Positions 1 to 36,859 of a stretch of DNA of 36,859 nucleotides are shown one piece after another (positions within the stretch are counted from its first letter, which is position 1; the number at the start of each line of letters is the position of its first letter). The DNA is from Erythrobacter sp. (GTDB lineage: Bacteria; Pseudomonadota; Alphaproteobacteria; Sphingomonadales; Sphingomonadaceae): assembly GCA_024642335.1 (NCBI GenBank), contig JAHEBH010000025.1:1-36859 (forward strand). The letters run 5' to 3'. Both the position numbers and the translations under genes were made by a program. Under the pieces are notes generated by a model, which worked only from the letters and a program-made list of their open reading frames with translations, was not told where the DNA came from and did no database searches.

Positions 1-461
1 CCATGCTGCTGGTGATCGTCTATGTCGGCGCGGTTGCGGTGTTGTTCCTCTTCGTCGTGATGATGCTCAACATCGATTTTGCCGAATTGCGCGCCGGGTT
101 CATCAAGAACGCGCCGCTGGGCGCCGCTGTGGCGCTGATCCTGCTGCTGGAACTGGTGCTTGGTATCGGTGCCTATAATGCGGGCCTCGTCGAACTCGGC
201 ACGCCCGACGGCAGCGCCGCGCCGCTGCTGGGCGAGAGCAATACCGAGAACATCGGCGCGCTGCTCTACAGCCGCTATCTCTTCCTGTTCGAAATGGCGG
301 GCGTGATCCTGCTCGTCGCGATGATCGGCGCCATCGTGCTGACCCACCGCGAGAGCCGTGCGGTTCGCGGGCATCAGGATATCGGCAAGCAGGTTTCCCG
401 CCGTCCTGAGGATGCCACTGAAATGAAGCAGCCTGAAGTGGGCAAGGGGGTCGAGCTGTGA
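1..461 (+). CDS. nuoJ: NADH-quinone oxidoreductase subunit J (5' truncated)
   Basis: This is a membrane subunit of respiratory complex I in the inner membrane. The visible 152 residues carry the conserved [20 protein letters not shown] helix of NuoJ, followed by two more hydrophobic helices (about residues 36-56 and 90-113) and a charged C-terminus. NuoJ is normally about 200 residues, and this helix is normally internal, so the methionine at position 3 is not the true start and the gene begins before the window. It is followed by nuoK, L, M and N in the standard order, so nuoA-I should lie just upstream. The 91-base gap to nuoK is unusually long for this operon and holds a palindromic repeat. 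Confidence 0.95.
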
Positions 462-480
462 TGAACCTGACACAAGGCCC

Positions 481-543
481 GCTCGTCCTGAGCCTGTCGA
501 AGGACAGGCGGCAATCATGCTTCGACAAGCTCAGCATGAGCGG
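481..543. repeat. REP-like inverted repeat between nuoJ and nuoK
   Basis: The arms are 481-502 (core CTGAGCCTGTCGAAG) and the CTTCGACAAGCTCAG-containing arm at about 519-543. They match at 19 of 22 positions as inverted repeats, with a 16-base spacer between them. A second copy lies at 881-972. The CTTCGACAAGCTCAG core is one I recognise as a frequent intergenic repeat of sphingomonad genomes. Elements of this shape are often moved by RAYT (REP-associated tyrosine) transposases, but none is encoded here. The right boundary (GAGCGG) runs directly into the nuoK ribosome binding site GGAGG at 542-546. Confidence 0.8.
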
Positions 544-552
544 AGGTGGCAA

Positions 553-858
553 ATGATCGGCATCGAACACTATCTGGTGGTCAGCTCGATCCTGTTCGTG
601 CTGGGCGTGTTGGGGATCTTCCTCAACCGCAAGAATGTGATCGTCATCCTGATGGCGATCGAGCTCATCCTGCTGTCGGTGAACATCAACCTGGTGGCGT
701 TCAGCGCTTTCCTCGGGGACCTGACCGGACAGGTTTTCGCCATGTTCGTCCTCACCGTGGCCGCCGCAGAGGCAGCCATCGGCCTGGCGATCCTCGTCAT
801 CTATTTCCGCCGCCGGGGCACGATTGCCGTCGACGACATCAACCGGATGAAGGGGTAA
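553..858 (+). CDS. nuoK: NADH-quinone oxidoreductase subunit K
   Basis: This is a small antiporter-like (MrpC-type) membrane subunit of complex I, part of the proton path. The 101 residues form three transmembrane helices. The conserved membrane glutamates are E37 ([13 protein letters not shown]) and E73 ([10 protein letters not shown]), matching E36 and E72 of E. coli, and the basic C-terminal tail [18 protein letters not shown] is typical. An in-frame ATG at 517 would add 12 residues, but it lies inside the palindromic repeat and encodes nothing conserved. The ATG at 553 has GGAGG at 542-546 and gives the family length, so it is preferred. Confidence 0.96.
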
Positions 859-880
859 CACACCGTGCAATTCCCCAATT

Positions 881-972
881 CCGCTCACCCTGAGCTTGTC
901 GAAGGGTCGTCTTTTACTTCAAGCGCCGCGCACAGAAAAAGTGCCGGGCTTCGACAAGCTCAGCCCGAGCGG
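881..972. repeat. REP-like inverted repeat between nuoK and nuoL
   Basis: The left arm at 881-904 (CCGCTCACCCTGAGCTTGTC then GAAG) and the right arm at 949-972 (CTTCGACAAGCTCAGCCCGA then GCGG) match at 21 of 24 positions as inverted repeats. The 44-base spacer is unlike that of the first copy at 481-543. It fills most of the 128-base nuoK-nuoL gap. As in the first copy, the GAGCGG end abuts the next gene's ribosome binding site (GGGGAGAGG, 971-979). The transcript could fold into a long hairpin inside the operon mRNA. Confidence 0.82.
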
Positions 973-986
973 GGAGAGGTTTTGAA

Positions 987-2987
987 GTGACCGAAACTTC
1001 CATCCTCCTGATCGTTTTCGGGCCGCTGCTGGCGGCCATCATTGCCGGGCTTGGCAACCGCATGATCGGCAATGTGCCGGCCAAGCTTGTCACCACGGGC
1101 GCGCTGTTCCTGTCCTGCGGCCTGTCCTGGCCGATCTTCCTCGGAATGGTGCTGAATGGCGGCACCGAGTCCGTCACCCCCGTGATGCAATGGGTGCAAT
1201 CGGGCGCTCTCAGCTTCGATTGGGCGCTGCGTGTCGACACGCTGACCGCGGTCATGCTGGTGGTGATCACTACCGTATCGGCGCTTGTCCACCTCTATAG
1301 CTGGGGCTACATGGAGGAGGACCCGGACCAGCCGCGCTTCTTCGCCTATCTCTCGCTTTTCACCTTCGCCATGCTGATGCTGGTGACTGCCGATAACCTC
1401 GTCCAGATGTTCTTCGGTTGGGAAGGCGTGGGCCTGGCGTCCTACCTCCTCATCGGTTTCTGGTTCAAGAAGCCCAGTGCCAATGCCGCCGCGATCAAGG
1501 CTTTCGTGGTCAACCGCGTGGGTGACCTTGGCTTCATGCTGGGCATATTCGGCACCTTCCTGGTGTTCCAGACCACCAGCATTCCCGAAATCCTGGCCGC
1601 TGCACCGGCGATGCAGGGCGCGTCGCACATCACCTTCATGGGCATGCGTCTCGACACGATGACGATCCTTTGCCTGCTGCTGTTCATCGGCGCTATGGGC
1701 AAGTCCGCCCAGCTCGGCCTGCACACCTGGCTGCCCGACGCGATGGAAGGCCCGACGCCCGTTTCCGCATTGATCCACGCCGCCACCATGGTGACCGCAG
1801 GCGTGTTCATGGTTTGCCGCCTGTCTCCCATGTTCGAAGCAGCACCAGTAGCTCTTGGTGTGGTCACATTTGTAGGTGCCGCCACGGCGATCTTCGCTGC
1901 GACCATTGGCACCTGCCAGTGGGACATCAAGCGCGTCATCGCCTATTCGACCTGCTCGCAGCTTGGATACATGTTCTTCGCTGCCGGTATCGGTGCCTAT
2001 GGCGCGGCCATGTTCCACCTCTTCACGCACGCCTTCTTCAAGGCGCTTCTGTTCCTGGGTGCTGGCTCTGTGATCCATGCCATGCATCACGAGCAGGACA
2101 TGCGCTATTACGGCGCCCTGCGTAAGGAAATCCCGCTGACCTTCTGGGCAATGATGATGGGGACGCTGGCGATCACCGGCGTCGGCATTTACGGAATAGG
2201 CGGTTTCGCTGGTTTCCATTCCAAGGATGCCATCCTCGAATCCGCTTTTGCCAATGGCAGTGCGCTGGGCAATACCGCCTTCTTCATTGGCGTGCTCGCC
2301 GCCTTGTTGACCAGCTTTTATAGCTGGCGCCTGATGTTCCTGACATTCTGGGGCAAGGCTCGCTGGATCGAGAGCGAGCATATCCAGCACTCCGTCCACA
2401 AGACGCCCGAACAGGCCGGAGAAGACACCACTGGCGGCTATCATCCGCATGAAAGTCCCTGGACCATGTTGGTGCCTTTGGGTGTCCTGAGCCTGGGCGC
2501 GATCTTCGCTGGCTGGATCTTCAGTGGTGACTATCTCGATGCCGAAGCGTTCTGGAATGGATCGATCGCCTATCGCGCTGCGCTGATGCATGCGATGCAT
2601 GAAGTGCCGCTTTGGGTGAAGCTTTCGGCAACTTTCGTAATGATCGTGGGTTTCGGCACCGCCTGGTACGCCTACATCCGCAAGCCCTCCTTGCCGAAGG
2701 AGACTGTTGAGCAGCTCGGTCCGATCTACCACTTTGTCTACAACAAGTGGTATTTTGACGAGCTCTACAACTTCATCTTCGTCAAGCCCGCCTTCTGGCT
2801 CGGCCGGATCTTCTGGCAAAAGGGCGATATTGGTATCATCGATCGCTTTGGCCCCGATGGTGCGGCCTGGGCTGTGGGCAAGGGGGCAGTCCTCGCGAAG
2901 AAGGTCCAGTCCGGCTATCTCTATTCCTATGCGCTGGTGATGCTGCTTGGCCTTGTCGCGGCGATCAGCTGGGTGATTTTCGCATGA
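987..2987 (+). CDS. nuoL: NADH-quinone oxidoreductase subunit L
   Basis: This is the largest antiporter-like proton-pumping subunit of complex I, 666 residues and about 15 or more membrane helices. Family motifs include [18 protein letters not shown] (the TM5-type glutamate), [20 protein letters not shown] (conserved lysine and quinone-chain helix) and [20 protein letters not shown]. The C-terminal lateral helix and final TM segment are present (about residues 560-666). The start is a GTG with GGGGAGAGG seven bases upstream. The stop overlaps the nuoM start (ATGA at 2984-2987), implying coupled translation. Length is normal and no frameshift is visible. Confidence 0.96.
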
Positions 2988-4516
2988 CCGGCTTTCCGAT
3001 CCTTTCCATCATGCTGCTCGTGCCGTTCGGCTGCGCGATGGCCTGCTTCTTCCTTGATGCGAAGACAGCCCGAGTCCTGGCACTGACTGCAACACTGATC
3101 GATCTTGTCTTGGGCATCCTGCTGTGGGCCAATTTCGACATCGGCGGGGCACAGTGGCAGTTCACCGAGCGGGCAGATTTGTTCGGCGGGTTCGAATGGG
3201 CGCTGGGTATTGATGGCATCGCGCTGATGCTGATCATGCTTTCGGTCTTCCTCATGCCGATCTGTATCGGCGCGAGCTGGCATTCGATCACCAAGCGCGT
3301 GGGCGAATACATGGCGGCCTTCCTGTTCATGGAAGTGCTGATGATCGGCACCTTTGCCGCGCAGGACCTGTACCTGTTCTACATCTTCTTCGAAGCCGGG
3401 CTGATCCCGATGTATCTGATCATCGGTATCTGGGGCGGCAGCGACCGCATCTACGCCAGCTACAAGTTCTTCCTCTACACGCTGCTCGGTTCGGTGCTGA
3501 TGTTCATCGCCATGCTGTGGATGGTGAACGAGGCTGGCACGAGTTCGATCCCGGCGCTGATGCAGTATGACTTCCCGGCAGAGGCGCAGACCTGGCTGTG
3601 GCTGGCCTTCTTCTCCAGCTTTGCGGTGAAGATGCCGATGTGGCCGGTGCATACCTGGCTTCCTGCCGCGCACGTGCAGGCGCCGACGGCGGGTTCGGTG
3701 ATTCTGGCCGGCGTGCTGCTGAAGCTGGGTGGCTACGGATTCATCCGCTTCAGCCTGCCGATGTTCCCCGAAGCGTCCGCGCAGTTCATGTGGCTGATCT
3801 TTATCCTGTCGATGGCCGCGGTGGTTCTCACCAGCCTGATCGCGCTGGTCCAGCACGATATGAAGAAGCTGATCGCCTATTCCTCGGTCGCGCATATGGC
3901 GATCGTGACGGTCGGCCTGTTCTCCTTCAACGTGCAGGGCCTGGAAGGGGCGATGATCGTGATGTTGAGCCACGGCCTTGTATCGGGCGCACTGTTCCTT
4001 TGCGTAGGGGTGATCTACGACCGGCTGCACACGCGCGAGATTGACCGATACGGCGGCCTTTCGATCAACATGAAATACTACGCGCTGTTCTTCATGCTCT
4101 TCACAATGGCCAGCATCGGCCTGCCGGGCACCAGCGGCTTCGTGGGCGAGTTCCTGAGCCTTGCCGGCATCTACCAGGTGTCGAGCGTGGTTGCCTTCGT
4201 CTGCACCATCGGCATCATCCTTGGCGCTGCCTATATGCTCTACCTCTATCGCCGTGTGGCCTTTGGTGAGCAGAAGAACGCCGATGCCGCCGCCATGCCC
4301 GATCTGAACTTGCGCGAATGGTTGATGCTCGGTCCGATTGCCGCAGCCGTGTTGTGGATGGGCGTATATCCGGAAAGTTTCCTTGCCCCGATGCGTAACG
4401 ATATCGCCATGCTCGATGCCCGTATCGCGCGCGCCGCACGTGCAGGTGACGCACATCTGGAAATCGGTGAGCCTGCACCGGTCGAAGTCGTTGAAGCGCA
4501 TGGGGAGGCGCACTGA
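2984..4516 (+). CDS. nuoM: NADH-quinone oxidoreductase subunit M
   Basis: This antiporter-like complex I membrane subunit has 510 residues. Diagnostic stretches are [18 protein letters not shown] (the key membrane glutamate), [20 protein letters not shown] (conserved lysine and the [12 protein letters not shown] motif) and [11 protein letters not shown]. About 14 membrane helices are evident, and the C-terminal tail after residue 480 is soluble and acidic. It overlaps nuoL by four bases, and its stop shares one base with the nuoN start (TGATG at 4514-4518), so stoichiometric coupled translation is likely. Confidence 0.96.
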
Positions 4517-5979
4517 TGGAACTGACAAACTCCCTCACGCTGATTGTCCCCGAGCTGATCCTCTCGATTTCGGGCTTGATCCTGCTGCTGATCGCTGCTT
4601 GGGGCGGCAATGAAGCATCGAGGCCTGTTTCGATTGCCTCATGCATCGCATTGGGTGGCGCTTTCTTCCTCGTCGCACCTAGCGTTTGTGCCGGGGCATC
4701 CGGACCGGACACAATCGCTTTCGGCGGCCAGTTCCGTGCCGATGCATTTGCGGGCCTTGCCAAGCTGATGATCTATGTGGCTGCTGGCGCCGCGCTGGTA
4801 GTCGCCCCCGCCTATTTCGACCGCGCCAAAGCCATGCGTCCTGAATTCGCCATCCTCGTGCTGTTCGCGGCGCTTGGCATGAGCATCATGGTTTCGGCGG
4901 CCGATCTTCTGACGCTCTACATCGGCCTCGAGCTCAACTCGCTCGCTGCCTATGTGCTCGCCGCCTATCTGCGCGACGATGACAAGTCGGCGGAAGCGGG
5001 CCTCAAATATTTCGTCCTTGGTGCGCTCGCCAGTGGCATCCTGCTGTTCGGTATGAGCCTGCTCTATGGCTTTGCCGGAACGACCAGCTTCAGCGGCATC
5101 AATCTCGCAATGGCAGGCGGACTTTCGGGCGGTTTGCTGTTTGGGATGATCTTCGTGCTGGCCGGCATGGCCTTCAAGGTTAGCGCGGTTCCCTTCCATA
5201 TGTGGACGCCGGACGTTTACGAAGGCGCGCCAACGCCGGTCACCGCCTTCTTCGCCAGCGCGCCCAAGGTGGCTGCGGTTGCCTTGACAGGCCGCCTGGC
5301 GCTGGAGGCCTTCGGCAGCCAGGCTGATGCATGGCAGCAAATCGTGACCTTCGCTGCGCTCGCATCGATCGTGGTGGGTGCGCTGGGCGCAATCGGGCAG
5401 GAAAACATCAAGCGCCTGCTGGCCTATTCCTCCATCAACAATGTCGGCTTCATCCTGGTGGGCCTTGCAACCGCGAGCATTGCCGGGACCAGTGCGATGA
5501 TGATTTATCTCGCCTTCTATGTCGCGATGACCATCGGCAGCTTTGTCGCGCTGCTGATGCTGAAGGACGAAGATGGCAATTACCTCGAGACTTTCGGCGA
5601 TATTGCAGGCTTGTCTACCACGCGTCCGGCGCTGGCTTGGTGCCTTTTGCTGCTGATGTTCAGCCTGGCGGGCATTCCGCCGCTTATGGGCTTTTACGGC
5701 AAGTGGATGGTCTTCCAGGCCGCTGTCGAGGCGGACCTGCTGCTGCTCGCCGTCTTCGGTATCGCCGCCAGTGTGATCGGCGCCTTCTATTACATCAAGT
5801 TCATCAAGGTGATGTTCTTCGATGAGCCGGTGGACCGCGTGAAGGGACTGTCCGACTGGGCGCATTGGGCACTGCTGGTCATTGCCACAGCCGTGATCTC
5901 TCCGGTTGCCTTCCTTGCCACCAATTGGCTGGTCAACCTGACGGACATGGCAGCGGCTTCTCTTTCCTTTGCAGGATAG
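4516..5979 (+). CDS. nuoN: NADH-quinone oxidoreductase subunit N
   Basis: This is the third antiporter-like proton channel subunit of complex I, 487 residues. It carries YIGLELNSLAAYVLAAYLRD (TM5 glutamate), FKVSAVPFHMWTPDVYEGAP (lysine helix) and KRLLAYSSINNVGF. It begins on the last base of the nuoM stop. The gene closes the nuo set but not the transcript: birA starts within a few bases of its TAG (5977-5979), with the nuoN 3' end providing the birA ribosome binding site. Confidence 0.96.
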   Translation: MELTNSLTLIVPELILSISGLILLLIAAWGGNEASRPVSIASCIALGGAFFLVAPSVCAGASGPDTIAFGGQFRADAFAGLAKLMIYVAAGAALVVAPAYFDRAKAMRPEFAILVLFAALGMSIMVSAADLLTLYIGLELNSLAAYVLAAYLRDDDKSAEAGLKYFVLGALASGILLFGMSLLYGFAGTTSFSGINLAMAGGLSGGLLFGMIFVLAGMAFKVSAVPFHMWTPDVYEGAPTPVTAFFASAPKVAAVALTGRLALEAFGSQADAWQQIVTFAALASIVVGALGAIGQENIKRLLAYSSINNVGFILVGLATASIAGTSAMMIYLAFYVAMTIGSFVALLMLKDEDGNYLETFGDIAGLSTTRPALAWCLLLLMFSLAGIPPLMGFYGKWMVFQAAVEADLLLLAVFGIAASVIGAFYYIKFIKVMFFDEPVDRVKGLSDWAHWALLVIATAVISPVAFLATNWLVNLTDMAAASLSFAG

Positions 5980-5980
5980 A

Positions 5981-6706
5981 TTGGTACTTCAGTCAGACAT
6001 CGTCGCTGAAACCGGATCCACGAATGCCGACCTGCTTGCGCGGCTTGCCGATGGCGAAGCCATCGCCGAGGGCTATTGGCTGATCGCCGACCGCCAGGCA
6101 CGGGGCAGGGGCCGTCATGGTCGCAGATGGCTCGACGCTCCGGGCAATTTCATGGGTTCGACGGTCGTCAACCTTGATCCCGGTGGTCCTCCGCCTGCGA
6201 GTTTGTCTTTCGTCGCTGCTTTGGCGCTCTATGAGACAGCAGCGGGGCTGGTGCCCGATCCATCAACGCTGCGATTGAAATGGCCAAATGATGTATTGCT
6301 GAAGGGCGCCAAGTTCTGCGGCATATTGCTTGAATGCGAAGGAAAGAACGCAGTGATCGGAATCGGTGTCAATCTAGCCTCTGCACCGACATTATCTGAT
6401 CGCGAAACGGGTGCTCTTGCCGAAGTCGGAGTCCTGTCTGACCGAGACCTGTTTGCCCGCGAGCTTGCCATGCATTTTGAGGCAGAGCTTCGCAGGTGGA
6501 GGAACCTCGGTACAGAATCCTTGTTCCGCCGGTGGCAGGCAGCCGCCCATCAACCGGGCACGTCACTCACAATACATGATGAGAATGGAAAGAGCATTCG
6601 GGGTACTTACGAGGGCCTTGCCCCCGACGGTGGCTTGCGCTTGCGCTTGGCGGATGGTTCCACACGTGTCATCCACGCAGGTGATGTAATGCTGGAGGCG
6701 CGCTGA
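5981..6706 (+). CDS. birA: Biotin--[acetyl-CoA-carboxylase] ligase
   Basis: The enzyme activates biotin with ATP and transfers it to a lysine of the acetyl-CoA carboxylase carrier protein. The catalytic domain shows [16 protein letters not shown] near the N-terminus, the biotinyl-AMP loop [40 protein letters not shown], and a short C-terminal SH3-like domain ([14 protein letters not shown]). There is no N-terminal helix-turn-helix, so this is a monofunctional ligase and not a biotin-operon repressor. Both possible starts are TTG: 5981 (chosen, with AGGA at 5973-5976) and 5969 (four residues longer, no visible ribosome binding site, overlapping nuoN). The stop overlaps the coaX start by one base. 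Confidence 0.9.
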
Positions 6707-7482
6707 TGCTGCTCGCGGTCGATGTCGGGAATACCAATGTGGTCTTCGCTCTGTTTGACGGGGATGAGATGCGCTCGCGCTGGCGCATCGCTACCGATCC
6801 ACGCCGCACGGGCGATGAATATGCGGTCTGGCTGCACCAACTGATGCAGATCGAAGGCATCGGGATCGACCAGGCCGATGCCATGATCGTTTCCAGTGTC
6901 GTTCCGCGCGCGCGCCATAACCTTGAGGTACTGGCGCAGAAATATTTCCATGTAGAGCCTTTGTTCGCTGGGGAAGGTGCCGCGGCATGGAATATGGAGA
7001 TCGATGTCGACGAACCGCATACATTGGGGGCGGATCGCGCGGTGAATGCCATTGCCGCCCATGCCAAGTATCCTGGCGATCTGATCGTCGTGGATTTCGG
7101 CACGGCCACGACCTTCGACATTGTCGATTTCAACGGAGCATATAAAGGCGGGATCATCGCAACAGGCATTAACCTGTCGCTTGATGCGCTGGTGAGCAAC
7201 ACGGCCAAACTTCCGCGCATTGCAATCGAGGAGCCGCGCAATGACAGCGTGATTGGCCGGAATACAGAGGACCAAATGCTGATCGGCGTCTATTGGGGCT
7301 ATGTTGCCATGATGGAAGGCCTGGTCGCGCGTATCCGCAAGCAGATCGGGCGTCCGGCCAAGGTTATAGCGACCGGCGGGCTGGCGACACTTTTTGACAA
7401 ACATACCGACATTTTTGATGCCGTGGACAGCGACCTGACCCTGCAAGGGCTGGCGATGATTGCGCGGCGAGCAAGGACATAA
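6706..7482 (+). CDS. coaX: Type III pantothenate kinase
   Basis: This enzyme catalyses the first step of coenzyme A synthesis, phosphorylating pantothenate. CoaX is the ASKHA-fold type that is not feedback-inhibited by CoA. The 258 residues show the N-terminal phosphate-binding [31 protein letters not shown] (substrate site), the second phosphate motif [14 protein letters not shown] and the C-terminal [14 protein letters not shown]. Start ATG 6706 has GGAGG at 6694-6698. It sits between birA and rnj with one-base overlaps on both sides, placing two cofactor enzymes in the nuo transcript. Confidence 0.95.
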
Positions 7483-9131
7483 TGATAAAAGATTACACGC
7501 CTGAAGACGAGCTGCTCTTCCTGGCGCTCGGCGGGTCGGGTGAGATCGGGATGAACCTCAACCTCTATGGCTGCCAGGGCAAATGGCTGATGGTGGATCT
7601 GGGGATGAGCTTCGGCTCCAACGAATATCCCGGAACCGAACTGATGTTCCCCGATCCGGCTTTTGTCGAGGACAGGCTGGACGATCTGCTGGGCATCGTG
7701 CTCACCCATGCGCATGAGGATCATATCGGCGCGATCCCCTATTTCGCGGCGGATTTCGGCGTGCCGCTCTACGCCACTCCCTTTACGGCCGGATTGATCG
7801 GCAAGAAGCTGGAGGAAGCGGGCCTCACCGATGCGGTCGAGATCAATGTGATCAAAGACGACCAGGGAAGCTTCGAGCTCGGACCTTTCGAGATCACCTA
7901 TATCCCGCTCGCCCATTCGATTGCAGAGGGCAATGCGCTGCTGATCGATACGCCGTTCGGGCGCGTGTTCCATACGGGCGACTGGAAGCTCGATGACGAA
8001 CCGATCATTGGCGATCCTGCCACCGATGAGGAACTGACGCAGATCGGCGATGAAGGCGTGCTGGCGCTGGTTTGCGATTCCACCAATGTATTCAATCCCA
8101 ATGCCTCAGGCTCAGAAGGCGCGGTCCATCGCGGATTGCTGGAGGAAGTGCGCAAGCATAAGGGCAAGCGCGTGCTGGTGACAACCTTTGCCTCCAATGT
8201 CGCCCGGTTGCAGACTTTGGGAGAGGTCGCGCAGGAGACTGGCCGGCAGCTTTGTGTGGCCGGTCGTTCGCTCGATCGCATTATCGAGGTGGCCAAAGCC
8301 AATGGCTATCTTACCAACTTCCCGCAAACCGTCGATTTTGACACCGCGATGGGTTTGCGGCGAGGTGAAGTTCTGATTATCGCCACCGGTGGGCAGGGTG
8401 AGCCGCGTGCAGCGCTGGCCCGGATTGCGGAGGACAGCCACCCGATTGCGCTCGAAGAAGGCGATGTAGTGCTCTTCTCCAGCCGCCAGATACCCGGCAA
8501 CGAACTCGCAATCGGGCAGGTGCAGAATGCCCTTGCCGCGCGCGGAATCGTCATGGTGAACGACAGGCAGAGCCATATCCATGTTTCCGGCCATCCGGGA
8601 CGCCCCGAGCTCAAAGCCCTTTACAGCTGGATTCGCCCCGAGATGCTGGTGCCCGTCCACGGTGAAGTGCGCCACATGATGGAGCAGGGCAGGCTGGGGG
8701 AGGAGTGCGGCATACCCATCAATCTGGTGCAGAAGAATGGCGACATTCTCCGCCTTGCGCCGGGAACGCCAGGCAAGCTGGGCGAAATCGAGACCGGCAG
8801 GCTTGTCCTTGATGGAGAGATCATCGTGCCCGCCGATGGCGAGGCGATCACGATGCGCCGCCGCCTGGCACGCGATGGCCTGCTGATTGTCGTGTTGGGG
8901 CAGGGCGGACTGATCGAGATTGAAGGCATCGGCCTGCCGCTTGATGAGGATTACGACACCTTTATCGACGAGGCGGTCGAAGACGTGAAATCCGCCCTCA
9001 AGAAATTGCGCGGTGCAGCAGCGCGCGATCGGGAAAGCATCATGGAGGCGGCCCGTCTCGCTGCGCGCCGTGCCGCCAGGCGCTGGTCGGGCAAGAAGCC
9101 GCAAACGCGCGTGCTCCTGTTGGAGGATTGA
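7482..9131 (+). CDS. rnj: Ribonuclease J
   Basis: This is a metallo-beta-lactamase/beta-CASP ribonuclease with 5'-3' exonuclease and endonuclease activity in RNA decay and rRNA maturation. The metal-binding HxHxDH motif is at residues 76-81 (THAHEDHIGAIPY). Other motifs are GNALLIDTPFGRVFHTGDWK, the beta-CASP part (CDSTNVFNPNASGSEG), FSSRQIPGNE, HIHVSGHPGRPELK and VPVHGEVRHMMEQG. Length (549) is normal for alphaproteobacterial RNase J. The start codon overlaps the coaX stop by one base. A four-base gap separates it from the DUF1467 gene. Confidence 0.95.
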   Translation: MIKDYTPEDELLFLALGGSGEIGMNLNLYGCQGKWLMVDLGMSFGSNEYPGTELMFPDPAFVEDRLDDLLGIVLTHAHEDHIGAIPYFAADFGVPLYATPFTAGLIGKKLEEAGLTDAVEINVIKDDQGSFELGPFEITYIPLAHSIAEGNALLIDTPFGRVFHTGDWKLDDEPIIGDPATDEELTQIGDEGVLALVCDSTNVFNPNASGSEGAVHRGLLEEVRKHKGKRVLVTTFASNVARLQTLGEVAQETGRQLCVAGRSLDRIIEVAKANGYLTNFPQTVDFDTAMGLRRGEVLIIATGGQGEPRAALARIAEDSHPIALEEGDVVLFSSRQIPGNELAIGQVQNALAARGIVMVNDRQSHIHVSGHPGRPELKALYSWIRPEMLVPVHGEVRHMMEQGRLGEECGIPINLVQKNGDILRLAPGTPGKLGEIETGRLVLDGEIIVPADGEAITMRRRLARDGLLIVVLGQGGLIEIEGIGLPLDEDYDTFIDEAVEDVKSALKKLRGAAARDRESIMEAARLAARRAARRWSGKKPQTRVLLLED

Positions 9132-9135
9132 GCCG

Positions 9136-9426
9136 GTGAAGATCACCTCGATAGTGGCGATCTACGCGCTCTTCTGGGTGATGAGCGCCTTCTTCCTGCT
9201 GCCCTTTGGCGTAAAGACCCATGAGGAAGCGGGGATCGACAAGGTTCCCGGCCAGGCCGACAGCGCGCCCGCGCATTTTCGCCCCGGAAAGCTGGCTATC
9301 CGCGCAACGATCCTCGCTGCGCTTGCGACGGTGCTCTTCTTGCTCAACTACAGCTATGGCTGGATCACCGTGGAGGACATCAACCTGATCGGCAATCCGC
9401 CCGATCCGGATGCAAAGTCGGCCTAG
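9136..9426 (+). CDS. DUF1467 family two-TM membrane protein
   Basis: This 96-residue protein starts at GTG 9136, four bases after the rnj stop. A same-frame start at 9013 exists, but its extra 41 residues lie inside rnj and look like shadow coding. It has two membrane helices (about residues 5-23 and 55-72) separated by a loop with the conserved LPFGVKTHEEAG signature of DUF1467, and ends in NPPDPDAKSA. The function is unknown. The family is small and alphaproteobacterial and often sits in this neighbourhood. The stop TAG lies in the palindrome CTAG at 9423-9426, which also supplies the stop of the convergent coiled-coil gene. Confidence 0.88.
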   Translation: MKITSIVAIYALFWVMSAFFLLPFGVKTHEEAGIDKVPGQADSAPAHFRPGKLAIRATILAALATVLFLLNYSYGWITVEDINLIGNPPDPDAKSA

Positions 9427-11984
9427 TCGCGCAGGCGCTCTATCGACTGCGCCATGGCGACGTAGAGCTTCCCGATATCGGACGAGAGCAAGGTCACCGC
9501 CAGCGAGTGCCCGTCCCGCGTCGACAGCACGTTGCGCAACATCCCTTCGAAATCGTGGATGTAGCGGTTCACTGCCTCACGGAAATCGCCATCCTGCTCG
9601 TACAGATCGCATACGCCGCGCACTTCATGGCCGCTTAGCAGCCTGACAGCGCGGCGCGTGAAGATACCGCGATCGCCCTTGAGATAGCTGTTCCATGCCG
9701 TGTCGGTGACTTCGGTGTCGAAAGCGCGGGAGACATCGATGGCGCAGGAATTCAGGCTCTCGGTGATCATCGCCATGCGACGTGTGAAATCGCTGTCGAC
9801 CTGATCTTCGGCCTTCGCTCGTGCCTGTGCCACGCGCTGTTCCAGATTGCCGGCCAGCTCGTTCACCTTGGTCAACTGGTCGCGCAGGAGGCTGGCGGTG
9901 GCCCGGCCCCTTTCGTCCGCGAGGCGGGCAGCCTCTTCCAGTTCTGCGATGGCGGATTTGGCACCTTGCCGCAGGGCGCGGTCGATCGCTTCGCTGCCTG
10001 AATTTCCGATACGCTCGGCAATCTCGCGCACGGCTTGCGATTGATCGGTTTGCAGTTTGCCGAAGATATCGCCCGCGGCCTTTTCCAGCTGGTCGATCGC
10101 GGACTGAAGTTCTTCGCGCGCCTCCTTGGCCAGTTCGCGCGACTTTCCGGTGAGGGCATCGAGCTGGCTGTCCATCGATTCCATGCGTTCCAGCGATTCG
10201 CGCGTATGGCCTGCGGAGTGCTCCAGATTGGCGGACAGGCTGGCGCTCTTGCTTTCGGCATCGCCCAGCGTCAGTTGCAGTTCCTCCGCCTTGGCGTGGA
10301 AAGCCGACAGGCGTGCTTCGGCGACTTCTATCGATTTCGAGAGCTTTCCTTCCGAATGGTCGGAGGTCGAACGGATGATCTCGAGCAGGCGCACCGCATC
10401 GTCTGTCAAATGGTTGAGGAATGCGCCCCCTTCTTCCAGGATTGCGCGGCTTTGCGAGAGCTTTTCTGCAAGGACAGCTGTCTGTTCCTTCAGCCTTGTG
10501 GTTTCATCGCTGCCTTGCGCGATGAGGCGGGCCATCTGCCGATCCAGCTCATCAAGGCGCTTGGCAAGCGCCTCTCCGCGTTCGGCCAGACCGGACACAT
10601 GAGCAAGATGCTCCTGCTGTTGCTCCAGGAGCCTGCTGTCGAAAGCGGAAATGCGTCCTTGCAACCGTTCCAGCCCCTGAGCTTCGGCATGGTCCTGCGC
10701 TTCGCGCCTGCGAGCGAATTCGCTGTCGAAGGCTTGCGCACTCTCGCTGATCTGCCCGTCTGTTCGCATGGCAGCCTCGCTCAAGGCGTCGAGCCGTTCG
10801 CGCGCCTTGTTGATTGCAGCCTCGTCGATCCTGCTGATCTCCTCAAGAGCCTCGGATAGGCGCGCCTGCAAACCGTCGACCGCGGAAGCCCACAGGGTTT
10901 GTGCCTCTTCCTGGCCGTCGCGGACCGAACGGCTCACTGCATCGCCCTCACGGCGCAGATCGTCCAGGCGGGTGCGCAGACTGCCAAGGATCTCCTCTTC
11001 GCGCTGGCGGCCTTCTTCGCTTCGCTGGACCAGTTCGGCACCCAGTTCTTCCGCGCGGCGGCGGATGGATGCGAGACTGTCTGTCTCGCGCGTCTCAAGC
11101 TCCAGCCGGAATTCCTCGTTCCGCGTGCGCATGGCGGCGAAGCGTGTTTCGGAAGCCTCCTCAAGCCCGGCCATGCGCTGTTCCAGCGACGCCACTGTCT
11201 CGCTGACCTTGTCGCGCAGGCCCTCCACCTGCCGCTCGCTGGCGGTTCCGAACTCGTTCAGGCGCTGGAAGCCGCTGACCAGATCATCCAGCTGCGATTG
11301 TGCGGTATGTCCGGCATTGCCGATCTGGCTGGCGACATCGCGTGCGGCATTGGAAATGACCGGCAATTGGTCGCGCAGCTTGTCCATATTGGAGACGGCT
11401 GTGTTACTTACATTCCCGATCGCATTCACCTGTTCGCCATTGTCGCGGATAAGGTCCTGCAGATGCTCGGCATGGGTGGAAAGGCGTTCAGCGGCGATAC
11501 GACCAAGCGATTCAAGATCGCGCGATTGCGAGGCCATGAAGTCACGCGCGAGGCTGAGTTCGCGATTGACGACCGATAGCCTTGTTTCGAGCGCGGCAGA
11601 TTCGGCGGAAAGCAGGCGCGCAGTTTGGCCGAAACGTGCGGCTTCGCGGCGGCTGTTACGCATGGCGAGCAGCCAGAGCACGACAACCAGGAGGACGGGA
11701 ACGGACCAGTCGACGATCCAGCCAAGCCAAAGCTCGGGTGAAGCGCCCGCGAGCAACTCCTGCTGATGGACCCAGCCAAAAAAGCCGGTCCACGCCATAA
11801 CGACCAATATTGCGAGCGTCGGGACGATCCAGCCGAGGTTGCGGGGTGGGCGTTCTTCCTCCCATGCTTCCTCAAGGACTTCCTCTTCAAGGATCAACTC
11901 GTCCACGGGCGGCTTAGGAGCGGCCTGCACGTCGGAAGTTTGTTCTCCGCCATCAAGGGCGACCAGATTTTGTCTCTTGCTCAT
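9423..11984 (-). CDS. Two-TM coiled-coil protein resembling polarity factor TipN
   Basis: The 853 residues begin with a short acidic cytoplasmic segment (about 1-48), then two membrane helices (about 50-71 and 86-107), then a very long coiled coil (about 110-750) rich in Glu, Arg, Ala and Leu. The last 90-100 residues are globular and look conserved (SYLKGDRGIFTRRAVRLLSG, VNRYIHDFEGMLRNVL, LLSSDIGKLYVAMAQSIERL). This layout and size match Caulobacter TipN, a new-pole landmark protein with two N-terminal TM helices and a large coiled coil. No P-loop is visible, so an SMC-type ATPase is unlikely. The assignment is by architecture, not sequence search. It is divergent from the HPt-like gene and overlaps DUF1467 by four bases at the 3' ends. 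Confidence 0.65.
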   Translation of the reverse strand: MSKRQNLVALDGGEQTSDVQAAPKPPVDELILEEEVLEEAWEEERPPRNLGWIVPTLAILVVMAWTGFFGWVHQQELLAGASPELWLGWIVDWSVPVLLVVVLWLLAMRNSRREAARFGQTARLLSAESAALETRLSVVNRELSLARDFMASQSRDLESLGRIAAERLSTHAEHLQDLIRDNGEQVNAIGNVSNTAVSNMDKLRDQLPVISNAARDVASQIGNAGHTAQSQLDDLVSGFQRLNEFGTASERQVEGLRDKVSETVASLEQRMAGLEEASETRFAAMRTRNEEFRLELETRETDSLASIRRRAEELGAELVQRSEEGRQREEEILGSLRTRLDDLRREGDAVSRSVRDGQEEAQTLWASAVDGLQARLSEALEEISRIDEAAINKARERLDALSEAAMRTDGQISESAQAFDSEFARRREAQDHAEAQGLERLQGRISAFDSRLLEQQQEHLAHVSGLAERGEALAKRLDELDRQMARLIAQGSDETTRLKEQTAVLAEKLSQSRAILEEGGAFLNHLTDDAVRLLEIIRSTSDHSEGKLSKSIEVAEARLSAFHAKAEELQLTLGDAESKSASLSANLEHSAGHTRESLERMESMDSQLDALTGKSRELAKEAREELQSAIDQLEKAAGDIFGKLQTDQSQAVREIAERIGNSGSEAIDRALRQGAKSAIAELEEAARLADERGRATASLLRDQLTKVNELAGNLEQRVAQARAKAEDQVDSDFTRRMAMITESLNSCAIDVSRAFDTEVTDTAWNSYLKGDRGIFTRRAVRLLSGHEVRGVCDLYEQDGDFREAVNRYIHDFEGMLRNVLSTRDGHSLAVTLLSSDIGKLYVAMAQSIERLRD

Positions 11985-12014
11985 CCGGACAAGATATCAG
12001 GACTGTGGCCGACG

Positions 12015-12045
12015 TTAAACCCCGCCTTAACCCTATACTGGTTAA
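12015..12045. promoter_or_regulatory. TTAA-rich divergent control region with TTAACCCTAT
   Basis: The space between the coiled-coil gene (starts at 11984, minus) and the HPt-like gene contains three TTAA boxes at 12015-12018, 12027-12030 and 12042-12045. The middle one is within TTAACCCTAT (12027-12036), repeated exactly at 13593-13602 upstream of another cluster gene. TATACT at 12034-12039 resembles a -10 box, though no good -35 is visible. TTAACC is the half-site of the cell-cycle regulator CtrA. The TTAA pair here is spaced by 8 rather than the consensus 7 bases, so a full CtrA site is not claimed. Confidence 0.35.
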
Positions 12046-12055
12046 CTTCGACAAC

Positions 12056-12361
12056 ATGATGATGGACCTGGGTGATTTCGACGCGAATCTGGCCGCCGCT
12101 GCAGGGGAGGATCCTGCATTGCGGGCTGAATTGCTTGCTAGCTTTCTTGAAAGCGTGAAGTCGCATGTCGACCTGCTTGGAAGGGCCCGCTGCGATGGAA
12201 ACTGGCGTGTTGCTGCCCAGCGGCTGCGCGGGCTCGGTGCCAGCTTCCATTCGAGTGAACTTACGCGCCTTGCGGATGAAGCCCTGGTTTCTGCCCCTGG
12301 CGACCCCGTGATTGTCCGCAAACTTGCTCAATACGCCGACGTTTTTACTCCCCGCGGCTAA
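12056..12361 (+). CDS. HPt-domain-like protein lacking the phosphoacceptor histidine
   Basis: This is a small helical protein of 101 residues from ATG 12056. A GTG at 12005 would add 17 unconserved residues and leave no room for the divergent promoters, so it is not preferred; ATGs at 12059 and 12062 are also possible. The pattern LRAELLASFLESVKSHVDLL, then WRVAAQRLRGLGASFHSSEL and LTRLADEAL, follows the first helices of histidine phosphotransfer domains, where the active motif is AHxLKGxA. Here it reads AQRLRGLG, with Gln55 in the histidine position. If the reading is right, the protein cannot accept phosphate there and may act as a binding partner. The fold assignment comes from this short motif and helix pattern, so it is moderate. 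Confidence 0.6.
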   Translation: MMMDLGDFDANLAAAAGEDPALRAELLASFLESVKSHVDLLGRARCDGNWRVAAQRLRGLGASFHSSELTRLADEALVSAPGDPVIVRKLAQYADVFTPRG

Positions 12362-12412
12362 TTGTACAGGCAAATGCTTGGCAGCGCCCCGCTGGCATCC
12401 TAGCAAGGCAGG

Positions 12413-13585
12413 GTGAACAAGTCCGAGCCTCTCGCCACTTCCGTACTTATCACCCTGCCCGGTGCAGGCGCGAATGCTCCGTTGGTTCTCGGCAAGATAC
12501 TGCCCGTGCGACAGGTCGAGTATGCCGCCGCCCAAGGGTGCATCAAGGTGATCCTGCTGGGGCGCAGGTCACCATCGGATGCGATGACGATTCACCGCGC
12601 GGCAGAGGGGGCGGGTCTCAAGCTCGTCGAAGTGTCGGGAGCGCATGCGCTGGCAGCCGCAGTGGCAGAAGACGAGAGTCTGCTGGTCCTGCAGCACAAT
12701 TTGCTTCCCGCCTGGGATGATTGGGCGAAGGGCGATGCAACAAGGGGTTCAATCCTGACCTTGCCAGCCACGGCAGGTCGCGACGCGGGTTTCGAGAGGA
12801 TTGACCTTGCACGCGCGTGGGCAGGGGCACTCGTCATTCCCGGAAGATACCTTTCCACCCTGCTGGAATTGCCCGAGGAAACCGAACCAGCCCCCGCGAT
12901 ATTGCGCATTGCCTTGCAGGCCCGGCTTCCCGAAAGGCCGCTCGACGAAACGATCCTGGGCGATGGCAGCTGGTCGGCTGTCACTAGCGGTGCCGATCTG
13001 CCTGTGATCGAGGAACAGTGGTTGGCGCAGCACGCACAACCATCCCCATCAACTTCATTATCCGGCTTAGCTGCAGGATTTATCTTACGAAAAAATAGGA
13101 AATTTCTGTTTGCACGCGAACGGGTGCCGTTAGCCATTCTGGTGTTGTCTCTGGCCGCTGCAATCGGGGCAGTAGGTGCCGCCTATTTCGGGCACGGATT
13201 GGCGGGCTTCGGTCTTCTGGCACTGGCCAGTCTGCTGCACCCGCTGGCTCTTGAGGCTAAACGCCTGCGCGAAATTCCTTCTTTTTTCCCAAGCAACTGG
13301 CCGAAAACGCAATTCCTCCTCGACATTGCGCTCGTGGCAACTGGTTTCCTTTCGATTGGAGGCAGTCTGGCGGCAAGGCTCTTCCTGCCATTCGTCCTTC
13401 TTGCTGCCTTCCATTCCCCACCTGCTCCAGCGAGGACTTGGCAGGCGAGGATCAGAGACAGGACACTTGTTTTTGCGCTGGTTGGAGTCGCCGGAATATT
13501 CATGGGTGCCGAGAGGGCATTGATGCTGCTTTCCACCACCTTGTTGGCGCTGAATTTGCTCTTGCGGAACGTCCCAAAGGGATAA
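12413..13585 (+). CDS. Membrane protein with possible nucleotidyltransferase-like N-terminus
   Basis: Unrecognised. The 390-residue protein starts at GTG 12413. Residues 1-205 are soluble and alternate strands and helices in a way reminiscent of sugar/MobA-type nucleotidyltransferases (SVLITLPGAGANAPLVLGKI, EYAAAQGCIKVILLG, GALVIPGRYLSTLL). The usual glycine-rich LxAGxGxR motif is not clean, so activity is doubtful. Residues 210-230 form a Ser-rich then basic linker, and about five or six hydrophobic helices follow (roughly 239-257, 262-281, 301-319, 322-334, 351-366, 368-385). The order recalls inositol-phosphate cytidylyltransferase/DIPP synthase fusions, but the CDP-alcohol phosphotransferase motif DGxxAR is absent. 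It lies in a plus-strand run with the HPt-like and kinase-like genes. Confidence 0.6.
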   Translation: MNKSEPLATSVLITLPGAGANAPLVLGKILPVRQVEYAAAQGCIKVILLGRRSPSDAMTIHRAAEGAGLKLVEVSGAHALAAAVAEDESLLVLQHNLLPAWDDWAKGDATRGSILTLPATAGRDAGFERIDLARAWAGALVIPGRYLSTLLELPEETEPAPAILRIALQARLPERPLDETILGDGSWSAVTSGADLPVIEEQWLAQHAQPSPSTSLSGLAAGFILRKNRKFLFARERVPLAILVLSLAAAIGAVGAAYFGHGLAGFGLLALASLLHPLALEAKRLREIPSFFPSNWPKTQFLLDIALVATGFLSIGGSLAARLFLPFVLLAAFHSPPAPARTWQARIRDRTLVFALVGVAGIFMGAERALMLLSTTLLALNLLLRNVPKG

Positions 13586-13592
13586 CGCGTAT

Positions 13593-13602
13593 TTAACCCT
13601 AT
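13593..13602 (+). promoter_or_regulatory. TTAACCCTAT element, second copy
   Basis: The 34-base gap before the helical protein gene contains TTAACCCTAT, ending 17 bases before the ATG at 13620. The identical 10-mer lies at 12027-12036, 19 bases before the preferred start of the HPt-like gene. Same sequence at nearly the same distance suggests a shared promoter or regulator site (a CtrA half-site overlapping a -10 is one possibility). Two copies alone could be chance. Confidence 0.3.
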
Positions 13603-13619
13603 TTCCCTATGGCGAATGC

Positions 13620-14564
13620 ATGAGTGAAGACGTCCAGTCTGTTGCCACTGCCGAAGCACCCTTGCGGGAACAGCTTGCCAGGGGGGATGCTGCCATTGCC
13701 GGCGCACGCCCTGTCTTGCGTCACCTGCTGCTCAATCACGACCAGACCATGTTCAGCGACGAGGTCCGTGCACGCGTATCCGGCATGCTGCATCATGTGG
13801 CGCGCCAATTGCTGGCGGCCGGTGCGGAGGATAGGAACGGATCAGGATCGGGCGCGATTTCGGAACTCTCGACGGCAGTAGCAGCGCAAGCGCGTACACT
13901 GGCCGCCACTCTTGCAGAGGACCCGGCATTGCTCGCCCATGCGCATGGCCTGGCGCTCGAAGCACGGCTGGTTGATACCCTGCGGCACAGAACGGGGAAT
14001 GATGGTGCTATTTCACCATTGATACAGGAAGTTGCAGCGTCTCCCGATCCCGAACAGGCCGGATTGGCCATGCGGACCCTCGCTGCACAGGCGCGCTTTT
14101 TTCAGCAGCAAAGGCGGATGGAACTTCCGCTTGGCGAATTGCCCGCAGCCTTGCTCGACAAGGCATGGGTGCAGACGCACGGTGGTGCGAAAGAGGGGGA
14201 GGTCTCGCCCAGGAGTCTTTCCCGTCACGACAGTCGCCTGGGGCTGCTGGATCAGCTTGTCCGCAGCTTGGGCCAAGATGGGATGAAGGCCCTTGCGATA
14301 GAGCATTCCGGGCCTGCGCTGTTCTTGACTGCGCTTGCCCTGGAGACGGGGATAGATCGCACCCTGGCAATCTATTCCTGCGGTGAGGCTCAGGCAGTCC
14401 GTCTGGCCCTTTCCCTGCGCGCGGCGGGACTGGACCTGCAGCAGATTCGCAGGCAGTTCCTCTATTTGCATCCAGAGGCAGAAGTTCCCGAGGGGATCGA
14501 AGCCATTTCGCCGACAAGGGCAAGTGCGATCCTTGCAGACCCTGCCGCGGAACTGGTCGGTTGA
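13620..14564 (+). CDS. Unrecognised soluble helical protein
   Basis: This 314-residue protein has no signal peptide or membrane segment. It is predicted almost entirely helical: an N-terminal bundle (ARPVLRHLLLNHDQTMFSDE, ARVSGMLHHVARQLLAAG), a middle segment with QAGLAMRTLAAQARFFQQQR, and a C-terminal part with LLDQLVRSLG, LFLTALALETGI and RLALSLRAAGLDLQQIRRQF. I do not recognise a family with confidence. The repeated helical pairs loosely recall alphaproteobacterial DUF2336-type proteins, which remains a guess. It ends four bases before the kinase homologue starts, so the two are almost certainly co-translated and may interact. Confidence 0.75.
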   Translation: MSEDVQSVATAEAPLREQLARGDAAIAGARPVLRHLLLNHDQTMFSDEVRARVSGMLHHVARQLLAAGAEDRNGSGSGAISELSTAVAAQARTLAATLAEDPALLAHAHGLALEARLVDTLRHRTGNDGAISPLIQEVAASPDPEQAGLAMRTLAAQARFFQQQRRMELPLGELPAALLDKAWVQTHGGAKEGEVSPRSLSRHDSRLGLLDQLVRSLGQDGMKALAIEHSGPALFLTALALETGIDRTLAIYSCGEAQAVRLALSLRAAGLDLQQIRRQFLYLHPEAEVPEGIEAISPTRASAILADPAAELVG

Positions 14565-14568
14565 GCCG

Positions 14569-15948
14569 ATGACCGCGAGCAGCCCTTTCACGACCCATGC
14601 CAAAACGGACGGGCGCGATTGGCTGGTAGAGGCAGACGAGCCTCTTGCCGGGCTGCAGTTGCGCAATGGTGGCGAGCTGCCGGGAATCATTATCGCCCCG
14701 GCCGTGCTCGAACTGGTGCGCAAGGTGCGCCTGAGCGGTTGTGGACAAGCTGCAGCGGTACGGGCGCAGGATGCGGATGAAATGATTACCGCATGGGTGG
14801 CGGTCGAACCGGACAAATCTGGTGAGGGCTGTCTTCTTTCCGTTTCGAACTGGCAGTCCAGCCCGGCACAAGCACAGTCTTCCCGTGCAGAACGAGAACG
14901 GCAAATCGCACTGGCGCGCCAGTTTGCAGAGCTGACCGCAAGGCTCGACAGCAAGCAATGCTTGCTGGCGGTGGAAAGCCAGTGTCTGGAATTGCAGGGG
15001 CTGCTCGCTCGCATGCGGGAAGGCCTTGGGTGTCCCTGGACCGATTTCGTGAACCTTGATGGCAACGCCCTTCAGCAGCCAACGCATTGGCGTTTGCTGG
15101 ACGGCGCCACTCTTTCGCTTGAAGGCTCCGAGCGGCGCTGGAATGCACTTCTGGTGCCTTTGGGGAGCCCTGTGCCGGGACGTGACGGATTTGAGCTATA
15201 TCTCACTGCCGATCGCATCTCTGCAAACCCTGCCGAAACGTCTGACGCTGCCGATCCGAACATCAGTGGCAATGCCTTGCCTGGCATCGGGCCGCAAATC
15301 ATGCCTGTGCTGCGCCAGCCGGTTTCCCGGATCATTGCCAATGCGGAGGCGATCCGGGCGCAATTGGCAGGTCCCCTCGCGGAAGAATATTCGAACTACG
15401 CGCGCGATATCGCCTCTGCGGGCGAACACCTGCTTTCGCTTGTCGACGACATGACCACGCTGGAATTGGTCGAGGGTGAGGAGCTCAATCTTGTTATCGA
15501 GCCAATCGATCTGGCGGCCATCGCCCGGCGGGCGGCAGGCATACTTCGGGTGCGTGCAAGCGAACGCAAGATCAGTATCGATATGCCCAAGGAAGGCGAA
15601 CGCGCACCAGCCATGGGAGAGTTCGGAAGGGTCCTGCAGGTTTTGTTCAACCTGCTGGACAATGCCATTCGTTATACGCCTGAAGGATCGCAGATCTGGA
15701 TTCGTGCAGAGAGCGGGGCTGGAATGTCACGCGTGACCGTCGCCGATCAGGGCGGGGGGCTTGATGCCGGGCAGCAACAGCGCATCTTCGAGAAGTTCGA
15801 ACGTCTTGGTCGTAGCAGCGACGGAGGTTCCGGACTTGGGCTCTATATCTCTCGCAGGCTGGCAGAAGCCATGGGCGGTTCGCTCACGGTGGAAAGCGCC
15901 AAGGGGCAAGGGGCCCGCTTTACGCTGGAGCTGCCGACAGGCGGTTGA
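14569..15948 (+). CDS. Cytosolic sensor histidine kinase homologue without the H-box histidine
   Basis: The 459-residue protein starts at ATG 14569. It has an N-terminal sensory-like region without membrane segments (1-220), a dimerisation helix pair (about 238-310) and a full HATPase domain (about 320-459). ATP-binding boxes look intact: N-box FNLLDNAIRY (N361, N365), G1 DQGGGLD, F-box IFEKFERLG and G2 GSGLGLYISRR. The dimerisation region aligns without gaps to PleC/DivJ-type kinases (AGPL, DIASAGEHLLSLVDDM), but the SHELRTPL H-box reads MPVLRQPV, with Pro246 at the histidine. It therefore should not autophosphorylate in the usual way, like DivL, whose histidine is a tyrosine. It belongs to the family by fold; its role is unknown. 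Confidence 0.85.
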   Translation: MTASSPFTTHAKTDGRDWLVEADEPLAGLQLRNGGELPGIIIAPAVLELVRKVRLSGCGQAAAVRAQDADEMITAWVAVEPDKSGEGCLLSVSNWQSSPAQAQSSRAERERQIALARQFAELTARLDSKQCLLAVESQCLELQGLLARMREGLGCPWTDFVNLDGNALQQPTHWRLLDGATLSLEGSERRWNALLVPLGSPVPGRDGFELYLTADRISANPAETSDAADPNISGNALPGIGPQIMPVLRQPVSRIIANAEAIRAQLAGPLAEEYSNYARDIASAGEHLLSLVDDMTTLELVEGEELNLVIEPIDLAAIARRAAGILRVRASERKISIDMPKEGERAPAMGEFGRVLQVLFNLLDNAIRYTPEGSQIWIRAESGAGMSRVTVADQGGGLDAGQQQRIFEKFERLGRSSDGGSGLGLYISRRLAEAMGGSLTVESAKGQGARFTLELPTGG

Positions 15949-15960
15949 GCGCCTGCCGGC
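15933..15960. terminator. GC-rich hairpin between convergent kinase homologue and gltA
   Basis: An 11-pair stem with one A-C mismatch (15933-15943 with 15950-15960) and loop GTTGAG spans the kinase homologue's stop codon (15946-15948). No T tract follows on either strand. It may slow polymerase or protect 3' ends of both convergent transcripts, but it is not a classical intrinsic terminator. Confidence 0.35.
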
Positions 15961-15975
15961 CTGAACCGATCCTGA

Positions 15976-17262
15976 TCAGCGCTGCGAGACCGGCACGTAA
16001 TCGCGCTCGGTCGGGCCGGTATACAGCTGTCGCGGGCGGCCGATCTTCTGGCCGGGATCGGAGATCATCTCGTTCCACTGCGCCACCCAGCCCACAGTGC
16101 GTGCCAAAGCGAAGAGCGCGGTAAACATGGTCGTCGGGAAGCCGATCGCCGAGAGAATTGCGCCTGAATAGAAGTCGACATTGGGAAACAGCCGCTTCTC
16201 TTTGAAATAGTCGTCGTTGAGCGCCATTTCCTCAAGCTGCAGGGCGACTTCGAAGATCGGGTCGGTGACGTTGAGAGCATCGAACACTTCGCGGACCGTC
16301 TTCTGCATCACCGTCGCACGCGGATCGTAATTCTTGTACACGCGGTGGCCGAAGCCCATCAGGCGGAACGGGTCGTTCTTGTCCTTGGCGCGTTCGATAT
16401 AGTGAGGGATGCGGTCCGGCGTTCCGATTTCACGCAACATGTTGAGGCAGGCCTCGTTCGCGCCGCCATGCGCCGGACCCCACAGGCAGGCAATGCCCGC
16501 CGCGATGCATGCGAACGGATTGGCGCCCGAGGAACCCGCCAGCCGGACGGTCGAGGTCGAGGCGTTCTGCTCGTGGTCGGCATGGAGGATGAAGATCCGG
16601 TCCATCGCCTTTTCCACCGCCGGGTGAATCTCATAGTTTTCGGCCGGAACGCCGAAGGTCATGCGCAGGAAATTGCCCGTATAGCTGAGCGAATTGTCCG
16701 GATACATGAATGGCTGGCCGACGGCATATTTGTAGGCCATCGCCGCGATGGTGGGCATCTTGGCGATCAGACGGTGGCTCGAAATACGGCGATGTTCGGG
16801 GTCCGAAATATCGGTGCTGTCGTGATAGAAGGCTGACAGCGCACCCACCACGCCGCACATCACTGCCATCGGATGCGCGTCGCGGCGGAAACCGCGATAG
16901 AAGGTCATCAGCTGTTCGTGCAGCATGGTGTGCCGGCTGATCGTGTTCTCGAAATCAGCCAGTTCACCGGCATTGGGCAATTCGCCGTTGAGCAACAGGT
17001 AGGAGACTTCCATGAAGTTCGAATGTTCGGCCAGTTGACCGATCGGATAGCCGCGATGCAGCAGGACACCTTCATCGCCATCGATATAGGTCAGCGCGCT
17101 TTCGCAGCTGGCAGTGGAGGTGAAGCCCGGATCGTAAGTGAAGGCACCTGTCGAGGCATAGAGCTTGCGGATATCGACCACATCGGGGCCGGTGCTTCCT
17201 TCCATGATGGGGAAGTTCCAGGTTTCACCGCCGATGGTGAGCTGTGCCTTCTTGTCCGCCAA
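15976..17262 (-). CDS. gltA: Citrate synthase
   Basis: This enzyme condenses acetyl-CoA with oxaloacetate at the entry of the TCA cycle. The 428 residues are of the Gram-negative type II hexameric form. Catalytic residues are visible as H265 ([16 protein letters not shown]), H306 ([14 protein letters not shown]) and D363 ([12 protein letters not shown]), equivalent to H264, H305 and D362 of E. coli. The start is a TTG at 17262, supported by a strong AAGGAGA six bases upstream (17269-17275). It lies 18 bases downstream of gltX on the same strand, so the two are probably co-transcribed. Confidence 0.96.
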
Positions 17263-17280
17263 TTCGTGTCTCCTTGCGTG

Positions 17281-18717
17281 TCAGCCAGCGGCCTGCGCAT
17301 CGATGCGCGCGAGGCTTTCTTCCCGGCCCAGAAGTGCCAAAACGTCGAAAATACCCGGCGAGGTGGTTTGCCCCGTGAGCGCCGCACGAAGCGGCTGTGC
17401 GAGTTTGCCCAGGCCCAGGCCGAGCTCCTCTGAATAAGCTTTCAGATTGGCCTCCAACGCCTCGATTGTCCAGTCTGATTCGGTGCTCAGGCGCGCGGAA
17501 ATCACCGTCAACCGAGCGCGCGCCTCCTCATCGAGCAACTCGCTTGCCTGGTCGGTCAGATCCAGTGGCCTCGTCTTGAACAGAAAGGCGGAGCCATCGG
17601 CCAGTTCATTCATGTCACGGGCGCGCGTCTTCAGCACCGGCATGGCTTCGGTCAGCAATGCAACGTCTGCGTGAGGGCCGAGCCGTTCGGCTGCGATCTT
17701 CGCCAGGCGGGCATCGTCGGCTGCGCGAATGTAGTTGCCATTCATGTTGAGCAGCTTCTTCATGTCGAAGCGGCTTGGCCCTTTGTTGACGCCCGGAAGA
17801 TCGAACAGGGCAATGGCCTCCTCGCGCGTAAAATCTTCCTTGTCGCCATGGCCCCAGCCCAGGCGCAGCAGGTAATTGAACAGCGCTTCGGGAAGAATTC
17901 CCAGTTCGTCGCGGTAGGCATCGACGCCCAGTGCGCCGTGGCGTTTGGACAGCTTGGCACCGTCATTGCCGTGGATCAGCGGGATGTGGGCATAGGTCGG
18001 CTCATGCCATCCGTCCTCGATCCCCTGCATGGCCTTGATGACCTGCAACTGGCGGAAGGCGTTATTGAGATGGTCATCGCCGCGGATGATGTGGGTGCAG
18101 CCCATGTCCATGTCGTCGACGACCACGGCGAGCATATAGGTGGGCGTTCCGTCGGCGCGCAGCAGGATGAAATCGTCGATTTCAGCGTTCTTGACCGCCA
18201 CGCGGCCCTGCACGGCATCCTCGATCACCGTTTCGCCGGAAGTCTCGGACTTAATGCGCACGGTGAAGGGGGCACCTTCGGGGGCCTCCGAAGGATCGCG
18301 ATCGCGCCAGCGACCATCATAGCGCATGGGCTGCTTTGCCGCCTTTTGCTGCTCGCGCATTTCGGCGAGCTCTTCCGTCGTAGCAAAGCATTTGTAGGCA
18401 CGCCCCGCTTCAAGCAATTTGTAGGCAACCTCCGCGTGGCGATCGGCGCGTTGGGACTGAAACACGGTCTCGCCGTCAAAATCGAGACCAAGCCAGTCGA
18501 GCCCGTCGAGGATCACATCGATCGCTTCCTGCGTGCTGCGCTGCTTGTCAGTATCCTCGATCCGGAGCAGCGCCTTGCCGCCGTGGTGACGGGCGTAGAG
18601 CCAGGAAAACAGGCCGGTCCGGGCATTGCCGATATGCAGGAATCCGGTTGGCGATGGCGCAAAGCGCGTGACAACGGGCCGGTCGGCGCCTGTCCCTGAT
18701 GCGCTGGTGCTTGCCAT
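17281..18717 (-). CDS. gltX: Glutamate--tRNA ligase
   Basis: This class I aminoacyl-tRNA synthetase charges tRNA-Glu. The 478 residues contain the HIGH signature as HIGN at 28-31 ([20 protein letters not shown]) and the KMSKS signature as KLSKR at 255-259. The C-terminal anticodon-binding helical domain ends near RIDAQAAG. Alphaproteobacteria often carry two GluRS paralogues, one able to misacylate tRNA-Gln for amidation; which type this is cannot be told by eye. Its start lies only 28 bases from the divergent comEC start, so the two promoters must overlap or extend into coding sequence. Confidence 0.95.
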
Positions 18718-18745
18718 ATGTCCTTGAATCCTGTCCTATTCTCTC

Positions 18746-20926
18746 ATGGCAACCGGCCGGACACCGTTGGTTCCCCTGGGGGAAGAAGCGCCCGATGCTG
18801 CGTTGCGGCATACGCATTGGCGAAAGCGCGTCTCTTTGTCCAGCGCAGGCGATGCAATCGAGCAATTTCTTGAGACTGCCGGGTTTGAACGTGCGCCGTG
18901 GCTGGTTGTGGCTTTTGCCTTAGGGATCGCCGCCTGGTTCGTCCTGCCAAATCCAATTCAATGGGTTGTCGCCATTGCTGCGGGCGTGTGTTTCGCCTTG
19001 TTGGCAGCTGCGCTGTGGCGGGGGAGGGAAGGGCGCAATCGCCTGTTGTGGTCGTGTGTGTGTGTTGGCCTGCTCTTCGCTGCGGGCATTTGCACGATCT
19101 GGCTGAGGTCCGAAGTGGTCGGCGCGCCCGGGATCGCCCAACCTCTGAGTGGCCGTTTCGACGGCCGCGTGCTGGAACGGATTGAGCAACCCGCGCAAGA
19201 TCGGGTGCGCCTGGTGATTGCCATGCGGCATCCCGAAGACCGCGAGCCGATCAAGATCCGCGTCAATGTCCCGAGCGAATTCGATCGCGAACATTTTCGC
19301 GAAAGTGCGCTTGTCCGCTTCGATGCGCGCCTCATGCCCCCGGCGCCGCCGATGCTGCCCGGTGGTTACAATTTTTCCCGCACCGCCTGGTTTGAAGGGC
19401 TTTCCGCGACAGGCAGTTCCACCGGCGAGATCGAGCTGCTGGAGGCCGGCGAGCGGCAGGATCTGCTGTCCAAGGCGCAGCGGAGCCTGTCGGGCCATGT
19501 CACGAGCAGGCTGGACGGCGCACCGGGTGCTATCGCAGCGGCCTTTGCCAGCGGAGACCGGGGTGCAATCCCTTCAGCGGACGAAGATGCCATGCGTGAT
19601 GCCGGGCTTACCCATCTGCTGTCGATCAGCGGCTTGCACGTCAGCGCGGTGATTGCTGCTACCTATTTGCTGGCAATTCGGCTGCTGGCGCTGTGGCCCT
19701 GGCTTACCTTGCGTGTGCGACTACCTGTGCTTGCGGCGGCAGTCGCAGCGTTGGCGGGCATTGGCTACACGCTGCTCACCGGCGCACAGGTACCCACAGT
19801 GCGCAGTTGCGTGGCGGCGATGCTTGTACTCGGCGCATTAGCCATGGGCAGGGACGCGCTGTCCATGCGGATGGTGGCGGTGGCCGCGTTCTTCGTGCTG
19901 CTGCTCTGGCCCGAATCCCTCGTAGGACCCAGCTTCCAGATGAGTTTTGCCGCCGTTATCACGATAGTGGCCCTGCATGGCGCGGCTCCTGTGCGGAGAT
20001 TCCTCTCACCAAGGGAGGAGGCCTGGTGGAGACGCATGGCGCGCGCGGCCTTCATGCTGCTGGTGACAGGCCTCGTTATCGAAATTGCCCTTATGCCCAT
20101 CGTGCTGTTTCACTTCCATCGGGCCGGCGTTTATGGTGCGCTCGCCAATGTGGTAGCCATTCCGCTGGTGACCTTTGTTTCCATGCCGCTCATCGCGCTG
20201 GCTTTGCTGCTCGATATCATCGGTGCCGGAGCGCCGATCTGGTGGCTGGCCGGAAAGTCGCTCGATCTCTTGCTGGCGATTGCCCATTTCACCGCGGGAC
20301 AGCCAGGTGCAGTGAAACTGATGCCACAGATGGGTCTGGCAACCTTCGGACTTTTCCTGATCGGGGGGCTTTGGATTGCGCTGTGGCAGGGACGTGCGCG
20401 GTTGTATGGCTTTGTGCCGGTTGTCGGAGCCATTGTCATGCTCCTGACAACGCCTGTGCCTGACCTTCTGATTTCGGGCGACGGGCGGCATGTCGGGATC
20501 ACATTGGACGGTGAGAGGCTGCTGGTCCTGCGCGAAAGCCGCAGTGACTATGCGCGCGACAATCTGATGGAACTCGCCGGTGTTGAGGGTGAGCCGACAA
20601 CAGTGGAGGACTGGCCAGACGCGGAATGTTCGATCGATTTTTGCGTCCTGACACTCACCCGTGCAGGGCGAGATTGGCATGTCCTCATGGGCAGAAGCCG
20701 CAACCGTGTTCCCGAACGGGCCCTGGCGGCAGCATGCGAGCGCGCCGATATCGTTGTTTCAGACCGCTGGTTGCCGCGCTCCTGCCAGCCACGCTGGCTC
20801 AAGGCGGATCGCCGGTTGCTGGAGGAGACCGGCGGGCTTGCCATCATCCTCGACGGGCCAAGGCTGGAAAGCGTCGCCGCAAGCCAGGGGCAACATGGGT
20901 GGTGGAGCGGGCAGGGACGGGACTGA
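18746..20926 (+). CDS. comEC: ComEC/Rec2-type competence membrane protein
   Basis: This is an inner-membrane DNA uptake channel protein of 726 residues. An N-terminal pair of helices (about 50-90) is followed by a DUF4131-type soluble domain (about 120-230). The Competence domain has the signature AGLTHLLSISGLHVSAVIAA (near residues 284-303) and many TM helices to about 570. The C-terminus (570-726) starts like the ComEC metallo-beta-lactamase domain (ISGDGRHVGITLDGERLLVL) but has no HxHxDH metal motif, so the nuclease part is degenerate or absent, as in other alphaproteobacterial forms I know. Whether the cell is competent cannot be said from this gene alone. Confidence 0.88.
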   Translation: MATGRTPLVPLGEEAPDAALRHTHWRKRVSLSSAGDAIEQFLETAGFERAPWLVVAFALGIAAWFVLPNPIQWVVAIAAGVCFALLAAALWRGREGRNRLLWSCVCVGLLFAAGICTIWLRSEVVGAPGIAQPLSGRFDGRVLERIEQPAQDRVRLVIAMRHPEDREPIKIRVNVPSEFDREHFRESALVRFDARLMPPAPPMLPGGYNFSRTAWFEGLSATGSSTGEIELLEAGERQDLLSKAQRSLSGHVTSRLDGAPGAIAAAFASGDRGAIPSADEDAMRDAGLTHLLSISGLHVSAVIAATYLLAIRLLALWPWLTLRVRLPVLAAAVAALAGIGYTLLTGAQVPTVRSCVAAMLVLGALAMGRDALSMRMVAVAAFFVLLLWPESLVGPSFQMSFAAVITIVALHGAAPVRRFLSPREEAWWRRMARAAFMLLVTGLVIEIALMPIVLFHFHRAGVYGALANVVAIPLVTFVSMPLIALALLLDIIGAGAPIWWLAGKSLDLLLAIAHFTAGQPGAVKLMPQMGLATFGLFLIGGLWIALWQGRARLYGFVPVVGAIVMLLTTPVPDLLISGDGRHVGITLDGERLLVLRESRSDYARDNLMELAGVEGEPTTVEDWPDAECSIDFCVLTLTRAGRDWHVLMGRSRNRVPERALAAACERADIVVSDRWLPRSCQPRWLKADRRLLEETGGLAIILDGPRLESVAASQGQHGWWSGQGRD

Positions 20927-20953
20927 TATCCCCGCCCGCGTCCAAACCGCAAA

Positions 20954-21637
20954 TCAGTGGTAACGGCGCAGCAAGCCCGCCAGCTTGCCCTGTACCTGCA
21001 CCTCATGATCGGCATAGAACTGCGGATCATGGGAGGCATTGGCGGGATCAAGCCGGATCATGCCGTTTTCATGTCGGAGATATTTGAGCGTGGCTTCCTC
21101 GTTGCGGACCAGCGCGACCACAATCTCGCCATCGCGGGCAGTATTGGTCTTCCTGACCAGCGCATAATCGCCATCGAAGATGCCCGCCTCGATCATGGAA
21201 TCGCCGGAGACTTCGAGTGCATAATGCTCACCGGCACCCAAGAGCGCTGCAGGAACGGGGAGAGACTGGCTGCCCTCCAGCGCCTCTATCGGGGCACCGG
21301 CAGCGATGCGACCATGCAACGGAACCTCGATCACGTCATTGGCCGCGGCAGGCATCGCGCGTGGGGGTGTGACAACACCGCCGACTGCGTCATTGGCAGG
21401 TGTCGCCCGGCTTGCCGCCACATCGTCAGGCTGTTTGAGTACCTCCAGAGCGCGCGCACGATTGGGCAGGCGGCGGATGAAGCCGCGCTCCTCCAGCGCA
21501 GATATCAGACGGTGTACGCCGGATTTGCTCTTCAGATCGAGCGCTTCCTTCATTTCCTCGAACGAAGGCGAGATCCCTGAATCTTCCAGCTTCCTCTGGA
21601 TGTAGATCAGCAATTCACGTTGCTTGGCGGTCAACAT
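20954..21637 (-). CDS. lexA: LexA repressor
   Basis: This is the SOS regulator, cleaved when RecA filaments form on single-stranded DNA. The 227 residues have an N-terminal winged helix ([40 protein letters not shown]), an Ala-rich linker (70-100), the autocleavage site A113-G114 ([11 protein letters not shown]) and the S24 peptidase dyad S147 (SGDSM) and K185 (EATLKYL). A perfect LexA box lies 51 bases upstream, indicating autoregulation. It is convergent with comEC (27 bases between stops). Confidence 0.96.
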
Positions 21638-21687
21638 GGGTTGTTCCCCTCAATAGTCCGTTCAACACGGTTTTCGTTCCAATACGT

Positions 21688-21702
21688 GAACGAATAAGGA
21701 AC
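21688..21702 (-). promoter_or_regulatory. LexA operator (SOS box)
   Basis: GAACGAATAAGGAAC on the plus strand is GTTC-N7-GTTC on the lexA strand, exactly the direct-repeat LexA box of alphaproteobacteria. It lies 51-65 bases before the lexA start codon and downstream of moeA. A GTTC at 21676-21679 also forms an 8-base-spaced inverted pair with the GAAC at 21688-21691, but that spacing does not fit the box. Confidence 0.85.
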
Positions 21703-21726
21703 AAGTATGAAACAGAATCGCTCAAG

Positions 21727-22932
21727 TCAAGCGATTCCCCCATTTTGGAGCAGATAGCATCCGACCATATCGCCTTCATTGGCCGGTCCGGCATCGATGT
21801 CGCGGCGGATCAGCATGTCGGCGCGCGAGAGCGCCAGAAGGGCATTCGAATCCTGTTCGGAAACCGGTATCGCCTTGCCGCCTGCCAGTTGCGCGCGCAC
21901 GAATTCGGTGCGCTTGCCAACCGCAGGCAGTTCTCCGTCGAGAGAAAGTGCGACCGTTTGGGGCAATGCATTTGCGGCTCCGGCCATTTGCCGCAACGCC
22001 GGGAGTAGAAAGAGAAATGCCGTGACGTAAGAGCTGACCGGATTGCCCGGCAGGCCGAGAATGGTCTGCTTGCCCTTCCGTGCCACCATCAGCGGCTTTC
22101 CCGGCTTGATGGCGATACGCCAGAAATCGATCGTGGCACCCCATTGCTCGAGGGCCGGGCGCACCAGGTCGTGGTCTCCCACCGATGCACCGCCGCTGGT
22201 CACAACGAAGGTGCAGCCTTCTGTCCCGTCAAGTGCGGCGAGCAGGTCCTCCAGCCGATCCTTGACCGGGCCGAGCCGGACGACTTCGGATACGTAAGGC
22301 GCCACCATCGCGGCCAGCATGTCCCCATTGCTCGCCGGAATCTGGTGGCGTGCCGCGGCGGCAGGATCGCTTGCCAGCTCGTCACCGCTATCGATGATCG
22401 CGACCTTTGGAAGCTGGTTGAACGCGCCATTCGCATGACCTGCGGAAATCGCCAGAGCGATGCGTGCCGGATTCATCCGCGTGCCCGTCCTGAGAAGCAG
22501 GTCGCCTTCGCGAAAATCGAAGCCCTTGCGGCGGATATGGCGCGTGGTGGGATCACCTTCGCCGTTCAGCGACAAGCGATCGCCGTCGCGCGCTGCGTTT
22601 TCCTGCAGCAGCACGGCTCCGCCATGATCGGGCATCAACGCGCCGGTGGAAATGCGGATAGCTTGGCCACTCTCCAGGTTGGCGGCGAAGGGGTGCCCTG
22701 CTGCGCTTTCTCCAACAACCTGCCAGGGTCCAGAAAGATCATCCTCGCGCACGACATAACCGTCCATGGCTGACAGATCGGCAGCAGGTTGAGTCCGGTG
22801 CGCGTGGAGGTCATTGGCGAGATAATACCCATCGGAATCCGCCAGTGGGCGCAGGTGCTGTTCCGTACACCGGATCATGTCGAGCAGACGCAGCTGCGCT
22901 TGCTCAAGAGGAATCGGCGGAGACAGGCTCAT
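21727..22932 (-). CDS. moeA: Molybdopterin molybdenumtransferase
   Basis: MoeA inserts molybdate into adenylylated molybdopterin to complete the molybdenum cofactor. The 401 residues show [13 protein letters not shown] (domain I), [19 protein letters not shown], the MoCF-domain signature [26 protein letters not shown] and [20 protein letters not shown], plus the C-terminal beta-barrel. Its ATG overlaps the moaC TGA (ATGA at 22929-22932). It is the last gene of the long minus-strand run that begins at ppiD; lexA beyond it has its own promoter. Confidence 0.95.
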
Positions 22933-23399
22933 TCCGCGCGCCAGTTGCCGCTTTTGCCGCCTGTCTTCTCGATCAGCCGCACCTGTTCGATCACCATGCC
23001 CTTCTCAAGCGCCTTGGCCATGTCGTAAATCGTGAGGAGCGCAATGGAGACGGCGGTCAGGGCTTCCATCTCGACCCCGGTCTTGCCCGTCAGCGCCGCG
23101 CGGGCGGTGGCTGCGATGGCATCGTCCTCAAAGGTGAAATCCAGGCTCACCGTATCGAGCGCCAGCGGATGGCACATGGGGATGAGATCGCCCGTCTTCT
23201 TGGCGGCCATGATCCCCGCAATTCGGGCAGTAGACAGGACATCGCCCTTCGGGCCGGATCCGTCGCGAACCGCCTGCAAGGTCGCAGGAGACATGCGGAT
23301 ACGGCCTGATGCAGTGGCGGAACGCTGCGTCTGCGGCTTTTGGCCGACATCGACCATGCGTGCCGCACCGCTCTCGTCAAGATGGGTCAGTTTGCTCAT
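22929..23399 (-). CDS. moaC: Cyclic pyranopterin monophosphate synthase
   Basis: MoaC works after MoaA to form cyclic pyranopterin monophosphate in molybdenum cofactor synthesis. The 156 residues include [33 protein letters not shown] (active-site His) and [21 protein letters not shown], all family hallmarks. The chosen start (ATG 23399, giving [11 protein letters not shown]) matches the usual MoaC N-terminus. An in-frame ATG at 23411 adds only four residues and has no visible ribosome binding site. moaA is not in the window. Confidence 0.94.
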
Positions 23400-23452
23400 G
23401 CGCCGCCCCATGCCAGATTTTCTTCGCTTAGGGCAGTAGGAATGCTGTCGGG

Positions 23453-24247
23453 CTAGAGAGTTTGACCAAGAAGTTCCCGCGTCGACGCTGTTACATCGGC
23501 CTGTCGCATGAGGCTCTCGCCAACAAGGAAGCAGCGAACACCCGACGCGGCGAGGCGCTGGCAGTCTGCGTGGCCGTTTATGCCGCTTTCGCCGACCAAC
23601 AGCGTGCCTTCCGGCGCCAGCGGAGCCAAGCGTTCCGTGGTGGCCAGATCGGTGGTAAATGTCCGCAGGTCGCGGTTGTTCACGCCGATCAGTCGCGATT
23701 GCAGGCGTGCGGCGCGCTCAATTTCTGCCTCGTCGTGCACTTCGACCAGCACATCCATGCCGCGTTCGATGGCGGCGGCTTCGATTTCCGCCATGAGCGC
23801 ATCTTCCAGCGCAGCGACAATGATGAGGATCGCATCGGCCCCGATGGCGCGGGATTCGGCGACCTGCCATGGATCGACCATGAAATCCTTGCGGATCACC
23901 GGCAGATCGCAGGCGGCACGCGCTGCGATCAGATAGTCCTCATGCCCCTGGAAATATGGTGCGTCGGTGAGCACCGACAGGCAGGCTGCGCCACCTTTGG
24001 CGTAATCGGCCGCGTGCTGGGCAGGATGGAAGTCGGCGCGGATCAGCCCTTTGGAGGGGCTGGCCTTCTTGATCTCGGCAATCAGGCCGAAACCGGTTGC
24101 TGCCTTGGCTTCCAGCGCCTTGCGAAAACCGCGCGGGGTGCTTTGCTCCGATGCGCGCCGGTCAAGCTCGCCCACACTGGCATTGGCCTTGCGTGCAGCG
24201 ACTTCCCCGCGCTTGGTGTCGCAGATTTCGATCAGCTTGTTGGTCAT
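23453..24247 (-). CDS. trpC: Indole-3-glycerol phosphate synthase
   Basis: This (beta/alpha)8 enzyme catalyses the ring-closing step to indole-3-glycerol phosphate. Motifs are [13 protein letters not shown] (catalytic Lys), [62 protein letters not shown] and VGESGI. The 264-residue form from ATG 24247 fits the family; a frame-extended start at 24268 adds seven residues inside trpD. Start and trpD stop overlap as ATGA (24244-24247). It is monofunctional, not fused to TrpF. Confidence 0.95.
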
Positions 24248-25209
24248 TTCGTTGCCGCGATCCAGCAATCGAGCAGCGCCTTGGCGAGACCCTTGTCGAT
24301 GGCTTCGGCGGCTTCCTCGACGCCTTCCCTCCAGCCCCTGGCCTCGCCTGCGACGATCAGCGCACCGGCAGCGTTGAGCAGCACGGCATCGCGATAGGCA
24401 CCCTTTTCACCATCCATGAGGCGGCGAAGGGCAGCCGCATTGTATTCGGCATCGCCGCCGCGCACGGCTTCAAGCGGATGGCGCTGCAGGCCTGCGTCCT
24501 CGGGCGTGACCTGATCGCCAAAACCGTCGAGCCCGATGGTCGCGATGCGTGTGGGACCGGCGATGGAAATTTCATCCAGCCCTTCCATTCCCGAAACGAT
24601 CATTGCCCGCTGCATACCCAGCAGCTTCATTGCGTCGCGATAGGTTTCGACCAGATCGGGCGAAGCGATGCCGACGAATTGGCGAGTGATCCCGGCGGGA
24701 TTTGCCAAAGGTCCGAGCAGATTGAAGATCGTTCGCCGGCCCAACGCCTTGCGGATCGGCATGACATATTTCATCGCCGGGTGGTGCGCCTGGGCGAAAA
24801 GGAAGGTGATCCCGAGATCACCCAGCGCTTGTTCCGAGACTTCGCCAACCTTGTCGAGGTCGAGCCCCAAAGCCTCCAGTGTATCGGCTGCACCAGCTTT
24901 CGAGCTCGCCGCACGATTGCCATGCTTGGCCACCGGCACATCGCATGCAGCGACCACCAGCGACGTCGCGGTGGAAATATTGAGTGAATGCTGCCCGTCA
25001 CCGCCGGTGCCGCAGACGTCGATGGCATTTTCCGGTCCGCTTACGCGCAACATGCGGTCGCGCATGGCCTTGGCGGCCCCGGCAATTTCCTGTGCAGTCT
25101 CGCCCCGGTCCGCCAGTTCGACCAAGGTTTCGCGGATTTCATCTTCCGCCATCTCGCCATCGAGCATGCGCGCGAACAGCGCTTCGGCTTCGGACATGGA
25201 GAGGCTCAC
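24244..25209 (-). CDS. trpD: Anthranilate phosphoribosyltransferase
   Basis: TrpD joins anthranilate to PRPP. The 321 residues carry the PRPP-binding [60 protein letters not shown] and [12 protein letters not shown]. The open frame continues upstream through trpG with no family resemblance. GTG 25209 is chosen because GAAGGA lies six bases before it and it overlaps the trpG stop as GTGA (25206-25209). ATG 25197 is the alternative, four residues shorter and without a ribosome binding site. Coupled to trpG and trpC. Confidence 0.94.
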
Positions 25210-25805
25210 GCCACTTCCTTCACATTGATTCCGCAAAGCTTCAGGAAATTGGCGAGCAGGGCATGGCCGTGTTCGGTGGCGATGCTCTCCGGGTGGAATT
25301 GCACACCGTGGATCGGCAGGTCCTTGTGGTAGAAGCCCATGACGGCGGTGCCGTCCAGCCCCGGCGTTTCGCTGGTCGCGTTGACCACCAGGCAATCGGG
25401 AATGTCCTCCACGATCAGCGAATGATAGCGCGTGGCGGTGTAGGGCGAGGGGATGCCTTCGAAAACTCCGGTATTGTTGTGGTCGACAAGGCTGGTCTTG
25501 CCATGCATGAGACCGCCGCGAACGACCTTGCCGCCAAAGTACTGGCCGATCGACTGGTGCCCCAGGCAAACGCCCAGCAAGGGAATCTTCGCTTCTGCAC
25601 AGGCACCCACCAGCGGCAGGCTGATGCCAGCCTCATTGGGCGTGCAGGGACCGGGGGAAAGGAGGATGCCTTGCGGTTTCATCGCAATCGCCTCTTCCAC
25701 CGTGATGGCATCATTGCGCTTCACCACAACTTCTGCACCCAGTTCCATCACATAGTGGACCAGGTTGAAGGTAAAGCTGTCGTAATTATCGATTACCAGG
25801 ATCAT
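25206..25805 (-). CDS. trpG: Anthranilate synthase component II (glutamine amidotransferase)
   Basis: This class I glutamine amidotransferase supplies ammonia to TrpE. The 199 residues contain the oxyanion-hole [11 protein letters not shown], nucleophile C80 ([17 protein letters not shown]) and H171/E173 ([15 protein letters not shown]). It may double as PabA for folate synthesis, as in many bacteria with one such gene; no pabA is seen here. It lies 11 bases downstream of the glycosidase-like gene that separates it from trpE, and overlaps trpD. Confidence 0.95.
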
Positions 25806-25816
25806 GGGTAGCGCCC

Positions 25817-26635
25817 TTATTGGGAATCCTCGCGCATTTCCACCACGATCATCGGACCGATGGGAGCGCGATTATCCATGCGTTCGCGCGCAGGGTCCCA
25901 CAATTGTGATACGGTGCCATCCAGGTAGAGCGCATTGGGGGTGCCGATCACATCGCGGAAATAGCGGGCAAAGCGTTCAAAGCTGACAGGTTCCTCGCTG
26001 ATCACGAAATGCGCCCGGCCTGCGGGGTCTATGCCGACGCCGTTGCGAATGGCCAGGGAAGCGCTGTCAGGATCAAGTCCCGCATGCAATTCACCCCTCA
26101 ACACCAGCATGGGGCCGGACTGGGTGCCAAAATCGGGGCGGCTCGACACGTCGTTATAAAAACGATCGGTATTGTAGACGGACCAGTTTTCGCTGGTTTC
26201 GCCGAAGAAGACGCCATTGGGCAGCCTGTAAAAATCGCCATCACCTTCTTCGCGATCGAGCGCTTGCAGCCGTTCGCCGTTCTCAACGTAGTAACCGACC
26301 GGATCGCCGTCCCCGCCGAACATGCCGCCATTCATCGCGAATGCGACGGGCGCGGCGTTGGCAGGACGAGCTGCGGCATAAGCTGCAAAACTGCGGAAAG
26401 GCTCGCCATCGGCATTGGCGAGCACCATGCGGATATTGTGCGCTTGCGTCGTGGCGATGCAATGCGTCAGCGGTATTTCCTCGAAGATGACAGGATCGCA
26501 GTCGGTCGGGTTCTGCTCATGTTGAATGACCTGGTCGGCAACCGCCGACTCCTCGGTATCGACCCGCGCTTCGCAGGCTGAGAGGGTAAGGACAAGCAGG
26601 CCAAGCGGGACAATCGATTTTTGCGATACAATCAC
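25817..26635 (-). CDS. Phosphodiester glycosidase (NAGPA-like) family lipoprotein
   Basis: The 272-residue protein has a lipoprotein signal peptide (hydrophobic 8-18, lipobox LSAC with C21, Glu at +2), so it should be anchored on the periplasmic side, probably sorted to the outer membrane. The body follows the NAGPA/DUF2233 phosphodiester glycosidase domain: [56 protein letters not shown] and [14 protein letters not shown]. The natural substrate is unknown. It starts at GTG 26635, overlapping the trpE stop as GTGA, and is therefore embedded between trpE and trpG although no step of tryptophan synthesis needs it. Confidence 0.85.
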
Positions 26636-28164
26636 TGTCCGAAGCCTGCCTCGCCAGCAACGCGGGCCGCCTCATTTGCTGCCGCGACCAATGCGCCCGC
26701 CTTGTAGCGGCATTCGGCTGCCTCATAGTCCGGATCGCTGTCGGCGACGATACCGGCCCCGGCCTGAACGTGCATGACGCCGTCCTTTACCACCGCCGTG
26801 CGCAGGACGATGCAGCTGTCGACCGATCCATCGGGCGCGAAATAGCCTACGCCACCCGCGTAGGGACCGCGCGTCTCCGGCTCGAGCTCGGCGATAATCT
26901 GGCAGGCGCGGACTTTGGGCGCGCCCGACACGGTGCCCGCCGGGAAACCAGCAAAGAGGGCGTCCAGCGCATCGTGATCGTCCGCAAGGCGGCCTACCAC
27001 ATTGCTGACGATGTGCATCACATGGCTGTAACGCTCGATCGCGAAGCTTGAGGTCACCTTCACGCTGTCGGCGCTTGCTACGCGGCCGACGTCGTTGCGG
27101 CCCAGATCGAGCAGCATCAGATGCTCGGCGCATTCCTTGGGATCGGCCAGCAGGCTGCGTTCGTTTTCCCTGTCTTCCTCCTCGGTCTTGCCGCGCGGGC
27201 GGGTTCCGGCGATGGGACGGATGGTCACTTCGCCGTCGCGCACACGCACAAGGATTTCCGGGCTCGATCCGACAACTGCGAAGCCGGGCAGGTCGAGGAA
27301 ATAGAGGAATGGCGAGGGATTCACGCGCCGCAATGCGCGGTAGAGCGCGAATGGGGGAAGCGGGAAGGGGCAGGTGAAACGCTGCGCCAGCACCACCTGG
27401 AAGATGTCGCCGGCGGTGATGTATTCCTTCGCCTCGAGCACGATCCGCCGGTATTCGGCAGGGTCCATGACCGCATCGAGTTCCATCGTTGGTAAGTCGA
27501 ACGCACGTTCTTGCGCCGGTGTTGCCTCACCCAGCTTGCGCAGGACTTCGTCGATCCGCTCGCCTGCTCGCTCGATCGCTCGGCCTGGATCGTTGCCATC
27601 CGCCCACAGCGGTGCGATGCAGAACAGCGTATCCGACAGGTTGTCGAACACCAGCACCAGTGTCGGACGCGCGAACAGCATGTCGGGCAGAGCCAGATCA
27701 CTTTGCGGTGCGCGCGGGAGCTTTTCGACCAGGCCGATGGTCTCATATCCAAAATACCCCACCAGACACGCAAGGGCAGGGGGCAGAGCCGATGGAATGG
27801 CGTCGATCCGGCAGGAGGCAGCGAGTGCGCGCAGCTCGTTCAGGCTGTCATTCTCGAGCGCGATGAAGGCCTCGCGATCATGCTGCCAGTTCGTGTTGAC
27901 TTCGCACGCCGCGCCGGTGGCACGAAACATCAGATCGGGATCGAGACCCAACAGCGAATAACGTCCGCGAACCTCGCCGCCCTCGACCGATTCCAGCAGG
28001 AAATCCCCGCGCCCGGCCTCGATCAGCTTGAGCGCGGCCCCCACCGGCGTTTCGGTATCGGCCACCAGTTTGCGCCAGACGAGCGAATGCGCCCCGGCGG
28101 ACAGGCTGGCATGCGCGGCGTCGACATTCTCAAGGCCAGCGGGGTGGGCGGCTACGCTCGTCAG
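26632..28164 (-). CDS. trpE: Anthranilate synthase component I, probable CTG start
   Basis: TrpE makes anthranilate from chorismate and is feedback-inhibited by tryptophan. Family parts include the Trp-site LLES motif (residues 56-59), SPEILVRVRDGEVTIRPIAG, TRPRGKTEEED, LVDLGRND-type LLDLGRNDVGRVA, the metal/chorismate region FPAGTVSGAPKVRA and a C-terminal YEAAECRYKAGAL. The first ATG/GTG/TTG in frame is GTG 28065, but that removes 33 residues of family-like sequence, including SLVWRKLVADTETP, and has no ribosome binding site. CTG 28164 has GAGGAGG five bases upstream, just after the ppiD stop, and yields 510 residues, a normal TrpE length. The stop overlaps the glycosidase start. Confidence 0.93.
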   Translation of the reverse strand: MTSVAAHPAGLENVDAAHASLSAGAHSLVWRKLVADTETPVGAALKLIEAGRGDFLLESVEGGEVRGRYSLLGLDPDLMFRATGAACEVNTNWQHDREAFIALENDSLNELRALAASCRIDAIPSALPPALACLVGYFGYETIGLVEKLPRAPQSDLALPDMLFARPTLVLVFDNLSDTLFCIAPLWADGNDPGRAIERAGERIDEVLRKLGEATPAQERAFDLPTMELDAVMDPAEYRRIVLEAKEYITAGDIFQVVLAQRFTCPFPLPPFALYRALRRVNPSPFLYFLDLPGFAVVGSSPEILVRVRDGEVTIRPIAGTRPRGKTEEEDRENERSLLADPKECAEHLMLLDLGRNDVGRVASADSVKVTSSFAIERYSHVMHIVSNVVGRLADDHDALDALFAGFPAGTVSGAPKVRACQIIAELEPETRGPYAGGVGYFAPDGSVDSCIVLRTAVVKDGVMHVQAGAGIVADSDPDYEAAECRYKAGALVAAANEAARVAGEAGFGQ

Positions 28165-28176
28165 AACCGCCTCCTC
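28162..28176 (-). promoter_or_regulatory. Ribosome binding site supporting a CTG start of trpE
   Basis: On the minus strand GAGGAGG (28170-28176) is followed by CGGTT and then CTG (28162-28164). The motif overlaps the ppiD stop codon TGA (28175-28177). No ATG, GTG or TTG lies in the trpE frame between here and GTG 28065. ATT at 28177-28179 is in frame but sits upstream of the binding site. Confidence 0.7.
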
Positions 28177-30109
28177 AATTGATGGTGCGGCCGGTCAACT
28201 GCGCTTCGACAGCATCAATTGCGACCTGGTTGATTTCGATTTCAAGTTCGTCCTGGACAGCAGCCACGAACTGCACGGCATATTCGTCCGGGAGCAGTGG
28301 CAGCAACTGGGCGCTTGTAGTCAGCAGTGCAGGATCGTTGTCCAGCACTTCAGGCGTTACGATATCATTGAGCTGGACCACGAACCATGCGCCGGCCTCC
28401 GGCGTTTCGAGCGGCTTGATCGTGCCCTTCGCCATGGAGAAGAACAAGGCAATCGGGCGCGGAATGTTGGGCGTGCGCTCAATCTCGGCACGGCTCAATG
28501 TCAGGGCGTTCGGTGCTTGCATGGTCATTTCTTCAGCAGCAGCGGCGGCAGTCAAGGATGAACCGCCATTGACACGCTCGATCACACGGCGCGCCGCTGC
28601 CCCTGCAGCCTTCATGCCTTCTGCGGTTCGCCAGGCATCGGTGACATTCTCCCGGATTTCAGCGAGCGGGGCGACCGAGGACCTGGTGATCTGCGACACA
28701 TCGAAGATCAGGAAAGCCTGGCCAGGGATCACTTCGGCCAGTTGGGGGTCTGCCTCGTTCATTTCGAATGCCACCTCCAATACCGGACGAAGGATGGCAG
28801 GCGCGGCCTCGGGCGTATTATAGACCTGACCAGCCGCTGTGATGGGGCTTGTGGTGGTGATCTCGAGGCCCAGTTCCTGGGCTACTTCCGAAAGGCTGCG
28901 CCCGCCGGTAAACTCGTCCTCAATCCGCGCGGTCGCATCGTTGAGTGCAATGCGGCGCTGTTCGGCCCGCAGCGTTTCGGTGATTTCCGGCGTCATGTCC
29001 TGCAGGCTGCGACCGGCAACACGATCGATCGAATCAACGCGCAGGACATACCAGCCAAGGCCGCCTTGTGCGGGTACGGAAAGGGCGCCTTGCGAGGCAG
29101 CAAAGGCGGCATCGGTAACGCTGCGCGAAGTCGATCCCAACAGATCGTCGGCGGTGATGGCGGGGATGGTGGAAGTGCTCAGCCCCTTGCTTCGCGCGGA
29201 GGCTTCCAGGCTCATGCCGCCATTGACTTCATTGACAATTGCCTGGGCGGCGGCCTGCGTTGTGGTGATCAACTGGGTAAAGCTGCGCAGTTCGCGTTCC
29301 TGATACAGCGCCCGATCACGTTCATAGCGTTCGGCGACTTGCGCACTCGTGGGAGTGGGAAGATCGCCGAATGCTTCCTCTCCAAAGCTGGCAAAGCGGA
29401 TGACCCTGCGCTCGGGACGAACATAATCGCTGCTATTCGCATCGTAATAGGATTGCACCTGTGCCTGGGTGGGATTGCCTTCGGGAAGATAGGCACTGGC
29501 CTCGAATGCAGCGATATTGCCGCTGCGGGTTTCCAGCCGAAGGGCGGTGTAGCGCCTGGCGAGGCTGGTAGGTATTTGCGGGGCGAGCGTCGCCGGGGTA
29601 ACCATTTGCTGGGCGTAGAGGCCTAATGCGAGGTCGCCCCGGAACATTTCCTCGCTTATGCCCTGCTGGCGCAGCGCGCTGCGGAAGCCTTCGGCATTGA
29701 AGCTCCCGTCTGCCGCTCGCAAATTGGGATTCTTTACGATTTCGCTATCTACCAGGCGCTGCCCGGCGCGAAGGCCGGCCATATGGGCCAGTTCTGCGAT
29801 AGCGGCGCGGCCGATGACCGCATCCAGCACTTCCTGCATCCCGCCATTGGTGATGAAACCCTCGATCGACATGGTAGGATCATCCTGCCGCATCCTGTTG
29901 ACCGCATCGCTCGTGCGGACCGAGAGGTCTGCCGCATCGATCCGGCGCTCGCCCACCAGCGCTACGCGATCTCCGCCCGTTACACCGCCGAAGGTGCCGG
30001 TATTGGCCACGTCCGAGCTGGCAAAGGCAAATGCGATCAGTGCCAGGAAAGCCAGGGTAACAACGATACCAAGCTTCGATTTGAAGAAATTGCGGAATAG
30101 CTGGAGCAT
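28175..30109 (-). CDS. ppiD: Periplasmic peptidyl-prolyl isomerase PpiD-like (SurA N-terminal/parvulin)
   Basis: This is a membrane-anchored periplasmic folding factor of 644 residues. A short basic N-terminus and one TM helix (about 12-30, LGIVVTLAFLALIAFAFA) are followed by a SurA_N-type chaperone domain (about 45-230: MQEVLDAVIGRAAIAELAHM, GLRAGQRLVDSEIVKNPNLR). A degenerate parvulin-like region (about 255-370, containing GGLGWYVLRVDSI) and a long helical C-terminus follow. PpiD proteins of this group commonly lack strong isomerase motifs and act mainly as chaperones near the Sec translocon. It heads the minus-strand run into trpE and is divergent from tpiA (196 bases). Confidence 0.88.
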   Translation of the reverse strand: MLQLFRNFFKSKLGIVVTLAFLALIAFAFASSDVANTGTFGGVTGGDRVALVGERRIDAADLSVRTSDAVNRMRQDDPTMSIEGFITNGGMQEVLDAVIGRAAIAELAHMAGLRAGQRLVDSEIVKNPNLRAADGSFNAEGFRSALRQQGISEEMFRGDLALGLYAQQMVTPATLAPQIPTSLARRYTALRLETRSGNIAAFEASAYLPEGNPTQAQVQSYYDANSSDYVRPERRVIRFASFGEEAFGDLPTPTSAQVAERYERDRALYQERELRSFTQLITTTQAAAQAIVNEVNGGMSLEASARSKGLSTSTIPAITADDLLGSTSRSVTDAAFAASQGALSVPAQGGLGWYVLRVDSIDRVAGRSLQDMTPEITETLRAEQRRIALNDATARIEDEFTGGRSLSEVAQELGLEITTTSPITAAGQVYNTPEAAPAILRPVLEVAFEMNEADPQLAEVIPGQAFLIFDVSQITRSSVAPLAEIRENVTDAWRTAEGMKAAGAAARRVIERVNGGSSLTAAAAAEEMTMQAPNALTLSRAEIERTPNIPRPIALFFSMAKGTIKPLETPEAGAWFVVQLNDIVTPEVLDNDPALLTTSAQLLPLLPDEYAVQFVAAVQDELEIEINQVAIDAVEAQLTGRTIN

Positions 30110-30305
30110 GGGTGGAAGAGTTCTCGTTTTAGGTTCGTGGCAGGCGCTTTATCTCTCCTGCGGCGCGCCCGCAACAGGCGAAGATGCATTGCCGACAATG
30201 TGGAAAAGCTTCTTTGACAAGCCGGACGCGGCGCTCTAGCGGGCAGGGGATTTCCCCGCCAATGCCGGGTGAAAATTCTAGGATCTGTTACTCTAAGGTA
30301 ATTTG

Positions 30306-31067
30306 ATGGCCCAGCGCCCCTATATTGTCGGTAACTGGAAAATGCATGGCACACGCGCCATGCTGGCCGAAGCCCGCGCAATCGATCGCGCAGCCGAACG
30401 GCTCATCAAGGTCGAAGTGGCGCTGGCTCCGCCTGCCACCCTGATCCACGCAACACGCAAGGAAGCCACGCTGATCGGGGTGGGCGCACAGGATTGCCAT
30501 CCGGCAGATGGCGGCGCGCATACCGGCGATATCTCCGCCGCAATGCTCAAGGACGCAGGTGCAGGTTTTACCATTGTGGGCCATAGCGAGCGCCGGGCCG
30601 ACCATGGCGAAAGTGATGCCGACGTGAAGGCCAAGGCCGAAGCCGTTTTGGCTTCGGGCATGAATGTGATTGTCTGCGTCGGCGAGACCGAGGAGCAACG
30701 TGACGCAGGCAAGGCCGAGAGCGTCGTCGCCAAACAGCTCAAGGCATCGCTTCCGACAGGCGAAGGCGTCGCCGAGAAGGTAACCGTCGCGTATGAGCCG
30801 GTCTGGGCCATCGGTACCGGGCGCACTCCCACCGTGGACGATATCGGGGCGATGCATCGTTCGATACGCAAGGTGGTGCAGGGAATTTATGGCGATGAAG
30901 ATGGCGCAGGCGTCCGCATCCTCTATGGTGGTTCGGTAAAGCCCGACAACGCAGCAGAACTTCTCGCTGCAGACGAAGTGGGCGGTGCGCTTGTCGGCGG
31001 AGCGAGCCTGACGGCAGAGAGCTTCCTGGGCATTATTGTTGCCGCTGCAGAAGCCGGTGAAGACTGA
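30306..31067 (+). CDS. tpiA: Triosephosphate isomerase
   Basis: This enzyme interconverts dihydroxyacetone phosphate and glyceraldehyde-3-phosphate. The 253 residues carry catalytic K12 (GNWKMHG), H93 (IVGHSERR) and E164 (VAYEPVWAIGTG), plus the phosphate loop LYGGSVKPDN and GALVGGASL. ATG 30306 is preferred, with AAGG at 30295-30298; a TTG immediately before it (30303) adds one residue. Downstream secG follows after 60 bases on the same strand. Confidence 0.96.
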   Translation: MAQRPYIVGNWKMHGTRAMLAEARAIDRAAERLIKVEVALAPPATLIHATRKEATLIGVGAQDCHPADGGAHTGDISAAMLKDAGAGFTIVGHSERRADHGESDADVKAKAEAVLASGMNVIVCVGETEEQRDAGKAESVVAKQLKASLPTGEGVAEKVTVAYEPVWAIGTGRTPTVDDIGAMHRSIRKVVQGIYGDEDGAGVRILYGGSVKPDNAAELLAADEVGGALVGGASLTAESFLGIIVAAAEAGED

Positions 31068-31127
31068 AACTTGCCCCGGGGCGAGTGCACGCCTAGATAG
31101 CAGCCTGAATTTATCTGGATTGATCCG

Positions 31128-31511
31128 ATGAGCCTTTTTCTGTTCCTGACCGTTGTCCAGGCGATTGTCGCCTTTTCCCTCGTCTGCGTCGTGCTGATGC
31201 AGCGCTCCGAAGGTGGCGGATTGGGTATTGGCGGGGGCGGTAGCCCCGGTGGCCTGATGTCTGCGCGAGGCGCGGCGGATTTCCTGACCAGGACCACCAA
31301 GTGGCTGGCGGTCATGTTCGTGATGCTTTCGATCGCACTGGCTGCGGTTGCCATCAATGCGACATCCGGCCGCGAAATCGACGATACGCTTGATCGCAGC
31401 GTGACATCGGAACCGGCGCAGGCCGGTGGGGATGCGCTTGTGGGCGCAACTCCGGCAGAGGCAGCACCTGCCCCGGCTGAAGACGACACGCTCTCGGGAG
31501 TAGCCGAGTAG
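31128..31511 (+). CDS. secG: Protein-export membrane protein SecG
   Basis: SecG is the small accessory subunit of the SecYEG translocon. The 127 residues have two membrane helices (about 3-22 and 59-79) around the conserved loop VVLMQRSEGGGLGIGGGGSP and GLMSARGAADFLTRTT. The acidic, Ala/Pro-rich C-terminal tail is typical of alphaproteobacterial SecG. The tpiA-secG-pyrG order is common in this class. Confidence 0.94.
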   Translation: MSLFLFLTVVQAIVAFSLVCVVLMQRSEGGGLGIGGGGSPGGLMSARGAADFLTRTTKWLAVMFVMLSIALAAVAINATSGREIDDTLDRSVTSEPAQAGGDALVGATPAEAAPAPAEDDTLSGVAE

Positions 31512-31572
31512 ATTTTCCGCCACTCGTCCCGCGATATCGCCGAGACAGTGGAACAATCGTGAATATTCGCAT

Positions 31573-31590
31573 TTCGTGGCTTGCCACGAA
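31573..31590. promoter_or_regulatory. Perfect palindrome upstream of pyrG
   Basis: TTCGTGGCTTGCCACGAA has 8-base inverted arms around a TT centre and sits 29 bases before the pyrG ATG, in the 108-base secG-pyrG gap. As RNA it gives a 7-pair stem with a CTTG loop but no T tract, so it is not a normal terminator. It could be an operator or a leader hairpin for pyrG; the function is inferred only from its symmetry and place. Confidence 0.4.
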
Positions 31591-31619
31591 TCCGATTCAG
31601 TCCCTACAGCCCGACTCCC

Positions 31620-33260
31620 ATGGCGCGGTACATTTTCATCACCGGCGGCGTGGTCTCATCGCTTGGCAAGGGACTGATGGCAGCGAGCCTCGCTGCCCTC
31701 CTGCAGGCGCGTGGCTACAAGGTCCGCATCCGGAAATTCGATCCCTATCTCAACGTCGATCCGGGGACGATGAGCCCCTATCAGCACGGCGAAGTCTATG
31801 TGACCGACGACGGGGCCGAGACCGACCTAGATCTGGGGCATTATGAACGCTTTACCGGCGTCTCCGCGCGTCAGAGCGACAATATCACCTCGGGCCGCGT
31901 TTATCGCGACATCATCGCAAAGGAGCGGCGCGGGGACTATCTTGGCGCGACAGTGCAGGTCATCCCGCATGTCACCGATGCCATCAAGCAGTTCGCACTT
32001 GACGATCAGGACGACCACGATTTCATCCTGTGCGAAATCGGCGGCACGGTGGGCGATATCGAAAGCCTGCCCTTTATCGAAGCCATTCGCCAGTTGCGTA
32101 ACGATTTGCCGGTTGACCAGACCTGTCTGGTTCACGTTACTCTGGTGCCCTATATCTCGGCTGCAGGTGAGTTGAAGACCAAGCCCACGCAGCACTCGGT
32201 ACGCGAACTGACCAGTCTGGGTGTGCAGCCGAACGTGCTGCTTTGCCGCTGCGAACATCCCTTGCCTGAAACAGAGAGGGCCAAGATTGCCCTGTTCTGC
32301 AACGTTCGCAAGGAAGCCGTCATTCAGGCTCTGGACGCATCGAGCATTTACGCGGTGCCGCTGCAATATCACGGCGAAGGCCTGGATGCCGAGGTGTTGC
32401 GCCATTTCGGCCTGCTCGAGAGCGCCAAGAGTCCCGATCTTGCGATCTGGGACGACATCATGGACCGTTACGATAATCCGGAAGGTGAAGTGACCATTGG
32501 CGTGGTGGGTAAATATGTCGGCCTTCCCGATGCCTACAAATCGCTCAATGAAGCGCTGGTCCATGGCGGCATGGCCAACCGGGTCAGGGTCCGCATCAAA
32601 TGGATCGATGCAGAGATTTTCGAGCAGGATGACAGCGATATTGCCGCGCAGCTCGAGCCGATGCACGGCATCCTTGTACCAGGCGGATTTGGCGAGCGCG
32701 GCTCGGAAGGGAAAATCGCCAGCGTGCGCTTTGCCCGTGAACGCGGCGTACCCTTCTTTGGCATCTGCCTGGGGATGCAGATGGCCTGCATCGAAGCTGC
32801 GCGAAACACCGCCGGGATCGCCGCGGCATCCTCCACCGAATTTGGCGAAACCAGCGAACCCGTTGTCGGCATCATTACCGAATGGATGAGCAAGGAAGGC
32901 CTGCAGCAGCGATCTGCCGATACCGATCTGGGCGGGACCATGCGGCTTGGCGCCTATGAAGCGGTATTGTCGGGCAACAGCCGCGTCTCGCAACTTTATG
33001 GCGGTGCGACGCACATCTCTGAACGGCATCGTCACCGTTATGAAGTCAATTCGGCCTATAAGGACAGGCTGGAGGCCGGGGGGCTGGTATTCTCTGGCAT
33101 GTCACCGGACGGCTTGCTGCCGGAAATCGTCGAAAGGCCCGATCATCCCTGGTTTGTCGGCGTGCAGTTCCACCCCGAACTCAAGAGCAAGCCCTTCGAT
33201 CCGCATCCACTTTTTGCCGGCTTTATTGCTGCAGCGCTCCAGCAATCGCGCCTCGTATAG
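31620..33260 (+). CDS. pyrG: CTP synthase
   Basis: This enzyme aminates UTP to CTP using glutamine. The 546 residues show the synthetase N-terminus ([51 protein letters not shown]) and a C-terminal class I amidotransferase domain with nucleophile C383 ([11 protein letters not shown]) and H518/E520 ([10 protein letters not shown]). ATG 31620 gives the canonical [10 protein letters not shown] start; an in-frame start at 31581 adds 13 unconserved residues that overlap the upstream palindrome. The 320 bases after it hold no gene. Confidence 0.97.
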
Positions 33261-33443
33261 GACCAAGCTCCAACTTTTTGTAATGGCGTAGGAAAATTCC
33301 CTTGCCAAAGCGTGTTTGCGGGGGTTTAATCCCAACAATTGTTAGGTGCTGTGGCTAACCCACGGTGTTTGGGTAAATTTTCAATCTGAATTCAACCGAA
33401 CATGCAGCCTTTGGCAGGGGCTTCAGCGATGTGATCGGCTTGT

Positions 33444-33556
33444 GCTAGCTGCCTAATCCAACTCTTGATAGCGACCCAGAGAATTGGATTAGGCAGCATG
33501 TCGGTGCCCGTCACCGAGGGGGCGGTGCCTTTTCAGGCCCGCCCCCAATCTTTTTT
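33444..33556 (+). ncRNA. Candidate structured small RNA or long pyrG 3' UTR
   Basis: Hairpin 1 has perfect 14-base arms GCTGCCTAATCCAA (33448-33461) and TTGGATTAGGCAGC (33484-33497), extended by CTCT/AGAG inside. Hairpin 2 is CGGTG (33502-33506) with CACCG (33512-33516). Hairpin 3 is the intrinsic terminator at 33518-33556. A run of stems closed by a terminator, 190 bases beyond the pyrG stop and without a reading frame, fits an independent sRNA or a processed 3' UTR. I cannot match it to a known RNA family and see no convincing promoter. Confidence 0.45.
33518..33556 (+). terminator. Strong Rho-independent terminator
   Basis: GGGGGCGG (33518-33525) pairs with CCGCCCCC (33539-33546). After a bulged T, GCCT (33527-33530) pairs with AGGC (33535-33538), leaving loop TTTC. 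AATC and then TTTTTT (33551-33556) follow. The T tract is on the plus strand, so it ends transcripts coming from pyrG or from a small RNA just before it, not hsp20. Confidence 0.85.
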
Positions 33557-33580
33557 GCGTTTGGCTAGCTGCGTATCGGA

Positions 33581-34054
33581 TCAGGCCGCGTCGGCCTGGC
33601 CTCCATCGCCATCCTTGACCACTTCCAGCTTGGTCTGGCCACCAATGGCAATTTTCTTCGGCTTCATCGCCTCCGGAATTTCCCGGACAAGGTCGATCAC
33701 CAGCAGGCCGTCTGCCAGATCGGCATGTTCAACGCGCACGTGGTCGGCCAGTTCGAAGCGGCGCTCGAAGCCACGATTGGCGATGCCGAGATGCAGCATG
33801 TCGCCTTCCGGCTGTTCTTCGCGCTTGCGACCCTGCACCACAAGCAGGTTCTGCTGCGCCGTAATATCCAGGTCTTGCGAGCGGAAGCCGGCGACGGCCA
33901 GCGTTATGCGATACTGGTCTGTATCGCGGCGCTCGATATTGAATGGCGGGTAATTATCGCCCCCGGAATTGCGCGCCTGCTTCTCCAGCAGGTCGAACAG
34001 ATGATCGAAACCAACGGTAGAGCGGCGATAGGGGGTGAAATCGAGACGGTTCAT
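33581..34054 (-). CDS. Small heat shock protein, Hsp20/IbpA family
   Basis: This is an ATP-independent holdase chaperone of 157 residues. It has a short N-terminus typical of alphaproteobacterial IbpA types (DFTPYRRSTVGFDHLFDLLE), an alpha-crystallin domain (about 37-130: YPPFNIERRDTDQYRITLAV, GFRSQDLDI, LGIANRGFERRFELADHV, LADGLLVIDLVREIPEAMKP) and a C-terminal IAI anchor motif. ATG 34054 is preferred over the in-frame ATG 34072. The latter lies in the loop of a hairpin that masks the AGGA of the former. Upstream sequence shows an RpoH-type promoter and a ROSE-like leader. Confidence 0.93.
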   Translation of the reverse strand: MNRLDFTPYRRSTVGFDHLFDLLEKQARNSGGDNYPPFNIERRDTDQYRITLAVAGFRSQDLDITAQQNLLVVQGRKREEQPEGDMLHLGIANRGFERRFELADHVRVEHADLADGLLVIDLVREIPEAMKPKKIAIGGQTKLEVVKDGDGGQADAA

Positions 34055-34062
34055 TTTCTGCA

Positions 34063-34140
34063 AATCCTCCATGGAGCAATTTGAACATTACCGGGGCCCG
34101 CAACCGGCGCCCCGGAACAACGATGCACCTCGCGCATCGT
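34063..34140 (-). promoter_or_regulatory. ROSE-like RNA thermometer in the hsp20 leader
   Basis: On the minus strand the leader holds three hairpins: 34120-34140 (ACGATGC/GCATCGT), 34091-34115 (CCGGGGC/GCCCCGG) and, next to the gene, 34063-34081 reading AATTGCTCCATGGAGGATT. In the last, UUGCU pairs with the Shine-Dalgarno AGGA with the G left bulged, which is the defining ROSE feature. The loop is CAUG. The AGGA is ten bases before ATG 34054. Heat should open this weak stem and allow translation. Confidence 0.7.
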
Positions 34141-34149
34141 CGGAAATTG

Positions 34150-34177
34150 AGATAGGTATCGTGCGTGCGGGTTCAAG
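34150..34177 (-). promoter_or_regulatory. RpoH (sigma-32) type promoter of hsp20
   Basis: On the minus strand CTTGAAC (34171-34177) and CCTATCT (34150-34156) are separated so that CTTG and CCTATCT lie 17 bases apart. This matches the alphaproteobacterial heat-shock consensus CTTG-N17/18-CYTATNT. A start near 34143 would give a leader of about 90 bases containing the ROSE-like hairpins. Confidence 0.7.
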
Positions 34178-34226
34178 TCCTGCCATCAGCCATCACAAAT
34201 CCAACATAAGGGTCGCAATCGCCACA

Positions 34227-34484
34227 ATGCCGAAGGTCGAAATCTACACCAGGATGTTCTGCGGATATTGCACCCGCGCCAAACGCCTGCTGGATAGCAA
34301 GGGCGTCGATTACACTGAATATGACATCACCATGGACGCCGTGAAGCGCAGCGAGATGATCGACCGCAAGCCTGATGCACGGACAGTGCCGCAAATCTTC
34401 GTCGATGGTGTGGGCCTGGGCGGTTCGGACGATCTTGCCGCCCTGGAACGTGAAGGAAAGCTCGACGGCCTCCTGGGGCTTTAG
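34227..34484 (+). CDS. grxC: Glutaredoxin 3 (dithiol type)
   Basis: This is a small thiol-disulfide oxidoreductase of 85 residues using glutathione. The thioredoxin fold shows KVEIYTRMFCGYCTRAKRLL, the cis-proline TVPQIFVDG and the GGSDDLAALEREGKL glutathione-binding end. The active site is CGYC rather than the common CPYC. ATG 34227 gives the family N-terminus; the frame stays open upstream to 34035, but that part overlaps the hsp20 promoter and leader on the other strand and is not conserved. The start has only a weak, distant AAGGG. Confidence 0.93.
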   Translation: MPKVEIYTRMFCGYCTRAKRLLDSKGVDYTEYDITMDAVKRSEMIDRKPDARTVPQIFVDGVGLGGSDDLAALEREGKLDGLLGL

Positions 34485-34489
34485 GACCG

Positions 34490-35317
34490 ATGCGCATTGC
34501 CTTGCTCCAGATGACCAGCGGTATCGATCCGGCCGCCAATGCGGGGGCGATCAACCTTGCCGCCGAGGAAGCTCGTGCGGGCGGGGCGCAGATGCTTTTC
34601 ACGCCGGAAATGTGCGGCATGCTCGATCGCGACAGGAAGAGGGCTGCCGGAAAGATTGTCCGCCCTGAAGTTGATCCCGTGCTGGCGACGGCGCGGAATG
34701 TCGCTGCACGCGAGGGGATCTATGTTGCCCTCGGCTCGCTCGCTGTCGCGCGGGAAGATGGCCGCTGGGCCAATCGTTCCTTCGTGATCGATCCGGCCGG
34801 GGCAATTGTCGCCACCTATGACAAGATTCACATGTTCGACGTCGAACTGGAGAGCGGCGAAAGCTGGCGCGAGTCAGCAGCTTACGCGCCGGGCGGTTCG
34901 GTTGTCACTGTGGACATCGACGGGTTGGGGCGGTTGGGCCTCGCAATTTGCTACGATCTGCGGTTTCCGGCCCTGTTTGAGGCACTTGGTAACCAGTCCT
35001 GCGATGTGATCGCCATCCCCGCGGCTTTCACCAGGCCAACGGGTGAAGCACATTGGCATGTTCTCCAACGCGCGCGCGCGATCGAGGCAAGCGCATTCGT
35101 TGTCGCTGCGGCGCAAGCCGGGCGGCATGAGGACGGGCGCGAGACCTATGGCCATTCGCTGGTGGTCGATCCTTGGGGCGAAGTCCTTCTGGATATGGGC
35201 GGCGAGGAGGCCGGGATTGGGTTCGTGGACCTGGACATGGGCGCCATTGCCCGGGTCCGCAGTCAGATCCCAAGCCTTGCCAATCGCCGCGAAATTTCTA
35301 AATCGGGCTCCGCATGA
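34490..35317 (+). CDS. Carbon-nitrogen hydrolase (nitrilase superfamily, Nit1/NIT2-like)
   Basis: This 275-residue amidohydrolase has the catalytic triad Glu (LFTPEMCGML), Lys (YDKIHMFDVEL) and Cys (LAICYDLRFPALFE). RFPALFE and FTRPTGEAHWHVLQRARAIE are typical of the Nit/NIT2 branch, whose members hydrolyse deaminated glutathione or alpha-keto acid omega-amides. Placement beside grxC would fit deaminated glutathione repair, but the substrate is inferred. It starts five bases after the grxC stop and overlaps the DUF1178 gene by four bases. Confidence 0.92.
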   Translation: MRIALLQMTSGIDPAANAGAINLAAEEARAGGAQMLFTPEMCGMLDRDRKRAAGKIVRPEVDPVLATARNVAAREGIYVALGSLAVAREDGRWANRSFVIDPAGAIVATYDKIHMFDVELESGESWRESAAYAPGGSVVTVDIDGLGRLGLAICYDLRFPALFEALGNQSCDVIAIPAAFTRPTGEAHWHVLQRARAIEASAFVVAAAQAGRHEDGRETYGHSLVVDPWGEVLLDMGGEEAGIGFVDLDMGAIARVRSQIPSLANRREISKSGSA

Positions 35318-35799
35318 TCGTTTTTGATCTCTCTTGCAGCGAGGGTCACCGGTTTGAAGGCTGGTTCGCTTCCTCACAGGACTTCGCTTCGCAGAAGGAG
35401 CGGGGACTGTTGTGCTGCCCGCAGTGCGGCTCTCCCGATGTGGCAAAGGCCCCGATGGCGCCTTCTGTTCCCAGGAAGGGAAACCAGCAGCAGGCCGGGA
35501 GCAACGTCTCGCATCAGCACGGCCCCCAGGCCGCGCGCGCGGTGACGAATGCGCCGATGCCGGCAGAGGTGCAGGAAGCGCTCGCCAAACTGGCAGAAGC
35601 CCAGTCCAAAGCGCTGGCGAAGAGCAAATGGGTCGGGCAGGATTTTGCCGAGAATGCCCGCGCGATGCATTATGGCGAGCGCGACGCCGAAGCGATCCAC
35701 GGTGAAACCAGCCTCGAAGAGGCCGAGCGCCTGATCGATGAGGGCATCAGTGTCGCGCCGCTGCCCTTTCCGGTGGCACCGCCAGACGAACTGAACTGA
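35314..35799 (+). CDS. DUF1178 family protein
   Basis: This 161-residue soluble protein of unknown function opens with MIVFDLSCSEGHRFEGWFAS and has a zinc-ribbon-like CCPQCGS pair. A variable Gln/Pro-rich linker (about 48-75) and a conserved C-terminal half follow (VQEALAKLAEAQSKALAKSK, WVGQDFAENARAMHYGERDA). Only C8 and the CCPQC cluster are available as metal ligands. It is translationally coupled to the nitrilase gene (ATGA) and ends in a probable terminator. Confidence 0.92.
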   Translation: MIVFDLSCSEGHRFEGWFASSQDFASQKERGLLCCPQCGSPDVAKAPMAPSVPRKGNQQQAGSNVSHQHGPQAARAVTNAPMPAEVQEALAKLAEAQSKALAKSKWVGQDFAENARAMHYGERDAEAIHGETSLEEAERLIDEGISVAPLPFPVAPPDELN

Positions 35800-35808
35800 T
35801 TTAATCGC

Positions 35809-35832
35809 GGGGAAACGGGACATCCCCTTTTT
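35809..35832 (+). terminator. Rho-independent terminator after DUF1178
   Basis: GGGGA (35809-35813) pairs with TCCCC (35823-35827) around a nine-base loop, followed by TTTTT (35828-35832). It lies ten bases after the DUF1178 stop and touches the 3' end of the convergent tRNA gene. The short stem makes it moderate in strength. Confidence 0.6.
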
Positions 35833-35908
35833 GGTGCGCCCGACAGGATTCGAACCTGTGGCCCCCGGATTAGGAATCCGATGCTCTATCCTGCTGAGCT
35901 ACGGGCGC
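35832..35908 (-). tRNA. tRNA-Arg (anticodon CCT)
   Basis: The minus strand gives a full cloverleaf: acceptor GCGCCCG (5' end 35908) pairs with CGGGCGC, the D arm contains AGCTCAGCAGGATAGAGC, the anticodon loop is TTCCTAA with anticodon CCT, and the T arm is CAGGTTCGAATCCTG. Discriminator A and an encoded CCA (35832-35834) follow. It is 77 bases long and reads the rare arginine codon AGG. Such tRNA 3' ends are common integration sites, but no integrase is present here. Confidence 0.97.
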
Positions 35909-35933
35909 GCTGTGGGGTGATTTAGTCGCGCAA

Positions 35934-36859
35934 TCAGAAGCGCACAACCACCTTGCCAATCTGCTGGTTGGATTCGAGGAAGGCATTTGCTTCCGGTAAA
36001 GATTCCAGACTATTAAAGAGCTTTGCGATCACCGGTTCGAGCTTTTTCTGTTGCAGCCCGGCGAGCACTTTTTCGCGTGCAGCCGCGAATCTTGCCGGGT
36101 GATTCCATATCTCGCTGGCTACCCAACCGCGCATGCATGCGCCTTTGAATGCCATCGGCCAGTGTGGGTAGGGGGTGGGCTCACCGGAAAGGCCGCCATA
36201 AACAAACAATATGCCGCGCGCAGCCAGGGCCTGTGCCAGAGTGTCGACGTAAGGGCCGCCAACCGGGTCGAATGCACAGCGCGCGCCTTTTCCGCCGGTA
36301 ATTTCCATCACGCGGGCGACCAGATCTTCCTCTTGCGTGGCGATGACATGAGCCGCCCCCACTTCACGCAGCGCATCGGCTTTTGCGCTGGTGCGGGTAG
36401 CGGCGATCGGGATGGCGCCCGCCCAATTGGCGAGCTGGATGGCAGCGATCCCGACGCTGGACGAAGCCGCGGGGATGATCACCGCGTCATTGGGGCCGAC
36501 ATGGGCGACCTCGTAGATCGCATAGGCCGTCATATATTGCATCCACACCGCCGCGGCCTGTTCAAGCGGGAGGAAGTCGGGGCAGGGAAGCAGGATGCGG
36601 GCAGGGACAATCGCCTCGTCTGCCCAGATGCCGTATTGGCCCTGCTGGATCATCGGCAGGACGCAGACGCGATCGCCGACGGAATATTCGGTAACACCTT
36701 CGCCCAAGGCAACGATTGTGCCTACACCCTCATAGCCGATCAGGCTCGGTAGCTGGGGCTGGGTAGGGTAGTTGCCTGCTCGATACATCGCTTCTGCGCG
36801 ATTGAGACCGACGGCTTCCACCTTGATACGGACTTCGCCGAGCGCAGGCGAGCCAATCT
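35934..36859 (-). CDS. MDR-family zinc-independent quinone-type oxidoreductase (5' truncated)
   Basis: This is a medium-chain dehydrogenase/reductase of the quinone oxidoreductase branch. The frame stays open to the window end, and residues before GTG 36821 (SPALGEVRIKVEAVGLNRAE) are typical MDR sequence, so the true start lies outside. Visible parts are the GroES-like domain (LIGYEGVGTIVALGEGVTEY, VGDRVCVLP), the cofactor domain (VIIPAASSSVGIAAIQLANW, in place of GxGxxG) and FDPVGGPYVDTLAQAL with the C-terminal IGKVVVRF. Catalytic-zinc cysteines are not seen. NADPH use and substrate are inferred from the family. Confidence 0.88.
   Translation of the reverse strand, partial: IGSPALGEVRIKVEAVGLNRAEAMYRAGNYPTQPQLPSLIGYEGVGTIVALGEGVTEYSVGDRVCVLPMIQQGQYGIWADEAIVPARILLPCPDFLPLEQAAAVWMQYMTAYAIYEVAHVGPNDAVIIPAASSSVGIAAIQLANWAGAIPIAATRTSAKADALREVGAAHVIATQEEDLVARVMEITGGKGARCAFDPVGGPYVDTLAQALAARGILFVYGGLSGEPTPYPHWPMAFKGACMRGWVASEIWNHPARFAAAREKVLAGLQQKKLEPVIAKLFNSLESLPEANAFLESNQQIGKVVVRF

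Follow-up and report, generated by a model that had tools for sequence, protein, structure and literature searches.

The 36,859-nucleotide stretch of Erythrobacter sp. DNA analysed here (the window) contains a gene for a two-TM coiled-coil scaffold of the TipN/GPR/RgsE type and, divergent from it, a likely operon of four genes coding for a histidine-less Hpt-fold protein, a membrane protein, a DUF2336-type protein and a pseudo-histidine kinase. It appears moderately probable that the TipN/GPR-type membrane scaffold and this operon are paired in a polar signalling module. The best reading is that phosphorelay partners became phosphate-free adaptors once, in a presumably polar module. The features of the locus are listed in Table 1.

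Table 1. Features of the scaffold gene and the divergent operon in the window.
Feature	Position	Strand	Basis or remark
TipN/GPR/RgsE-type two-TM coiled-coil scaffold, 853 aa	9423..11984	-	family and ORF evidence
Conserved C-terminal domain of the scaffold, about residues 725-853	9426..9812	-	profile matches
Two N-terminal TM segments of the scaffold, residues 50-68 and 90-108	11661..11837	-	hydropathy
CtrA-box-like direct repeat TTAAACCCCGCCTTAACC, divergent promoter	12015..12032	+	conservation and second perfect genomic copy
Histidine-less Hpt-fold protein	12056..12361	+	alternative start GTG 12005
Gln at the His position of the Hpt-fold protein	12218-12220	+	alignment
Degenerate IPCT-DIPPS-like membrane protein (nucleotidyltransferase-like fold and TM domain)	12413..13585	+	fold match
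DUF2336 (SpbR superfamily) protein, 314 aa	13620..14564	+	recognised through intermediates
Pseudo-histidine kinase, 459 aa (HisKA-like and intact HATPase_c)	14569..15948	+	family matches
His to Pro in the kinase, codon 246	15304-15306	+	alignment

All five open reading frames of the initial annotation were confirmed in the sequence. The N-termini of relatives suggested ATG 12056 as the start of the Hpt-like gene rather than the upstream GTG; taking this codon, the starts of the scaffold and Hpt-like genes are 71 bp apart. Downstream of the Hpt-like gene, gaps of 51, 34 and 4 bp agree with the tight packing described for the genes beyond the divergent pair, and it is therefore likely that the Hpt-like, membrane, helical (DUF2336-type) and kinase genes form a single operon. 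The comparison of gene neighbourhoods that the annotation had proposed revealed synteny in relatives: the full five-gene set was found in 45/81 Sphingomonadaceae loci and in 49 of the 58 named loci of this family longer than 19 kb, and the set occurs, complete or partial, in loci from about 60 genera. The scaffold was present in 97/99 Sphingomonadaceae genomes and in 72/80 genomes of the order. The genes for the DUF2336-type protein and the kinase were both found in 64/81 loci and both missing in 12, and five loci had a kinase match alone; nine of the 81 retained the scaffold and the membrane protein only. The Hpt gene was detected in 121/161 loci (some of the remaining 40 are truncated) and is absent from whole subclades. 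It follows that the Hpt, DUF2336 and kinase genes are dispensable in places. Median dN/dS values were 0.11-0.18 for the five genes versus 0.08 for RNase J; judged by these ratios, the five genes are under purifying selection. This constraint and the spread over genera indicate that the gene set is no chance grouping. The alignments for the family scans took part of the available rows (Hpt 40/53, membrane protein 46/74, DUF2336 48/64, kinase 35/70, scaffold 41/81). Compared with PDB sequences, P0002 and P0003 gave chance-level matches only. P0004 alone as query was found in 0/24 genomes of other families of the order, a search that diverged copies could escape.

The TipN-like architecture attributed to the coiled-coil protein was borne out by two N-terminal TM segments and a long helical middle. 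Its C-terminus, the part singled out for comparison with TipN, matched the TipN/GPR-type family and no unrelated one. This domain occurs at the extreme C-terminus of proteins in 69 of 190 genomes of the class, 3 of them from the scaffold's own family. A C-terminal model trained without Caulobacteraceae recognised one ORF in each of six Caulobacteraceae loci (3e-13 to 5e-8), which had been identified by DivL identity; the reversed control of the model had no match in these six loci. On the evidence of the C-terminal domain the scaffold is thus related to the TipN/GPR/RgsE family, an assignment made via class-level relatives. A crude hydropathy scan found two N-terminal segments in 9/14 class-level and 2/5 Caulobacteraceae ORFs; the rest had one or none. 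The scaffold shares an N-terminal TM anchor, a helical body and the C-terminal domain with TipN of Caulobacter and GPR/RgsE of Agrobacterium and Sinorhizobium. GPR likewise has a pair of TMs at its N-terminus, and its C terminus is essential (PMC8262873). By this kinship the sphingomonad scaffold would be located at the pole. Unlike its class-level relatives, it is adjoined by a phosphorelay-derived operon: in 20 loci retrieved at class level, six from Caulobacteraceae, models of the Hpt, receiver, DUF2336 and membrane proteins found nothing beside the scaffold gene, and a single one of these loci (L226) has a kinase-model match nearby.

The description of two gene products as histidine-less holds for both. 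In the kinase, the acceptor column of 126 distinct sequences contains Pro 112 times, Ala four times, a gap three times, His twice, and Asn, Ser, Arg, Glu and Asp once each. A conserved PVLRQPxxRIIANAET sequence replaces the H-box. The two His-bearing sequences, the L087 kinase and that of the L105 DUF2336-kinase pair (located beyond flagellar genes), are doubtful orthologues that were counted as exceptions; the kinases of L093 and L108, the latter of which has the His, were left out because their match is limited to the kinase domain. The key Asn, Asp, Gly and Phe of the N, G1, F and G2 ATP boxes are present in 135 of 138 rows, and two of the other rows have gaps. In the Hpt-like protein, the phospho-histidine is missing in 111/113 distinct sequences (His only in L044 and L105), and a new conserved motif, RARCDxNW, was gained. 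The Pfam Hpt model matched 14 of 40 relatives (E up to 1, best 7e-5) and not the window protein itself, which a canonical-Hpt model reached at 7.8e-7. A fold search with the predicted Hpt model placed HPt structures on top, with Shewanella 3myf first (Foldseek probability 1.0, E 0.12) and Caulobacter ShpA 2ooc at rank 25 (E 1.7); nothing fell below E 0.001. The likeness to these proteins lies in the helical Hpt fold, and the difference in the lost histidine and the acquired motif.

The initial annotation had seen analogues of both TipN and DivL in the locus. The first part stands, a TipN-type scaffold being present; the second does not. Like DivL, the window kinase is a histidine kinase that lacks the phospho-histidine and retains the ATP domain, and the DivL structure PDB 4q20 was its fourth-ranked match (1.3e-19). 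However, it has Pro instead of Tyr, in a strongly conserved new H-box, and no PAS match; PAS was found in 2/35 relatives. The genome's best DivL match is a Tyr-type kinase outside the locus (33% identity, E 2e-24); this kinase, L255, carries PAS_7 and PAS_4. The window kinase was therefore rejected as the DivL counterpart.

The protein initially described as helical and of unknown function can probably be placed, through intermediates, in the DUF2336 superfamily, to which SpbR of Caulobacter belongs. By hhalign it matches syntenic DUF2336 members (97.9%, E 4e-13), and among 48 relatives the DUF2336 model matched ten and the SpbR model five. Unlike SpbR and DUF2336 proteins, the window protein on its own misses both models, and it is too diverged for a DUF2336 family search, which returned 0 matches in its own genome. 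For L105, the SpbR score is 153.6 bits, under the model cut-off of 400; hhalign of the window-type profile against L105 and L102 gave only 57%, hence the doubt about the orthology of the L105 pair. The guess of a nucleotidyltransferase-like part in the membrane protein proved correct in fold: the top PDB match of its predicted model is the IPCT-DIPPS of Archaeoglobus fulgidus (4mnd, E 9.9e-9, TM-score 0.61), with which it shares the two-domain fold. Unlike 4mnd, the window protein lacks the CDP-alcohol phosphotransferase motif DGxxAR...G, and a working IPCT-DIPPS was therefore rejected.

In sister families and in four basal members, the operon opposite the scaffold gene is of the receiver-Hpt type, often with a second Hpt, and its histidines are intact. 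The flanks of the sister-family loci differ from those in Sphingomonadaceae. In the tree, the 38 main-lineage rows form one clade (98/97) and the canonical rows branch earlier; the histidine-less form is confined to one clade. The intact operon in these lineages argues that the module arose from a phosphorelay of canonical appearance. A more specific scenario, which we put forward tentatively and hold to be possible rather than probable, is that a complete scaffold-linked HPt-receiver-HPt relay turned, in a single event in the common ancestor of most Sphingomonadaceae, into a phosphate-free complex acting by binding alone. In this conversion the Hpt would have lost its histidine, the receiver and the second Hpt would have disappeared, and the module would have recruited a DUF2336/SpbR-type protein together with an ATP-binding pseudokinase; the resulting complex would control polarity or the CtrA pathway, under CtrA feedback.

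The divergent promoter contains a repeat that reads TTAA-N8-TTAACC or TAAA-N7-TTAACC and thus differs from an exact TTAA-N7-TTAA. A CtrA-box-like score of 9 or 10 out of 10 was reached by 76 of 149 distinct divergent regions, compared to 0/149 mid-gene stretches, 1/149 shuffles and 1/147 downstream stretches; 35 of the 149 regions, all from Sphingomonadaceae, scored at the control level of 7 or less. The perfect pattern occurs twice in the genome, in the divergent promoter and upstream of ctrA (identified by NF045991, 2.7e-128), and of three sites with one mismatch, one lies upstream of cpaB. Within one mismatch the pattern is not enriched in this genome (5 versus 5 for the reversed control), and TTAA-N7/8-TTAAC occurs less often than its control (8 versus 21). 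A shorter pattern is commoner than its reversed control in 19 genomes of the genus (30 versus 9) and rarer in 12 genomes of other families (16 versus 24). Among 30 pattern loci listed from 31 genomes, ctrA appears in five and cpaB in one. In sister-family scaffold promoters, TTAA-N7-TTAA was found in 1/20 only, 380 bases away, and no CtrA-like box was found. The promoter sequence suggests that the divergent promoter may be under CtrA control; the gene set may be switched on by this cell-cycle regulator.

The pseudokinase and the pseudo-Hpt protein of the proposed module could bind receiver or kinase partners as a tether, decoy or allosteric modulator, without phosphate transfer, in a way similar to that of DivL with CckA. 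CtrA would act from the divergent promoter on both strands, the scaffold would collect the other proteins at the pole or the division site with the membrane protein as a second anchor, and the conformation of the pseudokinase would be switched by ATP binding. The components of CckA-ChpT-CtrA are the first candidate partners, and a connection to this pathway appears plausible.

Adjacency of the five genes might instead reflect a conserved chromosome region (nuo, RNase J ... gltA, gltX, comEC) with no joint function, as these flanks are also conserved in most loci. Yet L085 and L097 have all five genes and L096 has three, although RNase J and gltA are both missing from the 20 kb stretch in each case; L096, L099 and L105 retain two to four. 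Pure neighbourhood inertia was rejected as the cause of the synteny because the block is retained with different flanks, and the joint absence of the DUF2336 and kinase genes with the scaffold remaining, as well as the receiver-Hpt operon facing the scaffold amid other flanks in sister families, make a lack of joint function decidedly improbable. Continued signalling by the kinase, via another residue such as the conserved X-region His (AGxHLL, window residue 287) or as a phosphatase, would fit the full set of ATP boxes (N, G1, F, G2) and the presence of this His in 133/138 rows. We consider it very improbable: the adjoining Hpt is also without its His, and the X-region His is found in the canonical L105 kinase as well, which marks it as ancestral and not as a new acceptor.

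An envelope or lipid module, in which the IPCT-DIPPS-derived protein and an apolipoprotein-like scaffold organise polar phospholipid or wall growth and the signalling remnants only tune it, is an unlikely explanation as well, albeit one with several points in its favour. It parallels GPR/RgsE in Rhizobiales and agrees with the IPCT-DIPPS fold, with the apolipoprotein match of the scaffold (1.4e-8, under the Pfam cut-off), and with the persistence of the scaffold and the membrane protein as a pair after other losses. Furthermore, L106, L109 and L110 retain the CDP-alcohol phosphotransferase motif, in L109 beside genes for myo-inositol-1-phosphate synthase and an IPCT-like protein. However, this motif is present in only 4/150 loci, these three and the weakly matched L108, and the order-wide partner of the scaffold is a receiver-Hpt operon rather than a lipid enzyme.

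To our knowledge, little is known of how TipN/GPR scaffolds connect to signalling pathways in bacteria other than Caulobacter and Rhizobiales, and a search of a limited literature collection for TipN together with Sphingomonas, Novosphingobium or Sphingomonadales yielded no paper on the subject, judged by title. The locus gives the TipN/GPR family an order-wide genetic partner, the receiver-Hpt relay, and offers a natural series from a canonical to a histidine-less relay. It makes testable both the role of pseudokinases and pseudo-Hpt proteins after their chemistry is lost, and the coupling of polarity and CtrA in sphingomonads.

The five genes of the module proved to be real ORFs, as the initial annotation had held, with the scaffold gene on the minus strand opposite four genes on the plus strand. 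The close spacing claimed for the genes beyond the divergent pair was likewise found: the gaps within the four-gene run amount to 51, 34 and 4 bp. One flank consists of what we take to be RNase J and a small ORF, the other presumably of gltA, gltX and comEC, all named from their sequences. A passage in PMC7083601 tells of genetic links between TipN, CtrA and citrate synthase in Caulobacter; even so, the position of gltA next to the operon may be a coincidence, because the flanks are conserved.

Features of the window and of loci from relatives (L105, L109, L313; coordinates of the respective locus)
Feature	Position	Strand	Remark
Scaffold gene	9423-11984	minus	faces the plus-strand four-gene run
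Hpt-like gene	12056 (ATG) or 12005 (GTG) to 12361	plus	
Motif RARCD(G/A)NW	12182-12205		in the histidine-less Hpt
Membrane protein gene	12413-13585	plus	
Helical protein gene	13620-14564	plus	
Kinase gene	14569-15948	plus	
Citrate synthase gene (named from sequence)	15976-17262		adjoins the operon convergently
tRNA-Arg (cct)	35832-35908		sole tRNA detected in the window
Membrane protein gene, followed by myo-inositol-1-phosphate synthase and IPCT-like genes	L109:3855-5648		
FlgK-like gene and second flagellar-looking ORF	L105:14121-16712		between membrane protein and DUF2336-kinase pair
Two DUF2336 genes	L313:12917-14107 and 23-1171		one adjoins the scaffold 3' end (4.5e-69)

The scaffold is present in 97 of 99 genomes sampled from Sphingomonadaceae (92 of 94 by genus). 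Loci were fetched from the window's genus (20, picked by a helical-protein match) and from other genera (60, picked by a scaffold match), and with the window included the ORFs of 81 loci were screened with iterated profiles. The gene neighbourhood is conserved, with the complete five-gene set in 45 of the 81 loci; Hpt alone is missing in 16, including L105, whose HPt(His) is described below, and the others hold scaffold and membrane protein only (9) or other subsets (11). Matches to DUF2336 and the kinase occur together in 64 of these loci, neither occurs in 12, and the kinase match stands alone in 5. A second, named collection comprised 80 loci, the top-ranking ones among 577 confirmed candidates. 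Among its 58 loci longer than 19 kb, 49 contain all five genes, 8 are without Hpt and 1 is without the membrane protein; the two sets are not independent, because several contigs are common to both. When 161 loci were searched frame by frame, Hpt turned up in 121; the 40 others include truncated loci, but the gene is genuinely absent from one clade of the window's genus and from several genera. L085 and L097 carry all five genes in a stretch without RNase J or gltA, and part of the set is kept in L096, L099 and L105. Median dN/dS values over 11-14 close pairs, picked by gltA similarity, were 0.043 for gltA, 0.084 for RNase J, 0.108 for Hpt, 0.137 for the kinase, 0.16 for the membrane protein, 0.17 for DUF2336 and 0.18 for the scaffold, with individual pairs reaching 0.52.

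Against Pfam, the scaffold gave coiled-coil-type matches only, the top one being Apolipoprotein (1.4e-8, under its cut-off). It has hydrophobic segments at residues 50-68 and 90-108, and its most conserved part is the final ~130 residues. A profile built from the C-terminal 226 residues (41 of the 81 rows) matched in 69 of the 190 class genomes, including 3 from the own family. The 14 class-level loci fetched from other families encode ORFs of 662-1990 aa that end with this domain; four of these ORFs have the size of GPR or RgsE (1672-1990 aa), and 9 of the 14 show two N-terminal segments in a crude hydropathy scan. Caulobacteraceae were recognised via one genome that matches PDB 4q20 at 61% over its DivL stretch. 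Matches with E no higher than 1 (best 6.5e-7) were obtained in 12 of 30 of their genomes, some in the coiled coil only. Six loci picked for these weak matches were searched with a profile of 80 rows free of Caulobacteraceae, which placed the C-terminal domain in one ORF per locus in all six (E 3e-13 to 5e-8) and gave zero matches to their reversed sequences. The TipN likeness proposed for the coiled-coil protein is supported by this C-terminal position in the 14 class-level and 6 Caulobacteraceae loci, TipN, GPR and RgsE being compared by description. Like GPR, known here from publications, the window scaffold has two N-terminal hydrophobic segments. Published passages describe GPR as similar to TipN (PMC8546619) and credit it with a pair of N-terminal TMs and a C terminus that is essential (PMC8262873); RgsE homologues are reported from Rhizobiales, and distant homologues from Emcibacterales and Rhodospirillales (PMC7327166).

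Pfam Hpt was matched by 14 of 40 relatives of the Hpt-like protein (E up to 1, best 7e-5) and not by the window protein itself; for its model (pLDDT 91.6), HPt structures rank top at probability 1.0 and E 0.12, with none below 0.001. The gene is indeed histidine-less: across 113 distinct sequences the histidine column contains M 38, L 27, Q 19, E 9, W 8, R 5, H 2 and one each of S, D, G, T and A. The same protein bears a new motif with Trp in 113 and Cys in 105 of the 113 distinct sequences. The kinase, in turn, retains HATPase_c (2.8e-28) and HisKA (3.7e-6), and the key ATP-box residues are found in 135 of 138 rows. Its acceptor column in 126 distinct sequences, counted after exclusion of the L093 and L108 kinases, reads P 112, A 4, gap 3, H 2, and N, S, R, E and D 1 each, in agreement with a pseudokinase.

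The proposed analogy of this pseudokinase to DivL did not hold. When the own genome was searched with the DivL stretch, four matches resulted; the window kinase came second (E 1.5e-20) to L255, another gene of the same genome (C68; 33% identity, E 2.1e-24). L255 encodes PAS_7, PAS_4, HisKA and HATPase_c and contains MSYEFRTPL, with a tyrosine at the acceptor position; the tyrosine and the PAS domains are DivL-like features of L255, not of the window kinase, which is thereby ruled out as DivL.

The nucleotidyltransferase-like part suspected in the membrane protein is supported by its model (pLDDT 92.8), whose nearest structure is IPCT-DIPPS 4mnd (E 9.9e-9). Among 46 relatives, 9 matched NTP_transf_3 weakly and 3 matched CDP-OH_P_transf (best 4.7e-9), and the window-type profile aligned to the motif-bearing group with an hhalign probability of 98.1%. 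In L109, the membrane protein keeps its CDP-alcohol phosphotransferase motif intact, and next come a myo-inositol-1-phosphate synthase gene (PF01658) and an IPCT-like gene, an arrangement that suggests an inositol-lipid origin. Relatives of the helical protein matched DUF2336 (10 of 48) and the SpbR model (5 of 48), and the protein aligned to syntenic DUF2336 members at 97.9% in hhalign. The SpbR score of L105, the only one displayed in full, was 153.6 bits, under the model cut-off of 400. A passage in PMC12700997 counts SpbR among developmental regulators of Caulobacter, and its reference list includes a title by Wang and Bowman on cell pole development; the word DUF2336 was not found in the openly licensed PMC papers searched.

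TTAA repeats in the divergent region were the first sign of a link to CtrA, whose site is given as TTAA-N7-TTAA in passages of PMC9437464 and PMC8921679. TTAA-N7/8-TTAACC was scored out of 10 across 600-base stretches. Among 149 distinct divergent regions, 76 scored 9 or 10, 38 scored 8 and 35 scored 6 or 7; a score of 9 was reached by 0 of 149 mid-gene controls, 1 of 149 shuffled controls and 1 of 147 downstream controls. In 59 of the 76 high-scoring regions, 28-31 bases separate the repeat from the scaffold ORF's upstream end. Because the regions share common descent, these counts show that the repeat is conserved and not that it was gained independently. TAAACC-N5-TTAACC has two perfect copies in the 2.66 Mb genome, one in the divergent promoter and one 84 bases upstream of ctrA (NF045991, 2.7e-128), and three one-mismatch sites, one of them 61 bases before the cpaB ORF (TIGR03177, 4e-65). 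Counting against the link, there was no excess within one mismatch in this genome (5 versus 5 for the reversed-pattern control), and TTAA-N7/8-TTAAC was rarer than its control (8 versus 21). AAACC-N5-TTAACC occurred 46 times in 31 genomes versus 33 for the control: 30 versus 9 in 19 genomes of the genus, and 16 versus 24, hence rarer, in 12 genomes of other families. Among 30 loci returned, ctrA (~97% identity) appeared in 5 and cpaB in 1. For the scaffold promoters of sister families, just 1 of 20 regions had the TTAA-N7-TTAA site, 380 bases off.

The module descended from a canonical-looking relay. The scaffold domain occurs in 72 of 80 genomes of the order, and 20 loci were fetched from sister families (f3-f8), L295 ending early at a contig edge. 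With the histidine-less profile, an Hpt facing the scaffold was found in 8 of the 20, and all eight have the phospho-histidine; in two more loci, L289 and L294, the Hpt was recognised by a motif that contains the histidine. In 18 of the 20 there is a CheY-like receiver, together with another Hpt-like protein that bears (A/S)HDM(K/R/Q)GQGG. A small conserved protein (~79-138 aa, LxRGLxxPGGKLPLFDxxGQRx...NPxKPDWLVCKLT) lies between scaffold and Hpt/receiver in L290, L291, L293, L299, L300, L302 and L303. Within Sphingomonadaceae, the receiver is retained in 4 of 99 genomes, always beside the scaffold (L105, L313, L314 and L315). The order in L314 is scaffold, HPt(His), receiver, Hpt2 and membrane protein; L315 is the same without the membrane protein, and L313 is without the first Hpt, with receiver, Hpt2 and membrane protein present. 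In L105, HPt(His) and a receiver-Hpt ORF are accompanied by a membrane protein split over two ORFs; the frames of L105 look indel-broken in a single-contig assembly, and its second flagellar-looking ORF is presumably FlgL.

A midpoint-rooted tree of the scaffold C-terminus was calculated from one domain (66 rows, a chosen part of those obtained; 232 columns). Its early branches are other families, L315 and the long-branched L295, then L105, L313 and L314; the outgroup forms one branch side with a support of only 61/14. L106, L108, L109 and L110 form a clade with no Hpt found and a CDP-alcohol motif (weak in L108). The 38 remaining Sphingomonadaceae rows form one clade (98/97), labelled by default and taking in loci without Hpt or kinase. 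For this pattern, the Hpt histidine needs to have been lost only once.

The module is real and conserved, and it is more specific than the initial view from sequence only could show. Its component parts are of known kinds; their arrangement, which descends from a scaffold-linked phosphorelay, was not met in the searches of openly licensed PMC papers, which were not searched for the arrangement by name. The homologies, the absence of acceptor residues, the preserved ATP site, selection, a conserved promoter site in common and the relay ancestry have been demonstrated; beyond these, we infer that scaffold and operon would be co-regulated by CtrA and that their products may form a physical complex at the cell pole. 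Such a complex would exert adaptor-type control over CckA-ChpT-CtrA or over polar growth.
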